NCBI GenBank assembly: GCA_017429695.1
Contig: JAFROK010000005.1
Location: forward strand, 32,033 to 96,032
Source of the DNA: Clostridia bacterium
GTDB taxonomy: Bacteria; Bacillota; Clostridia; Christensenellales; Aristaeellaceae
DNA: 64,000 bases
Direction: 5' to 3'
Shown here: positions 1 to 64,000 of the stretch, one piece after another
How the letters are laid out: each line of letters opens with the position of its first letter
Position numbering within the stretch: position 1 is the stretch's first letter
Translations under genes and position numbers: made by a program
The notes under the pieces: generated by a model
What the model saw: only the letters and a program-made list of their open reading frames with translations
The model's database searches: none
What the model was told of the DNA's origin: nothing

Positions 1-647
1 ATGACTATCGGGATGTGCTGGCGGGCATGAGCATGACGGCAGCCCGGCTGACCAGTGAAGAGGATGAGGCGTCGGAGGAAGCCAGGCAACTGGACGGCAT
101 GTTTGTGGACATGGGCGGCATCCTGACCGAGGTAAAGGGCAAGGCGACGAAAAAGGGCGATTATATGGCCTTTGTGACGCTGGAGGACCTGACAGGCCAG
201 GTGGAATGCCTGGTGTTCCCGCGGGTGTTTGAACGGTACCAGCAGCTGATCCGCGAGGATGAAGCGGTGGTAATCAGCGGTAAGATCAGCGTCCGGGAGG
301 AAGAAGCACCGAAGCTGCTGGCGGAACGGGTGATCCGGCTGAACGAATACCAGAAGGCACCGGCCCGGGAAGCTGTGGATCCGAAACCGGGAATGACGGA
401 TGCGCAGGCGGCGGAGAAGGCAAAGCGTAAGCTGTTCCTGCGGCTGGAGCGGAAGGATATGGACCGGGTACAGGCCATGCTGGCGCTGGATGCCGGGGAT
501 GTTCCGGTGTATATGCACCTGCCGGCGGAGAAGATGACGCTGCTGTGCCCGGGGAACTGCTGGAGCAGCGGCAGCGAACAGGCGGTTCAGAAGCTGAAGG
601 ATGCGCTGGGAAATGAGAATGTGGTTCTTAAAGTGGTCAGTGACTGA
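1..647 (+). CDS. dnaE: DNA polymerase III alpha subunit, C-terminal part (5' truncated by window edge)
   Basis: This is the C-terminal part of the replicative polymerase alpha subunit. The frame is open to the left edge (codons begin at base 3), so the true start lies outside. The residues GGILTEVKGKATKKGDYMAF followed by a TLEDLTGQVECLVFP stretch are the OB-fold that follows the polymerase core in DnaE and is thought to bind single-stranded DNA. The remainder matches the short C-terminal domain of the DnaE (not PolC) class. The gene stops at 645-647 and is followed by a REP-like palindrome before the next operon. DnaE assignment is confident; the catalytic domain cannot be inspected here. 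Confidence 0.9.
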   Translation, partial: DYRDVLAGMSMTAARLTSEEDEASEEARQLDGMFVDMGGILTEVKGKATKKGDYMAFVTLEDLTGQVECLVFPRVFERYQQLIREDEAVVISGKISVREEEAPKLLAERVIRLNEYQKAPAREAVDPKPGMTDAQAAEKAKRKLFLRLERKDMDRVQAMLALDAGDVPVYMHLPAEKMTLLCPGNCWSSGSEQAVQKLKDALGNENVVLKVVSD

Positions 648-679
648 TGATATCTTGCTACCGGGATTAATCAGCAGAA

Positions 680-719
680 CAGATCCTTCGACTTCGCTGC
701 GCTTCGCTCAGGATGACAC
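680..719. repeat. REP-like palindromic repeat
   Basis: A short imperfect palindrome with arms ATCCT and AGGAT around a run of TTCG/CTTCGCT units lies between dnaE and the ABC operon. In one antisense frame it reads as the CHPERSAAKSKD-type peptide that dispersed bacterial palindromes of this kind commonly give when mis-called as coding. It is non-coding; only one copy is seen here. Confidence 0.6.
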
Positions 720-802
720 TCGAAGTTGAGTTTACTTGCATACAAGGTTTCAGATGATACAAAACACCAGAGATTAACCTGAAAGAAGGGAGGGAAACTG
801 CC

Positions 803-1732
803 ATGATTGAACTGGAGCATGCGACAAAGAAATACGGCGTGGTAACAGCCCTGCGGGATGTTTCCCTCCGGGTGCAGAAGGGGGAGACCATCGGGCTGCT
901 GGGCCAGAACGGCGCAGGAAAGACGACGGCACTGAACCTGATGACCGGCTATTTTCCTCCGACCGCAGGCAGTGTGCGCATTGGCGGAAAGGATATGCGT
1001 TCTGCGGCGCGGGAGTGCCGCCGGATGATCGGATACCTGCCGGAACAGCCACCCCTGTATGACGATATGACCATTGCGGAGTACCTGAAGTTTGCGTGTG
1101 CACTGCGGGAAGTGAAACGGCAGGGAATATCCGCCCATGTGAATGAGATCATGGAGGTCTGCGGGCTGACAGAGGTCCGGAAACGGCTGCTGGGACATCT
1201 GAGCAAGGGATACCGGCAGCGGGTCGGCATTGCCCAGGCCCTGTGCGGATCACCGGAAATCCTGATTTTTGATGAGCCGACGGTGGGACTGGATCCGCGG
1301 CAGACGGTGGAGATCCGCCGGTTGATCCGGGACCTGAGCAAAGACCATACGGTGGTGTTTTCCAGCCATATTCTCAGTGAAGTACAGCAGTTGTGCTCCC
1401 GGGTGATTATCCTGAACGAAGGACGGATGGCGCTGGATTACAGCAGCAGCTGCCCCCAGGACGATATGGTCCGGATCCGGGTGGAGATTGCCGGGGACAG
1501 CGAAAAAACCATGAACCGGCTGAATCAGCTGGATGCTGATATCCAGGCGGAACTGTTGCCGGGGACGGATCCCGGGATAACGGAAGCACGGCTGGTCCTG
1601 TCCCGGAAAGGGGACGGCGGCGTGGAGACGGATCGGGTTTTCCGGCTGCTGGCGGCATCCGGAATGCCGGTACGGATGATGAAGGAAGAACGGGAAACGC
1701 TGGAAGAAGTGTTTTTAAGGGTTAGTGGGTAA
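803..1732 (+). CDS. ABC transporter ATP-binding protein (GldA/CcmA-like)
   Basis: Cytoplasmic ATPase of an ABC-2 type system. Walker A is GQNGAGKTT at about residues 34-42, the signature region LSKGYRQRVGIAQAL lies near residue 135, and Walker B ILIFDEPTVGLDP near residue 155, followed by the switch histidine in VFSSHIL. The C-terminal 90 residues form the extension typical of drug or polysaccharide exporter and gliding (GldA) ATPases. The start is supported by GGGAGG at 790-795. It is followed 23 bp later by the permease-auxiliary fusion and then a DUF4340 protein, a conserved trio of the Gld-type system. The exported substrate is not known. Confidence 0.88.
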   Translation: MIELEHATKKYGVVTALRDVSLRVQKGETIGLLGQNGAGKTTALNLMTGYFPPTAGSVRIGGKDMRSAARECRRMIGYLPEQPPLYDDMTIAEYLKFACALREVKRQGISAHVNEIMEVCGLTEVRKRLLGHLSKGYRQRVGIAQALCGSPEILIFDEPTVGLDPRQTVEIRRLIRDLSKDHTVVFSSHILSEVQQLCSRVIILNEGRMALDYSSSCPQDDMVRIRVEIAGDSEKTMNRLNQLDADIQAELLPGTDPGITEARLVLSRKGDGGVETDRVFRLLAASGMPVRMMKEERETLEEVFLRVSG

Positions 1733-1755
1733 CAGCTGCTCAAGGGGGGAGACCG

Positions 1756-3981
1756 GTGAAAGCGATCTGGAAACGGGAGACGCAGGGATATTTTTATTCG
1801 CCTGTGGGATATGTTTTCCTGGGAGTTTTCCTGGCGGTTTCCTCCGTGCTGTTCTACCTGGATATCCTGAATACGCACAGCGGCGACCTGCCGGCGTTTA
1901 TTATGCATATCAGCAACCTGTGGATGCTGCTTTGCCCGATCCTGACCATGCGGCTGCTGGCGGAGGAACGTCAGAAAAAGACAGACCAGCTGCTGCTGAC
2001 CAGCCCGGTATCTTTGCCTGGCATTGTCATCGGTAAATACCTGGCGGCCGTAACTGTACTGCTGATTCTTTCCGCATTTTCACTGACATATGCCGGCATT
2101 GTCGCCATGTACGGCACGGTGTACCCCGCGGAGCTTGCCGTGAATTACCTGGGATTCATCCTGATGGGCTGCGCTTTTGCGGCGATGGACCTGTTCCTGA
2201 GCGGGTGCGCTTCAAATCCCGTGACAGCGGCGGCCATGGCGTTCGGTGCAAATTTCCTGCTCTGGATGCTGGACCAGCTGGAACTGGGCATCCGGGCGGA
2301 ATGGATCGGGGAGACACTGAAATTCATTTCCCTGTATCACCGGAATGAGCCGTTCCTGATGGGACAGCTGAGTTTTGCCAGCGCGTTTTACGACCTGGCG
2401 TTTATCGCCATATTCCTGATGCTGACGATATACCGGCTGGACCGGCGGAGGAACGGATCCGGTATGTTGGCCGCCATCCGGACGCGTAGATTAGCACGGA
2501 AGGAAGATGCGGAGGAGAATGAAACAGAAGCACCGCGGGACAGGACTTCCGGGAATGAGCCGACAAAAAGGCTCAGCGGAATGCATGGCAGCACTTCCGT
2601 GTTCATTGCATCAGCTGTGGCAGTGTCACTGATCCTGCTAAGCGTTGCGGCAAACAGCCTGGAGAAAAGGAACGGATGGCGGGCCGATTATTCCTTCAAC
2701 AGCATTACGACCCACAGCGATACGACCAGGGAACTGCTGAAGGACCTGCAGCACGATGTGCATATATGGGCGCTGTTCCGCAAGGGCTACGAGGACGCGC
2801 CGCTGCTGGAACTGCTGGACCGGTATGCGGCGGAGAATCACCGGATTACCTGGGAACAGGCAGATCCGGCCATGAACCCGGAACTGATTACGCGCTTTTC
2901 CGGAACCCTTGACGCGCCGGAGGAAAACGGGCTGATTGTTTATTGTGAGGATACGGACAGATGGCGGCTGCTGAAGCCGACGGATTATGTCAGCTACAGC
3001 TTTGACCTGGACGCAGGTGAAATGATTTACAGCGGGCTGATTTATGAACGCAGCATATCCAAGGCGATCTGGTCGGTGACCCGGGACAGGATTCCGCAGG
3101 TGGTGATTGTCCAGGGCCACCAGGAACGGGACGCCGATACGGTGGAATCCTTCAAAACGCTGCTGGAACTGAACCGGTATGAAGTGGTCTTCCAGGACCT
3201 GGGCGACCGGGACTATACGCCGGATCCCCGGGACCTGCTGGTTTTCTTCAGTCCCCAGCAGGACCTGACGGACGAAGAAGCGGAAAAGGTGACCGCTTTT
3301 GCCCGGGCAGGAGGAAGCTTCCTGTTTACCCGGGACTACTTTGTAAGTATGGACAGGATGCCGCACTTTGAAACGCTGCTGCGCTATTTCGGGTTCCACT
3401 GCCTGGACGGCCTGGTTTATGCGGATGCGAAGGAGCCGGATACCTATTACCAGAACCAGCTGACATGGCTGTATCCGGATATGTGTTATACCGTTGATAT
3501 TACGGGCGACCTGATGGCCTCCGGCATGACCGCGGTCTTTATGCCGAATACGACCGCCTTTGAAACGCCTTCCACAGATGAGCAGTACAGCGATAACGCC
3601 CTGACGGTGTTCCCGGTGCTGCAGAGCAGCGGGACGTCGCACCTGGGCACGAAAAACGGTGAAACAGGGCCGTTTGCCCTGGCGCTGCAGGCCAGGCGGG
3701 TGAATGGAAACGGGGTATCCCGCGCGTTCATCACCGGCAACAGCGAAATGCTGTATGACGCGGAGATCCTGAATTCCACCAACAGCCCGCAGCTGCTGAT
3801 CCGGGCGATGGAATTCCTGCTTGACCTGGATGCCTCAGACCTGGATACCATGGAGCGGGAGGCCATCCGGCCGTCCATCACCCTGGGAAATGTCCGGATG
3901 GGAACCGTGCTGATTACAGCCCTGCCGGCCGCGGTGCTGCTGGCGGCGCTGCTGGTGCTGGCACGCAGGCGGAGACGGTAG
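1756..3981 (+). CDS. ABC permease fused to GldG-like auxiliary domain
   Basis: A 741-residue membrane protein. Residues 1-235 carry about six hydrophobic segments with ABC-2 permease (GldF-like) character, including MRLLAEERQKKTDQLLLTSP, the coupling-helix region of this family. After a charged linker comes a further transmembrane segment near residues 275-295, then a large extracytoplasmic domain (about 310-700) resembling the GldG/ABC_transp_aux domain, and a final transmembrane helix followed by RRRRR. In Bacteroidetes GldF and GldG are usually separate; here they form one chain. It sits directly after its ATPase and before DUF4340. Family assignment is good; the cargo is unknown. Confidence 0.82.
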   Translation: MKAIWKRETQGYFYSPVGYVFLGVFLAVSSVLFYLDILNTHSGDLPAFIMHISNLWMLLCPILTMRLLAEERQKKTDQLLLTSPVSLPGIVIGKYLAAVTVLLILSAFSLTYAGIVAMYGTVYPAELAVNYLGFILMGCAFAAMDLFLSGCASNPVTAAAMAFGANFLLWMLDQLELGIRAEWIGETLKFISLYHRNEPFLMGQLSFASAFYDLAFIAIFLMLTIYRLDRRRNGSGMLAAIRTRRLARKEDAEENETEAPRDRTSGNEPTKRLSGMHGSTSVFIASAVAVSLILLSVAANSLEKRNGWRADYSFNSITTHSDTTRELLKDLQHDVHIWALFRKGYEDAPLLELLDRYAAENHRITWEQADPAMNPELITRFSGTLDAPEENGLIVYCEDTDRWRLLKPTDYVSYSFDLDAGEMIYSGLIYERSISKAIWSVTRDRIPQVVIVQGHQERDADTVESFKTLLELNRYEVVFQDLGDRDYTPDPRDLLVFFSPQQDLTDEEAEKVTAFARAGGSFLFTRDYFVSMDRMPHFETLLRYFGFHCLDGLVYADAKEPDTYYQNQLTWLYPDMCYTVDITGDLMASGMTAVFMPNTTAFETPSTDEQYSDNALTVFPVLQSSGTSHLGTKNGETGPFALALQARRVNGNGVSRAFITGNSEMLYDAEILNSTNSPQLLIRAMEFLLDLDASDLDTMEREAIRPSITLGNVRMGTVLITALPAAVLLAALLVLARRRRR

Positions 3982-3982
3982 G

Positions 3983-4010
3983 GATTAGTGATTAGTGGTT
4001 AGTGATTAGG
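3983..4010. repeat. Degenerate heptamer repeat, GATTAGT type
   Basis: About four tandem copies of a 7-bp unit, GATTAGT or GGTTAGT, lie between the permease stop and the DUF4340 gene, directly before its ribosome-binding site. The same unit recurs in other gaps of this window. Confidence 0.8.
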
Positions 4011-4026
4011 GACGGGAGTTTTATAC

Positions 4027-5634
4027 ATGCAGCCGGTTGAGCGGAAACAGAAACGGGAATGGAAACACGGAAGGGTACTTCTTCTCGTGGCTGTTTTGGT
4101 GCTGCTCGGCGGCAGTATTGCGGCTGTACTGCTTACAGATAACCAGGTCTCAGGTGTCAGGTCTCAGGTGTCAGAGGATGAGGTCTCAGGTGTCAGGTCC
4201 CAGGTTTCAGGAGACGAGGTGCCAGGGGACGAGGCGTCAGGGGACGAGGTGTCAGGTTTCAGGTCTCAGGTTACAGGAGATAGCAGGAATGGGATGGATG
4301 AACCGGAAGTGCCGCAGGAACGGGGAGCGATCCTTTCGCGGTCGCCGGAGGAAATCGCTTCCGTGACCATTCACCACCGGGGACAGGAACCCTGGACGAT
4401 CATCCGGAACGATACCGGGGAAACCCGCCTGCAGGGAGCGGAAGGGTGGACCGTGAAAGAACGGCTGGCTAATCAGATCCAGAATGCCCTGGCTAATCTG
4501 GTGTATGAGGATATTGTGACGGAAGATCCGGCCGAATATATGGACCGGCTTGACGTGTTCGGGCTGGAGGATCCATATATTACGGCGGAGGTCCGGTTCA
4601 CGGACGGACAGGAGATCACGGTTCGCCTGGGGGACGAGGTGCCGGTTGAAAAACAGGTACGCTATATGCTGATTGACGGGGACAACCGGCTGTATGCAGC
4701 GGCTTATTCCCTGGCGGATGACCTGGAGGTTGAGAAAGAAGCGCTGCATCCGGTGAACCAGCCGGAAATCTACCCGGTGCTGCTGGACCGGATCACGGTG
4801 TATGACCGAAACGGGAAGGAAAAGGCCGAATGGCGGCTGAGGGGAGACATTACCGACCAGGATGCCGGAACCAACTGGGTTATCACAGCTCCTTTCCGCT
4901 ATCCGGCGGATGAAGAGATGATCCGGAACCTGAAGGACAGCGCCGGAAACCTGCGGATGGGCGTGTTCCTGGATGACGCCACAGCGGAGAACCTGGCCAA
5001 ATGGGGCCTGGCGGAGCCGGAATATACGCTGGAACTTCATATGGCGGCCGGTTCCACGGGCACGGTTTCCGACCTGGGCATTCACGATGTGGTTGAACGG
5101 GAAGGCGGAACGGTTGTATTGGATATCGCGCCGGGCAATAGCGAGATGATTTATTATGTCCGGTTCGGGGAAGAAATATACAAGGTCAGCTATGTTTACC
5201 TGTCGGCGCTGACTGAGACAAAACCGGCGCTGACGACCGCCCACTACATTGCGCCGGTGCCGCTGAACAGCCTGGAAAGTATGACGGTTGAAAAGAACGG
5301 GGAGACGGCGACCTATACCCTGGAGCGGACCGGACAGATTGATCCGGAAACGGCGGAGGAGAAGATTATCTGCCGGAAAGACGGGGAGGAGATATCCCGG
5401 GAAGCGTTTGAAGCCGCGTATGAGCGCCTGCTGACGGTGACCGTCAGCGGACAACTGCCCAATGGCGCAGAATGGGGCGAAACACATACAAAATATGCGT
5501 TCCGCACGGTGAGCGGCGGAACGCATACAGTGGAACTGTCCGACTGGGACGGCATGCATGATGCCGTTACGATGGACGGGGAAACGAGGTATTATCTGAT
5601 CAAAGATGGGGCTGAATTCACCCTATCCCAATGA
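4027..5634 (+). CDS. DUF4340 domain-containing membrane-anchored protein
   Basis: 535 residues with one N-terminal transmembrane anchor (about residues 18-37) and a long extracytoplasmic part holding DUF4340-like repeats, for example the stretches around EEIASVTI, LDVFGLEDPYITAEVRF and LAKWGLAEPEYTLELHM. DUF4340 proteins typically accompany Gld-type ABC systems, as here. The region just after the anchor (about residues 40-85) is a low-complexity repeat of VSGVRSQ and SGDEV units, produced by 7- and 8-bp DNA repeats running through the reading frame. The 3' end overlaps the convergent minus-strand gene by 17 bp. Function is probably accessory to the transporter. Confidence 0.8.
   Translation: MQPVERKQKREWKHGRVLLLVAVLVLLGGSIAAVLLTDNQVSGVRSQVSEDEVSGVRSQVSGDEVPGDEASGDEVSGFRSQVTGDSRNGMDEPEVPQERGAILSRSPEEIASVTIHHRGQEPWTIIRNDTGETRLQGAEGWTVKERLANQIQNALANLVYEDIVTEDPAEYMDRLDVFGLEDPYITAEVRFTDGQEITVRLGDEVPVEKQVRYMLIDGDNRLYAAAYSLADDLEVEKEALHPVNQPEIYPVLLDRITVYDRNGKEKAEWRLRGDITDQDAGTNWVITAPFRYPADEEMIRNLKDSAGNLRMGVFLDDATAENLAKWGLAEPEYTLELHMAAGSTGTVSDLGIHDVVEREGGTVVLDIAPGNSEMIYYVRFGEEIYKVSYVYLSALTETKPALTTAHYIAPVPLNSLESMTVEKNGETATYTLERTGQIDPETAEEKIICRKDGEEISREAFEAAYERLLTVTVSGQLPNGAEWGETHTKYAFRTVSGGTHTVELSDWDGMHDAVTMDGETRYYLIKDGAEFTLSQ
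4146..4277. repeat. Intragenic 7/8-bp tandem repeat (AGGTGTC type)
   Basis: Tandem, imperfect units AGGTCTC, AGGTGTC and AGGTTTC mixed with octamers such as AGGGGACG fill this part of the DUF4340 gene. Three heptamers make 21 bp, which is why the protein shows a seven-residue VSGVRSQ period. The same unit occurs in a non-coding gap at 25592-25642. Confidence 0.85.
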
Positions 5635-6094
5635 TGATACGGCCGGAATATTTCAGGGTATAGGTCTGGCCGGGGGTGAGCTCCGGAAGCGGCAGGGACT
5701 GATCGAGATAGTACAGCTGCTCCCGGGAACCGTGCTTGTCCGGCTCCCCCAGGAAAATCAGGGCCCGGCAGGGAACACCGTCTGTCATCACAGGATCGGG
5801 CTCCATGCGGGAGAATTCCATGGCCTGGACGTGGTTCCGGCCGGTCAGGGCTGTGATTACCAGTTTCCGGTAATGGATTTCCGGCATACAGAACAGGTCG
5901 ATCCAGAAGACCGAGAACACGCCGGCCGCGATGACGGAGGCCATGGAGACCCACTGGATCCGCCGGATCATGGACCAGACAAACAGGGCCAGCAGGGGCA
6001 CAGTGACAGCGGCCAGGATAATCCAGCGGGTGCGGAGCCTGCCGCTGCTTGCCGCCAGGTGTTCATCCGAATACAGATCGCGCGGTTCATTCAT
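5618..6094 (-). CDS. Small two-helix membrane protein of unknown function
   Basis: 158 residues that I do not recognise as a named family. Two hydrophobic segments at about residues 25-42 and 50-68 form a hairpin membrane anchor, with the C-terminal 90 residues on one side of the membrane. The start is supported by GGAGGA about 8 bp upstream of the ATG at 6094. It is the last gene on the minus strand before the convergent DUF4340 gene, which it overlaps by 17 bp, and it is separated from the ribosomal operon by a strong terminator, so it is probably transcribed on its own. Confidence 0.6.
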   Translation of the reverse strand: MNEPRDLYSDEHLAASSGRLRTRWIILAAVTVPLLALFVWSMIRRIQWVSMASVIAAGVFSVFWIDLFCMPEIHYRKLVITALTGRNHVQAMEFSRMEPDPVMTDGVPCRALIFLGEPDKHGSREQLYYLDQSLPLPELTPGQTYTLKYSGRIIIGIG

Positions 6095-6145
6095 GGTGGA
6101 AATCCTCCGGGATTGTCAGTTGTATGCCGGGTAACAGTATAAAAT

Positions 6146-6178
6146 AAAATCCCCTCCTGTGCAAGTGGAGGGGATTTT
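6146..6178 (-). terminator. Intrinsic terminator of the rpsM-rplQ operon
   Basis: A 12-bp stem (AAAATCCCCTCC with its complement) around a 9-base loop sits just after the rplQ stop. A/T tracts on both sides would let it work on either strand. Confidence 0.85.
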
Positions 6179-6205
6179 TGCTTGCTTGATGTGTTGCTGT
6201 GTTAA

Positions 6206-6718
6206 TTAAACGAGCTCGAGAATAACCATCTCGGCGGCATCGCCGCGGCGCGGTCCGAGCTTATAGATGCGGGTGTAGCCGCCGGAGCAGTTCTTTTCCG
6301 CGTTGCGGGCCTTGTACTTGGGTCCGATTTCACGGAAGAGCTTTTCCACCACAGGATGCTTGTTGTCCTTGGTGCGCTCTTTGTAATCCGCCTTATTCTC
6401 ATCGGCTTTCTTGGGATCCTTCAGATCGTACAGGTAAGCCATCATGATGCGGCGGGCATGCAGCTTGGAAGGAGCGTCGTTCACGACGTCCAGCGTTACC
6501 AGCTGTCCTTTGTCGTTATGGGTTTCCTTGGTGGTGGAAACCGTGTTTTCGCATTCGCGCACAGCCAGTGTGATCATCTTATCCGCGATCCGGCGGACTT
6601 CCTTGGCCTTGGCTTCGGTAGTCTCAATCCGGCCGTTCCAGATCAGATTGGTCACCTGATTGCGGAGCAGCGCTTTGCGCTGATCAGCCGTGCGACCCAG
6701 CTTGCGTTGAGTAGCCAT
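6206..6718 (-). CDS. rplQ: 50S ribosomal protein L17, long form
   Basis: Structural protein of the large ribosomal subunit. The N-terminus [20 protein letters not shown] is diagnostic of L17, and the C-terminus [19 protein letters not shown] matches the family end. The start at 6718 is chosen because GAGGAGGA lies just upstream and the L17 N-terminus begins there; the frame stays open further upstream without homology. At 170 residues it is longer than the usual 115-130, owing to an inserted lysine-rich segment in the middle (around [19 protein letters not shown]). It is the last gene of the operon, 19 bp after rpoA. Confidence 0.95.
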
Positions 6719-6737
6719 AGGATGTGTTCCTCCTCGA

Positions 6738-7685
6738 TTAGTCTTCGTTGGGTCGCAGGCCCAGTCCGAGTGCGCTGAGCTTCTGCTCAACTTCTTCCAG
6801 ACTCTTGCGGCCGAGGTTGCGAACCTTCATCATGTCGTCCTGATTCTTCAGTACCAGCTCAGCAACGCTGTTGATGCCGGCACGCTTCAGGCAGTTATAT
6901 GCACGGACGGAAAGATCCAGCTCTTCGATGGTCATTTCCAGAACCTTGTCCTTCTTCTCTTCTTCCGGCTGGACCATGCTGACAGGCATGACCTGATCCG
7001 TCAGGCTGATGAACAGGGACAGGTGCTCGGTCAGGATCCGGGCAGCACTGGAGATGGCTTCTTCGGGCTTCAGGGTTCCGTTCGTCCAGATTTCAAGGGT
7101 CAGCTTGTCGTAGTCGGTAATCTGACCGACACGGGTGTCTTCCACCATGTAGTTGACCTTCTTCACAGGGGTGAAGATGGAGTCGATGGGGATGACGCCG
7201 ATGGGCATGCTGGCGGACTTGTTCTTGTCGGCGCTGACATAGCCGCGGCCCCGGTCGAGTATCAGCTGCATCTGGAGATGCGCGTCCTCGTTCAGGGTGG
7301 CGATATGCAGGTCCGGATTCACAATTTCAACTTCATCATCCGTCCGGATGTCGCCGGCCTTCAGTTCGCAGGGCCCCTTCACATCGATTGTCAGCTGTTT
7401 GGGGCCGTCCGCATACATCTTGCAGGCAACGGACTTCAGGTTCAGGATGATTTCCGTCACATCTTCCTTGATGCCCGGGATCGTGGAGAATTCATGCTGC
7501 ACACCTTCGATGTGTACAGATGTAACGGCCACGCCGGGTAGGGAAGAAAGCAGCACACGGCGCATGGAATTGCCCAGGGTATGGCCGAATCCGCGTTCCA
7601 GCGGTTCGATCACGAAGCGGCCGAAAGAGCCGTCCTGACTGGATTCCATACATTCGATGCGGGCTTTTTCGATTTCGACGATCAT
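6738..7685 (-). CDS. rpoA: DNA-directed RNA polymerase subunit alpha
   Basis: 315 residues. The N-terminal dimerisation domain includes [20 protein letters not shown], the hallmark of alpha. The C-terminal domain (last 70 residues, with [19 protein letters not shown] and [12 protein letters not shown]) is the helix-hairpin-helix module that contacts UP elements and activators. It lies in the usual order between rpsD and rplQ in a conserved operon, so its dosage is coupled to ribosomal proteins. Nothing unusual was seen. Confidence 0.98.
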
Positions 7686-7726
7686 TTCGTACCTCCTTGG
7701 TCACGCACAATGTTCGGGACGAATCA

Positions 7727-8323
7727 TTAACGGGAGTAATACTCGACGATCATGTTCTCCTGGACCTGCAGGTCGATATCCTCACGGGTGGGCAGGGCAG
7801 CGACGGAGCCGGCCAGGTTCTGGGCGTCAAAGGACAGCCACTTGGGGGTCAGCACGGTGGTGCCTTCCCGCAGGACCTTGAACATTTCCATTTCTTCGCT
7901 GCGCTTGCGCAGGGTGATTTTGTCCCCTACCTTGACCTGGTAGGACGGGATATCCACCTTCATATCATTCACACGGATGTGGCCGTGGGTGACGATCTGG
8001 CGGGCCATGCGGCGAGTCTTGGCCAGGCCGAGACGGAACACTACATTGTCCAGACGGAGCTCCAGCAGCTGGAGCAGGTTTTCGCCGGTGATGCCCTTCA
8101 TGTTGGCGGCCTTCAGGTAGTACTTATGGAACTGCTTTTCCAGGACGCCGTATACGAACTTCACCTTCTGCTTTTCCTGCAGCTGCGCGCCGTATTCGGA
8201 GACCTTCCGGCGGCGGTTCCCGCCGGGATTGCGGGTAGATTTCTTATTGCCATAGCCCATGACGGCCGGGGAAATATCGAAGCTCCGGCACTTCTTGGCG
8301 ATCGGCTGTTTATTTACTGCCAT
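7727..8323 (-). CDS. rpsD: 30S ribosomal protein S4
   Basis: 198 residues; primary 16S rRNA binding protein that nucleates 30S assembly and often autoregulates its operon in Firmicutes. The S4 RNA-binding domain is seen in LELRLDNVVFRLGLAKTRRMARQIVTHGHI. The N-terminal region has one cysteine and no Cys4 zinc knuckle, so it is a zinc-free paralog type. It sits in the operon between rpsK and rpoA, an arrangement in which S4 could act on the leader upstream of rpsM. Confidence 0.97.
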   Translation of the reverse strand: MAVNKQPIAKKCRSFDISPAVMGYGNKKSTRNPGGNRRRKVSEYGAQLQEKQKVKFVYGVLEKQFHKYYLKAANMKGITGENLLQLLELRLDNVVFRLGLAKTRRMARQIVTHGHIRVNDMKVDIPSYQVKVGDKITLRKRSEEMEMFKVLREGTTVLTPKWLSFDAQNLAGSVAALPTREDIDLQVQENMIVEYYSR

Positions 8324-8343
8324 TTTAGTATGTCCTCCTTAAC

Positions 8344-8745
8344 TTACACGCGACGGCGCTTGGGCGGACGGCAGCCATTGTGGGGAATGGGCGTCACGTC
8401 CTTAATCATGTTCACATCCAGACCGGCGGCCTGTAGGGAACGGATTGCGGCTTCCCGGCCGGAACCGGGACCCTTGACATAAACTTCCACCGTGCGCAGG
8501 CCATATTCCATAGCGGCCTTGGCAGCGGTTTCAGCGGCCATCTGCGCGGCAAAGGGCGTGGACTTTTTGCTGCCGCGGAAGCCAAGACCACCGGCGCTCG
8601 CCCAGGAAAGCGCATTGCCCTGGGTATCGGTGATGGTCACGATGGTATTGTTGAAAGAAGAACGGATATGCGCAGCACCACGTTCGACGACTTTACGTTC
8701 GCGGCGTTTACGCGTAGCCTTCTTCAGCTTTTGTTTAGGTGCCAT
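8344..8745 (-). CDS. rpsK: 30S ribosomal protein S11
   Basis: 133 residues of the small-subunit platform. The stretch [20 protein letters not shown] and the C-terminal [18 protein letters not shown] are diagnostic of S11. It lies between rpsM and rpsD in the standard operon order, with short gaps and a purine-rich ribosome-binding site before the ATG at 8745. Confidence 0.98.
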
Positions 8746-8809
8746 TGATTTTTCTCCCTCCGTAACCCGCGATCACGCGGGAATCGATTCAGTACAAAGC
8801 TGGAAAAAC

Positions 8810-9187
8810 TTACTTCGTAGCTTTCTTCTTGCCAGCGATGGTCTTCTTGGGGCCCTTGCGGGTACGGGCATTCTGCTTGGTATTCTGTCCGCGGACGGGA
8901 AGACCATGACGATGACGGACGCCACGGTAGCAGCCGATTTCGATCAGGCGCTTGATATTGAGCGAAACTTCACGGCGAAGATCACCTTCGACCTTCAGAT
9001 GATGCTCAATGTATTCACGCAGTTTGCTGATTTCAGTCTCGGAGAGATCCTTCACCCGGGTGTCGGGGTTAACGCCGACTTCCGCGAGCATCTTCTGCGA
9101 CGTGGTCAGGCCGATGCCGTAAATATAGGTCAGGCCGATTTCAACGCGCTTTTCTCTGGGCAGGTCAACACCTGCAATGCGTGCCAT
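8810..9187 (-). CDS. rpsM: 30S ribosomal protein S13
   Basis: 125 residues; head protein of the small subunit that contacts the P-site tRNA and bridges to the 50[20 protein letters not shown] and the C-terminal [19 protein letters not shown] identify S13. The start at 9187 matches the family N-terminus and follows GGAGGTG; the frame extends upstream but without homology. Here it is the first gene of the operon: infA and rpmJ, which often precede it in Firmicutes, are not found in the 368 bp upstream, which instead hold a promoter and a structured leader. Confidence 0.98.
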
Positions 9188-9454
9188 TTTAAGTAATACA
9201 CCTCCGTATATTCTCTGGCCCGAAGGCCAACCGGGAAAAAGTGTGCTCCACGCAAAGGCCGGCAACCCAACCGGGCCCCCGTGAAACGCGACTCACGCCG
9301 GCACCTGGTGAAAGCAGGCGCACGACAACACCGACCGGCCGCTATGGAAGGTGCGGCAGGACAGTGCCTGAAAGAGACGGGTTGATCTGCCGCCGGAACA
9401 CGGGCGGAAACCGCACGTGCAGCCGCCCGGAGACAAATCAGGGCTAACTGCTAC
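9188..9454 (-). promoter_or_regulatory. Structured 5' leader of the rpsM operon
   Basis: About 250 nt between the promoter and rpsM hold no credible ORF and are GC-rich with several hairpins on the minus strand. One is CGGGCGG paired with CCGCCCG near the 5' end; another is TGGCC-TTCG-GGCCA, a UUCG-capped hairpin directly before the ribosome-binding site at about 9218-9231. This looks like a ribosomal-protein autoregulatory leader (S4 is in the operon), but the class is not identified. Confidence 0.55.
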
Positions 9455-9483
9455 AATATATCACAGGGGATTCCAAAAGGCAA
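9455..9483 (-). promoter_or_regulatory. Sigma-A type promoter of the rpsM operon
   Basis: On the minus strand the -35 box TTGCCT (9478-9483) and the -10 box TATATT (9455-9460) are separated by 17 bp. Transcription would start near 9448 and produce the long leader. Confidence 0.7.
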
Positions 9484-9555
9484 TGAGTTTTTGGAGAGAA
9501 ATCTTAAATTTTTATGAATGCTGTTACAAAATTATTAAATATACAGATTTCCGGT

Positions 9556-10908
9556 TCAGTTCAGGGAAGAAAGGCGGTTCAGCAAAGCTTCCTTTGTATT
9601 GTCGGTTCTGCCGTCCATGACTTCCTCCAGCAGGCGCTGCAGGGCATCCCCGACCGCTTTGCCCCGGAGGCCGGCGGCCATCAGGTCGCGGCCGTTGACC
9701 GCCAGGTCCTTAAGCGTATAGCAGGGCTGCTCCGCCAGCAGGGCATCCAGCGCGTCCATCCGCTCTTTCAGGCGGGCGTCCTCCCGCTCCGGCGGAGAAT
9801 AGCCGGTGGCAATCCGGTCTGCCCGGTGAATCAGGAACAGGGCCCGCAGGTCCTTTTCGCCGAAACGGTTCAGGCGGCGCAGCAGGAATGTGCGGTCCAG
9901 GTTGGTCTCCCCGGTAACGGTCCGCAGGGGGATATCGTGGTTTTCCACCAGGCGGATGACCCGGTCCCGGGAGGCGTTGTCCAGCCGGAGGCTGGCGGTG
10001 ACCTTCTCCGCAATCCGGGCGGAAGCCTGCTGGTGGCCTTTGTAATGGCCTTCGCCCTTCGCATCCGTTGTGCGGACCTCCGGTTTGCCGGTATCATGCA
10101 GGAGCATGGTCAGGCGCAGGTCCGGTTCCGGGGGCACGCCTTCCAGCGCACGGACCGTGTGTTCCCAGAGATCCCAGGAATGATGGTGGTTCTGCTGGTC
10201 GTAGCCGACCATGGGCAGGATTTCCGGAATAATGACCCCGAGAATGTCCGGATAAGCACGGAGCATCCGCCCGGCGCCGCGGCCGCACAGCAGTTTCAGC
10301 AGTTCTTCCCGGATCCGCTCAGCGGCAACGTTCTGCAGGGTGGGCGCCAGTTTCCGGGCCGCTTCATCCGTTGCCGGATCAATCGCGAAATCGTAAACCG
10401 AAGCGAAACGCAGCGCCCGCAGGATCCGCAGGGCGTCCTCCTCAAAACGGAGGCACGGTTCGCCGACGCAGCGGATGATACCGGCCTCCAGGTCCTCCCG
10501 GCCGCCGAAAAGGTCGGTCAGGCCAGTATCAGGGGAGAAGGCCATGGCGTTGATTGTAAAATCCCGCCGGGACAGGTCTTCCGCAACGTCCGATACAAAG
10601 GAAACGGAATCCGGATGGCGGTGGTCGGTATAGGCGCCGTCCACCCGGAAAGTGGTGATTTCATAGGGAATATGATCCCGGATCACGGTCAGGGTGCCGT
10701 GCTTGAGCCCGGTTTCCGCTACGCGCTCATCCGCGAATACACGGAGCATATCCTCCGGAAGGGCAGAGGTGCAGAGGTCCCAGTCATGGGGCGTAAGTCC
10801 CAGCAGGGAGTCCCGGACGCAGCCGCCGACGGCATAGGCGGAATACCCGGCTGAATTCAGCCGGGCAATCAGGTCGGAAACCGCTGCCGGGAGCTGTACT
10901 GGAATCAT
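9556..10908 (-). CDS. cca: CCA-adding tRNA nucleotidyltransferase
   Basis: 450 residues; adds or repairs the 3' CCA end of tRNAs from CTP and ATP without a template. The nucleotidyltransferase core is GGCVRDSLLGLTPHDWDLCT (about residues 27-46) with the two metal-binding aspartates in HDWD; RRDFTINAMAF and RIREELLKLL continue the head and neck domains. A C-terminal HD-type region contains LTMLLHDTGKP and a later NHD. It is the last gene of fumC-alaX-orf79-cca, 12 bp after orf79. The first codon of the frame, at 10908, fits the family length. Confidence 0.92.
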   Translation of the reverse strand: MIPVQLPAAVSDLIARLNSAGYSAYAVGGCVRDSLLGLTPHDWDLCTSALPEDMLRVFADERVAETGLKHGTLTVIRDHIPYEITTFRVDGAYTDHRHPDSVSFVSDVAEDLSRRDFTINAMAFSPDTGLTDLFGGREDLEAGIIRCVGEPCLRFEEDALRILRALRFASVYDFAIDPATDEAARKLAPTLQNVAAERIREELLKLLCGRGAGRMLRAYPDILGVIIPEILPMVGYDQQNHHHSWDLWEHTVRALEGVPPEPDLRLTMLLHDTGKPEVRTTDAKGEGHYKGHQQASARIAEKVTASLRLDNASRDRVIRLVENHDIPLRTVTGETNLDRTFLLRRLNRFGEKDLRALFLIHRADRIATGYSPPEREDARLKERMDALDALLAEQPCYTLKDLAVNGRDLMAAGLRGKAVGDALQRLLEEVMDGRTDNTKEALLNRLSSLN

Positions 10909-10920
10909 GAATGATACTCC

Positions 10921-11160
10921 TTATTCCTCGATACCGTTGATTTTGAAACGAAGGTATTTCGGGTTGATGCCTTTGGAAGCGCCGAGTTCAAACATTTCCT
11001 GCATCAGGCGCGCTTTGGCCACGCGCTCGGTGACTTCCGCCGAGGATACGCTGACCTGCAGGTCCTGATGATCCGGGTGCTGGCAGACGAGCATGAACAT
11101 GGGCGGGTCTACGGTGCGGTCAATGTGCCACCGGATCCGGATCAGGTCTTTTTCTTCCAT
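10921..11160 (-). CDS. Conserved-looking 79-residue protein of unknown function
   Basis: A small soluble protein of 79 residues, mixed charge, no signal peptide and no motif I can name. It lies tightly between alaX (1 bp gap) and cca (12 bp gap), so it is cotranscribed with two tRNA-related genes. The start at 11160 has an acceptable context because the upstream gene ends immediately before it. A tRNA-related role is only a guess from context. Confidence 0.65.
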   Translation of the reverse strand: MEEKDLIRIRWHIDRTVDPPMFMLVCQHPDHQDLQVSVSSAEVTERVAKARLMQEMFELGASKGINPKYLRFKINGIEE

Positions 11161-11161
11161 A

Positions 11162-12352
11162 TTATTTGTACTCCGTCATCAGGATTTTCCGGGCGACGCC
11201 GACGCATTCCGGAATGCCGGCACCGCTGGCCAGGTCCGGCCGGCCGCCGCCGCGCCCGACCCGGCGGATCAGTTCGCCCATATCGATTTTTACATCCGCG
11301 CTGCGGGCAAAGGTCAGCCGTTCGCCGGCGCCGAGAAGCAGCACCTTCCCGGGATCGGAAATATAGGCGGAAACAGCGGCGGAGACCGCTTTTGCATCCC
11401 GTTCCTCAAGGGTAATAGCGGAAAGCGCGAGGCCGCGCAGGTCTTCGCGGCTTTCCTTTTCCCGGATCATATCCAGGATTTCAGCGGTTTCAAACTTCCG
11501 GGCTTTGCGCTCCGCTTCCGCCACGCGGCTGTTCAGCTCGCTGGCGGCCTTGCTCAGTTTCTCCACAGGACAGCTCAATGCCGCGCCGGCTTTGTCGGCG
11601 GACCGCATATAGGTCCGGAAAAGCCGGAAGGCCCGGCCGCCGCAGACAAAGGAAACCCGGGCTTTGCCCTTGGCGGGAATCACGCCTGTGATTTTCACAA
11701 GCCCGATCCGCCCGGTGGAGGAAGGATGGGTGCCGCCGCAGGCAACCATTTCAAAATCCCCCATGGCGACGATCCGCACATGCTCCGTGACGGTCGGCTT
11801 TTTCCGCAGGGGCAGGGAAGACAGCTCTTCTTCGGAAGGGAACCAGCAGCGGATCGGTGCGTCCAGCCGGATCCGGTCGTTGACCGTGTCCTCCAGCAGG
11901 ATGACTTCCTCATCGGTCAGGTGCGTCCGGCCTTCCGGCAGTTCCACGTCAATGGTGGATTCCGCCTCGCCCAGGTGCAGCCCGATGGTCATGCCCTGCA
12001 GCTTTTCCCAGATGGCGCCGGCCAGCATATGCTCGCCGCCGTGCTGCTCCATATGATCGGTGCGGCGGATGCCGTCAATCTCTCCCCGGACCGCGGTTCC
12101 GGCGGGGATTTCCCGGTCCAGCGTATGCCAGACCTCACCGCTGCGGTCCGTTTCCACATCCAGTACATTTGCTTCGCTGCCGGTGCAGATGATCCGGCCG
12201 GTATCAAAAGGCTGGCCGCCGGAAGTCGGATAGAAAGCGCTCCGGTCCAGCGCCGTGTCCCACTGGCCGGGCTTTTTCCCGGGACGGACAGCGGTTACGG
12301 TTCCTTCAAAAGACCAGAGATACGCGTCGTCATAATACAGGCGGTCGGTCAT
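11162..12352 (-). CDS. alaX: Alanyl-tRNA editing protein, AlaX-L type
   Basis: 396 residues; free-standing editing domain that hydrolyses Ser- or Gly-mischarged tRNA(Ala). The N-terminal part has FYPTSGGQPFDTG, then HMEQHGGEHMLAGA with the metal-binding HxxxH, and later VACGGTHPSSTGRIG with the CxGxH motif. The C-terminal part contains a DHHA1-like domain ending GRGGGRPDLASGAG, which makes this the long form. The start at 12352 follows GGAGGAAATGGT and overlaps the fumC stop as ATGA, which indicates translational coupling. Confidence 0.9.
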   Translation of the reverse strand: MTDRLYYDDAYLWSFEGTVTAVRPGKKPGQWDTALDRSAFYPTSGGQPFDTGRIICTGSEANVLDVETDRSGEVWHTLDREIPAGTAVRGEIDGIRRTDHMEQHGGEHMLAGAIWEKLQGMTIGLHLGEAESTIDVELPEGRTHLTDEEVILLEDTVNDRIRLDAPIRCWFPSEEELSSLPLRKKPTVTEHVRIVAMGDFEMVACGGTHPSSTGRIGLVKITGVIPAKGKARVSFVCGGRAFRLFRTYMRSADKAGAALSCPVEKLSKAASELNSRVAEAERKARKFETAEILDMIREKESREDLRGLALSAITLEERDAKAVSAAVSAYISDPGKVLLLGAGERLTFARSADVKIDMGELIRRVGRGGGRPDLASGAGIPECVGVARKILMTEYK

Positions 12353-13725
12353 ACCATTTCCTCCGGATGAAAGCAATCGTCGAATTCCGCTTCGGTCAAG
12401 TATCCCAGCGCCACGCAGGCCTCCTTCAGGCCAGTGCCGTCCCGGTGTGCCTTCTGGGCGGTCTTCGCCGCCTTCTCATAGCCGATACGGGGGCTGAGGG
12501 CGGTGACCAGCATCAGGGAGCGGCTCAGGTTTTCTGCCATCTTTTCCCGGTTCGGGCGGATGCCGCTGACGCAGCGCAGGGTGAAGGCGGCCATGCTTTC
12601 AGCCAGCAGCCGGGCGCTCTGCAGGAAGTTGTAGGCGCAGACCGGCATAAAAACATTCAGCTCAAAATTACCCTGGCTGGCGGCAATGGAAACGGTGACA
12701 TCGTTTCCCATCACCTGGGCGGCAACCATGGTCACCTGCTCGCACTGGGTGGGATTGACCTTGCCCGGCATAATGGAGGAACCCGGCTCATTTTCAGGGA
12801 TTGTGATTTCACCGAGACCCAGGCGCGGCCCGCTGGCCAGCCAGCGGATATCGTTGGCGATTTTCATCAGGTCGCAGGCCAGGGCTTTCAGCGCGCCGTG
12901 GGCAAAAACCATCTCATCCCGGGAGGTCAGGGCATGGAATTTGTTTTCGGCGGTGACAAAGGGCATGCCGGCGGCTTCCGCGATTTTCGCGGCCACCAGC
13001 GTATCAAAGCCGGCCGGTGCGTTCAGGCCGGTGCCGACGGCAGTGCCGCCCAGGGCAAGCGCCAGCAGGGGCTGTTCCGCACGGCGGATCATTTCGGCGT
13101 CCGTTTCCAGGCTGGCGCGCCAGCCGGAGATTTCCTGGGAGAAGCGGATCGGCGTCGCGTCCTGCAGGTGGGTCCGGCCGCATTTGAGCACATCCGCGTT
13201 TTCCGCTTCCAGGCGGCGCAGCACGGTGATCAGTTCCTCCAGCGCGGGGAGAACACGGCGCTCCAGGGCTTCCGCCGCGGCAATATGCATGGCTGCCGGG
13301 AAGGTGTCGTTGGAAGACTGGGACATATTGACGTCGTCGTTCGGATGCAGCAGCTTGCTGCCGGCAATTTCGTTTCCCCGGGCGGCAAGCACTTCATTCA
13401 TATTCATATTGCTCTGGGTGCCGGAGCCGGTCTGCCAGACAACGAGCGGGAAATGGCCGGACAGTTTTCCGGCGAGCACCTCATCCGCGGCACAGCGGAT
13501 AGCGGCGTATTTCTCTTCCGTCATTTTTTCCGGCCGGAGTTCCCGGTTGGCTGCGGCGGCTGCGGATTTCAGCAGCGCAAATGCACGGATGATTTCCTCC
13601 GGCATCGGTTCCTGGCCGACGCCGATAGGGAAATTGTTCCGGCTGCGCTCCGTCTGGGCGCCCCAGTACCGGTCCGCCGGTACGCGGACTTCGCCGAGAG
13701 AGTCATGTTCAATTCTGTAATCCAT
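12349..13725 (-). CDS. fumC: Fumarate hydratase, class II
   Basis: 458 residues; interconverts fumarate and L-malate without an iron-sulfur cluster. Family markers include WQTGSGTQSNMNMNEV, HPNDDVNMSQSSNDTFP, GGTAVGTGLNAP and the superfamily signature GSSIMPGKVNPTQCEQ with the catalytic serine loop. GGAGGATATAT precedes the ATG. It heads the minus-strand unit with alaX, orf79 and cca. The leader between its promoter and start contains heptamer repeats. Confidence 0.95.
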   Translation of the reverse strand: MDYRIEHDSLGEVRVPADRYWGAQTERSRNNFPIGVGQEPMPEEIIRAFALLKSAAAAANRELRPEKMTEEKYAAIRCAADEVLAGKLSGHFPLVVWQTGSGTQSNMNMNEVLAARGNEIAGSKLLHPNDDVNMSQSSNDTFPAAMHIAAAEALERRVLPALEELITVLRRLEAENADVLKCGRTHLQDATPIRFSQEISGWRASLETDAEMIRRAEQPLLALALGGTAVGTGLNAPAGFDTLVAAKIAEAAGMPFVTAENKFHALTSRDEMVFAHGALKALACDLMKIANDIRWLASGPRLGLGEITIPENEPGSSIMPGKVNPTQCEQVTMVAAQVMGNDVTVSIAASQGNFELNVFMPVCAYNFLQSARLLAESMAAFTLRCVSGIRPNREKMAENLSRSLMLVTALSPRIGYEKAAKTAQKAHRDGTGLKEACVALGYLTEAEFDDCFHPEEMV

Positions 13726-13740
13726 ATATCCTCCGGGATG

Positions 13741-13764
13741 TTAGTGATTAGTGGTTAGTGGTTG
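13741..13764. repeat. Degenerate heptamer repeat, GATTAGT type
   Basis: Three to four units of GATTAGT/GGTTAGT lie in the 5' untranslated region of fumC, close to its ribosome-binding site. Confidence 0.75.
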
Positions 13765-13788
13765 GCATGCTGTTTCAGATGCAAAAGA

Positions 13789-13817
13789 AGGATAGCATTT
13801 TTGAGGGTATTATTCAA
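13789..13817 (-). promoter_or_regulatory. Putative fumC promoter
   Basis: Minus strand: TTGAAT (13812-13817), 17-bp spacer, TATCCT (13789-13794). It lies immediately downstream of the secG terminator. Confidence 0.5.
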
Positions 13818-13820
13818 CAG

Positions 13821-13846
13821 AAAAAGCCGCTTCACGGAGAAGCGGC
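13821..13846 (-). terminator. secG intrinsic terminator
   Basis: Minus-strand stem GCCGCTTC/GAAGCGGC (13826-13833 with 13839-13846) with a five-base loop is followed by TTTTT. Confidence 0.88.
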
Positions 13847-13867
13847 CTGGAAAGACTGTATCAGGAA

Positions 13868-14095
13868 TTACTTGATAAACAGCTTCAGGATTGCGGCCAG
13901 GATGAAAACGCCGGCGGCAATTTTCGTTCCCAGGGCGAGCTTGGCTTCCATGGTCTTGGCCTTGGACTTGCTCAGATAGCTGTTGGACTGGCCGGACAGG
14001 GCGCTGATGCCGGAGTCGTCAGAAGACTGGAGCAGCACCGTCACGATCAGGAACAGGGCTGAAATAATAATAACGATGGAAATCGCGATACCCAT
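13868..14095 (-). CDS. secG: Preprotein translocase subunit SecG
   Basis: 75 residues with two transmembrane helices (about residues 3-23 and 53-72) separated by a loop with LLQSSDDSGISALSGQ, the SecG signature. It is an auxiliary part of the SecYEG channel in the cytoplasmic membrane. The start at 14095 follows GGGAGGTTTTTTC; the frame upstream has no SecG homology. It has its own promoter and terminator, so it appears monocistronic. Confidence 0.92.
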   Translation of the reverse strand: MGIAISIVIIISALFLIVTVLLQSSDDSGISALSGQSNSYLSKSKAKTMEAKLALGTKIAAGVFILAAILKLFIK

Positions 14096-14128
14096 TGAAA
14101 AAACCTCCCTTAACAAATCAGCCTTAGA

Positions 14129-14157
14129 AGAATACCATACCGGAAACCAAAATGCAA
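14129..14157 (-). promoter_or_regulatory. secG promoter
   Basis: Minus strand: TTGCAT (14152-14157), 17-bp spacer, TATTCT (14129-14134). Confidence 0.6.
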
Positions 14158-14180
14158 GATGAATTTTCGGGGAACCGGAA

Positions 14181-14867
14181 TCAGATATCCCGGTTCTGTT
14201 TCCGGGCGGCAAGGGCCGCCAGGCAGCATTCCTTGCTGCGCTCAATATGGTGTTTCATCAGGGTCTCAAAAGCGGGGAGATCCTTCTGTTCCACCAGGTC
14301 CACCAGGCGGTGATGCTCTTCATGGGCGGCGGAACGGCGGTTCTCCTGCTGGATGGCCATGGCGGAGAACCGGCGGATGTATTCATCCTGTCCCTCAATG
14401 ACACGCAGGATCCGGTTCTTGCCGGAAATGGCGGTCAGGGAGGTGTGGAAATCCCGGGCCAGCGGGGAAATGCCTTCGATATCATCCCTGGCCATCAGGG
14501 CATCCATCGCGGCAAGCTTTTCGCGCAGGGCGGAAATATCCTTCGGGGTGGCCCGCTCGATGATATAAGGCAGGGTCAGCATTTCCAGCGAGTTGCGGAT
14601 GGTGTAGATCTGGTCCACGTCTTCTGTGGTGAATGCATGAACCACAACGCCGCGGCGCATGACATATTCGACCAGCCCGTCCCGTTCCAGCTTGCGCAGT
14701 GCTTCGCGCAGGGGCGTACGGGAAATGTGAAGACGGTCGGCATATTCCGTTTCGACAATCCGCTCTCCGGCGGGAATTTCCCCGGTAATGATTGCCTTTT
14801 TCAGGATATCGTAAGCGATTTCACGGATCGGGCGGCTTTCCGTCATTGGCTGAAATGTCAGTGACAT
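14181..14867 (-). CDS. GntR-family transcriptional regulator, FCD (FadR-like) class
   Basis: 228 residues. An N-terminal winged helix (about residues 10-75) contains ILKKAIITGEIPAGERIVET and the recognition helix LHISRTPLREALRKLERDGL. The C-terminal all-helical FCD ligand-binding domain carries the acid/histidine pattern of the class (RDFHTSL, HEEHHRLVDLV and HHIERSK), usually a metal and organic-acid site. The start at 14867 is preferred over one nine bases upstream because GAGGAGG then has normal spacing. A dyad over its own -10 box suggests autoregulation. The ligand is unknown. Confidence 0.88.
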   Translation of the reverse strand: MSLTFQPMTESRPIREIAYDILKKAIITGEIPAGERIVETEYADRLHISRTPLREALRKLERDGLVEYVMRRGVVVHAFTTEDVDQIYTIRNSLEMLTLPYIIERATPKDISALREKLAAMDALMARDDIEGISPLARDFHTSLTAISGKNRILRVIEGQDEYIRRFSAMAIQQENRRSAAHEEHHRLVDLVEQKDLPAFETLMKHHIERSKECCLAALAARKQNRDI

Positions 14868-14908
14868 GTGATTCATCCTCCTCGAAAACACAGGTTCTGC
14901 CTGTTTCG

Positions 14909-14942
14909 TGTAATTAATACAACAAAAAAACAATCCTGTCAA
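14909..14942 (-). promoter_or_regulatory. gntR promoter with overlapping operator-like dyad
   Basis: Minus strand: TTGACA (14937-14942), 17-bp spacer, TATTAA (14914-14919). The dyad TGTA-N5-TACA (14909-14921) lies across the -10 box, a plausible autoregulatory site for the GntR protein. Confidence 0.65.
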
Positions 14943-14950
14943 GATTCAGT

Positions 14951-15010
14951 TGATGGTTAGTGTCAGTGATTAGTGGCTAGTGGTTAGTGATTAGTGGTTA
15001 GCAGGCAGTG
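14951..15010. repeat. Degenerate heptamer repeat, GATTAGT type
   Basis: About eight imperfect units (GGTTAGT, GTCAGTG, GATTAGT, GGCTAGT) fill the gap between the gntR promoter and the NAD(P)HX repair gene. Confidence 0.8.
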
Positions 15011-15098
15011 ACCGTGGAGAAAACTATGATATTTGATTTTGTGGACAGGGAAAAAGAAAAAATGTAGAATAAGGAAAGAAAACAAGGAGGAATACCAC

Positions 15099-16589
15099 AT
15101 GACGGAGATACTGACCGTAGCGGAAATGCGCTCAAGCGACGCGGCGGCCATTGCCGCGGGTACACCGGGACGGGAGTTGATGCGCCGGGCAGGGGAAGGT
15201 GTTTTCCGCGCAGGCAGGTGGCAGGCGCCGGTTGCCGTTGTATGCGGCACGGGCAATAATGCCGGAGACGGATATGTGCTGGCACTGCTGCTGAAACAGG
15301 CGGGAATCGCCTGTGAGATCCTGCTGCAGGAAGAACGGTTTACAGATGACGGACGGTACTGGTTTGACCGATGCCTGGAGGCCGGCATTCCCGTCCGGAT
15401 GTGGCCGGAGATCCGGTCGATGACAGAATATGCATCTATCGCAGACTGCATTTTCGGCACCGGTTTCCACGGGGAAGCCGCCGGTGAGGCCGCCCGGATG
15501 ATCCGGCTGATGAACGAAAGCGGCGCTTATGTCGTAAGCGCGGACATCAACAGCGGGTTGAACGGGGACAGCGGTATGGCTGTGAATGCGGTCCGGAGCG
15601 ACCTCACCGTATCGATCGGCAGCTGGAAACCCGGGCATTTCCTGAACATGGCCAAGGACCTGATGAAGCAGAAAACCGATATCGACATCGGTATACCGCC
15701 GCTGGGCCGCGGCATGTACCTGACGGAAGCGGATGATGTTGCGGCGCTTTTTCCGCCGCGGAAGAATTTCAGCCATAAAGGCGCATACGGATACATTGCC
15801 CTGATCGGCGGATCCTTCCGGTATTCCGGGGCGATCCGCATGGCGGCCATGGCAAACGCTGCCATGCGCGCCGGTGCCGGCGTGGTCCGGCTGTGCGCGC
15901 CGCGGGGCCTGTGTGAACGGATGATGCCGGATATCCTGGAAGCGACGCTGTTTCCGCTTTCCGAAAAGGACGGGGACATGACTTTCCGGACAGAGGAATT
16001 CCGGGAGGCTGTCCGCGGAACGCGGACAGCTGCCTTCGGCATGGGCGCGGGCATGACGGCGGAAACGGAAAAAGCGGTTTCATTCCTGCTGGAATCATAT
16101 GAAGGAACGCTGATTCTGGATGCGGACGGGCTGAACGCGCTGGCGGCCCTTGGAACAGGCCGGCTGAAGCGGGCGGCCGGGCAGGTGATCCTGACGCCGC
16201 ATATCGGGGAATTTTCCCGGCTGAGCGGGAAAACAGCGGATGAAATTTTCAGTGCGCCGGTTTCCCTGGCGGAGGAATTCGCGGCGGAACACGGCGTTAC
16301 CCTGCTGCTGAAAGGCCCGGGAACGATCATTACGGACGGCCGGGAGACATGGATTGCCGACCGGGGAACGCCCGGCATGGCGACTGCCGGCAGCGGGGAT
16401 GTGCTCAGCGGTATCCTGGCCGCGATGGTGGCGCTTCATCCGCAGGAACCGGTCCGGGCGGCAGCCGGGGCGGCATGGATCAACGGACGGGCCGGGGAAA
16501 TGGCCGCGGAGCGCACGGGCGAGGTCAGCATGACTGCCCGGAATACAATTGAAAATATTGCGGAAGCTATTGCCGGGCTGATTCGTTAA
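15099..16589 (+). CDS. nnrD: Bifunctional NAD(P)H-hydrate epimerase / ADP-dependent dehydratase
   Basis: 496 residues; repairs hydrated NADH/NADPH. The N-terminal YjeF_N epimerase domain (about 1-210) includes VVCGTGNNAGDGYVLALLL. The C-terminal carbohydrate-kinase-like dehydratase domain (about 225-490) includes LILDADGLNAL, LTPHIGEFSRL and the active-site GTPGMATAGSGDVLSGILAA. The start at 15099 follows AAGGAGGAATACCAC; the frame runs further upstream through repeat-derived sequence. It is transcribed on its own after a heptamer-repeat gap. Confidence 0.93.
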   Translation: MTEILTVAEMRSSDAAAIAAGTPGRELMRRAGEGVFRAGRWQAPVAVVCGTGNNAGDGYVLALLLKQAGIACEILLQEERFTDDGRYWFDRCLEAGIPVRMWPEIRSMTEYASIADCIFGTGFHGEAAGEAARMIRLMNESGAYVVSADINSGLNGDSGMAVNAVRSDLTVSIGSWKPGHFLNMAKDLMKQKTDIDIGIPPLGRGMYLTEADDVAALFPPRKNFSHKGAYGYIALIGGSFRYSGAIRMAAMANAAMRAGAGVVRLCAPRGLCERMMPDILEATLFPLSEKDGDMTFRTEEFREAVRGTRTAAFGMGAGMTAETEKAVSFLLESYEGTLILDADGLNALAALGTGRLKRAAGQVILTPHIGEFSRLSGKTADEIFSAPVSLAEEFAAEHGVTLLLKGPGTIITDGRETWIADRGTPGMATAGSGDVLSGILAAMVALHPQEPVRAAAGAAWINGRAGEMAAERTGEVSMTARNTIENIAEAIAGLIR

Positions 16590-16672
16590 TTGATCGGAAC
16601 AGGAACATGAAAAACTGCCGGGCAAAGCCCGCGGCAGCACATGGATTGCAACAATCACAGGAGGGGAAAACC

Positions 16673-19174
16673 ATGAAACACGGATTCAGGAGGGGACTGT
16701 CACTGCTGCTGGCCTGCATCCTTTCACTGTCGCTGAGCTGCGTCTGGCCCGGAATGGCCGGCGCGGATGAAACAGGCGACGTCAGCGGAAGCACCGCAGC
16801 CACGACTACATTCAGCGTTTCCGCAACCGGCAGCGGCAGCGGGTACATCCGCCTGTTTGCCACCAAGGGAACCGCGTATGTGGCGGATTATGATTATTAC
16901 GGGAATTTCAAAGGTTATAAGGAGGAAGAAGATTTCGGCTTTTTCCGGGTCCAGGTATCAGGCAGCAATTATACCCAAACATATACCTGGGTGCCTTCCG
17001 CCCAGATGAACACGTCCGGCAATGTATCGGGAACCGGCTCGGTGGTTACCAGCCAGTCGCTGCTGGTTGTGTTCCCGGTAAAGGGCAGCTATACCGTAAC
17101 GGTAACCCCGCTGACCAAGGAGCAGATCAACGGTGTTTACTGGGTGAAAAACCGCTTCCAGTACTGGACAAAGAATGCCTCCTGGATTGTCAATAAAGCC
17201 GTGAACTGCCAGTGCCAGGGTTCGGGCGGCGGCAGCACCCAGCCCCAGAACGGCCAGGTGACCGTCAACTGTATGGACCAGAGCGGCAATTTCATCCAGT
17301 CCTATACGGAATATGTGAGCAGCAGCAAGACCATCTATCCCCGGACCATTAACGGATACACCGCCATCTCCTCCACAGGCACCTATGTGACCTGCAACAA
17401 CGGGGTCTGCACGCCGGGAAACATTATCTTCTACTACAGCAAGGCTTCCTCCGGCGCCAAGGTAACGGTTTACTGCTATGATACCGCCGGCAACTACCTG
17501 CGGGGATATACCGAAACAGTTACGGCCAGCAAGACCATCTATCCGCAGACGATTACCGGATACAACACCACGTCCGGCGGCCAGTACATCGCTTACAGCA
17601 ACGGCACCTGCAATCCGGCCACGGTGACCTTCAAATACCAGAAGGCCCAGTCCTCCGGCACGGTGACCGTTTACTGCTACGATACCGCCGGCAGCTATCT
17701 CCGCGCCTATACGGAGAACATCACGGCGAGCACCACCATCTATCCCCAGCCGATTTCCGGATACAGCACGCCGTCGGGCAGCCAGTACATTACTTATAAC
17801 AACGGCGTATGCAGCCCCGCGACGGTCAGCTTCAGGTATCAGAAGATTCCGACGTCCGCCTCGGTGACCGTGAACTGCTACGATACAAACGGCGCCTACA
17901 TCCGCTCCTATACTGAAACGGTTTCCGCCAGCAAGACGATCTATCCCCAGGGAATCAGCGGATACAAGACGCTCTCCGGCGGCGAATATATCACCTACAG
18001 CAACGGCGCCTGCAACCCGAATACCGTGACTTTCCAATATGAGAAATACGCAAGTTCCGCCACGGTGAACATCGGCTGCTTTGACCAGGACGGCAACTGG
18101 CTGAATTCCTACACGGAAACCCTGACGGCAAGCCGGACGATCTATCCGCAGGCCATCAGCGGATACAATGTTGCCTCCGGCGGCCAGTACGTCACCTTTG
18201 CCAACGGTGCCTGCAATCCTTCCGATATTACCTTCAGATACCAGAAGATCCAGAATCCGGCTACGCTGAATGTGGACTGCTATGACACAAACGGCAACTA
18301 CATCCGCTCCTATACGGAGACGATTACTGCCAGCCGAACCGTTTATCCGCAGGCGATCAGCGGATACAATATCGCTTCCGGCGGCCAGCAGGTGACCTAC
18401 AGCGACGGCACCTGCAATCCTGCCACGATTTCGTTCAGCTATGCGAAGATTGCGACGCCGGCCACGCTGACTATCCGCTGCATTGATAACAATGGCAGCG
18501 TCATCCGCACCGATACGCAGTCCATCACGGCTGACAGGACCGTCAACCCGCCTCAGATTACCGGATATACCGCGCTCTCCGGCGCCCAGACGGTGAGCTA
18601 CAGCGACGGCACCTGCAACCCGAGCCAGATTGACTTCCAGTACCAGATCGGGTCCCCGGTCGACCCGGGCAGCAACCCCGAGGTCGCTTATCCGACTTCC
18701 TGGGATACCCAGTTCAAACCCGGCACGGCGCGGGAAGGCAACGGTAACGAGAACCAGGTGACCATGCTGCCCAACATTGCCGATGACAATGCCGGTACGG
18801 TTTTCGGATGGATCTGGTGGAGCAGCGAGAGCAATCCCGAAATTGATACCAAATATCCGGAACTGACCGCGTATTTTGACAGTGCGACGGTCAGCAGTAT
18901 CGGTATCCGGAACGGCAACCAGTCCAGCGCCGAAAAAACGTATAAGCAGTATGCCCGCCCGAAGAGATTCTTTGTGAAGATTTATGATAACAGCGGAAAT
19001 CTGTATGAGTATACCATGAATATTCCGGACCAGTATTCAGGAGATTATCAGGTATTCCCGCTTGGACAGACGTACTATGACGTCAGCCGGATTGAATTCT
19101 GGCTTGCCGGATATTACAATGGCAGCGGCAGCGCGCATGTCCTCTATATTGCTGACATTCAGTTCTACAAATAA
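16673..19174 (+). CDS. Secreted protein with seven MucBP-like repeats and a discoidin-like C-terminal domain
   Basis: 833 residues. A signal peptide (KHGFRRGLSLLLACILSLSL, ending near AGA) is followed by a unique domain (about 30-195). Seven tandem repeats of about 67 residues follow (roughly 197-660), each with a YDTNGNYIRSYTET-like start and SGYN, SGGQY and NGTCNPATVTF elements. Most repeats hold two conserved cysteines, one near the start and one in CNP. The last about 150 residues resemble a galactose-binding/discoidin fold ending ADIQFYK. There is no LPXTG motif, so it is probably released or non-covalently bound to a surface or glycan. The start is supported by AGGAGGGG. Confidence 0.75.
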   Translation: MKHGFRRGLSLLLACILSLSLSCVWPGMAGADETGDVSGSTAATTTFSVSATGSGSGYIRLFATKGTAYVADYDYYGNFKGYKEEEDFGFFRVQVSGSNYTQTYTWVPSAQMNTSGNVSGTGSVVTSQSLLVVFPVKGSYTVTVTPLTKEQINGVYWVKNRFQYWTKNASWIVNKAVNCQCQGSGGGSTQPQNGQVTVNCMDQSGNFIQSYTEYVSSSKTIYPRTINGYTAISSTGTYVTCNNGVCTPGNIIFYYSKASSGAKVTVYCYDTAGNYLRGYTETVTASKTIYPQTITGYNTTSGGQYIAYSNGTCNPATVTFKYQKAQSSGTVTVYCYDTAGSYLRAYTENITASTTIYPQPISGYSTPSGSQYITYNNGVCSPATVSFRYQKIPTSASVTVNCYDTNGAYIRSYTETVSASKTIYPQGISGYKTLSGGEYITYSNGACNPNTVTFQYEKYASSATVNIGCFDQDGNWLNSYTETLTASRTIYPQAISGYNVASGGQYVTFANGACNPSDITFRYQKIQNPATLNVDCYDTNGNYIRSYTETITASRTVYPQAISGYNIASGGQQVTYSDGTCNPATISFSYAKIATPATLTIRCIDNNGSVIRTDTQSITADRTVNPPQITGYTALSGAQTVSYSDGTCNPSQIDFQYQIGSPVDPGSNPEVAYPTSWDTQFKPGTAREGNGNENQVTMLPNIADDNAGTVFGWIWWSSESNPEIDTKYPELTAYFDSATVSSIGIRNGNQSSAEKTYKQYARPKRFFVKIYDNSGNLYEYTMNIPDQYSGDYQVFPLGQTYYDVSRIEFWLAGYYNGSGSAHVLYIADIQFYK

Positions 19175-19193
19175 AATACGGCAGTGCAAAGCG

Positions 19194-19222
19194 CGCCGGC
19201 GGAATCGCCGGCGTACTTTTTT
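19194..19222 (+). terminator. Terminator after the repeat protein
   Basis: Stem CGCCGGCG/CGCCGGCG with a GAAT loop, followed by TACTTTTTT. Confidence 0.85.
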
Positions 19223-19242
19223 CGGAAGGAAATGCTACTGAA

Positions 19243-19270
19243 TTGACTTTTCCGGACAGGCGGATACAAT
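19243..19270 (+). promoter_or_regulatory. tadA promoter
   Basis: TTGACT (19243-19248), 16-bp spacer, TACAAT (19265-19270). Confidence 0.65.
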
Positions 19271-19293
19271 GAAGTGCGGAGGTACGGATCGGA

Positions 19294-19752
19294 ATGAACG
19301 AAACAGATCGGGAACGGATGAATACTGCTGTCCGGGAAGCGGAAATCGCAGCCGCGGAGGGCGAGATTCCTGTCGGCGCGGCGCTTTACCGGGGAGGCAC
19401 CCTGCTGTGGGCGGATCACAACCGTCGGGAGCAGCGCCATGATCCCACCGCCCATGCGGAGCTGCTGTGCATGCGCCACGGCGCGGAACAGAAGGGCGAC
19501 TGGCGGCTGAACGACTGCACACTGTATGTGACCCTGGAACCATGCCCCATGTGCGCGGGGGCCATGGTGATGAGCCGGGTGGGACGGTGCGTGTTCGGCG
19601 CGGCGGATCCTGAAAAAGGATGCTGCGGCAGCATTTACGACCTTCCGGCGGATCCGGCGCTTCACAGCACCACGAAATGGGAACAGGATCCGGACAGCGA
19701 AGCATATGCGGCCCGGCTTTCGGCATGGTTCAGGGAAAAACAGCGGAAATGA
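19294..19752 (+). CDS. tadA: tRNA-specific adenosine deaminase TadA
   Basis: 152 residues; deaminates A34 of tRNA(Arg) to inosine, acting as a dimer. Zinc ligands are His54 in HAE (Glu56 is the proton shuttle) and Cys84/Cys87 in PCPMCAG. VTLEPCPMCAGAMVMSRVG is typical of TadA. It has its own promoter after a terminator. The ribosome-binding site GGAGG is somewhat distant (about 12 bp) from the ATG. Confidence 0.92.
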   Translation: MNETDRERMNTAVREAEIAAAEGEIPVGAALYRGGTLLWADHNRREQRHDPTAHAELLCMRHGAEQKGDWRLNDCTLYVTLEPCPMCAGAMVMSRVGRCVFGAADPEKGCCGSIYDLPADPALHSTTKWEQDPDSEAYAARLSAWFREKQRK

Positions 19753-19790
19753 TGATTTGGGGTATTGTACGGACAAGTTGAATTTGGTAT

Positions 19791-19829
19791 AGTGATTAGT
19801 AGTCAGTGATTAGTGGCTAGTGGTTAGGA
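19791..19829. repeat. Degenerate heptamer repeat, GATTAGT type
   Basis: Five to six units (AGTGATT, GTCAGTG and GGCTAGT variants). The repeat ends in TTAGGAG, which doubles as the ribosome-binding site of the next gene. Confidence 0.8.
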
Positions 19830-19835
19830 GTTTAT

Positions 19836-20189
19836 ATGGTTGGATTTATTGTTTTTATTATTCTGATGGCGGCGCTCAGCAATTTCTTTGCGGCGGTGGA
19901 GGATATGGGCCAGCTGATTTCATTTATCCTGGCTTTTACGGCTACATACCGTTTTACGAAGCGGCTCATCGCGCAGCGGAAGGAAGAGAAAGAGCGGGAT
20001 TACCGCGAGGAGCTCAAGGACGAGCTGCGGGATGAAATCAGGGAAGAGATGCGCCAGGGATCGATCCAGCAGACCAAAGGCTCGATTCAGCAGCAGAAAG
20101 GATACGGTACGCCGGTTCAGCAGGCCGGCGGGGGAACGGCGGAGGAAGAACCGTATTACCCGGAAACCAGCTATTTCCATCAGCAGTAG
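19836..20189 (+). CDS. Small membrane protein with charged coiled-coil and Gln-rich tail
   Basis: 117 residues, family not recognised. An N-terminal hydrophobic region (about 3-40) likely forms one or two membrane helices. It is followed by a strongly charged helix with EEKERDYREELKDELRDEIR, then a Gln-rich segment with SIQQTKGSIQQQKG and an acidic, Tyr-containing end. The gene is bracketed by two different heptamer repeat tracts, and its ribosome-binding site is supplied by the upstream repeat. Confidence 0.65.
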   Translation: MVGFIVFIILMAALSNFFAAVEDMGQLISFILAFTATYRFTKRLIAQRKEEKERDYREELKDELRDEIREEMRQGSIQQTKGSIQQQKGYGTPVQQAGGGTAEEEPYYPETSYFHQQ

Positions 20190-20191
20190 TT

Positions 20192-20228
20192 CCAGTTGTC
20201 AGTTTTCAGTTATCAGTTGTCAGTTGTT
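20192..20228. repeat. Heptamer repeat, CAGTTGT type
   Basis: Five tandem units (CAGTTGT, CAGTTTT, CAGTTAT) lie directly upstream of the tldD ribosome-binding site. This is a different 7-mer from the GATTAGT tracts but has the same period. Confidence 0.8.
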
Positions 20229-20247
20229 TTGAGGAGGAGATACGTTC

Positions 20248-21633
20248 ATGTTACAGGATGTTATCGGAAGCAAAACTGCGCTGTTTTCGGACGGCGTGCA
20301 GACCGTGCTGCGGGGCCACGAAAACCGGAACCGCCGGGTGGTACTGCTGAAGGGGGATGTGGTGCAGAATTCGCGCAGCGACGCGCGGGGCACCAGCGCG
20401 CGCGTGAATATGAACGGCACGTTCGGGTTCGCGTCCATCGCGGAATACTCTCCGGAAGCGGCGGAACGGGTGATCAAAGCCGCAACGGAGAATGCTGTGT
20501 TCCTGGCAAAGCATTCCGGACGGAATATTGCCCTGCCGAAGGCTCCGGGAAGCGGCGTCATCCCGCTGAACCGGGAAATTGAAGACACGGAACAGAAGGA
20601 AATTATTGAGCTCTGCCAGATGGTGGACCGGTATGTGGCGGAACACTGTCCGGAACTGACGAGCCGCGTGATCGTCTATACGGAGGATTCGCAGGACCGG
20701 ATCGTCTATTCTTCCGACGCCTGCAGCGGCCACCTGGTAACGCCCCGCTGCTACATCTACGTCAATATGACGGCTGAATCCAAGGCCGGCGTGCCGGTAG
20801 AAATGTTCAAGGCTTTCGGCGGCTTCGGCAGCTTCCGGGACAATTTCAGCAAACCGGAAGAAATGTTCCCGGAAATCGACCGGCTTTATCAGAAAGTGAT
20901 GGACAAGCGGGAAGGCGTATATGCGGAAGCCGGATACAAGACGGTGGTACTTGGCGGCATGATGGGCGGCATGCTGGCCCATGAAGCGGTTGGCCATACC
21001 GTGGAAGCGGACCTGGTGGCCGGCGGCAGCGTGGCCGGGCCGAACCTGAACAAACGGGTAGCCTCCGACCTGGTGACGATGGTCGACTTTGCCCATACCT
21101 ATGAAGGAAAACAGGCGCCGCTGCCGGTATACCTGGACGATGAAGGCATCAAAGCCGAAGACGCGGAACTGATCCGGAACGGCATCCTGACCGGATATAT
21201 GAACGACCGGGAAAGCGCAGAGAAATACGGCATGATCCCGAAGGGCAATGCCCGGGCCTGGACCTTCAGCGACGAACCGATCATCCGGATGCGGAACACC
21301 TGCATCCTGCCCGGGAAAAACACGGTGGAGGAACTGATCGCCTCTGTGGACGACGGATACTACCTGATCGATTCAGGCAACGGACAGGCGGACCTGACCG
21401 GCGAGTTCATGTTCGGCGTGACATGCGGCTATGAAATCAAAAACGGCAAGCTGGGAAAAGCGCTGCTGGATACGACGGTAACCGGCGTGGCCTTTGAAAT
21501 GCTGAAAACCGTGGATATGGTATCGGATACGGTGGAATGGTCCTCCAGCGGTTTCTGCGGCAAGAAGCAGCCCATGGCAGTCGGTATGGGCGGACCGCAT
21601 ATGCGCTGCAAAATCATGATCGGCGGACGCTGA
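20248..21633 (+). CDS. tldD: Metalloprotease TldD
   Basis: 461 residues; catalytic subunit of the TldD/TldE (PmbA) metalloprotease, which cleaves unfolded or modified peptides. The zinc motif is His245-Glu246-xxx-His250 in HEAVGHTVEADL, with the third ligand expected in the C-terminal GVTCGYEI region. GAGGAGG precedes the start. The partner gene follows after 19 bp, the usual pairing. No modified-peptide precursor was recognised next to it. Confidence 0.92.
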   Translation: MLQDVIGSKTALFSDGVQTVLRGHENRNRRVVLLKGDVVQNSRSDARGTSARVNMNGTFGFASIAEYSPEAAERVIKAATENAVFLAKHSGRNIALPKAPGSGVIPLNREIEDTEQKEIIELCQMVDRYVAEHCPELTSRVIVYTEDSQDRIVYSSDACSGHLVTPRCYIYVNMTAESKAGVPVEMFKAFGGFGSFRDNFSKPEEMFPEIDRLYQKVMDKREGVYAEAGYKTVVLGGMMGGMLAHEAVGHTVEADLVAGGSVAGPNLNKRVASDLVTMVDFAHTYEGKQAPLPVYLDDEGIKAEDAELIRNGILTGYMNDRESAEKYGMIPKGNARAWTFSDEPIIRMRNTCILPGKNTVEELIASVDDGYYLIDSGNGQADLTGEFMFGVTCGYEIKNGKLGKALLDTTVTGVAFEMLKTVDMVSDTVEWSSSGFCGKKQPMAVGMGGPHMRCKIMIGGR

Positions 21634-21652
21634 GAAGGGGAGGGGAAAGGCA

Positions 21653-22951
21653 ATGACTGAATTCAGAAAAATGGCCGACCGGTTTGAGCAGATGCTGGCG
21701 GCGGAAAAGATTGGCAAATATACTTTCTGTCTGACTGAATCCGAAAAGCAGGAGCTGAACGTGGAAAACGGCAGCTTCAAGCTGATGCGGACGGTATTCA
21801 ACAACAACGGTTCCCTGACGGTGTTTGCTGATAACCGGAAAGGCTCCGCCGGCGGCAATGATATTACGGAAGAAGGCCTGAAAAAGCTGATCGGGGACGC
21901 CAGGGCAGCAGCGGAATCCTCCCCGGCGGATCCCTGTCACGACATCGCGCCCGACCAGGGAAAACACGTATTCCGCCAGGGCGTGCAGGAGGCGGACCTG
22001 GACGGATTTGTCAGCCGGATCCGGGAATTCCTGGATACTGTGGCAAAAGATTATCCCAAGGTCAGGGTGATGATGGCCATCGGCTCTTTTGATACATGGC
22101 ACTGGCTGAGCCGGAATACAAACGGTACCGAGTTTGAAGGCTTCGGCGGACAGTATGGCTTTTCCATCGAGATCTGTGCCACCGACCGGGAAAAGACAAC
22201 CGGGCTGAACTATACCGGCGTTTCCATGAAATCCCTGGACAGGCCGCTGATTGAAATCGGGGAAATCCGGAACAAGCTCGAGGATATCCAGAACAGCATC
22301 TATCCCGATACGCTGGAAGGCAAGTTTGAGGGCACGGTGATCCTGACGCCCGACTGCGCGCAGGAATTCCTGTTTATGCTGATGCAGAACTATATCAGCA
22401 GCAGCGTGATCATGGACGGTACAAGCCTGTGGCTGGACAAGGTGGGCGAGCAGGTGGCCAGCGAGAAGCTGACCGTCGCGCTGAAACCGTTTGACGATCG
22501 GATTATTAACGGTGAACGGGGAACCGGTGACGGATTCCTGGCAGAAGACGTAACGCTGATTGAAAAAGGCGTGCTGAAGACCCACTGGCTGAACCTGTAC
22601 GCGGCGAACAAGACCGGCCGGCCGGTGGTGAAGAACACCGGTTCCGATCTGGTGGTGGAGCCCGGCGATACCGCCCTGGCGGATATCATCGCATCCGTGG
22701 ACAAGGGCCTGATCCTCGGCGGCTTCTCCGGCGGACAGCCCGGCACGAACGGGGAATTCTCCGGCGTGGCCAAGAACAGTTTCCTGATCGAAAACGGTAA
22801 GATCAAAAACGCTGTGACCGAAACCATGGTCAACGGTAACCTGGGCGAGATCGTCAGGAACATCCGCGCCGTCTCGAAGGAGCTGTGTGTGGACGGCGGC
22901 ATGGTGATGCCGTATATTGCGGTGGACGGCGTGGTCGTTTCAGGAAAGTGA
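21653..22951 (+). CDS. pmbA: TldE/PmbA-type subunit of the TldD/E protease
   Basis: 432 residues of the TldD/PmbA fold but without an HExxxH motif, as expected for the non-catalytic TldE subunit. Recognisable segments are GFLAEDVTLIEKGVLKTHWL and the C-terminal GNLGEIVRNIRAVSKELCVDGGMVMPYIAVDGV. It lies in an operon with tldD and follows GGAGGGGAAAGGCA. The next feature downstream is a T-box leader with its own promoter. Confidence 0.88.
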   Translation: MTEFRKMADRFEQMLAAEKIGKYTFCLTESEKQELNVENGSFKLMRTVFNNNGSLTVFADNRKGSAGGNDITEEGLKKLIGDARAAAESSPADPCHDIAPDQGKHVFRQGVQEADLDGFVSRIREFLDTVAKDYPKVRVMMAIGSFDTWHWLSRNTNGTEFEGFGGQYGFSIEICATDREKTTGLNYTGVSMKSLDRPLIEIGEIRNKLEDIQNSIYPDTLEGKFEGTVILTPDCAQEFLFMLMQNYISSSVIMDGTSLWLDKVGEQVASEKLTVALKPFDDRIINGERGTGDGFLAEDVTLIEKGVLKTHWLNLYAANKTGRPVVKNTGSDLVVEPGDTALADIIASVDKGLILGGFSGGQPGTNGEFSGVAKNSFLIENGKIKNAVTETMVNGNLGEIVRNIRAVSKELCVDGGMVMPYIAVDGVVVSGK

Positions 22952-22963
22952 TTAGTGGTTAAC
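22949..22963. repeat. Short heptamer remnant after pmbA
   Basis: Two units (GTGATTA, GTGGTTA) overlap the pmbA stop codon. Confidence 0.5.
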
Positions 22964-23004
22964 TGACCGGAAAATGTGCTTGTTGTGTATTTGCGTGAAA
23001 ACAC

Positions 23005-23033
23005 TTGACAGGGTTTTACAGGCGTGCTACAAT
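23005..23033 (+). promoter_or_regulatory. Promoter of the T-box transcript
   Basis: Consensus TTGACA (23005-23010), 17-bp spacer, TACAAT (23028-23033). Confidence 0.85.
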
Positions 23034-23044
23034 GCGTGCAATTT

Positions 23045-23300
23045 CATAAGAGGCTATGACGAAGACGGAACAGCGGGAGGTCCCCCAGAGAGCCGGGGTT
23101 GGTGGAAACCGGCGGGCTGAAGCTTCATCCCATCGCTTCTGAGCCGGAGATCCGAACGGATATTCTCAGTAGGCGTCTCCCGTGAATGCTGCGTCAAGGC
23201 ATAGGACATGACAGTGTCTGAAGAGGTGCGGAAACGCACAATTTGAGTGGTACCGCGAGCCATCATGGCCCGTCTCAAAGCGAGACGGGCCATTTTATTT
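23045..23300 (+). promoter_or_regulatory. T-box riboswitch
   Basis: Conserved elements occur in order: AGAGAGCC and GGTTGGTGGAAACC (stem I, distal loop), GAGCC, CAGTAGGCGTCTCCCG (stem III region) and the T-box itself GAGTGGTACCGCG (23245-23257). The terminator follows, stem 23265-23276 with 23282-23293 and then TTTTATTTT. Uncharged cognate tRNA would stabilise the antiterminator. The specifier codon cannot be fixed by eye; TTC (23124-23126), CCC and ATC in the segment 23124-23134 are candidates. The controlled gene is an acyl-CoA-synthetase fusion, not an aminoacyl-tRNA synthetase. Confidence 0.92.
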
Positions 23301-23319
23301 TCAAGGGAGGAAATGAACG

Positions 23320-25590
23320 ATGACAACCCAGACTGATCTCACCCAGCTCAGCGCCGTAGCTTCCCGGCTTCGGGAAATGCGGGAAATCATGGGATGGACC
23401 GTGGAGGAAATGGCTGGAAAGACGGAAGTAACTGCCGAGGAATACCGGCAGTATGAAACCGGCTTAGTGGATATGCCGTTTACCTTCATCCATAAATCTG
23501 CCCAGGCGTTCAATATGGAGCTGACCGAGCTGCTGGAAGGCCACAATGCCCGGCTGTCCTCCTATACGGTGACGCGCCGCGGCAAGGGCGAATCCACGGC
23601 CCGGGAGGAAGGCATCGCTATTTCCAACCTGGCGCCGAAATTCAAGGACAAGATTGCCGAGCCGTATTGGGTTCGTTATGAATATTCCGAGAAGGCGCAG
23701 AACGAGCCGATTCACCAGGTCAGCCACCAGGGGCAGGAATTCGATATCGTCGTATCCGGCCACCTGAAGGTTCAGGTCGGTGAGCATACCGAAGTGCTGG
23801 AGGAAGGCGACAGCATCTATTACAATTCCTCCCTGCCGCATGGTATGATCGCCGTGGACGGGAAGGACTGCGTATTTATTGCGGTCGTGCTGCCCGGGGA
23901 AGAAAAAAAGCCTGAAACGGAAACCGTTGAAATGCCGGCGGGAACTCGGAATGAGTCCCACCTGATCGCGGAGAAGTTTGTGGATGCGACCGAGGACGGG
24001 CAGGGACGGCTGACGGCTATCTCCTTCCCGAACAAGGAAACATTCAACTTCGGCTTCGATATTGTGGACGAAATCGCCCGGAAGTATCCGGACAAGCTGG
24101 CCATGCTCTATGTGGACAAGCATCATGAAGAGCGCCGCTTCACCTTCAAGGATATCAAGGACGCGTCCAACCAGTGCGCCAATTATTTCACTTCCCTGGG
24201 TATCAAACGGGGCGACCGGGTGATGCTGGTGCTGAAGCGGCATTACCAGTTCTGGTTCTGCATGGTAGCGCTGCACAAGATGGGCGCCATCGCGATCCCG
24301 GCGACCAACCAGCTGAAGGAACATGATTTTGAATACCGCTTCAAGGCGGCCGGCGTGAAGGCCCTGATCTGCACCGCGGACGGGGATACCGCCGAGATTG
24401 CCGAACGGGCGGCAGCCAACTGCCCCACCGTCCAGACCCTGATCATGGTCAACGGCGAGCGGGAAGGATGGCATAACCTGAACGAGGAATATCCGCTGTT
24501 TACCCGCCGCTACCGCCGCCCGGAGAACGCTTCCTGCGGCGACGAACCGGCCCTGATGTTCTTTACCTCCGGCACGACCGGCAATCCGAAGATGGCGCAG
24601 CACAAGCACACCTATGCCCTCGGCCATTACGTGACCGCCAAATACTGGCACTGCTGCGAACGGGACGGCCTGCACCTGACGATCTCCGATACCGGCTGGG
24701 GCAAATCCCTCTGGGGCAAGCTGTACGGCCAGTGGATGTGCGAAGGCGCGGTGTTTGTTTACGACTTTGACAAGTTTGACGCAGCGGACATCCTGCCGAT
24801 GTTCAAAAAGTACAATATCACCACCTTCTGCGCGCCGCCCACGATGCTGCGGATGTTCATCAAGGTGGACCTGGCCAACTACGACCTGTCCTCCATCCAT
24901 CACATGACCACTGCCGGCGAAGCGCTGAATCCCGAAGTATACCGTCAGTTCGAGAAGGCGACCGGCCTGAAGATCATGGAAGGCTTCGGACAGACCGAGA
25001 CGACGCTGACCATCGGCAACCTGTACGGCACGACGCCGAAGATCGGCTCCATGGGCAAGGCGAACCCGCAGTACGACGTGGACATCGTGGATCACGACGG
25101 CAACCCTGTTGCGAACGGTGAGGTCGGCGAAATCGTAATCCATACCGACAAAAATACCCCCTGCGGACTGTACAGGGAGTATTACCTGGACGAGGAAAAG
25201 ACAAAGGAAGCCTGGCACGACGGTATGTACCATACCGGCGATACCGCCTGGCGGGATGAGGACGGCTATTTCTGGTATGTCAGCCGGATCGATGATGTGA
25301 TCAAGTCTTCCGGCTACCGGATCGGGCCGTTTGAAATCGAAAGCGTGATTATGGAACTGCCCTACGTGCTGGAATGCGGCGTGTCCGCCGAACCGGATGA
25401 GATCCGCGGGCAGATCGTCAAGGCCTCCATCGTGCTGACCAAGGGCACAGAAGGAACCGAGGAACTGAAAAAGGAAATCCAGATGTACGTCAAGGAGCAC
25501 ACCGCTCCCTACAAGTATCCGCGGAAGATTGTCTTCCGGGATGAACTGCCCAAGACAATTTCGGGCAAGATCCAGCGGAACCTGCTGTAA
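23320..25590 (+). CDS. XRE-cupin-AMP-binding (acyl-CoA synthetase) fusion protein
   Basis: 756 residues in three modules: an XRE-type helix-turn-helix (about 8-65, with MGWTVEEMAGKTEVTAEEYR), a cupin barrel (about 120-200, FDIVVSGHLKVQVGEHTEVLEEGDSI split across it) and an adenylate-forming ligase (about 230-756). The ligase has FTSGTTGNPK, GFGQTETT, YHTGDTAWRD and the C-terminal catalytic lysine in TISGKIQRNL. It likely activates a carboxylic acid as an acyl-AMP and then a CoA thioester. The N-terminal modules could sense a metabolite or bind DNA. AGGGAGG precedes the start. T-box control suggests the substrate is linked to an amino acid, for example its oxo- or arylacetic acid. Confidence 0.88.
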   Translation: MTTQTDLTQLSAVASRLREMREIMGWTVEEMAGKTEVTAEEYRQYETGLVDMPFTFIHKSAQAFNMELTELLEGHNARLSSYTVTRRGKGESTAREEGIAISNLAPKFKDKIAEPYWVRYEYSEKAQNEPIHQVSHQGQEFDIVVSGHLKVQVGEHTEVLEEGDSIYYNSSLPHGMIAVDGKDCVFIAVVLPGEEKKPETETVEMPAGTRNESHLIAEKFVDATEDGQGRLTAISFPNKETFNFGFDIVDEIARKYPDKLAMLYVDKHHEERRFTFKDIKDASNQCANYFTSLGIKRGDRVMLVLKRHYQFWFCMVALHKMGAIAIPATNQLKEHDFEYRFKAAGVKALICTADGDTAEIAERAAANCPTVQTLIMVNGEREGWHNLNEEYPLFTRRYRRPENASCGDEPALMFFTSGTTGNPKMAQHKHTYALGHYVTAKYWHCCERDGLHLTISDTGWGKSLWGKLYGQWMCEGAVFVYDFDKFDAADILPMFKKYNITTFCAPPTMLRMFIKVDLANYDLSSIHHMTTAGEALNPEVYRQFEKATGLKIMEGFGQTETTLTIGNLYGTTPKIGSMGKANPQYDVDIVDHDGNPVANGEVGEIVIHTDKNTPCGLYREYYLDEEKTKEAWHDGMYHTGDTAWRDEDGYFWYVSRIDDVIKSSGYRIGPFEIESVIMELPYVLECGVSAEPDEIRGQIVKASIVLTKGTEGTEELKKEIQMYVKEHTAPYKYPRKIVFRDELPKTISGKIQRNLL

Positions 25591-25591
25591 T

Positions 25592-25642
25592 CCAGGTGCC
25601 AGGTTTTCAGGTGTCAGGTATCAGGTATAAGGTATCAGGAGA
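25592..25642. repeat. Heptamer repeat, CAGGTAT type
   Basis: Six or more units (CAGGTGC, CAGGTGT, CAGGTAT, AAGGTAT) lie between two convergent genes. They match the units found inside the DUF4340 gene at 4146-4277. Confidence 0.8.
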
Positions 25643-25649
25643 CGAGGGA

Positions 25650-26489
25650 TCAGCGGTCATTTATCAGTCCATGCTCTCTGAGCCATTGGACGGAGTGCTT
25701 CAGGGCTGCAACGGTCTTGGTTTCCAGTACACAACGGGCGCCGCGGCTTTCCGCCAGGCGCAGCCGCGATAACAGATCAATTTCGCCGTCGCCGAGAGCC
25801 AGGTGGTTCCGCGGCGGCGTTTCTGTGCCATCGTGGATATGGAAATGGATCAGCCGATCCTCCCGGGCGGTAATAAACGGAACGTCCGATTCCTTTACCG
25901 CTTTGGAGTGGCCGATATCCCAGGTGAGGCCGAACTTCGGGCTTTCCAGCAGGAAGTCAATGGCTTTCTGCTCATAACCGCGGAAGCCGTCCGTGTTTTC
26001 CACGGCAATCATCAGGTCGCTGCCGCCGATCCATTCCTCGCACAGGGAACGGAATACGGTAAAGGACTTCATATAGGTATCGAAATCCCGGTCGTACATC
26101 TGTACCTTCCGGTCCGGCAGGGTGATGAAGATGCCGTGATGCATATGCATATTCAGCGTCAGCGGCCGGCTGCCGGGATCAAAACGGTCGCGCAGGGGAA
26201 GCAGTTTCCGGGCAGCTTCAATGCACCGCCGTACCGTTTCCAGGTAAGCCCCGGATACCAGCGGGTTGAAATCGGCAATGTTCATATTCTCATCCAGGTG
26301 GATGGTGAAGTAAATGCCGGCCTTTTCTCCTGCCTGCATCAGGGTATCTACCTGTTCCAGCCGGTCTACCTGGTATTCCGGAAAGTTCATATTCAGTTCA
26401 ATGAAACGAAGACTCAGGTCGCCGCAGAGGGCAATGTTATCCGCCAGGGTTCTGTTTTCAATCAGCGTCGGCATTCCGAACCGGATCAC
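25650..26489 (-). CDS. Sugar phosphate isomerase/epimerase-like TIM barrel protein
   Basis: 279 residues of the xylose-isomerase-like TIM barrel (AP endonuclease 2) family. Metal-binding acidic and histidine residues appear in FRFIELNMN-like, TIHLDEN, HMHHGIF, IAVENTDGF, TWDIGHSKAV and LIHFHIHDG segments. A GTG start at 26489 is chosen because AAAGGGGG lies just upstream; an ATG earlier in the frame lacks a site. It stands alone on the minus strand. The substrate cannot be told from sequence. Confidence 0.78.
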   Translation of the reverse strand: MIRFGMPTLIENRTLADNIALCGDLSLRFIELNMNFPEYQVDRLEQVDTLMQAGEKAGIYFTIHLDENMNIADFNPLVSGAYLETVRRCIEAARKLLPLRDRFDPGSRPLTLNMHMHHGIFITLPDRKVQMYDRDFDTYMKSFTVFRSLCEEWIGGSDLMIAVENTDGFRGYEQKAIDFLLESPKFGLTWDIGHSKAVKESDVPFITAREDRLIHFHIHDGTETPPRNHLALGDGEIDLLSRLRLAESRGARCVLETKTVAALKHSVQWLREHGLINDR

Positions 26490-26631
26490 GGTGTGGTTCC
26501 CCCTTTCCCGATGAAAAAACAGCATACACGCAACCTGCTCTATCTGTTATTCGCTTTATCCCAGTACCGTACCTGCCTTCCGGTGATTAATTTGTGCGCC
26601 GGAAAGGCTGGCGGAATTGCCTCCGGGAAGC

Positions 26632-26660
26632 TTGTGCCTCCTGCCGGCAGCGGGTATAAT
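26632..26660 (+). promoter_or_regulatory. Promoter of the HExxH protein gene
   Basis: TTGTGC (26632-26637), 17-bp spacer, TATAAT (26655-26660). Confidence 0.65.
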
Positions 26661-26691
26661 ATACCTATCGCATACAGGAGGGAAAAACAGC

Positions 26692-27753
26692 ATGGAACTG
26701 GAACAGGCATACCGGGAGATTGAAACAAGGCTGGACAGAATCGATTTTTCATTCCTCTTTCACGGGTTTCACCGCTTTCCCTTCGCCCTGTACAATGAAA
26801 CACAGGCGTATATGGACGGCCGGTATTTTGATAAACCGGATAACTTCCTGGGCAGTACATCGATTCGGTATAACGGGAAGGAAACGGCGATATGGAATCT
26901 GTCCGATCATCTGAGCGACCCTGATGTGCTGACGTCGAAAATTGTGCATGAGATGCTGCACGCCTTCCAGAACGACTCCGGTGAAAAACGCTGGGCGGAT
27001 GAACGCGCAGCGCTGGTGAAATACCGCTATGAGGAAGCGAATTTTGCTGCCCGCATGGAGGAGGCCGCCCTGATCCGCGAATGCCTGGCAGGGGAAAAGC
27101 CGGAAGCGTTTGCCCGGCTGCTTCAGCTGCGCAAGGCGCGTATGGAGCGCTTCCCGTTTGTTTATGACTATGAAGCGCGGATTGAGCAGATTGAGGGAAC
27201 GGCCCACTTTGTGGAACATGAAGCGCTGGCCCAGCTGGATCCGGCAAAAGCGGATAAGAGCTGGACCGAAATGATAGAGGGCCTGGCGGATCCTGCACGA
27301 TATTTTCCGGTGCGCGCGGTGACCTACCTGTCCGGCGCAGCCTTTATTGCCTGCCTGCGCAAATACACAGATATGGTGACTGATGAATTCAGTGATACGC
27401 CCTTTGCCATTGCGGCGATTGCGGATGCAGCACCATGTGAAATACCGAAGCACAACGCGCGGGTAGCGGAATGCATGGCAGAGTGGAAAGCAAAGCACCG
27501 GGACCTGGTTACCCGGACGCTGGAAAAAGGCGAGATTGTGCTGGAAGGAACATACCGGCTGATCGTGTGGAATGTATATGACGGCACATGGGACGGACAG
27601 TATGCAGTGCTGACATATTTTATCGGATATATAGAGGGGGAGGAACTGCCGGATACGGATGAAAAGCTGTTTGCACAGATGAAAACGCTTAACGGCAATT
27701 TCGTCGCAGAAGTGGATGAAAATCTGCGCCTGACCCGCGTCTGGAGACAGTAA
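26692..27753 (+). CDS. HExxH-motif (zincin-like) protein of unknown function
   Basis: 353 residues, soluble, no signal peptide. SKIVHEMLHAFQNDSGE (about residues 84-100) carries the HExxH motif of zinc metallopeptidases. A later EGTAHFVEHEALAQ could supply the third ligand in a gluzincin-like arrangement. The N-terminus contains FLFHGFHRFPFALYN. I do not recognise the family by name. CAGGAGGG precedes the ATG at 26692. It is monocistronic with its own promoter, and the metY attenuator follows. Confidence 0.6.
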   Translation: MELEQAYREIETRLDRIDFSFLFHGFHRFPFALYNETQAYMDGRYFDKPDNFLGSTSIRYNGKETAIWNLSDHLSDPDVLTSKIVHEMLHAFQNDSGEKRWADERAALVKYRYEEANFAARMEEAALIRECLAGEKPEAFARLLQLRKARMERFPFVYDYEARIEQIEGTAHFVEHEALAQLDPAKADKSWTEMIEGLADPARYFPVRAVTYLSGAAFIACLRKYTDMVTDEFSDTPFAIAAIADAAPCEIPKHNARVAECMAEWKAKHRDLVTRTLEKGEIVLEGTYRLIVWNVYDGTWDGQYAVLTYFIGYIEGEELPDTDEKLFAQMKTLNGNFVAEVDENLRLTRVWRQ

Positions 27754-27809
27754 ATCGCACCACCGGAAGGGAAAAACAATCCGAATACAATGTTTTTTCA
27801 ATTTCCCTA

Positions 27810-27838
27810 TTGACATACTGGGTGAATGATGGTAAGAT
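27810..27838 (+). promoter_or_regulatory. Promoter of the metY-cysK operon
   Basis: Consensus TTGACA (27810-27815), 17-bp spacer, TAAGAT (27833-27838). The start near 27845 gives a leader of about 250 nt. Confidence 0.8.
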
Positions 27839-27870
27839 GCAGCCAATCAAACGGAAGGAGGCGCGGAAAA

Positions 27871-27993
27871 ATGTTCCGGACCGGACACAGTCAGGCTATG
27901 ATGTGTTGTCGAATGCATATCTCCCGGGCATGGAATATGACAGGAACGTCCGGCATGTTTTCCTTACGCCGCCGGATGATGCGATGTTGCTGA
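27871..27993 (+). CDS. Met/Cys-rich leader peptide of the metY-cysK attenuator
   Basis: A 40-codon ORF too short for routine calling. GGAAGGAGG sits nine bases before the ATG. The peptide has eight Met and four Cys, clustered as MMCCRMH (residues 10-16) and MMRCC directly before the stop. It ends 101 bp before metY and just upstream of a terminator. Its codons 16-23 form the 5' part of competing RNA structures. The composition matches the products of the downstream genes (cysteine and methionine synthesis), as in classical ribosome-mediated attenuation. Not recognised from a named family. Confidence 0.8.
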   Translation: MFRTGHSQAMMCCRMHISRAWNMTGTSGMFSLRRRMMRCC

Positions 27994-28056
27994 TCGGTGT
28001 TCATCCTGATGTCATTTGCCCGGGAGCTTCCAGAAAGCAGATCCCGGTTTTTCTTT
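27916..28056 (+). promoter_or_regulatory. Transcription attenuator (protector hairpin, antiterminator, terminator)
   Basis: Three alternative pairings are visible. A protector hairpin CATAT-c-TCC/GGAATATG (27916-27939) lies in the leader ORF. An antiterminator CTCCCGGGCA (27921-27930) pairs perfectly over 10 bp with TGCCCGGGAG (28017-28026). A terminator CCGGGAGCTT...AAGC-aga-TCCCGG (28020-28047) is followed by TTTTTCTTT. The first and third exclude the second. A ribosome stalled on Met10-Cys13 would block the protector arm and favour read-through. Confidence 0.78.
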
Positions 28057-28094
28057 ACCCCAATAACGGTTAATGATGAAAGGAGAAAATCAAA

Positions 28095-29387
28095 ATGAGT
28101 CAGTATAAATTCGAAACCCTTCAGCTTCACGTAGGACAGGAACAGCCGGATCCCGCAACCGACGCGCGGGCGGTACCGATTTACCAGACGACCTCTTACG
28201 TATTCCGCAACAGCCAGCATGCGGCTGACCGATTCGGCCTGGCGGATGCCGGAAACATCTATGGCCGGCTGACCAACTCCACCCAGGATGTGCTGGAAAA
28301 GCGCATAGCGGCCCTGGAAGGCGGAAGCGCCGCCCTGGCCGTTGCATCCGGCGCCGCGGCGATTACCTATACCATTCAGGCGCTGGCCGCAGACGGCGGA
28401 CATATCGTTGCCCAGAAGACGATTTACGGCGGAAGCTTCAACCTGCTGGCCCATACGCTTCCGCAGTACGGAATTCATACCACCTTCGTGAATGCCCACG
28501 ACCTGAAGGAAGTGGAGAACGCGATTCAGGATGACACCCGGGCCATCTACCTGGAAACGCTGGGAAACCCGAACAGCGATATTCCGGATATTGACACGAT
28601 TGCGGAAATTGCGCACCGGCACGGTCTTCCCCTGGTGATTGACAACACCTTCGGTACACCCTACCTGATCCGGCCGATTGAACACGGCGCGGACATCGTG
28701 GTACATTCCGCCACAAAGTTTATCGGCGGCCACGGCACAACGCTGGGCGGAATCATCGTGGAATCCGGAAAGTTCAACTGGAAGGCCAGCGGCAAGTATC
28801 CGAACATTGCGGCGCCCAACCCGAGCTATCACGGCGTATCCTTCTACGACGTCGTCGGTCCTGCGGCTTTTGTGACCTATATCCGGGCGATCCTGCTGCG
28901 GGATACGGGAGCGACGATCTCTCCGTTCAACGCATTCCTGCTGCTGCAGGGCGTGGAAACCCTGTCCATCCGGCTGGATCGGCACGCAGAGAATACCAAA
29001 AAGGTGGTGGAATACCTGAGCAGCCATCCGCTGGTGGAAAAGGTAAACCATCCCTCTCTTCCGGATCATCCGGACCATGCACTGTATCAGAAGTATTTCC
29101 CGAACGGCGGCGCGTCCATCTTTACCTTCGAGATCAAAGGCGGGCAGAAGGAAGCCTGGGCTTTTATCGACCATCTGGAGATTTTCTCCCTCCTGGCCAA
29201 CGTGGCGGACGTTAAGAGCCTGGTGATCCATCCGGCATCCACCACCCACTCCCAGCTTTCCGAAGAGGAACTGCTGGACCAGGGAATCCGCCGGAACACG
29301 ATCCGGCTTTCCATCGGCACGGAGCATATCGACGATATTATCGCGGATCTGGAAAAAGGATTTGCGGCAGTAAAGGAACTTGAGTAA
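28095..29387 (+). CDS. metY: O-acetylhomoserine aminocarboxypropyltransferase (sulfhydrylase)
   Basis: 430 residues; PLP enzyme that makes homocysteine (or methionine) from O-acetylhomoserine and sulfide (or methanethiol). MSQYKFETLQLHVGQEQPDPA and the long insert SGKFNWKASGKYP are typical of the MetY branch of the Cys/Met-metabolism family. The PLP-binding lysine is Lys208 in VVHSATKFIGGHGT. GGAGAAAATCAAA precedes the ATG. It is the first gene of metY-cysK and lies behind the leader-peptide attenuator. Confidence 0.93.
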   Translation: MSQYKFETLQLHVGQEQPDPATDARAVPIYQTTSYVFRNSQHAADRFGLADAGNIYGRLTNSTQDVLEKRIAALEGGSAALAVASGAAAITYTIQALAADGGHIVAQKTIYGGSFNLLAHTLPQYGIHTTFVNAHDLKEVENAIQDDTRAIYLETLGNPNSDIPDIDTIAEIAHRHGLPLVIDNTFGTPYLIRPIEHGADIVVHSATKFIGGHGTTLGGIIVESGKFNWKASGKYPNIAAPNPSYHGVSFYDVVGPAAFVTYIRAILLRDTGATISPFNAFLLLQGVETLSIRLDRHAENTKKVVEYLSSHPLVEKVNHPSLPDHPDHALYQKYFPNGGASIFTFEIKGGQKEAWAFIDHLEIFSLLANVADVKSLVIHPASTTHSQLSEEELLDQGIRRNTIRLSIGTEHIDDIIADLEKGFAAVKELE

Positions 29388-29432
29388 AATAAAAAACCAA
29401 TCAGAGATGATATGGATAGGGAGGAAACGGAC

Positions 29433-30365
29433 ATGGCAAATATTTATAAGGGAACCCTGGGACTGATCGGAAATACACCCCTGGTGGAAGTAACCAATAT
29501 CGAAAAGGAACTGGGACTGGAAGCCACCGTCCTGGTGAAACTGGAATACTTCAATCCCGCTGGAAGCGTGAAAGACCGGATTGCCAAAGCGATGATTGAA
29601 GACGCGGAAGCGAAAGGCCTGCTGAAGGAAGGCTCCGTCATTATTGAGCCGACCAGCGGAAACACCGGTATCGGACTGGCTTCCATTGCCGCGGCCAAGG
29701 GCTACCGCATTATCCTGACCATGCCGGAAACCATGAGCGTGGAACGCCGGAACATCCTGAAAGCTTACGGCGCGGAGCTGGTGCTGACGGAAGGCGCAAA
29801 GGGCATGAAGGGCGCGATTGCCAAGGCGGAGGAGCTGGCGAAGGAAATCTCGGGCAGCTTTATTCCGGGACAGTTTGTGAATCCCGCCAACCCGGCAATC
29901 CATAAGGCGACCACAGGACCCGAAATCTGGAAGGATACAGACGGCAAGGTGGATATCTTCATCGCAGGCGTCGGAACCGGCGGCACGGTGACCGGAACCG
30001 GCGAATACCTGAAGGAGCAGAACCCGGCCGTGAAAGTGGTGGCCCTGGAGCCGGAAGATTCGCCTGTGCTTTCCGAAGGCCGGTCCGGCGCGCATAAGAT
30101 TCAGGGAATCGGCGCCGGGTTTGTGCCGGATGTGCTGAATACGAAGGTCTATGATGAGATCTTCAAGGCGTCCAACGCGGATGCTTTTGCAACGGCCAAG
30201 CTGCTGGCCCGGAAGGAAGGTATCTCCGTGGGTATCTCTTCCGGAGCCGCGTTGTTCGGCGCGATTCAGCTGGCCAAGCGGCCTGAGAACAAGGGCAAAG
30301 TGATTGTTGCCCTGCTTCCGGACAGCGGCGACCGGTACTACTCCACCGCTCTGTTTACGGAATAA
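29433..30365 (+). CDS. cysK: Cysteine synthase A
   Basis: 310 residues; O-acetylserine sulfhydrylase that makes cysteine using PLP. Lys47 in NPAGSVKDR binds [14 protein letters not shown] binds the substrate carboxylate, and [12 protein letters not shown] the PLP phosphate. The C-terminus [14 protein letters not shown] is typical of CysK. The start at 29433 follows ATAGGGAGG with good spacing. It is cotranscribed with metY (45 bp gap) and followed by a strong terminator. Confidence 0.95.
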
Positions 30366-30390
30366 GCTGACTTCATCTGAATATGAAAAG

Positions 30391-30431
30391 ACGGGAAGCG
30401 CATCGGTCCGGATGCGCTTCTCGCCGTTTTT
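30391..30431 (+). terminator. metY-cysK operon terminator
   Basis: Stem GAAGCGCATC/GATGCGCTTC (30395-30404, 30411-30420), extended by ACGG/CCGT and followed by TTTTTC. Confidence 0.88.
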
Positions 30432-30472
30432 CAGGAATGGAAACGGATTATACCACGCGGAATTCTGTCCAT

Positions 30473-31078
30473 TCAATATGATTGTACTGCATCACGTCGT
30501 CCGCCTTTTTCATAACCAGCTTCCATGCTTTTCTCCGCCTTTTTTTCTTCATGCTGTTTCACATACGCCAGGAATTCGGGTGTGCGGGACCAGTACCGGA
30601 TTCCCCAGTTCTCAAAGCTCCATTTGTCCATATATTCATTGCATTCGTAATCCACGTACCAGATCAGGCCGTCCCGGATGACAAAATTGGTCGGAAAATA
30701 ATCAATGTTCAGGCCGGCCTTTTTCGCCAGCGCTGCCATTTCCCGCACCTGGTCCAGATAGGGATCAGCTGAGCCGCCATTCCGCACCAGATCAAAGGCT
30801 GTATTCCCGGGAATATATTCCTTGACGACAATCTCTGCTTCTTCATCCACAGCAATCAGCGCCGGAATCCGGATGGCGGCCCTCCGCAGCCGTTCGTAAT
30901 CCTGCTTTTCCGCTTCGATTTTGTTGCCGAAAGTATAGTAGTCACATGGCTCATGATGGATCTGCTTGACAACAACCTGTCCGGTTTCCGTTTCCGCCAG
31001 ATAGGAATAGCCGCCTTTTCCGTGGCCAAGCAGGCGGATGATACTGTATTCTTTTCCGCATGCAATGATTGTATCCAT
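30473..31078 (-). CDS. Small protein-kinase-fold protein
   Basis: 201 residues with a compact kinase-like fold. A glycine loop-like LLGHGKGGYSYLAE is followed by VVVKQI (the ATP lysine). The catalytic-loop equivalent NIDYFPTNFVI lacks HRD but keeps Asp and Asn, and VDYE replaces the DFG aspartate motif. This resembles Kdo/WaaP-type and other short kinases rather than full Ser/Thr kinases. The C-terminal tail is lysine- and arginine-rich. It follows the M15 peptidase by 6 bp, so the two are probably cotranscribed. Substrate unknown. Confidence 0.65.
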   Translation of the reverse strand: MDTIIACGKEYSIIRLLGHGKGGYSYLAETETGQVVVKQIHHEPCDYYTFGNKIEAEKQDYERLRRAAIRIPALIAVDEEAEIVVKEYIPGNTAFDLVRNGGSADPYLDQVREMAALAKKAGLNIDYFPTNFVIRDGLIWYVDYECNEYMDKWSFENWGIRYWSRTPEFLAYVKQHEEKKAEKSMEAGYEKGGRRDAVQSY

Positions 31079-31084
31079 TCGTTT

Positions 31085-31777
31085 TTACCTGTTTGACGGA
31101 TACCATTCGTCAATCTGGGCGGTGGGAATTTCAAAATGCTGGTAATCCTTCCGGTCTTCCCAGTCTCCGCCCCATTCAAAGCCGTGCGCCGTGAACAGTT
31201 TGAAGCATAGGTCTTCATGATCGATTTTATAAGGGAAAACCGCTTCCCGGTCCAGGTAGGGCTCTCCGGTAATCGGCTCAACAATCCGCTCCCCGTCCAC
31301 AACCTTTGTATAAGGGTTGTACAGGGTATTGATGTCTACCGCAAGGCCCAGGCCGTGTTTGGAAACCCGGGTTGTATGGGAGATAAAGCGGAAATTGAAG
31401 GCGGAGGAATTGTTGTCCTCCATGGAGGCTTCATCGTCCGCGTCGTATTCGTCCACGAGGCGGATTTTTTCAATGGGGTAATTCGCCTTGTAGAGTTCCT
31501 TCAGAATCTCCAGCACATCTTCCGCAATGTGATAATTGACGATCATTTCCCCTTCATGGGTTTCGCCGTCCAGGTCCACATGCAGCACATGGAGATAGCG
31601 CAGGTCCTCCCGTGGGAGCGTGCAGTCATCCCTGAATGATTTTCCATGAATACGGGAAAAAATATCATCCGTTATTTCTGAAATCCAGAAGCCTTCATCT
31701 TCCTGCGGCGTTGTTTCCGCATATGCACAACCCAGGAGAAGCAGGATGATGAACATCACAGCAAACAAGCTTTTCAT
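31085..31777 (-). CDS. Secreted M15-family peptidase (D-Ala-D-Ala carboxypeptidase-like)
   Basis: 230 residues. The N-terminal signal sequence KSLFAVMFIILLLLGCAYA contains a cysteine (LGCA) that could be a lipobox. The catalytic domain has SKHGLGLAVDIN (SxHxxGxAxD zinc motif) and GGDWEDRKDYQHFEIP, where the HF supplies the other ligand. Such enzymes trim peptidoglycan stem peptides outside the membrane. A consensus promoter lies directly upstream, and the kinase-fold gene follows it closely. Confidence 0.8.
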   Translation of the reverse strand: MKSLFAVMFIILLLLGCAYAETTPQEDEGFWISEITDDIFSRIHGKSFRDDCTLPREDLRYLHVLHVDLDGETHEGEMIVNYHIAEDVLEILKELYKANYPIEKIRLVDEYDADDEASMEDNNSSAFNFRFISHTTRVSKHGLGLAVDINTLYNPYTKVVDGERIVEPITGEPYLDREAVFPYKIDHEDLCFKLFTAHGFEWGGDWEDRKDYQHFEIPTAQIDEWYPSNR

Positions 31778-31809
31778 TATTCTTTTCCCTCCATGCAGTG
31801 GATTTATAT

Positions 31810-31839
31810 ATTATAGTTTCCCTCTGATTCGCGTGTCAA
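31810..31839 (-). promoter_or_regulatory. Promoter of the M15 peptidase-kinase pair
   Basis: Minus strand: TTGACA (31834-31839), 18-bp spacer, TATAAT (31810-31815). Confidence 0.75.
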
Positions 31840-31859
31840 GGCGGCTGAATACTGCAGTA

Positions 31860-32381
31860 TTACATACGAGGGATACTCAGCTTTTTGAGGATAACGTCCG
31901 CACATTCTTCCGGAGAAAGCCTGCCTGTGTCCACACGCATGCTGTAAGCGATGTCTTTGGCCATCAGTGCGGCCTGTTCATCCGACTGTGAAGGATACCG
32001 GTCGCCGCGGTCAATGTTGCGCTGCCTGCAGATATCCAGCGGGCAGAATACCTCCACGATATCCAGGGGATTATCATGCAGGATTTCCCGCATCCGCTCA
32101 TAATGCGGCGCAATCCCATCCCGTTCCACCAGAATGCTGTCAATAATCACGTTTTTTCCCATGTCAGAGAAGAGCTTTGCTGTGTGATACATCATGATAA
32201 TCACTTCACCAAGGTATTTCCAGTAATCTTCTTTCAGGTATTCTTCCCCGATCATTTCCTGAAACAGATCATTGGCCACGACATAAAAGAAAACATCCCG
32301 GCGCGCCTGTAATGCTTCCACGATGGACGTTTTGCCTGAACTGGTGACGCCATTGAGATAAATAATCCGCCCTTTATCCAT
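31860..32381 (-). CDS. P-loop kinase, chloramphenicol phosphotransferase-like
   Basis: 173 residues. The Walker A motif is NGVTSSGKTSI at about residues 9-19. ViIDSILVERDG and the lid-region arginines in CRQRNIDRGDR follow. The architecture and length fit the CPT-like family of small phosphotransferases, which includes chloramphenicol phosphotransferase but also many uncharacterised proteins, so a resistance role should not be assumed. The start at 32381 follows GGAGGAGG; the longer frame upstream has no homology. Confidence 0.72.
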   Translation of the reverse strand: MDKGRIIYLNGVTSSGKTSIVEALQARRDVFFYVVANDLFQEMIGEEYLKEDYWKYLGEVIIMMYHTAKLFSDMGKNVIIDSILVERDGIAPHYERMREILHDNPLDIVEVFCPLDICRQRNIDRGDRYPSQSDEQAALMAKDIAYSMRVDTGRLSPEECADVILKKLSIPRM

Positions 32382-32488
32382 TTTCAGATGCCTCCTCCGA
32401 ATGCGGGAAACTGTGTAGATGATTCGATACCGGACACGGGAAATCCTGTACAGGCAATTTGCATCAAAAGTCTGCCATACTGTTCCGT

Positions 32489-32518
32489 TTGACATCCTGG
32501 CTTATCTGATGATACGAT
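32489..32518 (+). promoter_or_regulatory. Promoter of the branching enzyme gene
   Basis: TTGACA (32489-32494), 18-bp spacer, TACGAT (32513-32518). Confidence 0.65.
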
Positions 32519-32588
32519 ACGCATACAGATATGTGAAATTCCAGAAGCAACCGGATTTAACCGGCACAACTAAAAAGGAGGCCTGCCT

Positions 32589-34607
32589 GTGATTCACGTA
32601 GACGACGCATTATGGTTCCTGATGGAGAAGGATCCGGGACTGACACCCTACAGCGGGGAGATCCGGATGCATATGGACCGGTACAACGACCGCCGCTGGC
32701 ACCTGGCCGGAAATAATTCCCTGGCTGATTTTGCCAACGGATACAATTATTTCGGCTTTCACCGGACGGAGACCGGCTGGGTTTTCCGGGAATGGCTGCT
32801 GGGGGCGGACGCTGCCTGGCTGACCGGGGATTTCAATGACTGGGCCAAATGGAAGGATTCACTGCATCATATCGGCGGCGGCGTCTGGGAGATTACGCTG
32901 GATGGCTGGGACGCACTGAAGCACGGACAGTATATCAAACTGCAGGTCGGGCGGCAGGGGAGCAGCTTTGAACGAATCCCCGCCTATATCACCCGCTGCG
33001 TGATGGACATGGCTACGGAGACCCTGTGCGGGCAGATCTGGATGCCGGATGAACCGTTTGAATGGACGGACGGGGATTTCTATGGCAGGCAAAGGCCGGA
33101 TTCCCCGATGATCTATGAGGCGCATATCGGCATGGCACAGGAGCATGGACATATCGGAACCTACCGGGAGTTTGCGGACCAGACGCTGGACTGGATCAAA
33201 TATGCCGGCTACAACACCGTACAGCTGATGGCCATCCAGGAACATCCGTACTACGCTTCCTTCGGCTACCAGGTGACGAATTTCTTTGCCCCGAGCCACC
33301 GGTACGGGACGCCGGAAGACCTGAAATACCTGATCAACAAAGCGCATAACATGGGAATCTCCGTTTTGCTGGACATCGTACACAGCCACGCCTGTCCGAA
33401 CGTGGGCGAGGGGCTGAACCAGCTGGACGGAACGGACGACCAGTATTTCCTGTCGGGAGAACGGGGATGGCATCCCAACTGGAAGACCCGGATCTTCGAC
33501 TACAGCAAGCACGATGTGCTTAATTTCCTGCTGAGCAACCTGAAATACTGGCAGGAGGTATTCCATTTTGACGGGTTCCGGTTTGACGGCGTGACCTCCA
33601 TGATGTATGAGAATCACGGAAACTGCTCATTTAACGGGTACGATTCCTATTTCTCCATGAATACCAATGTGGATGGCCGGATCTATCTGATGCTTGCCAA
33701 TGAGCTGATTCACGGGATCAATCCAAAGGCAATGACCATTGCCGAGGACGTCAGCTGCTTCCCGGGGATGTGCCTGCCACTGGAATATGCCGGCGTAGGC
33801 TTTGATTACCGCCTGGCGATGGGCATGCCGGACGTGTGGATTAAGCTGGTAAAAGACCAGATGCAGGAAGACTGGGACATGCACGCTCTCTGGCATGAAC
33901 TGACCTGGGGCCGGCCCGGGGAGATGAGCATCGGCTATGCCGAATCCCATGACCAGGCGCTGGTAGGGGACAAATCCCTGATTTTCCGGATGGCGGACGC
34001 GGAAATGTATGACGGCATGGGAAAGGATTACCATTCCCTGAGCATGGACCGCGCAATCGACATGCACAAGGTGATCCGTTTCCTGACCTGTTCCCTGGCA
34101 GGCAACGGATACCTGAACTTCATTGGCAACGAATTCGGCCATCCGGAGTGGGTGGATTTCCCGCGGGAAGGGAATGGCTGGAGCTATCACTATGCCCGGC
34201 GCCAGTGGTCCCTGGTGCAGAACTGGAACACGAAATTTGAATGGCTGGCGAACTTCGACCGGGGAATGACCTATCTGATGAACACCCATAAGGTACACTG
34301 CACCGGCCCGGCGGAGAGCCTGTGGATCGACAACGAAAAAAAGCTGCTGATTTTTGCCCGGGGCGGGCTGCTGTATGCCTTCAACCTGCATCCGACCTGG
34401 AGCCAGGAGAGCGTGTTTATTAACTGCCGGGTCACCGGACCGGGCGGATACAGGGTGATCTTTTCAACAGACGACTGGCCTTACGGCGGGCAGACACGAA
34501 TCAATATGGATAACGTTTACTGGGCCCAGGACACCGAATTCGGCTATGGCATCAAACTATATCTGCCCTGCCGGACCGGTGTGGCCCTGAAAAAAGTGGA
34601 ATGGTAA
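32589..34607 (+). CDS. glgB: 1,4-alpha-glucan branching enzyme, GH13_8 (eukaryote-type)
   Basis: 672 residues; introduces alpha-1,6 branches in glycogen. The N-terminal CBM48-like domain has WVFREWLLGADAAWLTGDFN. In the GH13 barrel the nucleophile is the Asp in FHFDGFRFDGVTSMMYENHG, the acid/base the Glu in MTIAEDVSCFPG, and the third acid lies in YAESHDQALVGDKSL. These stretches resemble the eukaryotic-type subfamily more than classical bacterial GlgB. A GTG start at 32589 follows AAGGAGG. No other glycogen genes are in the window. Confidence 0.88.
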   Translation: MIHVDDALWFLMEKDPGLTPYSGEIRMHMDRYNDRRWHLAGNNSLADFANGYNYFGFHRTETGWVFREWLLGADAAWLTGDFNDWAKWKDSLHHIGGGVWEITLDGWDALKHGQYIKLQVGRQGSSFERIPAYITRCVMDMATETLCGQIWMPDEPFEWTDGDFYGRQRPDSPMIYEAHIGMAQEHGHIGTYREFADQTLDWIKYAGYNTVQLMAIQEHPYYASFGYQVTNFFAPSHRYGTPEDLKYLINKAHNMGISVLLDIVHSHACPNVGEGLNQLDGTDDQYFLSGERGWHPNWKTRIFDYSKHDVLNFLLSNLKYWQEVFHFDGFRFDGVTSMMYENHGNCSFNGYDSYFSMNTNVDGRIYLMLANELIHGINPKAMTIAEDVSCFPGMCLPLEYAGVGFDYRLAMGMPDVWIKLVKDQMQEDWDMHALWHELTWGRPGEMSIGYAESHDQALVGDKSLIFRMADAEMYDGMGKDYHSLSMDRAIDMHKVIRFLTCSLAGNGYLNFIGNEFGHPEWVDFPREGNGWSYHYARRQWSLVQNWNTKFEWLANFDRGMTYLMNTHKVHCTGPAESLWIDNEKKLLIFARGGLLYAFNLHPTWSQESVFINCRVTGPGGYRVIFSTDDWPYGGQTRINMDNVYWAQDTEFGYGIKLYLPCRTGVALKKVEW

Positions 34608-34612
34608 AAAGA

Positions 34613-35566
34613 TCAGAGCTTCTCTGCTTCCGGGCAGGCGGTTTCTTCCGATTCCGGCTCTTCTTCCGGCACAGCGTCTGCATCGTCTGTGCCGGATTTC
34701 TTCATTTCGCCGTAGAAGTTCACGATGATCGACGTGATCAACGCAACCACGATGATCCCGTATATACCCAGGACGACGGACAGGATCCGGCCGATGGTTG
34801 ACACAGCGGTCATATCGCCGAAACCGATCGTGGTGACAACGGCAAAGCAGTACCACAGGGCGTTGGTGTAGCGTCCGTCAAAAGCCGCCCCGTCTGTATA
34901 CAGCAGCACAAAGGAAAAGGACGCGATCAGGAGCAGCAGGCCGAAAATGATCTCTGCGGCATAGGTTTGCTGCACGATATCCCGCAGCAGGTCCAGCCGC
35001 AGCCGCGCAAAGGTGACCGACATAATACGGAGCAGGCTCAGGCATGCGATGAACAGCATCACTGCGACAACAAAAATTACCTGTGATGTTTCATCGACCC
35101 ATATATCCCACATGGAGAACAGAACCAGCAGGATAAAAGCGGCGTTCAGCAGGATGTTGATCCACTTGCGGTTCCGCAGGATGGAAAGCACCCGGTTTGG
35201 GATCAGCGAAATCATGAAAACAGCGCCTGCGATTACCATGACCAGTAAAGACGGCTGGAAAAACAGCCCGATCGCGCAGGCCAGGAACAGCGCTGAAAAG
35301 ATTAAGTCCAGTTTTCTCCGCTCCGGAATCTGGTTCCTGTACCGCCGGGCCTTTGCCCGGAGAAAAGTGGTCAGGGAAAGCAGAATGAATTCCGCCATCA
35401 CCAGGAACGCCAGCAACTCAAATGTGTTTTCCACCCCTTCAAGGCCCTGGACGGCGGCAAGCCCCAGGGGAATCATCAGCAGGGAAAAAAACATCTCCAC
35501 GATGGTTGCAATGCTGAAGCTTCTGGTCTTTTTCTTTTTTTTCTTCTTTTCAACAGTCGTTTTCAT
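34613..35566 (-). CDS. Voltage-gated-like potassium channel (ion transport family)
   Basis: 317 residues. Several transmembrane segments lead to a pore with the K+ selectivity filter TTIGFGD within ALWYCFAVVTTIGFGDMTAV, then a final helix YGIIVVALITSIIVNFYGEM and an acidic cytoplasmic tail. The N-terminus is lysine-rich, coded by a tract with eight consecutive A residues at 35535-35542 that could slip. It is convergent with glgB, with a 5 bp gap, and 42 bp downstream of the next minus-strand membrane gene. Confidence 0.85.
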   Translation of the reverse strand: MKTTVEKKKKKKKTRSFSIATIVEMFFSLLMIPLGLAAVQGLEGVENTFELLAFLVMAEFILLSLTTFLRAKARRYRNQIPERRKLDLIFSALFLACAIGLFFQPSLLVMVIAGAVFMISLIPNRVLSILRNRKWINILLNAAFILLVLFSMWDIWVDETSQVIFVVAVMLFIACLSLLRIMSVTFARLRLDLLRDIVQQTYAAEIIFGLLLLIASFSFVLLYTDGAAFDGRYTNALWYCFAVVTTIGFGDMTAVSTIGRILSVVLGIYGIIVVALITSIIVNFYGEMKKSGTDDADAVPEEEPESEETACPEAEKL

Positions 35567-35608
35567 TGACCGGCCCTCACTTTGTTCATGATGGATGACT
35601 ACTCAGAA

Positions 35609-36802
35609 TCATTGTCCTGACATCAGGTCAAAGACAGTTGTCAGCACTTCGGTCAACGTCGCTCCGTCCAGCTTCTTGATCGGTGCGATAGAAACCAGCT
35701 GGTAAATACCCTGTATGCCGATGAGGGCGATCAGCAGGATGCCGGCCACGGGAATCAGTACGCCCACGATCTTGCTCTTCGGGATCTTTGTATAGTTGAA
35801 CAGCAGCACGATCGGTGCGAAGAAGACCAGACATGAGGCCTTTCCGAAACCGATGGACATTGCGATCGTATTTTTAAACGCTTTTTCAGATTCAAAGATT
35901 GCGTCCAGTGCTTCCGCTGATCCGGCCTGTCCGGCCAGCAGGAAGATCGCGAGGACCACATCAATCAGGCCGGCAATCAACAGGACAATCGCGGCATATA
36001 CGGAGAAATGCCAGGCGTTCCGGTTGGTTTTCAGGAATTCCTCGTATTCTTCATGGGTCTTGCCGTGACGGCAATAACGCAGTTCACGCGTCTTGATATG
36101 AATCGCCAGGAATACGAAGACCAGGAACGTCATCGGCGGCTTTACCGTCAGCAGCGGAAATGCCCAGGAAGGAATCTGGAAACTGCCGGCAGCGGATTTG
36201 CCCTTGAGGATGATGCTGACGATTTCATAAGCGATCGGAAGGAGGGTAAAGGCACGGAAGATATAGATCTTCTTCCCGGTAAAGACCTTCTTCGGCCGGG
36301 CGTTCATGAAATACATCACCAGCGTGCACAGGAACAGGTCGACAAAAATGTTGAAGGCGAAAAAGCCTCTCGGATTGACGCCGTAGAAGGTCGTCATCAC
36401 CAGGGAATTCGCTTCTTTCGGATCCTCCAGGAGCAGCCCCACGGTGCCGACAACATACCGGTTGAAGAAGATCATGAACCCCACGTAGATCGCGGCCATG
36501 GCGCCGCCGTTTCTGAGCAGCTGCTTTTTAAAACCGTCGGTATTGTTCAGGATCCGCGCGAAGTTTGCCATCAGCAGAAACGGCAGGGACATTTCGGCAA
36601 TGTAACTGATAATCTCGCTGATTGACGAAAACCGCGACGTATCAGCCGGACTCACTTTCATGGCGATTTTCATCAGCGACATGACCACGGTGATCACGAT
36701 ACATGTCCAGCCCAGAATCTGGAAGGCCTGGAAGGACAGCGGCCCGCTGTACTTAATGTCGTTGTGCGCTCCCTGTTCATGGAGTTTGATACGCTTTGCC
36801 AT
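35609..36802 (-). CDS. Polytopic membrane protein of unknown function
   Basis: 397 residues with about eight to nine hydrophobic segments spread along the chain, a short basic N-terminus, and a cytosolic-looking loop with ELRYCRHGKTHEEYEEFLKTN. I do not recognise the family. It lies upstream of the potassium channel gene on the same strand, so an operon is likely. GGAGG precedes the ATG and TATAAT lies about 85 bp upstream. Confidence 0.65.
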   Translation of the reverse strand: MAKRIKLHEQGAHNDIKYSGPLSFQAFQILGWTCIVITVVMSLMKIAMKVSPADTSRFSSISEIISYIAEMSLPFLLMANFARILNNTDGFKKQLLRNGGAMAAIYVGFMIFFNRYVVGTVGLLLEDPKEANSLVMTTFYGVNPRGFFAFNIFVDLFLCTLVMYFMNARPKKVFTGKKIYIFRAFTLLPIAYEIVSIILKGKSAAGSFQIPSWAFPLLTVKPPMTFLVFVFLAIHIKTRELRYCRHGKTHEEYEEFLKTNRNAWHFSVYAAIVLLIAGLIDVVLAIFLLAGQAGSAEALDAIFESEKAFKNTIAMSIGFGKASCLVFFAPIVLLFNYTKIPKSKIVGVLIPVAGILLIALIGIQGIYQLVSIAPIKKLDGATLTEVLTTVFDLMSGQ

Positions 36803-36884
36803 AAATGTTTGCCTCCTTCGATCACCTGTTTGCTTTCCTGCTGCGCAGGATATTCCATATAGGTGATCTTTTCATAATAAAATG

Positions 36885-36890
36885 ATTATA
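36885..36890 (-). promoter_or_regulatory. -10 box of the polytopic membrane protein gene
   Basis: TATAAT on the minus strand; the -35 region (TGACG at normal distance) is only partly conserved. Confidence 0.45.
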
Positions 36891-36957
36891 CAACAAAACA
36901 CGCAAACCGTCATTCCCCCTGATTTTCCGATGCGGATCAGGTTCGTTTCGGGGTGTT

Positions 36958-37752
36958 TTATTTCATATGGACATCCACCTGCTGGTAGGGAGAGGATATT
37001 CCTGCTTCATCCAGGGCGCGCCGGCAGTTTTCCAGCAGGCGGAAGTTCACGGGCCAGTAATTTCCCGTGGTCACCCAGACACGGACTGAAAACTCCAGCC
37101 CGTTGTCGGCACATTTGGTCAGGTTTACCGTCGGCGCCGGATCTGCCAGCAGGTCCTTTTCCCCGGCAACCACCTTCCGGAGGATATCGTACACCTCGTC
37201 CATGCTGCATTCGTAACCGGCGGTGAAGACCAGGTCCAGCCGCCGGGTTCCCTCCCGGGTATAGTTGACGATGGCCGTGTTGGTCAGGGTTCCGTTGGGC
37301 AGGTTGATCTGCCGGTTGTCAACGGTTGTCAATTCCGTATAGAAGGTGCCGATGTTTTTAACGGTTCCCTCGTTATCCCCGATTTTGACGTATTCACCAG
37401 CACGGATCGGCTTGAAGAGCAGCAGGATGAATCCGCCGACCAGGTTGCCCAGCGCGCCCTGCAGGGCCAGGCTGACCGCGACGCCCGCAGAGCCGACCAG
37501 CGTAATGATTGAGGTCATGGGGACGCCCATGGTATTCACGGCGGTCAGGATCACGATGAGATACAGGAGAATCCGGATCAGGTTTTTGACGAAGCCCCGC
37601 AGCGTGGGCTCCATTTTCATTTTATGTTCGTTGCGTTCAATGACCTTGACGATCCAGTGAACCAGGAAGAAACCGACGACAATAATAATGAGGCCGCGCA
37701 GGAGATCCACCCCCGCGGTGGTGAAAAAGTTTTTGACCGACTCCCAGTTCAT
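36958..37752 (-). CDS. mscS: Small-conductance mechanosensitive channel (MscS family)
   Basis: 264 residues; homoheptameric channel that releases solutes on hypo-osmotic shock. Two to three N-terminal helices precede the pore helix VGSAGVAVSLALQGALGNLVGG with the Gly/Ala packing typical of MscS TM3. The beta domain follows with FKPIRAGEYVKIGDNEGTV and NLPNGTLTNTAIVNYT. The start at 37752 precedes MNWESVKNF and follows GGGGAGG. Its promoter carries the GTTAC dyad shared with the divergent ligase operon. Confidence 0.88.
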   Translation of the reverse strand: MNWESVKNFFTTAGVDLLRGLIIIVVGFFLVHWIVKVIERNEHKMKMEPTLRGFVKNLIRILLYLIVILTAVNTMGVPMTSIITLVGSAGVAVSLALQGALGNLVGGFILLLFKPIRAGEYVKIGDNEGTVKNIGTFYTELTTVDNRQINLPNGTLTNTAIVNYTREGTRRLDLVFTAGYECSMDEVYDILRKVVAGEKDLLADPAPTVNLTKCADNGLEFSVRVWVTTGNYWPVNFRLLENCRRALDEAGISSPYQQVDVHMK

Positions 37753-37848
37753 TTTATACCTCCCCGTTATTCTGAGACAACTGTTTGGATATGTCAATTC
37801 CTGCGGCTCCGGCCGCCCGTTAATCTCGACTTTCAATATTCTGACAGC

Positions 37849-37881
37849 ATTATAGCATATAAAACGTTGCAAAAGCGTAAC
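37849..37881 (-). promoter_or_regulatory. mscS promoter with GTTAC dyad
   Basis: Minus strand: GTTACGCTTTTGCAAC (37866-37881), an 11-bp gap, TATAAT (37849-37854). The dyad covers the -35 position; no consensus -35 box is present. Confidence 0.7.
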
Positions 37882-37914
37882 AAAAGCAAAAATTTATGAT
37901 TATTTTGCCTCGAT

Positions 37915-37947
37915 GTCACGCTTTTGTAACGCTTTGTGTGTTACATT
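37915..37947 (+). promoter_or_regulatory. Ligase-operon promoter with GTTAC dyad
   Basis: GTCACGCTTTTGTAAC (37915-37930), an 11-bp gap, TACATT (37942-37947); a further GTTAC half (37940-37944) overlaps the -10 box. It is divergent from mscS, with 33 bp between the two dyads. The remaining leader to 38119 shows no ORF. Confidence 0.7.
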
Positions 37948-38119
37948 ATCATAGGAATTCTCAGAACAGATGTAACAGCGTTCTGTACTGAAGCACCGAA
38001 AGTCATGAAAACAACAAACAGAGATGCTGGGTTTTAACAAACGGGAAAGAGATCTTGAAGAACCTGCTGTAAAGATGCAGAATGAATCCGAATGAAGATT
38101 ACCAAGGAGACGTCAGCGG

Positions 38120-40120
38120 ATGAATAAGAATGTTAACAACAGTCTGTTTTCTTCGCGGCTGTGCAGTGATTATCCGGGCCGCCTTGCCATTGTCGGCAAC
38201 GGGAACAGCTGCACCTATGAGGATATGCGGAAGGGTATCATGGGCCTTTCCGGAAAACTCCGGGAAATGGGCGTCGGGAAAGGTTCCCGGGTAGCACTGT
38301 GGAGTTACAATTCGGCCAACTGGCTGATTGCGTTTTTTGCTGTCGTCCGGGCGGGCGGAACCGCCGTACTGGTGAATTATAGCATGAATTCCGCAGATGC
38401 CGCCGAACTGTTGATGATGACGGAAACCGGCTTCCTGCTCTGCGGCGATAACAGCGAAACGAAAAAGAATCCCGATGCCATGCGGGAGCTGGCTTCCCGT
38501 GCCGGTATTCCGGAAGGGCATTGCATGGATATCCGTCCGGATGTGCTGGACCTGGGCCATTCGTTCCGGGAAGCTGTTGAAACACCGGATATGCGGAACG
38601 AATCTGAAGCCGATGAAACAGCCATGATTATCTTCACATCCGGGACGACATCCCGCCCCAAGGCAGTGCAGATCTCCCAGCGCGCGCTGACCTTTGACGC
38701 CGACGCGTTCAACGGGAACATCGCAGAGTATGCAGGCCGGAGTGTATGCGTGGCGGTTCCCCTGTTCCATATTTTGGGACTGCTCATGAGTTATGCCTAT
38801 CTCTGCCGGGGGGCAACGGTATGCCTGCCCCTCAGTTACAAACCCGATATACTGCTCCGGGAAATCGACGCCTACCGGATTTCCGATATGGCGGCGGTCG
38901 GTGCGGTTTACCTGGGCCTGGCGGAAGCGGAAGGCTTTGAGGAAAATGTGGTGCCCAATCTGCACCTGTGCATGATTGCGGGAGGCATGTCCACCCCGGT
39001 GCAGATGATGCGGCTGGAACTGCAGTATGCCAATGCGACCTTCATCAATATGTACGGCCAGAGTGAGGCTGCGCCCCTTACGATGGTACGCCCCACCGAT
39101 CTGGTGGAGCAGCGGGCCCAGACGGTGGGACAGGCGATCGAAGGCATTGATATCCGGATTTCAGACGGCAAAGGCGGTTTTCTGCCCCAGGGAGAAATCG
39201 GTGAAGTAGTGGCCCGCGGCGAAAACCTGATGAACGGCTATGATAAGCTGCCGAAAGAAAAACAGCCCATTGATGAGGAAGGCTGGCTCCATACCGGCGA
39301 TCTGGGCTATCTGGATGAGAACGGCTACCTGCATCTGTCCGGGCGCATCAAAGATGTGATTATCCGGGGCGGTGAAAACATTTCGCCATCCGAGATTGAA
39401 AACGCGCTGAACCGGATGGACAATATCCGGGAAGCGAAAGTCATGGGCGCACCTCACCCGATTTACGGGGAAAGCGTGGAAGCCTGCATCACCATGACAG
39501 ACGGCGGAGCGGGTTTCGACCAGGAAAAGATCAAAAACGCCCTGCGTACCGCGGTTGCCCGGTTTAAAGTGCCTTCCCATATTTTCCTGTACGACAGCTT
39601 CCCCCTGAATGTAAACGGAAAGCTGGACCAGCGGGCTCTCCACGCGGACATGCTGACCCGGCTGAAGCGCCTGGCCGTGGACGAGGAACTGGCGGGCGGC
39701 GTGACGGTGTTCGACCTGGTTGTGAAGAACAGCGGCTACGCGATTGTGCCGGTAACCAGCCTGGTCAGCGAACTGGCGGCAAGCATCGGGTTCAGCCGGC
39801 GCCGGGCGATGGCCATCCGACTTGCGGTGGAGGAAATGCTCACCGAGCGGATCATGGACGCTTATTCTGCAGCCGGCAACATCCGGGTCAGGATTACCCT
39901 GATGCCTGAATGGCTGCGGGTTTCCTTCAGCGATAACGGTACGGAATATTTTATCGACAAGCGGCTGGATACCTCCATGAGCGCGAAAATGATCCTCAAA
40001 GCCGTCAGTGACTTCCATACCGATTATCCCGATGGAAAACCGGTTTACTGTATGGACTTCCTGTATGAGCAGGATATCAATATCCAGGAATTCCTGATGA
40101 AAAGTAAAGGAGAAGAATGA
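38120..40120 (+). CDS. Adenylate-forming ligase fused to a degenerate RsbW-like ATPase domain
   Basis: 666 residues. Residues 1-515 form an ANL acyl-CoA/acyl-ACP ligase: IIFTSGTTSRPKAVQ, MYGQSEAAP, WLHTGDLGYLDENGYLHLSG, KDVIIRGGENISPSEIE and the C-terminal lysine in NVNGKLDQR. Residues about 530-660 resemble a GHKL/anti-sigma-kinase domain (AIRLAVEEMLTERIMDAY, then VSFSDNGTEY). In that domain the N-box Asn is Glu and the second Gly of DxGxG is missing, so kinase activity may be lost. AAGGAG precedes the start. The next gene, a condensation-fold enzyme, follows after 3 bp. Confidence 0.82.
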   Translation: MNKNVNNSLFSSRLCSDYPGRLAIVGNGNSCTYEDMRKGIMGLSGKLREMGVGKGSRVALWSYNSANWLIAFFAVVRAGGTAVLVNYSMNSADAAELLMMTETGFLLCGDNSETKKNPDAMRELASRAGIPEGHCMDIRPDVLDLGHSFREAVETPDMRNESEADETAMIIFTSGTTSRPKAVQISQRALTFDADAFNGNIAEYAGRSVCVAVPLFHILGLLMSYAYLCRGATVCLPLSYKPDILLREIDAYRISDMAAVGAVYLGLAEAEGFEENVVPNLHLCMIAGGMSTPVQMMRLELQYANATFINMYGQSEAAPLTMVRPTDLVEQRAQTVGQAIEGIDIRISDGKGGFLPQGEIGEVVARGENLMNGYDKLPKEKQPIDEEGWLHTGDLGYLDENGYLHLSGRIKDVIIRGGENISPSEIENALNRMDNIREAKVMGAPHPIYGESVEACITMTDGGAGFDQEKIKNALRTAVARFKVPSHIFLYDSFPLNVNGKLDQRALHADMLTRLKRLAVDEELAGGVTVFDLVVKNSGYAIVPVTSLVSELAASIGFSRRRAMAIRLAVEEMLTERIMDAYSAAGNIRVRITLMPEWLRVSFSDNGTEYFIDKRLDTSMSAKMILKAVSDFHTDYPDGKPVYCMDFLYEQDINIQEFLMKSKGEE

Positions 40121-40123
40121 TCA

Positions 40124-41434
40124 ATGAGTAACCAACGTCCGGATTTCAGAAAAAAGGAACTGGCCCTTTCCGCCAGCCCTTATGTTTACCTGCCGACTGA
40201 TCCGCCTGTCTACACAGTGGAAGTCAGCCACCGGGAGGAAATCGACGGTGAACTGCTCCAGCGTGCCCTGGACAGAACGCTTCAGCGGATGCCCTACCTG
40301 ACGGACACTTTCAAGGTGGAACATGGGGCTGTGTATTACGCGGAGAACCCGCTGCCCATGAGGGCTGCCCATACCGACAAAATCCGCCGGGTGGGCGGGG
40401 CGGAAACCAACTGGCATATGCTGGACCTGACCTGGGACGGAAACAAAACCTGGTTTTCCATGTTCCACGGGTTCTGCGACGGACAGGGGATCAACGCTTT
40501 CCTGGAATCCGTGCTGTATCACTATTACTGCATGAAAGATGGCGTGGAGTACGATCCGGCCGGTATTCGCACGGATAAAACCCGGATGACAGACGGGGAA
40601 ACGTTTGAGCCCTGTTCAAAACCCTATGAGATATCACCGGATTTTAAGATGCCGGAGAAAAAGGAACAGCCGAAACCCTATCACATCCCGGAAATCATTG
40701 CCAATCCTTCCGGTGATATCCGGGAATACGGCTTCCGTCTCCCGTCCGGTGCATTTATGGCCTTTGTAAAGGAAAACGGAACGTCTCCGGCAGTCATGTT
40801 TTCCATGCTGCTGGGTGAGGCAATCCTGCGGCTTCATCCGGACGCAGATGCTCCGGTCATGTCCAATATTCCCGTGTCCGTCCGGCGGATGCTGGGCTGT
40901 GAGGAAACGTTCAAGAACTGCTCAAACAGAGCGGTGCTGCCCGTCAGCGGAACGCCCATGGACGCCCTGCCTTTCGCCCAGCGCGCCGCGCAGCTCCGGA
41001 ACCTGCTGAAAATGCAGATGAATACCGACCTGTACCGTTTCCAGTATAATTATATCGGCGGCATGTACCGCAAACGGATGGCAGAAGCGACGGACTATCT
41101 GGAAGAAATCAAAAAACCCTCCGGGTTTTTGACGATATCCCATGACACATTCTATACGGATTATATCGGTTCCCTGCACAAAACGGGCTATTCGGAACGG
41201 ATCACGGATGTGCGGTTCCTGTGCCATCCGGCCATGGGGAACACCATCCACATGAATATCATTGAGCATAACGGGCAGTTCCGCGTTACCTGCCAGGCCT
41301 GCAGCGACATTTCCACGCTTATTGACGCGATGGAGCAGGCAATCAGGGATCACGGGGTTCCCTTTGAACGTATTCCCGAACAGTGCTTCCCCCTGGTGCG
41401 GACCAATTGGCGGGACGGCATGAAGTTTGACTGA
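40124..41434 (+). CDS. Condensation/alcohol acyltransferase-fold protein
   Basis: 436 residues of the chloramphenicol-acetyltransferase-like superfamily (NRPS condensation, PapA and alcohol acetyltransferases). The active-site HxxxDG is His115-Gly-Phe-Cys-Asp119-Gly in WFSMFHGFCDGQGINAFLE. The early segment REEIDGELLQRALDRTLQRMPYL is the typical start of the fold. A later NIPVSVRRMLGC segment matches the bridging region. It is translationally close to the ligase (3 bp), which suggests that the ligase activates an acyl group that this enzyme transfers. No carrier protein is seen. A terminator follows. Confidence 0.75.
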   Translation: MSNQRPDFRKKELALSASPYVYLPTDPPVYTVEVSHREEIDGELLQRALDRTLQRMPYLTDTFKVEHGAVYYAENPLPMRAAHTDKIRRVGGAETNWHMLDLTWDGNKTWFSMFHGFCDGQGINAFLESVLYHYYCMKDGVEYDPAGIRTDKTRMTDGETFEPCSKPYEISPDFKMPEKKEQPKPYHIPEIIANPSGDIREYGFRLPSGAFMAFVKENGTSPAVMFSMLLGEAILRLHPDADAPVMSNIPVSVRRMLGCEETFKNCSNRAVLPVSGTPMDALPFAQRAAQLRNLLKMQMNTDLYRFQYNYIGGMYRKRMAEATDYLEEIKKPSGFLTISHDTFYTDYIGSLHKTGYSERITDVRFLCHPAMGNTIHMNIIEHNGQFRVTCQACSDISTLIDAMEQAIRDHGVPFERIPEQCFPLVRTNWRDGMKFD

Positions 41435-41456
41435 CAGAAGGGGTCGTTCAGCGATA

Positions 41457-41503
41457 CCCCCTTTCGCCGATTCCGAACGGGCGGCGGAAGGGGGATTGTT
41501 TTG
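41457..41503 (+). terminator. Terminator after the ligase-acyltransferase pair
   Basis: Thirteen-base-pair stem CCCCCTTTCGCCG/CGGCGGAAGGGGG (41457-41469, 41482-41494), then ATTGTTTTGTT. An upstream hairpin AAGGGGT/ACCCCCTT (41438-41463) shares the left arm and could compete with it. Confidence 0.85.
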
Positions 41504-41525
41504 TTGCTCCGGATGGCTGCTGATA

Positions 41526-41554
41526 TTGCATGCTGCTGTTTCATGTTGTAAAAT
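41526..41554 (+). promoter_or_regulatory. Promoter of the two-component system
   Basis: TTGCAT (41526-41531), 17-bp spacer, TAAAAT (41549-41554). Confidence 0.65.
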
Positions 41555-41633
41555 AACTAAGCAGTGCGGTTGATGTAACCGATTTTATTTCTTTCGGCGC
41601 GTTATGTGCCGGCCGGATCACGGGAGGCCAAGC

Positions 41634-42947
41634 ATGTTCAGTCCAGTATATATCACTTTGCAGGAAGCGATTGAAGCATCTCCGATATCATATCTGGCCA
41701 ACCGGGCGCTGCTGCCGAATCTCCTTCAGATCCTGCTGCTGTTCCTGACTGTGCTGTTTGATCCGTATATCCTCAAAAAACAAAGAAAGATCATGTTCGC
41801 CATTATCGTGCTGGAGCTGAGCATGATCGGGCAGGATCTGGCTTCCGCCTATCTGAACACGCACGATCTCCCGGCCGTGCTGAGAACGATCCAGTCCATT
41901 TACGGCTACTCGGTGCGGCCTGTTGTGGTGCTGTTGTTTTTCTATATTATTGAATCGGATAAAAGCTATAAATTCTTCTGGGGACTGGCTGCGGTGAACG
42001 CCGCCGTCTTCCTGACAGCTTTTTTTTCACCGGTGGCTTTTTCATTCACGAAAGATAATTATTTTACCCGCGGCCCGCTGGGATACACCAGCCATATCGT
42101 CAGCGGCATCATGATCGCTTACCTGCTGTATCTCATCCTGCGGGAAGGCAGACGTTCGCGCAGCCCGATGACCCTGATCCCCATCCTGAGCGTGCTGTTC
42201 ATTATCAATGCGGTGGCTCTGGATTCCACAATCGACGCTACGAAAGACGGCCTGGGTTACCTGACCATTTCCATCGTAAGCTGCAGCCTGTTTTCCTATA
42301 TCTGGCTGCATCTGAAATTCGTCCGGGAGCATGAGGACGCGCTGAAGATGGAACAGCGGGTGCAGATCATGTTGACGCAGATCCGTCCCCATTTTCTCTA
42401 TAACTCCCTGACGGTAATCCAGGATCTGTGCCGGACCAACCCGGAACAGGCGGAAAACGCCACTATCCAGTTTGCCAAATACCTGCGCGGCAACATGGAC
42501 GCCCTGCAGACCAACGCGCCTATTCCTTTTGCCGAGGAACTGGAACATACCAGGGAATACCTGATGCTGGAACAGATGCGGTTTGAGGATAAGCTGACCG
42601 TGCGGTACGACATCGGGTGCGAAACCTTTTCGCTGCCGCCCCTTACGCTGGAGCCTATCGCTGAAAACGCTGTGCGCCATGGCGTGCGCGGCAACAGAGA
42701 TGGCAGGGGAGAAGTAACCATTGCCACAAGGGAATATCCTGACCGTTATGAAATTACCGTAACCGACACCGGTCCCGGCTTTAATCCGGAAAAACAGCTG
42801 AAGGATCAGGGACGCTCCCACATCGGCCTTCAGAATGTGCGGGAGCGGCTCACCCAAATGTGCGGCGGGGCGCTGGACATCGCATCCGCACCTGGAAAGG
42901 GAACCTGCGTCACCATCACGATTCCGAAGGGAGCGAACGCACCGTGA
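41634..42947 (+). CDS. LytS-like membrane sensor histidine kinase
   Basis: 437 residues. About seven transmembrane segments in residues 20-225 form the sensor. A short linker leads to the His_kinase/LytS module with the phospho-accepting His253 in QIRPHFLYNSLTVIQDL. The HATPase domain follows with PIAENAVRHGV (N box), TDTGPGFN and GRSHIGLQNVRERL. It signals to the response regulator whose GTG start overlaps its stop. The start at 41634 follows CGGGAGGCCAAGC. The ligand is unknown. Confidence 0.9.
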   Translation: MFSPVYITLQEAIEASPISYLANRALLPNLLQILLLFLTVLFDPYILKKQRKIMFAIIVLELSMIGQDLASAYLNTHDLPAVLRTIQSIYGYSVRPVVVLLFFYIIESDKSYKFFWGLAAVNAAVFLTAFFSPVAFSFTKDNYFTRGPLGYTSHIVSGIMIAYLLYLILREGRRSRSPMTLIPILSVLFIINAVALDSTIDATKDGLGYLTISIVSCSLFSYIWLHLKFVREHEDALKMEQRVQIMLTQIRPHFLYNSLTVIQDLCRTNPEQAENATIQFAKYLRGNMDALQTNAPIPFAEELEHTREYLMLEQMRFEDKLTVRYDIGCETFSLPPLTLEPIAENAVRHGVRGNRDGRGEVTIATREYPDRYEITVTDTGPGFNPEKQLKDQGRSHIGLQNVRERLTQMCGGALDIASAPGKGTCVTITIPKGANAP

Positions 42948-43723
42948 CGATTTTTGCCATAGACGATGAACCCAAAGCCCTGCGGGTGCTTTGCCGTGCC
43001 ATTGCAAAAGCCGCACCGGACGCCGATATCCGGGAGTTTGAACGGGCGGAGGACGTGATTGCGGCGGTGGAGGACGGAGAAACGCCGGATGTGCTGTTTT
43101 CCGATGCGGACATGCCATATATGAGCGGCGTGGAACTGGCCAGGAACCTGAAGCTTCGTTGCCCCGGACTGAACGTGATCTTTGCCACGGGCTATGACGA
43201 CTATATGCGTGACGCCCTGAACCTCCATGCCAGCGGGTATCTGAAAAAGCCCATTACGGCGGAGGACGTGCGTATTGAACTGGACAATCTGCGCCACCCT
43301 GTCAGGCCCTCCCCGCATCGGGTGCGTTTCCAGTGTTTCGGTAATTTTGAAGTGTATATCGACGGCCATCCGGTGAAATTCAGCCGGGAGAAAACGAAGG
43401 AATATCTGGCTTACCTGGTGGACCGGGAATCCCTGTGCACCGGCGCTGAGATTGCCGCGGCGCTCTGGGACGGGGACGTGAACGCCTCGTATCTCCGGAC
43501 GCTGCGGAAAGACCTGAATGATACTTTTGCCGCGGCGGGCTGCGGGGATGTTTTAATCAACGACTGGCAGCGGCGTGGCGTCCGCAGTGACCTGGTGGAC
43601 TGCGACTACTACGATTGGAAGCGGGGCAAGCCCTGGGCGATCAACGCCTACCGGGGAGAATACATGACCCAGTACAACTGGGCGGAACTGACCCATGGGG
43701 CACTGGAGGATTTCGGGAAATAA
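42944..43723 (+). CDS. Response regulator with SARP/BTAD-like winged-helix output
   Basis: 259 residues. The receiver domain (1-120) has acidic pocket Asp7/Asp8, phospho-acceptor Asp54 in DVLFSDADMPYMSG, the conserved Thr in FATGYDD and Lys in GYLKKPI. The output domain starts with VRFQCFGNFEVYIDGHPVKF, the beginning of SARP-type winged-helix activators, rather than the LytTR domain usual for LytS partners. The GTG start at 42944 overlaps the kinase stop (GTGA) and follows GAAGGGAG. It is a good candidate to act on the GTTAC dyad promoters. Confidence 0.82.
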   Translation: MTIFAIDDEPKALRVLCRAIAKAAPDADIREFERAEDVIAAVEDGETPDVLFSDADMPYMSGVELARNLKLRCPGLNVIFATGYDDYMRDALNLHASGYLKKPITAEDVRIELDNLRHPVRPSPHRVRFQCFGNFEVYIDGHPVKFSREKTKEYLAYLVDRESLCTGAEIAAALWDGDVNASYLRTLRKDLNDTFAAAGCGDVLINDWQRRGVRSDLVDCDYYDWKRGKPWAINAYRGEYMTQYNWAELTHGALEDFGK

Positions 43724-43840
43724 AAACAGGAATAGTTACTTCAAAAAAAGCAGAAACCGCTCCGAACATCAACAAATTTCGACAAAACTGAAAAGAAAAT
43801 GAACAAAAATCCGCATTTTTCTTATATTTTACAGTTTTTT

Positions 43841-43873
43841 GTTACGCTTTTGCAACGGTTTGTCTGTTACAAT
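43841..43873 (+). promoter_or_regulatory. S41 peptidase promoter with GTTAC dyad
   Basis: GTTACGCTTTTGCAAC (43841-43856), an 11-bp gap, TACAAT (43868-43873), with a third GTTAC half overlapping the -10 box, as at the ligase promoter. Confidence 0.72.
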
Positions 43874-43989
43874 ACTATTCAAGCATTGAGTGCCGGAATT
43901 ACCATGCGGCAGGCGCCGCAGGAATCGGCACAGAAAAAAACATTCCGCTGTTTCCGAATGGGTGGCGGAATAAAGAAAGGAATGGCACA

Positions 43990-45903
43990 ATGAAAAAACT
44001 GATTGCTCTGTTGCTCTGTATCTGCCTGGCACTGGGCATGGTTCCCGCGATCGCGGAAGACGCGGCGGAAGCCGATGCGGCCCCGCAGATCTCGTCAAAG
44101 ACCTTTACGGTCTATTACAAGACCCCCGGGAACATCTGGCGGGAAGATTTTCCGGTATACTTCCTGAACGGCGTGGAAGACCTGCCTTTCATTAACATGG
44201 AAGACTGGAAAGAAGTCCTGAAGTTTGCTTATAATGAGAGCGACTACACCGGCGAAAAGAAATTTGACCTGACGCTGGAAACCAGCAAAGACGGGGAAGC
44301 CGTGAGCCTTATCCGGGAAACCGGCTATGACATGACCGTGGATTTTGAAGCCGGAACGATCATATACCCCGATTATGTCAAGTTTGTCCAGCCTGCCTTC
44401 CTTCCCTTTATGGAAATAGGCGGCTCACCTGAAACAATGAACGGTGAACCTTATCTGCTGTACTACACGCAGTCCAGAGATCTTTACGGGGATATCACGA
44501 TTGTCAACCTGAAGGATTATGACATTCCCATGGTCGCGCAGGACGGAAAGTACCTGCTGCCCATGCAGACCCTGGCTGCGTTCTCGCTTTCAGATACAGG
44601 GATGGGCTTCTATTACAACGGGCAGGCGATGTTCCTGACCGAAATCCAGACGATGACCAGCCCGAGGGATACGCTGCAGACCAACCTGACCATTGCCGGA
44701 CTGCTCACACCCGATGTGGTTGATCAGTTCCAGAAATACGAAGGCACGATGGAGGAAAAGATCGATTACCTGCTGGAGCTTGTCAGCGTTACCGAAAAGG
44801 GAAAGCAACTGGCTGACCAGTATAAATCGGGTATGGAAACCGGCTTCTATGTCCCTTACGACGCTGCCCCCAAAGCGCCGCGCAGTGAAGCGCTGATCCG
44901 GTATGGGTTCAACGAACTGGCCCTGGAGCTGGACTGCTTCTACGGACTGAAGGAAGCCCACAATATCACGGATTTCCGCACCTTCTTCATGCAGAACGAA
45001 ATCGGCATCGGCCTGATGGATGCCGACGCGGCGAAGGCTGACCAGGCGGTTGCGGATTTGACACAATACTGGTTTGACGATGGCCATTCCGCCTTTGTTT
45101 CTTCTTCCTACCTGTCAACAGACCCGGTTGTCAACAAATTTGGTTTCGACGTAACCAACAGTACCGCCCTGAACATGAAATTGCTCACCCTGCGGGCTGA
45201 GTATCCCCACGCGGGAGACCCCTATTATGAAGTGGGTGACACGGCTTATGTCACCTTTGACGAATTCGGGGGGACGGTGGACGGCGACAACCTTGCGGAT
45301 TACTACAAGCTGGCCAAAGAAGGAAACATGCCGCAGGATACGATCGGGATCATCCATGATGCCCATGAGCGGATTACGCGGGAGAACAGCCCGATCAAAA
45401 ACGTGGTGCTGGACCTGAGCTGCAACGGCGGCGGTATGGCTTTCACGGCGTTCTTCACGCTGGGATGGTACCTGGGTGAAGCCAACTATTCCTACCGCAA
45501 CACCTTTACCGGCGCCCAGACCACCCGCTGTTTCCGGGCGGATGTGAACCTGGACCATCAGTTTGACGAGAACGACACCCTGGCGGGAAGAGGCCTGAAT
45601 CTGTACTGCCTGATTTCCCCCAAGTCCTTCTCCTGCGGTAACCTGGTGCCCTGGGTGCTCAAGTCCAGCTGCATGGTGACGCTGATCGGCAAAACTTCCG
45701 GCGGCGGCAGCTGCGTGGTTGGCTTCAACACGACGGCGTGGGGCGCCTCCTACCGGTACTCCAGCCCCAAACGGATATCCTTTGTAAAGAACGGCGCCTA
45801 CTATGACGTGGACCAGGGCGTTGAACCGAACCACGTGATTGACGACTATGCGCATTTCTATGATCGGGATGCCCTGACGGAGTTCATCCACGGGCTGTAC
45901 TGA
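43990..45903 (+). CDS. Secreted S41-family (tail-specific-like) peptidase
   Basis: 637 residues. The signal peptide (KKLIALLLCICLALGMVPAI, cleavage near AIA) is followed by a long N-terminal region (about 25-330) of no clear family that includes two copper-amine-oxidase-N-like strand segments. The C-terminal S41 core has VVLDLSCNGGGMAFTAFF and the nucleophile Ser548 in ISPKSFSCGNLVP, then GKTSGGGSCVV. It probably acts outside the membrane on a peptide or protein. It shares the GTTAC promoter with the ligase operon and is followed by a membrane-protein gene. Confidence 0.82.
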   Translation: MKKLIALLLCICLALGMVPAIAEDAAEADAAPQISSKTFTVYYKTPGNIWREDFPVYFLNGVEDLPFINMEDWKEVLKFAYNESDYTGEKKFDLTLETSKDGEAVSLIRETGYDMTVDFEAGTIIYPDYVKFVQPAFLPFMEIGGSPETMNGEPYLLYYTQSRDLYGDITIVNLKDYDIPMVAQDGKYLLPMQTLAAFSLSDTGMGFYYNGQAMFLTEIQTMTSPRDTLQTNLTIAGLLTPDVVDQFQKYEGTMEEKIDYLLELVSVTEKGKQLADQYKSGMETGFYVPYDAAPKAPRSEALIRYGFNELALELDCFYGLKEAHNITDFRTFFMQNEIGIGLMDADAAKADQAVADLTQYWFDDGHSAFVSSSYLSTDPVVNKFGFDVTNSTALNMKLLTLRAEYPHAGDPYYEVGDTAYVTFDEFGGTVDGDNLADYYKLAKEGNMPQDTIGIIHDAHERITRENSPIKNVVLDLSCNGGGMAFTAFFTLGWYLGEANYSYRNTFTGAQTTRCFRADVNLDHQFDENDTLAGRGLNLYCLISPKSFSCGNLVPWVLKSSCMVTLIGKTSGGGSCVVGFNTTAWGASYRYSSPKRISFVKNGAYYDVDQGVEPNHVIDDYAHFYDRDALTEFIHGLY

Positions 45904-45964
45904 TAAAAACGGGTTCCAGGCGTAAGCCTAAATATACAGAACCAAAAGAAAGAGGGAAAAAAAC

Positions 45965-46615
45965 ATGAAGTTTCCAAACGCGTTCCGTGGGATTAAAAAG
46001 ATCTGGCTGGCTGAGCTGCTGATGCTGCTGTTTGTGGCAGCCAGCATTATCAGTGTTGTCGTGGCCGTCACAAACAGCTCACTGGTTGATGAAAAAGTGG
46101 TTCTCAATTCATCAGCAGAAACAACTGTCGGGCTGCTTGTTATCGTTACAGGCCTGCTGGTCCTGGTCGCATTTGTCCTGAACCTGGTCGGCCTGATCAA
46201 TGCCCGCACTGACGACTCCGCCTTCCGGATTGCCCTGCTCGTGACCTTGCTGGGGATTGCTGCCAGTGTGGTTCAAGTTATCTGGAGCAAGAATCAGGGT
46301 CTGGTGAAGTGGATGGATACGCTGACCACGATCTTCAGCATGTTCGCGACCTACTATGTCCTGACCGGTATCGCCAACCTGGCGGAAAAGCTTTCTGATT
46401 CCGCGACCAAGGCGCTGGCGCTGAAGTCCCGTACCCTGGTTGAAGGCACCTTCTGCGCAACCGCGATCTTCAAGCTGATCATCAATATCTTTAAGATCCA
46501 GGAAACTTCCACGATCTATCTGATCATTTCGATCGTTGCGCTGGTACTGGAACTGGTTTCCTACATCCTGTACCTGCGGGCCCTGTCCAAGGGCAAGAAG
46601 ATGCTGGCCCAGTAA
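45965..46615 (+). CDS. Six-helix-type membrane protein of unknown function
   Basis: 216 residues with about five to six hydrophobic segments, short loops and a basic C-terminus (LRALSKGKKMLAQ). No family recognised. It begins 61 bp after the S41 peptidase stop with AAAGAGGG before the ATG, so it probably shares the transcript. A strong terminator follows. It could be the membrane target or partner of the secreted peptidase, which is inference from position only. Confidence 0.65.
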   Translation: MKFPNAFRGIKKIWLAELLMLLFVAASIISVVVAVTNSSLVDEKVVLNSSAETTVGLLVIVTGLLVLVAFVLNLVGLINARTDDSAFRIALLVTLLGIAASVVQVIWSKNQGLVKWMDTLTTIFSMFATYYVLTGIANLAEKLSDSATKALALKSRTLVEGTFCATAIFKLIINIFKIQETSTIYLIISIVALVLELVSYILYLRALSKGKKMLAQ

Positions 46616-46644
46616 GGCTCAGCCCGCTTCATCCGCAAATTCCT

Positions 46645-46675
46645 GCGTCCTTTCTTCGGAAGGGACGCTTTTCTT
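46645..46675 (+). terminator. Terminator of the S41 peptidase unit
   Basis: Ten-base-pair stem GCGTCCTTTC/GAAGGGACGC with a TTCG tetraloop, followed by TTTTCTTG. Confidence 0.9.
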
Positions 46676-46793
46676 GTTCAGTGATCTGCCTCTTCTGCAT
46701 TTTAACTGAAATGGTATCGAATGAGGTTGTGCTTTTCCCGTGTCAGCGGTTATAATACAGCATGCAAGACATTGATGGGGAGGGGAAGGGATC

Positions 46794-47288
46794 ATGAGCA
46801 CAATTTACCTTGCCGGCGGATGCTTCTGGGGATTGCAGAAATTCTTTGACCAGTTTGAAGGCGTCATCAATACAGAAGTGGGATATGCGAATGGTCCGGA
46901 ACAGGCACCGTCCTATGAGGATGTCTGCCATGACAGCGGCCACGCAGAAACAGTTAAAATTGTGTATGATGAGGAAAAGATCTCCCTGGAAAAACTCCTT
47001 GATTACTACTTCATGGTCATCGATCCACTGTCCGTGAACAAACAGGGCCATGATGAAGGAATCCAGTACAGGACGGCCATCATCTACACGGAGGAGTGCC
47101 AAAGGACGGCCATTATGGCAGTATACAAGCGCGAAGAGGAAAAGACGGGAGCAAAACTCGCGGTTGCAATTGAACCGCTTCAAAATTTCTTTTCGGCAGA
47201 AACTTACCACCAGAAGTATCTGGAGAAGAACCCCGGCGGATACTGCCATATCCCTGCGAAGTATTATTCACTTGGAAGCGGGAAGTGA
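46794..47288 (+). CDS. msrA: Peptide methionine sulfoxide reductase MsrA
   Basis: 164 residues; reduces methionine-S-sulfoxide in proteins. The catalytic Cys10 lies in AGGCFWGLQ. EVGYANG and YEDVCHDSGHAETVKI are family segments. Resolving cysteines typical of longer forms are replaced here by Cys near 102 and in GGYCHIP. TATAAT lies about 45 bp upstream and GGGGAGGGG precedes the ATG. The gene is followed by a small conserved-looking ORF. Confidence 0.93.
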   Translation: MSTIYLAGGCFWGLQKFFDQFEGVINTEVGYANGPEQAPSYEDVCHDSGHAETVKIVYDEEKISLEKLLDYYFMVIDPLSVNKQGHDEGIQYRTAIIYTEECQRTAIMAVYKREEEKTGAKLAVAIEPLQNFFSAETYHQKYLEKNPGGYCHIPAKYYSLGSGK

Positions 47289-47334
47289 CAAACGATTCGG
47301 GAAGACTCTGAACGAATAATCCGGGAGGCGCTGA

Positions 47335-47568
47335 ATGAAATCCATTCTGATTAAGGATACGACCCGGGAAGAACGGGAACAAATCGTAGCGGAATCCATC
47401 GGAAATATCGCCGGCCTCTGTGACGGCTGTAGCCCCGGGATGATTGAGATGTATCAGGATTATATTGACGGGCGGAAGGAACTCCGCGAAATCAATGCTG
47501 AATTCCGGGCCGGATATGTGTCCGGCGCGCAGGGACCGGAGCATACCGGCTGCCTTGCGGGAGAATAA
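47335..47568 (+). CDS. Small Cys-containing protein of unknown function
   Basis: 77 residues, acidic, with a central LCDGCSPGMIEMYQDYIDGR containing a CxxC pair and a third Cys near the end. No transmembrane helix or signal. CGGGAGGCG precedes the ATG. It follows msrA by 46 bp and is probably cotranscribed. The CxxC could bind a metal or be redox active, but nothing more can be said. Confidence 0.65.
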   Translation: MKSILIKDTTREEREQIVAESIGNIAGLCDGCSPGMIEMYQDYIDGRKELREINAEFRAGYVSGAQGPEHTGCLAGE

Positions 47569-47675
47569 GCAATCCCGCGTCAGGTATCAGATAGCAGCAC
47601 AGGCGCAGAACGCCTGCGTGATGAACGCCAGGTAACAGGCGGTCAGCGTTCTCCTGTAAATTAAAAAGCCAACAG

Positions 47676-48086
47676 TTATCCCACAATCTTCCTGGCAAAC
47701 GCTGCCGCTGCCTTCAAATCGTTCTCGTCCGGTTTGCCCTTGTGAACACCCTTGAATTCACCCTTGCAGTGAAATTCCCGTTCATCCATCGGAATGCCGG
47801 TCTTATCAGCTACAGCTTTGACCTTTTTCCAGGTGGAATTCATCATCGCTGCTGAACCGAAATTGACAATTTTGCCGACCAGATTTCTGTCCAGGGATAA
47901 GACAAAGGATCGTACCTCCGGATCAATCGTGAAAGCATAATAGGAGTTGCCCAGGAAAAGGATGTCCACAGGTTCGGTAACAGGGGCCGAAATCGGCAGG
48001 GCTTCAGTTCCCACGGCTTTGGCAATCGCCTCGGCCAGTCGTTTTGTGTTGCCTGTTTTTGTGTAGTACCTGACTGCAATTTTCAT
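47676..48086 (-). CDS. Flavodoxin-family protein
   Basis: 136 residues with the FMN phosphate loop YYTKTGNTKRLAEAIA (about residues 7-22) and a central DILFLGNSYYAF strand-loop. It is short for a flavodoxin but complete in fold order. Likely a small redox or regulatory flavoprotein. It follows the DUF554 gene on the same strand (52 bp gap). Confidence 0.8.
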   Translation of the reverse strand: MKIAVRYYTKTGNTKRLAEAIAKAVGTEALPISAPVTEPVDILFLGNSYYAFTIDPEVRSFVLSLDRNLVGKIVNFGSAAMMNSTWKKVKAVADKTGIPMDEREFHCKGEFKGVHKGKPDENDLKAAAAFARKIVG

Positions 48087-48138
48087 TTTTTATTTCCTCC
48101 TTCTGTTTTGTTCAGCCAATCTAATAAACAAGTGTGAT

Positions 48139-48852
48139 TCAGAACTGAATGGGTAAAAATGCAGCGGCAACCGCCAGCAATACTGCCGGCAGCAGATTGG
48201 CAACCCTGATTTTTTTGCCCCATACCAGGTTCAGTCCAACACAGAAGATCAGCACCGAACCGACCAGGGACAGATAGCTCAGGGCAGTTTCCGTGAGGAT
48301 GGGCCTGATGACGGAAGCAAGCAGCGTCAGACCTCCCTCCCAAAGAAATACGGGAATTGCCGAGAAGGCGCAACCCTTTCCCAGGGAGCATGTCATGACC
48401 ATCACAATGACCAGGTCCAGAATGGATTTGGCACCCAGGGTAGACCAGTCTCCGGAAATACCATCCTGAATGGAACCCATGATCGCCATGGCGCCGATAC
48501 AGACAGTCAGGGAAGCGGTGACAAATCCGTTCACGAATTGTTTGTCTTTTGCATTGCCTGTCCGCGCTTTCAGCCATTCGCCAAACCGCTCAAACCAATG
48601 TTCAATATTCAGGATTTCACCGATTAATCCACCCAGGGCCAGGCAGACGACAAGAAGCATTGCGCCGCCGCCGGGCAGCAGGTTGTGATGCAGCATATAA
48701 TTCATCGCGCCGGCTGTTCCGAGAAACAGTGTTCCTACGCCGCAGGCCATGGTCAGGGTTTCCTGATGGCGTTCCTTCAGCAGCCGGCCAAAGAGATGGC
48801 CGCAGATTCCGCCGGCAATAATGGCAGCAGTATTGATAATCGTTCCGGTCAT
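48139..48852 (-). CDS. DUF554 membrane protein
   Basis: 237 residues with about seven transmembrane segments. The start TGTIINTAAIIAGGICGHLFG and internal GVGTLFLGTAGA and GGAMLLVVCLALGGLIGE stretches are typical of the DUF554/YdfK family of putative transporters with unknown substrate. It has a consensus promoter about 130 bp upstream. Its ATG overlaps the stop of a short start-less open segment. Confidence 0.85.
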   Translation of the reverse strand: MTGTIINTAAIIAGGICGHLFGRLLKERHQETLTMACGVGTLFLGTAGAMNYMLHHNLLPGGGAMLLVVCLALGGLIGEILNIEHWFERFGEWLKARTGNAKDKQFVNGFVTASLTVCIGAMAIMGSIQDGISGDWSTLGAKSILDLVIVMVMTCSLGKGCAFSAIPVFLWEGGLTLLASVIRPILTETALSYLSLVGSVLIFCVGLNLVWGKKIRVANLLPAVLLAVAAAFLPIQF

Positions 48853-48988
48853 TTTCCTGTCTCTCTTTTCTTTCTCCGGATTTCAACCAATAAGGACTGC
48901 AGTTTTCCGGTCATATGATCAATGGCCAGTTCCAGACACTGTGCCCGGGGAAGGTCAATCTTTCATCATCACACTTCGGTTATGCTGT

Positions 48989-49018
48989 ATTATAAGTGAC
49001 AGAAAGATATCCCGTCAA
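48989..49018 (-). promoter_or_regulatory. Promoter of the DUF554 gene
   Basis: Minus strand: TTGACG (49013-49018), 18-bp spacer, TATAAT (48989-48994). The rest of the gap up to pheA (49019-49155) shows nothing recognisable. Confidence 0.68.
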
Positions 49019-49155
49019 CGAGCAGCTTCAGAAACCTTCCTTGCAGAAGATGATGCTTAATGTTTTCAAAAAACAAATATCAGCAAGTCCATCATCTGCG
49101 TATTGATTACCGATACAGTCGCATGCCATACGGACAGGGGAGCCAGCTCTTTTAC

Positions 49156-50268
49156 TTATATGCTTTCTCCGCCTTGATGTGCGTTGGCAAGAGCCGTATA
49201 GTGTCCGATGACCTTTACCATAGGACAGGCGCCTTTTAACGCGCTGAGCATACGGCGCCCGTTTTCAGAAGTATCACTGCCTTCCACTTCCGCGTAGAAA
49301 TAATAATGCCAGGGCAGCTCTTTCATGGGCCGGGAGCGCAGCACCCGCATATTGAAATCATATGCACTTATGATGTTAACGGCCTTTGCCAGCCCACCGA
49401 TTTCATCATTGACTGTAAACAGAAGCATAAACGCTCCGCCTTCTTTTTTCTCCGGTGCCTGAATCCCTGCTCTTGAAAAGACCGCGAATCGGGTCGTATT
49501 ACTCTTGCTCTCGTTGATGTCATGATCCAGTATCCGGAGGCCGTAAAGTTCAGCTGATTCCCGGCTTGCGATGGCCGCCATATGAATATCCCCTTGTTCC
49601 GCCACTTTCTGCGCAGCCATCGCAGTATTTTCAGCATTCACCACATCATATCCATGCTCCTGGATATATTTCCCGCACTGGGCCAGCGCCTGCGGGTGGC
49701 TGATTACTTTCTGAATATCTTCCGGATGTGCGTCAGGTATGCCCAGCAGGTCATGCGTCACGGAAAGGTCATACACACCATTGACATACAGGTTTCCTGC
49801 AAACATCAGGTCCATAACCTGTCCGACTTCTCCCGCAAAGCTGTTTTCGATCGGAAGAACGGCAATGTCACAGTCTCCGTTGACAACAGACTGATATGCT
49901 TTTTCGAAAGAAGCATAGGGTACCATCGTTCCATCCGGAAAGATCCGTTTCGCTGCAATACAGGCAAATGCACCCTCCACTCCGCAGTAGGCAACCTGAA
50001 TACCGCTCATCAGCCGATGCTGCCAGCGCTTGCTGACATCCATCGTATTCTGTAAGAACTGAATATAAAATGAACGTAACGTCTCATCACCAATCTGACT
50101 GCTGTGTGAATCGATGACCCGGGCTTCCTGTTTCCGGTCTTCGATCGGAAGTCCGTGCTCCTGCTTATATGCAGCAATATCCCTGACTGTATTCATGCGC
50201 TGCACAAAAAGTTCCGCCATGGCAGTATCAATCTGGTTGATTTGCTCTCTTGCTTCTTTCATATCCAT
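49156..50268 (-). CDS. pheA: Bifunctional chorismate mutase / prephenate dehydratase
   Basis: 370 residues of the phenylalanine pathway. An AroQ-type chorismate mutase domain (1-90; REQINQIDTAMAELFVQRM) is joined to prephenate dehydratase (about 93-275; VAYCGVEGAFACIAAKRIFP, AVLPIENSFAGEVGQVMDL, and ESKSNTTRFAVFSR with the catalytic Thr). A C-terminal ACT domain follows (GAFMLLFTVNDEIGGLAKAV), whose ESRP equivalent is RSRPMKELPWHYYFYAEVEG. Phe feedback through ACT is expected. A leader terminator upstream suggests transcriptional control as well. Confidence 0.93.
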   Translation of the reverse strand: MDMKEAREQINQIDTAMAELFVQRMNTVRDIAAYKQEHGLPIEDRKQEARVIDSHSSQIGDETLRSFYIQFLQNTMDVSKRWQHRLMSGIQVAYCGVEGAFACIAAKRIFPDGTMVPYASFEKAYQSVVNGDCDIAVLPIENSFAGEVGQVMDLMFAGNLYVNGVYDLSVTHDLLGIPDAHPEDIQKVISHPQALAQCGKYIQEHGYDVVNAENTAMAAQKVAEQGDIHMAAIASRESAELYGLRILDHDINESKSNTTRFAVFSRAGIQAPEKKEGGAFMLLFTVNDEIGGLAKAVNIISAYDFNMRVLRSRPMKELPWHYYFYAEVEGSDTSENGRRMLSALKGACPMVKVIGHYTALANAHQGGESI

Positions 50269-50287
50269 GATAAGATGATCCTCCCCA

Positions 50288-50364
50288 TATTTAAAAGAGC
50301 TTCACAGGTATCTGCTGTGCAGCTCCGGTATATCTGAAAACCGTTTATGTGCAACGCAAATACC
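50288..50364 (-). promoter_or_regulatory. pheA leader terminator and possible antiterminator
   Basis: Minus strand: a stem pairing GAGCTgCACAG with CTGTGaAGCTC (50313-50323 with 50295-50305) is followed by TTTTAAAT, just before the pheA ribosome-binding site. Upstream GGTATTTGC (50356-50364) can pair with GCAGATACC (50305-50313), which would break the terminator stem. No Phe-rich leader ORF or T-box motif was found. Confidence 0.55.
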
Positions 50365-50370
50365 TTTTAC

Positions 50371-50399
50371 TTTGTATTGCAACCAACGTTCGATGTCAA
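50371..50399 (-). promoter_or_regulatory. pheA promoter
   Basis: Minus strand: TTGACA (50394-50399), 17-bp spacer, TACAAA (50371-50376). Nothing else recognisable was seen between 50400 and 50630. Confidence 0.7.
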
Positions 50400-50635
50400 G
50401 CCTTTATTCCTGGCGGATCGTTTTTTCTCTGTTCATTACCATTGGTGTTTTCCGCTTTGAGGAAACGTACACTGAATTACCTATGTTGTTTGATCTTACC
50501 GTATCAACCTAAGAGGTCTTTGATCGCTTTTGCTGGAGATGAGGCCAGAACTGCTTCAATTTACCTGCTATAACAAATGCAGTTGGTGAACAAGTCAGGA
50601 ATGAGAAGTCTGCGAAACATATTTTGCAAACTGAC

Positions 50636-50664
50636 TTGACTTGATGTTTTTCAATGAATACGAT
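50636..50664 (+). promoter_or_regulatory. Promoter of the MmcQ-like gene
   Basis: TTGACT (50636-50641), 17-bp spacer, TACGAT (50659-50664). Confidence 0.65.
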
Positions 50665-50695
50665 AAACTCGTTTTGCAAATAGGAGGCGTGAACG

Positions 50696-51442
50696 ATGAT
50701 TTCCCTGCGGGAAGGTGTTTTGAAGTATATCCGCAAGACATACAAGGGCGAAATTGAGTATCCCTGGATGCGCTATCCGGACTACGGAGTTGTTCGCCAC
50801 AAGGATAATCAGAAATGGTATGCGCTGTTTATGGATATTCCGCGCTCAAAGCTCGGACTTTCCGGCAATGAGATTACGGATATCCTGAATATCAAGCTGG
50901 CTGATTTCCTGACACGGGATTTCCTGATCCGGCGCGACGGCTTTTTCCCGGGATATCACATTGCCAGGGGAAACTGGATATCCATTCTGCTGGACGGAAC
51001 AGTTGATCTGGATGAGATCTGCCATTTGATTGATGTGAGCTACAAGGCCACGGCTTCCGCGAAGACGAGGAAAGCGATTCGTCCGCCTAAGGAATGGATT
51101 ATTCCGTCCAATCCGAAGTACTATGACAGCGTGCACGCTTTCGATGACACAGACGAGATCGACTGGAAGCAAGGCAGCGGAATCAAAACAGGCGACATTG
51201 TTTTTATGTATATCGGATTGCCTGTTTCGGCGATTCTGTATAAGTGCGTTGTCACGAAAACCGATATCCCATGGCAGTTTCGTACTGAAGGACTGACAAT
51301 TACCAAACTAATGCGGATTCGGCTCCTGAAGAGATATGACCCGGACCGTTTTACTTTTGAAGTGCTCAAGAATGAATATGGAATCTTTGCGGTGCGCGGC
51401 CCCAGGGGGATTCCCAGGAAACTGAGCGAGGCGTTGAAATAG
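50696..51442 (+). CDS. MmcQ/YjbR-family protein with C-terminal PUA/EVE-like domain
   Basis: 248 residues. Residues 1-115 match the MmcQ/YjbR (CyaY-like) fold: PWMRYPDYGVVRHKDNQKWYALF, then GYHIARGNWISILLDGTVD. The second half (about 128-240), beginning WIIPSNPKYYDSVHAFDD with IKTGDIVFMYIG, resembles an EVE/PUA-like fold. AGGAGGCG precedes the ATG. Function unknown; a nucleic-acid or modified-base link is possible from the EVE-like part. A metallophosphoesterase gene follows after 30 bp. Confidence 0.72.
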   Translation: MISLREGVLKYIRKTYKGEIEYPWMRYPDYGVVRHKDNQKWYALFMDIPRSKLGLSGNEITDILNIKLADFLTRDFLIRRDGFFPGYHIARGNWISILLDGTVDLDEICHLIDVSYKATASAKTRKAIRPPKEWIIPSNPKYYDSVHAFDDTDEIDWKQGSGIKTGDIVFMYIGLPVSAILYKCVVTKTDIPWQFRTEGLTITKLMRIRLLKRYDPDRFTFEVLKNEYGIFAVRGPRGIPRKLSEALK

Positions 51443-51472
51443 CATGAAAACAGGCATTGAAGGAGCAGCTTC

Positions 51473-52213
51473 ATGAGTTTGTTTGCAATCGGAGACCTGC
51501 ATCTCCATTTTCAGTCAGAACTGAAAGCCCCCGGCCAGCTGCATGAACCGGTCTGGAAAAATCACGATGTGAAATTCCGGCAGAACTGCGAAAAACTGAT
51601 CAAACCGGATGATACGCTGGTGCTGGTTGGAGATCACAGTTGGGGCAAGAAACTCCCGGAGTGCGAAAAAGATCTGGAATATATCAGTTCACTTCCCGGG
51701 AGGAAGATTCTGCTTCGCGGGAACCACGATATGTTCTGGGATGCGAAGAAAACAGACGCGCTGAACAAGCAATACTCCGGGAAACTGTTCTTCCTTCAGA
51801 ATAACTATGCTTCTTATCAGGATTATGCGATTGTCGGCACCAAGGGATATACCTTCGAAGGCCCGTTCTATATGCGCGGTAATAAAATCGTTGGTTGGGA
51901 CGGAGTTGCGGAATCAATCGCCGTAAAGCGGATTGAACGGGAAACAGAACGCTTGAAGCTTTCCTTTGAAGCGGCAATGAGAGACGGCTACAGCCGCTTC
52001 ATCATGTTCCTGCATTATCCGCCGACCAATGTGCTGGAGAGAAACAGCGATTTCACCGCCATGGCGGAGAAATATAAGGTGGAACAGGTCATCTATGCCC
52101 ACTGCCATGGAGAACACCGCTTCCACGACAGCCTTGAAGGCCGGCATCATGGAATCATGTACCGTTTGGTCTCCGGCGATTATTTGAAATGGATACCGCA
52201 GCAAATACTGTGA
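51473..52213 (+). CDS. Metallophosphoesterase
   Basis: 246 residues of the calcineurin-like family. Metal-site motifs are present in order: AIGDLHLH (DxH), LVLVGDHSWG (GDxx), LLRGNHDMFWD (GNHD), MFLHYPPT (GHxx equivalent) and IYAHCHGEHRF. Cytosolic, no signal. Its position between an MmcQ/EVE-like gene and a C_GCAxxG_C_C gene gives no clear substrate. Confidence 0.85.
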   Translation: MSLFAIGDLHLHFQSELKAPGQLHEPVWKNHDVKFRQNCEKLIKPDDTLVLVGDHSWGKKLPECEKDLEYISSLPGRKILLRGNHDMFWDAKKTDALNKQYSGKLFFLQNNYASYQDYAIVGTKGYTFEGPFYMRGNKIVGWDGVAESIAVKRIERETERLKLSFEAAMRDGYSRFIMFLHYPPTNVLERNSDFTAMAEKYKVEQVIYAHCHGEHRFHDSLEGRHHGIMYRLVSGDYLKWIPQQIL

Positions 52214-52236
52214 AATAGTATTGGAGGAAGAAGTTT

Positions 52237-52656
52237 ATGAGCAAATATGTTGATCTGGCGATGGAACGCCGAAAGCAGTTAACTCCGGAAGGAAAACCTG
52301 CCTGGAATTGTTGTCAGGCAGTCGCTTCTGTATTTGCGAAAGATGCCTGTTATGACGAGGATTCCTGCATGAAGGCAGCAACTTTTTTCCGCGGCGGCAT
52401 GCAGATGGGATCTGTCTGCGGAGCAATCACCGGCAGTCTGATCGCACTCGGTATGGCCGGTATAGATGATCCGCAGACATCAAACGAACTGATCAAAAAA
52501 GTCCGTGACAATCATAATGGTATGATCCATTGCGCTGATTTGCTGCGAGTAAACGCTCAAAACGGGGGAGAAAAAATGCCGCACTGCAATGCCATGATTC
52601 GGGAATGTATCGGATATGTGGAAGAAGCGATGCGGGCAAAGGGAAAACTGAAATGA
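52237..52656 (+). CDS. C_GCAxxG_C_C family redox protein
   Basis: 139 residues matching the family named for its cysteine pattern: NCCQAV near residue 25, the central SVCGAITGSL (CGAxxG), and later Cys in HCADLL, HCNAMI and RECIGY. Such proteins are putative redox or metal-binding factors. GGAGGAAG precedes the ATG. The following SDR frame has a possible ATG overlapping this stop (ATGA), consistent with coexpression. Confidence 0.82.
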   Translation: MSKYVDLAMERRKQLTPEGKPAWNCCQAVASVFAKDACYDEDSCMKAATFFRGGMQMGSVCGAITGSLIALGMAGIDDPQTSNELIKKVRDNHNGMIHCADLLRVNAQNGGEKMPHCNAMIRECIGYVEEAMRAKGKLK

Positions 52657-52703
52657 GCGAAATAATCCAGAAGGCAGTAAAACATGGAGGTGGATCAATC
52701 GTG

Positions 52704-53408
52704 ATGTTTGCGGGAAAGATTGCAGTTGTTACCGGCGGAGCTCATGGAATCGGCAGAGCCATCGTGGATGCTTTTATTCGTGAAGGCGCGGTTGTCCATG
52801 TTATTGACAAGCAGCCTGGCAGCTGGTATGTCGGCGATGTATCTGATAAAGAGACAATGGAGCAATTTGCAGAATCCGTTATTGCAGAAAGCGGCCACGT
52901 AGATTATCTCATCAACAATGCCCTACCGATGATGAAGGGGATAGATGAGTGCTCATGGGAAGAATTCTCCTACGCGCTGGCAGTCGGGGTAACCGCTCCG
53001 TTTTATCTGACAAAGCTTCTGATGCCGTATTTTGCTTCGGGCGCATCCGTGATCAACATTGCCTCTTCCCGTGATCGGATGAGCCAGCCTCAGACAGAGA
53101 GCTATACCGCTGCCAAAGGCGGAATCTCCGCACTGACCCATGCCATGGCTATCAGTCTGGCCGGAAAAGCGAGGGTAAACAGTATCTCACCCGGATGGAT
53201 TGACACCGCCGACAGCAATATCGCAGGCGCGGACGCACTGCAGCAGCCTGTGGGGCGAGTCGGAAAGCCGGACGATATTGCGGAGATGGCTCTCTTCCTC
53301 TGCTCTGAGAAGGCAGGTTTTATTACCGGAGAAAACATCTGCATTGACGGCGGTATGACAAGACTTATGATTTATCATGGAGAACATGGATGGAAGTATA
53401 ATTCATAA
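52704..53408 (+). CDS. SDR-family oxidoreductase
   Basis: 234 residues. The N-terminal Rossmann motif is VVTGGAHGIGRAI, followed by LINNALP, the catalytic serine in INIASSRD, Tyr-xxx-Lys in SYTAAKGG, and the C-terminal GKPDDIAEMALFLCSEKAGFITGENICIDGG motif split across the end. The start at 52704 follows GGAGGTGG and begins at the family N-terminus. An ATG at 52653 overlapping the upstream stop is an alternative. Substrate unknown. Confidence 0.85.
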   Translation: MFAGKIAVVTGGAHGIGRAIVDAFIREGAVVHVIDKQPGSWYVGDVSDKETMEQFAESVIAESGHVDYLINNALPMMKGIDECSWEEFSYALAVGVTAPFYLTKLLMPYFASGASVINIASSRDRMSQPQTESYTAAKGGISALTHAMAISLAGKARVNSISPGWIDTADSNIAGADALQQPVGRVGKPDDIAEMALFLCSEKAGFITGENICIDGGMTRLMIYHGEHGWKYNS

Positions 53409-53484
53409 CCCCTTTGATATTATATTATTCGAGTAAAGTCATCTGATCTGAAGAAAGTCAGCTGAAGCGTATCTGACGAAGATC

Positions 53485-53524
53485 AACACCTCCGTTTTCA
53501 GGTCAAACCGGATGCGGAGGTGTT
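53485..53524 (+). terminator. Hairpin after the SDR gene
   Basis: Ten-base-pair stem AACACCTCCG/CGGAGGTGTT with a 20-base loop; the T-tract is weak, so termination is likely but not certain. Confidence 0.6.
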
Positions 53525-53530
53525 TACATC

Positions 53531-53561
53531 TTGACTTAAAGTGAACTTCAGACATTAAAAT
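53531..53561 (+). promoter_or_regulatory. MerR-type promoter/operator
   Basis: TTGACT (53531-53536) and TAAAAT (53556-53561) are 19 bp apart, the long spacer typical of MerR-activated promoters. The spacer carries a dyad centred on AAGTGAACTT. Downstream, GAGGAGG is followed by ATG AAT TGC TGA, an abortive reading frame, before the MATE gene. No MerR gene is in the window. Confidence 0.65.
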
Positions 53562-53662
53562 ATCAGAAGCCTGCTGGCACGGTTTGATTTTGTTGACGAG
53601 GAGGAATCACAATGAATTGCTGACAGGAAAAGGTGTTTTGTAATATTCTGTTTTAGAGGTTA

Positions 53663-55006
53663 ATGGCTTTGATACGAACAAAGGATATGACATCCGGCAA
53701 TCATGTGAAACTGATTCTGATCTTCGCACTTCCGATTCTTGCCGGTAATATGCTTCAGCAATTATACAGCCTGGTCGATTCGCTGATTATTGGTCGGTTG
53801 CTTGGCGTAACCGCACTTACAGCTGTTTCAGCCTCCGGATGGCTTGACTGGGCAGTTCTCTCTGTCCCAATGGGGCTGGCACAAGGTTATTCCATTCACG
53901 CGGCGCAGTGTTACGGCGGGAAACGATTCGCGGATCTGAAAAGAAGTGTAGCTCAAAGTTACCTTATCTCCATTGCGGCGACGATCTTCCTGGAGTTCGC
54001 CAGTCAGTTTCTGCTGCATCCTGTTCTGGTGTGGATGAATTCTCCTGACGAAACAATCAGAATGACGGAAAACTATCTCAGAATCATTTACGCTGGTCTT
54101 CCGGTCGTTATGTGCGTAAATATATTCAGCGGTTTTCTGCATGCCTTGGGTAACAGCAGAGTTCCGCTGATTGCTTTGGCATGCGCAACAACGGTGAACA
54201 TTGTTCTCGACTGGTGGTTTGTCGGTTCGCTCGGAATGGGAACAAACGGCGGCGCCTATGCAACAGTGCTTGCTCAGATTGTATCTGCAGTGATTTGTTT
54301 CAGGGCAGTGCTGAAAATACCGCAGCTGAAACCTGAAAAAAAGGATTACCGCCCCGACAAAAAAGTGATCCGAAAACTCGTACGGCTTGGATTCCCGATT
54401 GCCTTCCAGAATCTGATTATTTCGCTGGGAGGCCTGATACTGCAGGGTGTGGTTAATGCCTTTGGCTTTGTCTTCATGGCTGGATATAACGCTGCCGCGC
54501 GATTCCAGGGGTTGATCGAAATTGCAGGTACCGCTCTTGGAAACGCGGCCGGAACATTCACCGGGCAGAACTTTGGCGCAGGAAAAATGGATCGGGTGAG
54601 GGAGGGGCTTCGGCGGTCGGCTCAAATTGGTTTTTTGCTTGCCGTATCGATTGGTTTGATCATGGTATTCTTCGGTAAACCGCTTTTGTCTCTGTTTATT
54701 CGTGAGGAAGCGGGTGTTTCTGATCAGGTCATGGGTTTCGGCTATGATTTTCTCAGGATTATGGCAGCCGGACTTCCGATGCTCTATCTTTTGTTTATTT
54801 ACCGAACAACGCTTCAAGGCCTTGGGGATACGGTTGTTCCTATGGTTTCTGGTTTTGTGGAGCTCGCGCTTCGTATCGGCGCGGCGCTGTTGCTTCCGAC
54901 GGTGATCGGGTATTGGGGCGTTTATCTGGCGGAAATAGCCGCCTGGATCGGTGCGGGTTGTTTCCTGATCATAGGTTGTTACCGAAGACTGAAATTGACA
55001 GGCTGA
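53663..55006 (+). CDS. MATE-family multidrug/sodium efflux transporter
   Basis: 447 residues with twelve hydrophobic segments in two similar halves. The start LIFALPILAGNMLQQLYSLVDSLIIGRLLG is typical of MATE proteins of the NorM/DinF type, as is FGFVFMAGYNAAARFQGLIE in the second half. Likely exports small cations or metabolites. The ATG follows AGAGG; the weaker site and the abortive ATG upstream suggest that the 5' region was rearranged. A MerR-type promoter lies about 100 bp upstream. Confidence 0.9.
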   Translation: MALIRTKDMTSGNHVKLILIFALPILAGNMLQQLYSLVDSLIIGRLLGVTALTAVSASGWLDWAVLSVPMGLAQGYSIHAAQCYGGKRFADLKRSVAQSYLISIAATIFLEFASQFLLHPVLVWMNSPDETIRMTENYLRIIYAGLPVVMCVNIFSGFLHALGNSRVPLIALACATTVNIVLDWWFVGSLGMGTNGGAYATVLAQIVSAVICFRAVLKIPQLKPEKKDYRPDKKVIRKLVRLGFPIAFQNLIISLGGLILQGVVNAFGFVFMAGYNAAARFQGLIEIAGTALGNAAGTFTGQNFGAGKMDRVREGLRRSAQIGFLLAVSIGLIMVFFGKPLLSLFIREEAGVSDQVMGFGYDFLRIMAAGLPMLYLLFIYRTTLQGLGDTVVPMVSGFVELALRIGAALLLPTVIGYWGVYLAEIAAWIGAGCFLIIGCYRRLKLTG

Positions 55007-55032
55007 AGTTTTTTATTGCTTCCGCAAGCGGA

Positions 55033-55267
55033 TCAAAAGACCAGTTGAGTCAGAAACATATAAGCAATGGTTCCTGCCAGGATGCTCAGCAGGAGATTTC
55101 TTTTCCATGCATGCAGTCCGACGACCAGCAGACCCGCAATCAGTTCAGGAGCGCCAAAGGAAGCAGATAACATTTCTGTATCCTTCAGGCAGTAAACCAC
55201 AAGCATGCCGATGATTGCTGCGGGAAGAACCTTCCCAAGATACATGACATAATCAGGAGTCTTGTTA
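55033..55267 (-). pseudogene. AzlD fragment (branched-chain amino acid exporter subunit), C-terminal part
   Basis: About 70-78 residues matching the C-terminal two thirds of Azl[17 protein letters not shown] followed by [12 protein letters not shown] and a hydrophobic end. The first helix of a normal (about 105-residue) AzlD is missing; the homology stops at about 55265, where an unrelated SDR fragment on the other strand begins. No azlC is nearby. The ATG at 55245 is internal to the homology and probably not a real start. Confidence 0.7.
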
Positions 55268-55268
55268 T

Positions 55269-55532
55269 CGCACTTTCTATCTGGATTACGGTACGGAAAA
55301 AGCGGCCCTGAACATGCTCACGATGACCATACACAATTATTTCAAAGATGATCCGAATCTGAACATTATCTGCATTCATCCCGGCTGGATCAGGACGAAC
55401 CCGGACAATCATGAAGCTCCCCTGGATCCATATGAACACGCGGAAACGCTGCGCAACCTGTTTGAAACAAAACGACACGATAAGGAAGGTCCTGTGTTTA
55501 TCACCTACGAAGGAGAAACCTATCCCTGGTAA
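55269..55532 (+). pseudogene. SDR oxidoreductase fragment, C-terminal part
   Basis: In frame from about 55269 the sequence reads [18 protein letters not shown] and then LNIICIHPGWIRTNPDN. This is the YxxxK active site (YGTEK) and the downstream proline-glycine loop of short-chain dehydrogenases. The nucleotide-binding half is absent. It abuts the AzlD fragment head to head, consistent with a deletion or recombination junction near 55260. Confidence 0.72.
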
Positions 55533-55563
55533 AATCCATATGTTCAGATGAGGAAAAACCGCT

Positions 55564-55776
55564 GTGGAAATGATCAATGTCAAAGAAATGCAATCACCAG
55601 AGGATTTTGCTAACATACTCCGGACGCATGGCATGGATTTACCCGTCGAAGAGAGTATGGAGGAACTGAGAAAACCGATCAGCGTTGGAGGAAAAACAAT
55701 ACCCAACCGGATCTGCATCCAACCACTGGAGGGATACGACAGTTGTATCGACGGAGCGCCGTCGGACCTGGTGTAG
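55564..55776 (+). pseudogene. Old yellow enzyme (NADH:flavin oxidoreductase) fragment, N-terminal part
   Basis: About 70 residues. After a lead with SPEDFANILRTHGMDLP comes KPISVGGKTIPNRICIQPLE, the first strand and FMN-binding start of old yellow enzymes, which normally run past 350 residues. The frame stops at 55776, just after DGAPSDLV. No continuation is found downstream; an inverted-repeat-bounded segment begins 35 bp later. Confidence 0.7.
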
Positions 55777-55810
55777 AGCGTTGACAATATAATTCAATTT
55801 AAAAAAGTCT

Positions 55811-55938
55811 GTTGACCGTCAAAATCCTGCAAGTCTTTAGACCGTCTTGCTTGCGGAGATCCTTAGAGACCTTGAAATTAAAGAGGAAAGAGCCTTTTTC
55901 TGCTCTTTCCTCAAAATAGTTGCCTTTTGACGGTCTAC
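55811..55938. repeat. Inverted-repeat-bounded 128-bp segment
   Basis: GTTGACCGTCAAAA (55811-55824) and TTTTGACGGTCTAC (55925-55938) are inverted copies with one mismatch. A third partial copy, AGACCGTC, lies inside. The segment also contains the hairpin at 55883-55912. It resembles a small MITE-like insertion or a large structured terminator. Confidence 0.5.
55883..55912 (-). terminator. Hairpin terminator between fragments and DUF4317 gene
   Basis: Eleven-base-pair stem GAGGAAAGAGC/GCTCTTTCCTC with an eight-base loop. On the minus strand it is followed by TTTAATTT, consistent with the end of the DUF4317 transcript. Confidence 0.65.
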
Positions 55939-55965
55939 CGCCCGATTCTGCCGACGTTTTCCTGT

Positions 55966-57114
55966 TCACTTGGTTGCGAACACAGGCTGCCCGTTAACGG
56001 CAATATCGCCGTCAATCGGGATCAGCAAATAGCTCCGGCCATCAATGACCCTTGTTTCAAGCAGGTCAGCCTGCTTGGGATCTACCTTGATGGAAACGCT
56101 GGGCATTTCCACTTTGAACTGTTTGGGAGTTACCACATTGACTGCTGGAAGAACTGCGCCTGTGCCAAAGGTTGCGTCAAAGCCCTTCTGGAAGGCTTCG
56201 ACCCGGTCTTCTGACACGCCACCGTCAGTAAGCATCCTGGCCACATCCTGCTTAGAGAGCATCAGGGGCTCATCGTCCTTGCCCTGCTCCTCGATTAGGC
56301 CGGAAACAACTTCGTGCATCTCCTGTACCACATCCAGAGAGCATTCAGTCCCCAAACTCTGGGAAAGCAGTGCCTGGAAGTTTTCTGTTTGTTCCGCTGC
56401 CGGCATCTCCGCCTCAACATTGAAAGCAGCTTTCAGGAAATCCGCATGCGCATCATTACAATCCTTGCTGAAGAAAAGGATCGTGTTGACATCGGCAGCG
56501 CCACCTTCATAAAGCGGGAAAAGGAATCCAAGCGCCGGAGTACTTGCCAGCCATTCCGGAGCACGTTCGTGGAAGACACCATCCGTGGGAAGATACCTCA
56601 GCGCAGGCTTTTCCTGCTTTACAGGGCAGACAGCGCAGAGGATGTAGCTGAAAGCCCGGTCAGAATTCTCGTAGTCGATCTCACCGTTCACATCACGCTT
56701 CCGGACATCCAGATCGTCATGCAGCAAAAGAATCAGCCAGTTCTCGGCATTCTGAGCATCTTCGACCGACTGCATGTCAGGATGTTCTGCACGGATTCCT
56801 GCGATCAAGCGGGTAAAAAGTGTTTCCAAAGCTTCCTTACTATTCAGCGCTGTGTCTCTGACGCGGATAAGGAGATCATCGCTTTCTGTTGGGAACGCGA
56901 TAGGGGTCAGATTCTGTCCGATTTGTCCGGAGAGGACCTTCTTAAAAATGGACATGTACTTTTCATTTTCCTGTTCGTATAATGATCCGACCGGGAGTTC
57001 GAAGCTCGTGATCGGATTTCCGATATAGTCAACATAGCAGCCGCAGATCAGTGATGGATTGCGTTTGTCAGGGTTAAGCCGTCTTTTGATTTCTGCCAGG
57101 TCTCTTTGATTCAT
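55966..57114 (-). CDS. DUF4317 domain-containing protein
   Basis: 382 residues, soluble, no signal peptide. The start MNQRDLAEIKRRLNPDKRNP with ICGCYVDYIGN is characteristic of DUF4317, a family known mainly from Clostridia. The middle contains EDAQNAENWLILLLHDDLDV. Function unknown. The gene has its own promoter and stands alone between a gene-fragment region and the glycosidase gene. Confidence 0.88.
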   Translation of the reverse strand: MNQRDLAEIKRRLNPDKRNPSLICGCYVDYIGNPITSFELPVGSLYEQENEKYMSIFKKVLSGQIGQNLTPIAFPTESDDLLIRVRDTALNSKEALETLFTRLIAGIRAEHPDMQSVEDAQNAENWLILLLHDDLDVRKRDVNGEIDYENSDRAFSYILCAVCPVKQEKPALRYLPTDGVFHERAPEWLASTPALGFLFPLYEGGAADVNTILFFSKDCNDAHADFLKAAFNVEAEMPAAEQTENFQALLSQSLGTECSLDVVQEMHEVVSGLIEEQGKDDEPLMLSKQDVARMLTDGGVSEDRVEAFQKGFDATFGTGAVLPAVNVVTPKQFKVEMPSVSIKVDPKQADLLETRVIDGRSYLLIPIDGDIAVNGQPVFATK

Positions 57115-57220
57115 GTTTTTCAGACTGTCCTTTCTTATTCACATATTTCCCGTCTGTATTCGATCCCGCCTGTTCCGGATGCTCCCGGAACCTCTATTGG
57201 GCGAATGCAGCACGAAGCAT

Positions 57221-57249
57221 ATTCTATCATCTTGTGCACAAGGTTGCAA
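57221..57249 (-). promoter_or_regulatory. Promoter of the DUF4317 gene
   Basis: Minus strand: TTGCAA (57244-57249), 17-bp spacer, TAGAAT (57221-57226). Confidence 0.65.
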
Positions 57250-57283
57250 CGAGAACACAAAATGCTGTGGTAGAGCCTCGTAT

Positions 57284-60200
57284 TCATTCCTGAGAATAAG
57301 GAATGATCTTTACGCCAAGCAGTCCGTTGTAATAGGCTTCGGGATCCGGAGAATCCCTGAAGCCAAGGCTCATTCCATAGTCTGCTCCTGCCTCCTGATA
57401 ACCACTGTGTTCGATATAAGTTCTTCCGTACAGGGTGGAATTCAGACGAACCGTCATCTGATTCTGCCCCTCTGTGATCAGTGCGCCGGCATCCACCCTG
57501 TCACTGGCGTTGTTCACCGCCAGTTCGGTATCGTTCACAATTACGGCACCTATCTGATCCTTGCCATATTCGAACGCAATGAACGCCCCGGAATAGCTGC
57601 TCCAGTCCGCAGGCGCGGTGAAAAGCACTGTGTACTCACCTGTGCCGGAGACATATTTCATATCGCTCACGCCCAAAGACTCCAGCTGTTCTTCGGTGGC
57701 CCGGATCTCTGCCCATTTGCCAAGAGGCCGGGTCCCGAAATCCACATCGGTGATCCTGCTCACACCGGGATCGTCAGAGTCCCCGCCGGGACCGTAGCTG
57801 TGGATCACCAGATGCCATGCCTCGCCGCTGAGATCGATCGGTTCGTGCTCCACAATATGAACGGCTTCTCCATCCGCCACAGCGTCGAACGCTCCGGAAT
57901 TCCCGGTAATGGCATAAACCATGGCTGTTCCTCCCGGGATGCTGTCAATGGTGAAAGTAACGGTTCCGTCATCGTTGGATGTATAGTCACTGATCTTCAG
58001 GATCTTCCCTGTATAGGGGTCAAGCTGATAAGGCATGCCGTTTCCGGTGAGCGTAACGGTCACGCCGCGCAGTGTTTTCCCTTCGCCCTTGTAGATGTCA
58101 CCCTGGGAGTTGCCCATCATGCCTGCGTTCCCGGGGAAAGCGTTATTGTACAGGTAATAGTAGCATGTTCCATCCGTGGCATCCCGGTACATCGTGGTTT
58201 CAAGCTGAGCCGCGTCGTACCGTGCGCAGGATGTTACGCCCAGAGCCTCCAGCGCTGCCGGAATCTCCTCCTCACGATCCACAGCCATGACATTCTCCAG
58301 ACTGGCGAGCAAGATGCCGGCTGCGGCCACCTCGTCGTCTGCGGACGCGTCGCTGCCGTATGCCCGGTTTATTTTACTGTCAAACAGTACAACCGGCAGC
58401 CCGGCCTGCGCATACTCCGTCAGGCGGCGGATGCCTGCGGGAGAAATGACATGAACCCGGTCCACGATGACCGCCTTATAGGAAGGGCCGGCAGCAGCCA
58501 GGACGCCCCCGGATACCGTGGCATTACCGCTGTCCAGCACGGATTCGCTGACAAGATTGTAGGAATATCCGCTGTCCAGCAGCTTCTGGAATCTGTTCCC
58601 GCTCTGGAAATCAAAAGTATTCTCCTTGTCGATCAGCACAGCCAGGTCGATCCCGGCGCTGCCGTTCTGCAGCACAGCCTGGACGCGGCTCATGAACCCG
58701 GTCTCTGTGGCAAAGTCCTTCCAGTATGCTTCCCGGTATGTGTAAGAAGAGCCGTAACTGCCTGCCCCGAAGGGCAGCCAGCCCGGCCATTCCGAATTGT
58801 AGCCGTTAAAGGTCCTGGTGTAAGGAGTGCCGTGCAGTATGGCACGGTTCACGCCGCCGGAATAGTTCTGGCCCAGCTCGGTCAGCACGTCATCCATGCT
58901 GGCATAGCCTATGGTCGGCCCCGTCATGGCCTCCATGGTCAGATAGTCCTGACCGGTGATGTTTGCTGTACCGGCCAGGTAACGGATACCATCGCCTTTG
59001 GCGTTATTGTCGCATTCCGCCACGTCCGCAGCCATGGCAGCCCTGCCAATCTCCAGGCCGGGCAGGTGATAGGTTTGCCCGCGGAAGCCCCAGCCCAGGG
59101 TATCCCTTGCCCAATCCGCGATGCCGGACACGCGGTACCTGACGTAAAGGTCCGCCAGCATTTCGTTGTAGTCTTCATAGATGCGGTCCGCGGCGCCGTT
59201 ATCCCCGGCAAAGGAATAGTAGTCGGTAACCGTCACACCCATAAAACCGCTGGTCATATGCCTGCCTGCCGCAACTGCGGGCAGAATGTCCCTGTAGGCA
59301 TAGTCCGCGCTGATATCGTCCATAAATGTGGAGGACCAGAAAGAGGAAACGCTGGTGGCTTCAATTGAATCCTCGAAGATATAGCCCGGATTGGCTCTCA
59401 TCAGATCCAGCAGCTCAGGGTCTTTCTCAAACATCTGATCCCAATAGCCTGTCACGGCGTCGGTGCCTGCCGCGTTAAAGTAATTGGTTACGAAAACGCC
59501 GTTGTGCATGGTAATGCCGCCGGCAATGCTCTGCCCCGTACCGCGGCAGAAAGTGGAGAGTACCACCCAATCGCCCGCAGCCGGACCATCCGTTCCTTTC
59601 GGGGGTTCGAGCTCCACTCCTTCAAGAGAAGCGCGATACTCATCCTGCCAGTCTGCCATGCGCCTGCGGTTCATATCTTCATCCTGTTTGCCGTTGCTCC
59701 GTGTCCAGGGCCCTTCGGATTCCGGACCGAAAAAAGCACAGATGCGGTCATAATCCCAGCCGCAGGCTTCTGCAGTTTCCCGGTCGGGCACCCCGGCTGC
59801 ATATCCGGCGCCGGGAATGACTTCGACGCTGTCTGTAATGGACCGGAGGCTTCCGAAATCAAAGACGTAGGTCACGGTGTCCGCCCCGCCGTTTTGACCT
59901 GGCGTCACCACGATGTCGGCAATCCGTGCGACTGTTGCGGATACGAACGTATCTGTAAACAGAAAATGATCATAAGGTCTTTGGCCGAATGTGACAGCAG
60001 GGCTGTCCGTCTTCTTTGCCGGGAGTTCCAGCCTGATGCTCCTGTTCGCAATATCCTCAGCTGTGATGGGCGTCACGCTGAATGACAGCTCCTTATTCGC
60101 CGCGTCATCGTTCGGGTCGATGGTATTGAGCGTCGGCGGCCAGTGGCTGGTAACTGTCATGTCCACCTGGAAACCGCCCGGTACCTTTGCTGCCGCTTTC

Positions 60201-60550
60201 AGGATTTTCTTCAGCAGCCTGATCCAGTTCTCCGTACCCCAGCCGTAAACACGGCTTTCTTCGTTGGAATATCTCACGCCGAAAGTCGAAAGCATAGCGA
60301 CTTCCACACCGCCGAATCCTTTGTCCGCCAGCTCCAGTATTGTTTTCTCTATTTTGTCATTGCCTTCCCCGCCGGCACCTGCATCCGGAAACCACAAACG
60401 GGTCATCGGTTTCATATGATAGTCCGGCTCAAGGAAAGAGCCAAGAACAGCTCCTGTATCCTGCGATGACTCTGCAACGATCAGAGCGCTGCCAAACAGT
60501 AATGAGATTGCCAGTATCAGAACTGCTATTCTTTTCATGCTAAGTTTCAT
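57284..60550 (-). CDS. Secreted GH106-like glycoside hydrolase (alpha-L-rhamnosidase type)
   Basis: 1088 residues. An N-terminal signal peptide (KRIAVLILAISLLFGSALIV, cleavage near VAES) marks export. The mature start PMTRLWFPDAGAGGEG with DKGFGGVEVAML fits the first barrel strands of GH106-type enzymes, which release rhamnose from plant glycans. The long C-terminal part has beta-sandwich, sugar-binding-like segments (WSSYSGAFIAFEYGKDQIGA, LYGRTYIEHSG). GGGGAGG precedes the ATG at 60550. Catalytic acids were not assigned by eye, so the exact substrate is open. The long opposite-strand ORF here is a shadow. Confidence 0.75.
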   Translation of the reverse strand: MKLSMKRIAVLILAISLLFGSALIVAESSQDTGAVLGSFLEPDYHMKPMTRLWFPDAGAGGEGNDKIEKTILELADKGFGGVEVAMLSTFGVRYSNEESRVYGWGTENWIRLLKKILKAAAKVPGGFQVDMTVTSHWPPTLNTIDPNDDAANKELSFSVTPITAEDIANRSIRLELPAKKTDSPAVTFGQRPYDHFLFTDTFVSATVARIADIVVTPGQNGGADTVTYVFDFGSLRSITDSVEVIPGAGYAAGVPDRETAEACGWDYDRICAFFGPESEGPWTRSNGKQDEDMNRRRMADWQDEYRASLEGVELEPPKGTDGPAAGDWVVLSTFCRGTGQSIAGGITMHNGVFVTNYFNAAGTDAVTGYWDQMFEKDPELLDLMRANPGYIFEDSIEATSVSSFWSSTFMDDISADYAYRDILPAVAAGRHMTSGFMGVTVTDYYSFAGDNGAADRIYEDYNEMLADLYVRYRVSGIADWARDTLGWGFRGQTYHLPGLEIGRAAMAADVAECDNNAKGDGIRYLAGTANITGQDYLTMEAMTGPTIGYASMDDVLTELGQNYSGGVNRAILHGTPYTRTFNGYNSEWPGWLPFGAGSYGSSYTYREAYWKDFATETGFMSRVQAVLQNGSAGIDLAVLIDKENTFDFQSGNRFQKLLDSGYSYNLVSESVLDSGNATVSGGVLAAAGPSYKAVIVDRVHVISPAGIRRLTEYAQAGLPVVLFDSKINRAYGSDASADDEVAAAGILLASLENVMAVDREEEIPAALEALGVTSCARYDAAQLETTMYRDATDGTCYYYLYNNAFPGNAGMMGNSQGDIYKGEGKTLRGVTVTLTGNGMPYQLDPYTGKILKISDYTSNDDGTVTFTIDSIPGGTAMVYAITGNSGAFDAVADGEAVHIVEHEPIDLSGEAWHLVIHSYGPGGDSDDPGVSRITDVDFGTRPLGKWAEIRATEEQLESLGVSDMKYVSGTGEYTVLFTAPADWSSYSGAFIAFEYGKDQIGAVIVNDTELAVNNASDRVDAGALITEGQNQMTVRLNSTLYGRTYIEHSGYQEAGADYGMSLGFRDSPDPEAYYNGLLGVKIIPYSQE

Positions 60551-60599
60551 TCATTAACCTCCCCATTTTGTCAAGTCCCAAATTCAGTAGAATCAACAC

Positions 60600-61103
60600 T
60601 TTTTCGTCCGAGTCATCACCTGGATGAGCCATCTACGGATAGTTTCCATGCTTCAGAGCGGATTTTTGCAGCAATTGAGTATGCAGGAATATAGCGCCAT
60701 GCTATATCGGTCCTTACATGCCCACCAACCACTACAGTGACGAACCTCCCATGTCCAACAGGGTCATCGCATTTTGCGAGCCCTCACTTCCTTCGTCCCG
60801 CCTATCCATAGTATGGGCGCCGGCTCTGCTCCATTTCAGGGTCATGCCCTCAGGTAAAGATCTTGCCGACCAAGACTCATCTGGTGAATCCTCGTTGTTT
60901 TCCCATCAGCCAGCGTCACAAGTGACGGACGCGAACTGACTGGTGGGAAGACCTGCTGTGAGCAGGGATTTCTTCATCCATCCCTTGTTTGCCGTTCCCC
61001 ACAGCCGGGATGAGCTGTCAAGGACGAAGCCGCGCAGCGGTGCGAAGCATCCTTGACGGCTCAGCACGGATGTGGTAGCCTCCGGCAAACAGGATGGTGA
61101 AGA
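60600..61103 (-). other. Non-coding flank of the IS110-family element (candidate guide-RNA region)
   Basis: About 500 bp downstream of the transposase stop hold no convincing gene. The minus strand can fold into stable hairpins. One is GTCAAGGA/TCCTTGAC around a GC-rich loop at about 61016-61060; another is CGTCAC-aa-GTGACG at about 60914-60927. In the IS1111-like subgroup of IS110 elements the right-end non-coding region encodes the bridge/seek RNA that guides insertion. The element boundary cannot be fixed by eye. A minus-strand reading of about 60635-60720 resembles a protein tail but has no recognised family. Confidence 0.5.
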
Positions 61104-62387
61104 TCAGGCCGCCTTCGGCTCCGCTCTCCGGATATCCTTCAGCACCTTTGTCGGATCATAGGGTGTACCGTTCTTCACCATTCCGAAGCACACCCGAATC
61201 AGTTTGGCTGCCACCGCCATCAAAGATTGTTTCTTCTTCAGCGGATTCTTCTCCCTGGTTGTGAAGTAATCATGGATCGATTTGAATTCCTTGTTGCTTC
61301 TGACCAGGACAAGCGCAGCCTGGAACAGGATCTTCCTCAGCCGGTTGCGTCCTCTGCGGCTGATTTCTGACTGCCCTTTGTGTTTGCCAGATTCATTCAC
61401 TACAATGGCTAATCCGGCCAGCTTCTGAATCTGCCTGGGATCGTCGAACCGGCGGATATCTCCAATCTCGGAGATCATTCCGGCTGCCGTGATCAATCCG
61501 ATTCCAGGGATCTTCATGAGTTCGTTCACTTCCGGGATATCGGCAGTCACAATTCCAATCATGATGTCAGCCTCATTGAGCTGCTTCTTAATATACTCGT
61601 ATTCTTCGAGTAACTGCCAAAGCTGCATCCTGACAGCGCGTCCCGCATCCGGCGGACAAATGCTCCTTTGGGCTGCTTCAAACAGGGTCTTTGCCCTCTT
61701 AAGCCCAGCCGCTCTCAGCTTGTTAGCCCGCCAGATCTGGAGTATGCCGCCCATTCCGAGACTGACTATGTCCTGGGGCAGCGGTGCTTGTTTCAGGATC
61801 GTCATCCCCGTTATTGCCGCCACGCTGCCGTAGACTGTCCGATACTCCGGGAAGTAAAGATCAAACCAGCGCCGGATTCTGTTTTTTGCTCTGGTTTCCG
61901 CTTCTACAATCTCGCATCTGCGATTGTAGGCGGCTCTGAGCTCCGCATATACGCCCTTCGGCCTATACGGAATACAGTACCGGCCCTCAATAACCAGCTT
62001 CGCGATGACTCGGGGATCCTTCCGGTCGTCTTTCCGCTGGGTATTGTCATCCATTTCCTTACTGTGTTTCACATGCTGCGGCGCTACTGTGACCACGGTC
62101 ATCTGCTTGCCCTGGCAGTAGTCCGCAAAGTTAAACCAGTAATGTCCTGTGGGCTCCACGCCAACGACGATCTTTTTCTCTGCCAGTGGCACTGTCAGCT
62201 TAGTCACCATTTCCTCGAAGGATTTGAATCCCTCCAGGGTGTTCGGAAAGCAGAACGCTTTCCTGGTGATCTCGATCCCGTTGCCTTTGAAAGCCCGTGC
62301 GTAGTTCTTTTCGCTTCCGATGTCAACTCCTACTACGATTGTCCCTTCGGTTGCTTGCCTGATCTTGTCGTTCTGAGTATAATGCAT
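61104..62387 (-). mobile_element. IS110-family transposase (DEDD recombinase)
   Basis: 427 residues. The N-terminal DEDD/RuvC-like domain starts VVGVDIGSEKNYARAFKGNG and continues VVGVEPTGHYWFNFADYC and RKDDRKDPRVIAKL, giving the D-E-D-D residues. The C-terminal Transposase_20 domain has IPGIGLITAAGMISEIGDI, LAGLAIVVNESG and the catalytic-serine region SEISRRGRNRLRKILFQAA. Full length, no frameshift, so it may be active. Such elements insert without terminal inverted repeats or target duplication. The long downstream flank suggests the IS1111-like subgroup. Confidence 0.9.
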
Positions 62388-62502
62388 CTTGTACCCCTCC
62401 TGTAGTTTAGTTTCAGCCTGTGCTTACTTAATTAGGCGTTCTATTCTACTGTGGGGTACTTTCCTTTGGCAATCTGGCCTGCTTCTCAGCGGTCACTTTG
62501 AA

Positions 62503-62625
62503 TCATACAGGAAGCTCTATTAGACTGTTATTCTTCAGAACCGACAAATCCAAAGTATCAGCTAAAGCAAAGCACGAGGTAAACATTATAACGACCCCAA
62601 CGAATAATGCGATACAACGCTTCAC
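62503..62625 (-). pseudogene. Signal-peptide-bearing N-terminal fragment of a small secreted protein
   Basis: GAGGAGG precedes a GTG start at 62625. The 40-residue product KRCIALFVGVVIMFTSCFALA then DTLDLSVLKNNSLIELPV has a clear signal peptide, but only about 20 mature residues before the stop at 62503. It begins 30 bp after the upstream secreted-protein gene, and the IS110 transposase lies 115 bp further on. This suggests that the IS insertion cut off the rest of the gene. A naturally short secreted peptide is the alternative. Confidence 0.55.
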
Positions 62626-62654
62626 TAAATCTCCTCCTCGTATCATCAATTACT

Positions 62655-63212
62655 TCACTGCTGAATATGGCAACGAGACAACACAAGATACTGACCAAAC
62701 TGAACTGTCACCCATGTTCCATTTTTGAAATTATCATTAGCAACAATGTCCGTCTGTCTGCTACTGTTGTATATACAATAATACCCTGGGAGACTTCCAG
62801 TAACGACAAGCTTGTACTCCCCGGGCAATATGTCATAACCAACCTTCAGCATTGTTCCATCATTTTCGGTTTTGATAGAATACTCTTTATAAAAATCGTC
62901 TGCAAGAATCGCCATGCACCTTGATAGTTCCAAATAGTCTCCATCATAAACGGTTATAATCGAGTTCGTTGCAAAATTGTCGTTTGCTACAATGTCCCGT
63001 CCGTTTGCATCTGTGCTGATCGAAAAATAAGCAGGTAAAGAGGATGTACACAAAAGGACATACTCACCGGCATCAAAATCTCTCCCGACTTTGTACCCGC
63101 CTTCATCGTATATTTTCATTCCTTCAAATGGGTTGCTTTCACTGGCTAATGCGAGGGTAGCCGAAAAAAGCATGGTCATAACGATGATCAGGCTTAAAAA
63201 AGCCTTTTTCAC
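62655..63212 (-). CDS. Secreted protein with two DIVANDNF repeats
   Basis: 185 residues. A signal peptide (KKAFLSLIIVMTMLFSATLA, cleavage near LAS) is followed by two about 65-residue repeats, each running YKVGRDFDAGEY / LKVGYDILPGEY, then a Leu-Pro turn, DIVANDNF, and LELSRC / LVLSRC. The repeats look like small beta-sandwich units. No family name is recognised. GGAGGAACGTG precedes the ATG, and a consensus promoter lies about 70 bp upstream between the gene and the group II intron end. Confidence 0.72.
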   Translation of the reverse strand: MKKAFLSLIIVMTMLFSATLALASESNPFEGMKIYDEGGYKVGRDFDAGEYVLLCTSSLPAYFSISTDANGRDIVANDNFATNSIITVYDGDYLELSRCMAILADDFYKEYSIKTENDGTMLKVGYDILPGEYKLVVTGSLPGYYCIYNSSRQTDIVANDNFKNGTWVTVQFGQYLVLSRCHIQQ

Positions 63213-63278
63213 TTTTTCACGTTCCTCCTTTCCATCGAATTAGCTCATCAGGAGAGCAGGCCCATACATCTAGCGAAC

Positions 63279-63307
63279 ATTTTACCATTTTTTTCGTCCC
63301 TTGTAAA
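63279..63307 (-). promoter_or_regulatory. Promoter of the DIVANDNF protein gene
   Basis: Minus strand: TTTACA (63302-63307), 17-bp spacer, TAAAAT (63279-63284). It lies just outside the group II intron end. Confidence 0.65.
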
Positions 63308-63363
63308 CCCTTGATTGGTAACGATTCCGGTAACCTATGCACAGTCGTGCCAAGGTCCCAAAA

Positions 63364-64000
63364 ATAGGGTAGAGGGAGGGCGTTAGCCCTCGCCCCTCCC
63401 GTTGCACCGTACGTACCGGTCAGGTATACGGCGCTACATCGTAGCATGTTTTCAAGTATTTCTCAGGTAATAAGCAAGAGGATCGATCAAACCCGGTCGG
63501 TTCTCTTTCTTATTGGGCATGGAAAGTACTTTCTGGCTTAGCAGGTAGTTGACCACATTCATACCGCATCTGCGGTACAATCCCAGTCTGGAGTTGGCCA
63601 CTTTGTAAATGTCCACGTCCGACATGTTGCAGTCAAAGGCAACGTTCAGCTTCATCAGGTTCTTGTAAACCGTCTTCGGCTTCTTCCACTGTTTGAGTAT
63701 TACTACTCGCACTTTGTGCCGCAGCCATGGACTGAAATCATTCTTCAGCCACATCTTCATGCTGCCGATCCGGAAATAGTTTATCCATCCCCGCAGCACT
63801 TGATTCAGCTTAGTAAATGTATAGCCCAGTGGCAGCGCTGCTGCCCGTTTCCTGCACAGGATTTCCTTTACCTTCTTGCACAGCTTGGCCTTGCGGTCAT
63901 CTGCCGGCCTTGCCATCCATCCGTCTTTCGACTTCCAGAATGTAAAGCCAAGAAAGGTACTTCCTGTCGGCCTGACGACCTTCGTTTTGGTTGCGCTCAC
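63364..64000 (-). mobile_element. Group II intron, 3' part (domains IV-VI; continues beyond window)
   Basis: Minus strand: the maturase ORF is followed by domain V, GCGCCGTA/TACGGTGC with a CG bulge, TACC/GGTA and a short loop (63404-63434). A GC-rich domain VI (63365-63403) ends CTCTACCCTAT at 63364, which resembles intron 3' ends. The intron start lies outside the window. The sequence next to the 3' end (TTTTGGGACC...) is the downstream exon. Confidence 0.8.
63452..64000 (-). CDS. ltrA: Group II intron reverse transcriptase/maturase, C-terminal part (partial at window edge)
   Basis: 182 residues are visible, with the start beyond the right edge. FLGFTFWKSKDGW ends the RT palm. LNQVLRGWINYFRIGSMKMWLKND is the maturase (GIIM/X) domain core, followed by a basic thumb region and the usual C-terminus GLIDPLAYYLRNT. 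It splices its host intron and copies it into new sites. The YADD catalytic motif lies outside the window, so activity cannot be judged. The first Met-like codon at 64000 is not the true start. Confidence 0.88.
   Translation of the reverse strand: MSATKTKVVRPTGSTFLGFTFWKSKDGWMARPADDRKAKLCKKVKEILCRKRAAALPLGYTFTKLNQVLRGWINYFRIGSMKMWLKNDFSPWLRHKVRVVILKQWKKPKTVYKNLMKLNVAFDCNMSDVDIYKVANSRLGLYRRCGMNVVNYLLSQKVLSMPNKKENRPGLIDPLAYYLRNT

Follow-up and report, generated by a model that had tools for sequence, protein, structure and literature searches.

The window examined here, i.e., the whole stretch of 64,000 nucleotides analysed from the genome of a Clostridia bacterium (G000), carries metY and cysK one behind the other and, in front of them, a short ORF rich in methionine and cysteine. 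The components of the region, all on the forward strand, are the following.

27806..27822 (+): operator-like palindrome CCTATTGACATACTGGG, spanning the -35 box, with 2 mismatches vs CCTATTGACNNNGTAGG (from the alignment of 17 loci)
27810..27838 (+): sigma-70-type promoter, a pattern match only (-35 TTGACA 27810-27815, -10 TAAGAT 27833-27838, spacer 17)
27855..27861 (+): Shine-Dalgarno sequence of the leader, AAGGAGG, read from the sequence
27871..27993 (+): leader ORF, ATG at 27871, TGA to 27993, 40 codons, MFRTGHSQAMMCCRMHISRAWNMTGTSGMFSLRRRMMRCC
27907..27915 (+): core codons UGU CGA AUG (Cys-Arg-Met), proposed site of Cys sensing
27921..27930 (+): antiterminator A-arm CTCCCGGGCA (from pairing and covariation)
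27937..27942 (+): A2, ATGACA, position of the second antiterminator arm (from covariation with B2 in relatives)
27947..27978 (+): inner hairpin X:Y, CGTCCGGC / GCCGGATG (predicted fold of the window element)
28010..28015 (+): B2, TGTCAT, partner position of A2 (from covariation in relatives; another pairing wins in the window fold)
28017..28026 (+): B-arm TGCCCGGGAG, common to antiterminator and terminator
28020..28055 (+): intrinsic terminator, CCGGGA 28020-28025 / TCCCGG 28042-28047, then TTTTTCTT (C-arm and T-run recur in the alignments)
28095..29387 (+): metY, O-acetylhomoserine/O-acetylserine sulfhydrylase (TIGR01326, 626 bits, cut-off 495)
29430..30365 (+): cysK, cysteine synthase A (TIGR01139, 451 bits, cut-off 351), with an in-frame ATG also at 29412

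The initial annotation had already described the promoter, the Shine-Dalgarno sequence, the 40-codon ORF, a 10-bp pairing and the terminator, all of which were recovered in a base-by-base check, and its naming of metY-cysK behind the leader is borne out by the curated cut-offs. The leader ORF encodes 8 Met and 4 Cys, codons 10-13 being Met-Met-Cys-Cys, and the A-arm is perfectly complementary to the B-arm. A TG precedes the -10 box of the putative promoter, which gives 10/12 promoter matches; the match alone is weak because the number of promoter-like sites in the scan (4 per 4.5 kb) is close to that of shuffles (3.0+-1.7). The terminator was absent from the pattern-scan list because the loop limit of the scan was 8 and the terminator loop has 16.

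No family was found for the leader peptide in NCBIfam or Pfam at E<=1. Rfam had no match for the window or for five relatives at the gathering score, nor for positions 27700-28120 at E<=5, and the covariance models of the T-box (RF00230) and of the SAM riboswitch (RF00162) had no match in the leader region. Elsewhere in the window a T-box-like match of 70.4 bits, below the gathering score of 93, lies at 23047-23280 (G000:C1:55079-55312) and precedes a 756-aa ORF at 23320 that by eye resembles an XRE-domain AMP ligase. The ORF upstream of the leader (26683-27750) matched nothing in NCBIfam at E<=1 and nothing significantly in Pfam.

Spread of the leader and the genes behind it

Searching with the leader peptide recovered homologues within the genus (E 5e-9 in the best other genome) and in one other genus (G054). 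Seventeen loci could be aligned. Their common features are a promoter containing CCTATTGACATAGTAGG or a close variant of it, a Shine-Dalgarno sequence, TGTCGAATGNNNNTCTCCCGGGCATG or a close variant and, ~85 nt after the latter, TGCCCGGGAG followed by a terminator. The core pattern, with up to 2 mismatches, was present in 29/45 genomes of the genus (own genome included; 0/45 for a reversed-pattern control) and in 14/150 genomes of a family sample that overlaps the genus sample. A covariance model (R1) matched 36/250 genomes of the family, three of them only at E 0.02-0.1, and 12/297 of the order sample, i.e., 4 of our own genus, 5 of other families (E<=5e-6) and 3 near chance. The matches at E 0.02-0.1 (G115, G166 and G304 in the family, G093, G115 and G391 in the order) were treated as chance.

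Scanning the GTDB representatives with the core pattern gave at least 118 stretches, some of them from the window's own genus. Among the matches listed (80 titles) there were 29 Lachnospiraceae, 6 Ruminococcaceae, 5 Saccharofermentans, one spirochaete (L191, dropped) and one Coriobacteriaceae MAG (L224), and most of the other titles were Clostridia, Clostridiales or related genera; this taxonomy is that of the titles, which for MAGs are not GTDB names. A second model (R2) found the leader in 13/391 genomes of the class (own included) and in 2/299 of the phylum, one of which is again our own. The leader family extends to other orders and to at least one further class, patchily, and many genomes are without a match. 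The viral scan gave one match (L280), dropped for having neither start nor context.

The counts that follow come from two sets. The class set consists of 119 loci from the GTDB pattern and viral scans, with L183, L191, L277 and L280 dropped throughout. Also left out were L187 and L209 (A:B covariation, protector test and the recount of Cys and overlap), L224 and L271 (target count), these four together (A2:B2 and frame counts; in the frame count also two more loci too near the stretch end) or the four with L225 (fold and X:Y analysis). The order set is made up of 70 distinct leaders of 101, with L107 (G391, lacking the core) and L111 (G175, lacking the 5' part) left out, and contains 69 in the fold and X:Y analysis. 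The two sets are not independent, since eight class loci also occur as leaders of the order set; within the class set four further pairs are near-identical, and CGA-ATG is forced by the search pattern.

Judging from their sequences, the downstream genes would mainly serve the synthesis or uptake of cysteine and methionine, namely metY-cysK and MetQ-type or cystine-type transporters. At 113 class loci the first downstream ORF resembled metY (58), MetQ (18), an amino acid binding protein (10) or an amino acid ABC permease (3) and, once each, cysK, a PepT-like protein and another binding protein; 9 loci matched no assignment and 12 had no ORF of 80 aa in the stretch. By eye, the unassigned target of L209 resembles MetF, that of L182 MetQ, and those of L181 and L253 the GST-type protein of L157; L194 and some other unmatched targets show no obvious link. 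At the order level the targets were metY-cysK, a cystine-type ABC transporter, MetQ/N/I, a PepT-like protein with cysteine synthase, and ThiF-rhodanese. MetN, MetQ, MetI and the permease score below the NCBI curated cut-offs, so we infer their substrates.

Reading frame, control codons and pairing arms

A Shine-Dalgarno sequence with a start codon open through the core was found in frame 0 in 92/109 class and 63/70 order leaders, vs 4 and 5 leaders, respectively, for the other two frames summed. The start-to-core distance is 15-54 nt, always a multiple of three because of the way the count was made. The leader ORF, with a Shine-Dalgarno sequence of its own, appears to be under selection as a reading frame, as befits an attenuator. 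Its frame preference and Shine-Dalgarno sequence, together with Cys codons at one place in 110/115 leaders and the lack of an Rfam match for the window, the leader region or five relatives, make it very improbable that we are dealing with a riboswitch or protein-binding RNA whose ORF has no role, a reading to which the long invariant nucleotide blocks and the covarying helices would otherwise lend themselves.

At the core, Cys is found in 65/70 leaders of the order set (all UGU), Arg in 70/70 (CGA 69, AGA 1) and Met in 70/70, and the codons before the core are Cys at -1 in 41/70 and Met at -2 in 45/70. Taking positions -1 and 0 together, Cys is present in 69/70 order leaders (L105 has no Cys at the core) and in 110/115 of the class set (the exceptions are L181, L187, L209, L231 and L248), the background share of Cys in the predicted downstream ORFs being 0.6%; Met at -2 occurs in 62/115. 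A leader from another class, L301, also located before metY (MTGFSKLCCCCRM), has four consecutive Cys codons before Arg-Met. Cysteine control codons at a conserved place, in front of targets predicted to belong to the matching pathway, are a second mark of an attenuator. The Met/Cys clusters emphasised in the initial annotation fared unequally, since the Cys codons near the core are conserved and the C-terminal MMRCC is mostly not: 32/115 class ORFs end in Arg-Cys, and in 13 others it lies among the last four residues. The hexamer CGATGT (Arg-Cys; 27982-27987 in the window) is found at the end of the leader ORF in 41/115 class leaders. In one leader (L287, core at ~1500, reverse strand) the ORF stops right after Cys-Cys-Arg-Met-Arg, with A-arm, B-arm and terminator remaining; translation may be needed no further than the core, or a single base of the MAG may be in error.

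CGA is the rarest Arg codon, accounting for 31/1192 in the window ORFs of >=300 aa (overlapping frames included) and for 62/1768 Arg codons in the class-level target genes. It is nevertheless the codon of 88/89 leaders from searches that tolerate changes (69/70 order leaders and 19/19 class model matches outside G000), counts that lean towards CGA because the searches were seeded with CGA-bearing leaders. The class model matches keep CGA-ATG even where the A-arm differs (L297-L300), and the only other Arg codon in the order set, the AGA of L155, keeps the amino acid. A search for tRNA-Arg(ACG), which might have accounted for CGA, in our own genome (G000) gave 4 matches, each with 3 mismatches, vs 9 for the reversed control. 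That CGA and the arms hardly vary is more than a simple attenuator would require and counts against the attenuator reading.

Every one of the 41 leaders in the first alignment pairs at A:B (100% of cells), two with a G-C to A-U double change, and 7/9 pairs do not change at all. Among the 113 class leaders, covariation is seen in the pairs next to the forced pattern. Pair 1 was G-C in 90, A-U in 11 and G-U in 10, pair 3 was A-U in 77, U-A in 9 and G-C in 6, and pair 4 was Watson-Crick in 40 vs 22.7; none of 2000 shuffles reached the Watson-Crick counts of these three pairs, a figure that overstates significance because related sequences are not independent. Without the 8 loci shared with the order set (105 loci) the counts were 93 vs 76.0, 85 vs 62.1 and 37 vs 20.4 (0/2000 each). 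In the 113 leaders no signal came from pairs 5 and 6. Pair 2, like the innermost seven pairs, hardly varies and is therefore uninformative. The conservation of Cys codons and of complementarity in relatives, which the initial annotation had proposed as a test, was thus found, compensatory changes included.

The antiterminator of the relatives is larger than 10 bp. A second helix, A2:B2, joins ATGRCN of the ORF with NGYCAT just before the B-arm, and 111/179 leaders have CA as expected (2 of 181 leaders were lost for want of a recognisable B-arm, and the 68 of the remaining 179 that lack this CA were excluded); this requirement forces the pairing at those two columns, whereas the covarying columns are free of it. 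At position 4 there is covariation in both sets (0/2000 shuffles). Position 6, a third codon position, is Watson-Crick in 28/37 of the order set vs 11.4+-2.6 (0/2000), and in only 19/74 of the class set vs 15.5+-3.1, which 325/2000 shuffles reach. In the window itself ATGACA (27937-27942) could pair with TGTCAT (28010-28015); its predicted fold prefers CAGGA (27941-27945) with TCCTG (28004-28008), beside A:B and X:Y. The X:Y pairing lies above its own codon shuffles in 90/110 class and 62/69 order leaders, a count that may include a few A2:B2 pairs. For the whole structure, an alignment of 79 leaders contains 73 double-change cells vs 28.9+-4.6 when shuffled (0/500) and 19-34 in slid versions. 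Counted by pairs, 11 have a double change, a number that 85/500 shuffles also reach. As drawn from these pairings, the antiterminator would be exclusive with the intrinsic terminator via the shared B-arm, which is the third mark of an attenuator.

A protector hairpin inside the ORF had also been part of the initial annotation, and the data do not bear it out as a general feature. The pairing CGAATGC:GCGTTCG is present in a subset only; in another register (ATGCTGA:TCGGCAT) it occurs before cystine-type transporters. Across 113 class leaders the protector has a mean of 6.29 expected pairs vs 4.27 in codon shuffles, is above its own shuffle mean in 77/113 and reaches p<0.05 in 13/113, with A-arm pairing of 0.63 vs 0.59. 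In the window copy its pairing score is 0.02, and the predicted 5' fold pairs the A-arm with the start of the ORF.

Proposed response to cysteine supply

We consider it highly likely, from the sequence features described, that the element is a cysteine-sensing, ribosome-mediated transcription attenuator and a member of a class-wide family. With UGU (27907-27909) in the A site, the leading edge of the ribosome should lie ~13 nt downstream, and the distance from the first U of this codon to the beginning of the A-arm is 14 nt. When Cys-tRNA is short, the ribosome would halt with UGU (27907) in the A site and its edge just before the A-arm at 27921, the antiterminator could form and RNA polymerase would continue into metY-cysK. 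With ample Cys-tRNA the ribosome would go on to cover the A-arm, its progress possibly slowed by the rare CGA codon; A:B could then not form in time and the terminator would. Masking of the A-arm by the moving ribosome would be a simpler route to termination than a protector.

Folding predictions agree with the stalled state to a large extent. From the edge of the stalled ribosome onward, A:B is predicted to form in 63/70 leaders, and in 101/110 and 62/69 in a second analysis; counted against the model, the terminator still forms in 11/70, and in 19/110 and 15/69, respectively. Also to be counted against it, equilibrium folding of the ribosome-free RNA favours A:B in 46/70 and the terminator in 24/70, so that switching off would have to come from the ribosome on the A-arm, from other, fast-folding hairpins, or from both.

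The initial annotation left the choice between cysteine and methionine undecided. The cysteine half holds, with Cys codons fixed in place, and the methionine half is weaker, Met being common at -2 and not fixed. Methionine might be sensed besides, or instead of, cysteine, given Met at +2 in 70/70 order leaders (pattern-forced in the class set), its frequency at -2 (45/70 and 62/115) and the presence of metY and MetQ-type genes among the targets. We regard this as unlikely, as a ribosome stalled with AUG (+2) in its A site would already occupy the beginning of the A-arm and obstruct the antiterminator, neither -2 nor -3 has a fixed Met, and a SAM riboswitch is present in 20/21 genomes of the genus.

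Since CGA is retained next to the Cys codon, the ribosome may make a timed pause while it lies over the A-arm. We advance tentatively, and with more doubt than confidence, that UGU-CGA-AUG is a two-stage device in which the Cys codon senses supply and CGA acts as a brake that parks the fed ribosome on the A-arm, leading to the terminator. If this were true, the default "off" state would be set by slow decoding, not by a protector hairpin, and would have been kept far beyond the genus. A different explanation for the constancy of the core would be an arrest of the ribosome by the nascent Cys-Arg-Met peptide at high levels of Cys, Met or SAM; the arrested ribosome would cover the A-arm and the terminator would form. 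The invariant Arg-Met (70/70) with CGA in 69/70 of the order set, the persistence of CGAATG in class matches with a changed A-arm (L297-L300) and the Arg still encoded by AGA in L155 speak for such an arrest. Yet the residues before the Cys codons are variable, unlike those of arrest peptides, and it is the codon CGA that is kept, not only the amino acid, all of which makes nascent-peptide arrest quite improbable to us.

The proposed attenuator seems to be under a second control at its promoter. CCTA-N7-11-TAGG occurs within 160 nt upstream of 73/111 class and 47/70 order leaders, and CCTATTGACATAGTAGG is found exactly at two further sites of our own genome. One precedes an SGNH-like hydrolase (by eye) followed by a gene for an Rrf2 regulator (TIGR00738, 101 bits, cut-off 73; the CymR and IscR models are below their cut-offs) and the other an SDF-family symporter. 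With 2 mismatches allowed the genome count is 8 vs 42 for the reversed control, so only the exact sites mean much. The operator is probably read by an Rrf2-type, CymR-like repressor. Between the exact copy and the SDF-family symporter (G000:C56:77650-77784; L303, L310) there is a 25-codon Met/Cys-rich ORF, MMKNRFMCMQCMSMRRPAFMPSLPA, followed up by no convincing relative in 45 genomes of the genus; by eye, a hairpin resembling a terminator is also present, and the region may be another Cys/Met leader, unrelated to the first. A subfamily of leaders ends in ...LR(S/T)NFRC/GRM before the core (L175, L177, L207, L237, L252, L254, L259, L272, L279); in both members whose upstream region was inspected (L177 and L254), the TATTGAC operator is absent and an AACCAA...TTGGTT repeat takes its place.

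Comparison with known systems

Firmicutes are usually described as controlling their sulfur genes by S-box, T-box and CymR. The initial annotation knew of no named Firmicute leader of this kind, and our searches of open papers found no such leader in Clostridia either. Many Clostridia of gut and rumen seem to regulate the synthesis and uptake of cysteine by a leader peptide attenuator of the trp type. The conserved leader sequence could be annotated automatically, which would allow cysteine regulation to be read from uncultured genomes and would mark uncharacterised neighbour genes as likely Cys-related; it also raises the question of why the rarest Arg codon is found in 88/89 leaders.

With the trp/his-type attenuators of Proteobacteria the window leader shares the logic of control codon, antiterminator and terminator. 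Their sequences drift more freely, whereas here the core and the arms are nearly fixed far beyond the genus, and the rare CGA beside the control codon is a feature of the window family in contrast to them. The Cys T-box and S-box leaders of Firmicutes (mentioned in PMC1262725) also attenuate amino acid and sulfur genes, and differ in that the window leader is without a T-box or SAM motif. Both types are at home in the genus, with T-box matches in 21/21 genomes (above the cut-off in 17) and SAM riboswitches in 20/21, and the leader system therefore coexists with them. The CymR regulon of Clostridium acetobutylicum, in which an Rrf2-type repressor is predicted to act on cysK and cystine-uptake genes, concerns the same pathway; there the repressor acts on DNA, and the passages on this regulon do not describe a leader peptide (PMC3828012).

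Cysteine-coding leaders are found before cys or cbs genes in the Actinobacteria Mycobacterium, Propionibacterium and Bifidobacterium and are like the window leader in this respect (PMC1262725). They differ in having the Cys run near the stop and, as described, no conserved terminator hairpin, Rho being proposed (PMC1262725). The window family has Cys in the core and a terminator and does not fit this mycobacterial type. The window copy also has two Cys at the end of its ORF. Cysteine-responsive leaders have been the subject of later experimental work in mycobacteria.

The uORFC-8-2 motif of cysS in Rhodobacterales resembles the window leader in its leader ORF with conserved Cys codons, its stems and its terminal U-run, and stalling for lack of Cys-tRNA has been proposed for it (PMC8632094). 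It belongs to Alphaproteobacteria, is located exclusively before cysS and has tandem Cys codons in which UGC dominates; the description of the motif mentions neither a Cys-Arg-Met core nor metY, cysK or transporter targets (PMC8632094). Compared by that description only, uORFC-8-2 lies before cysS with tandem Cys at ~14-15, and the window leader, which lies before metY with its Cys at codons 12-13, does not fit that motif.
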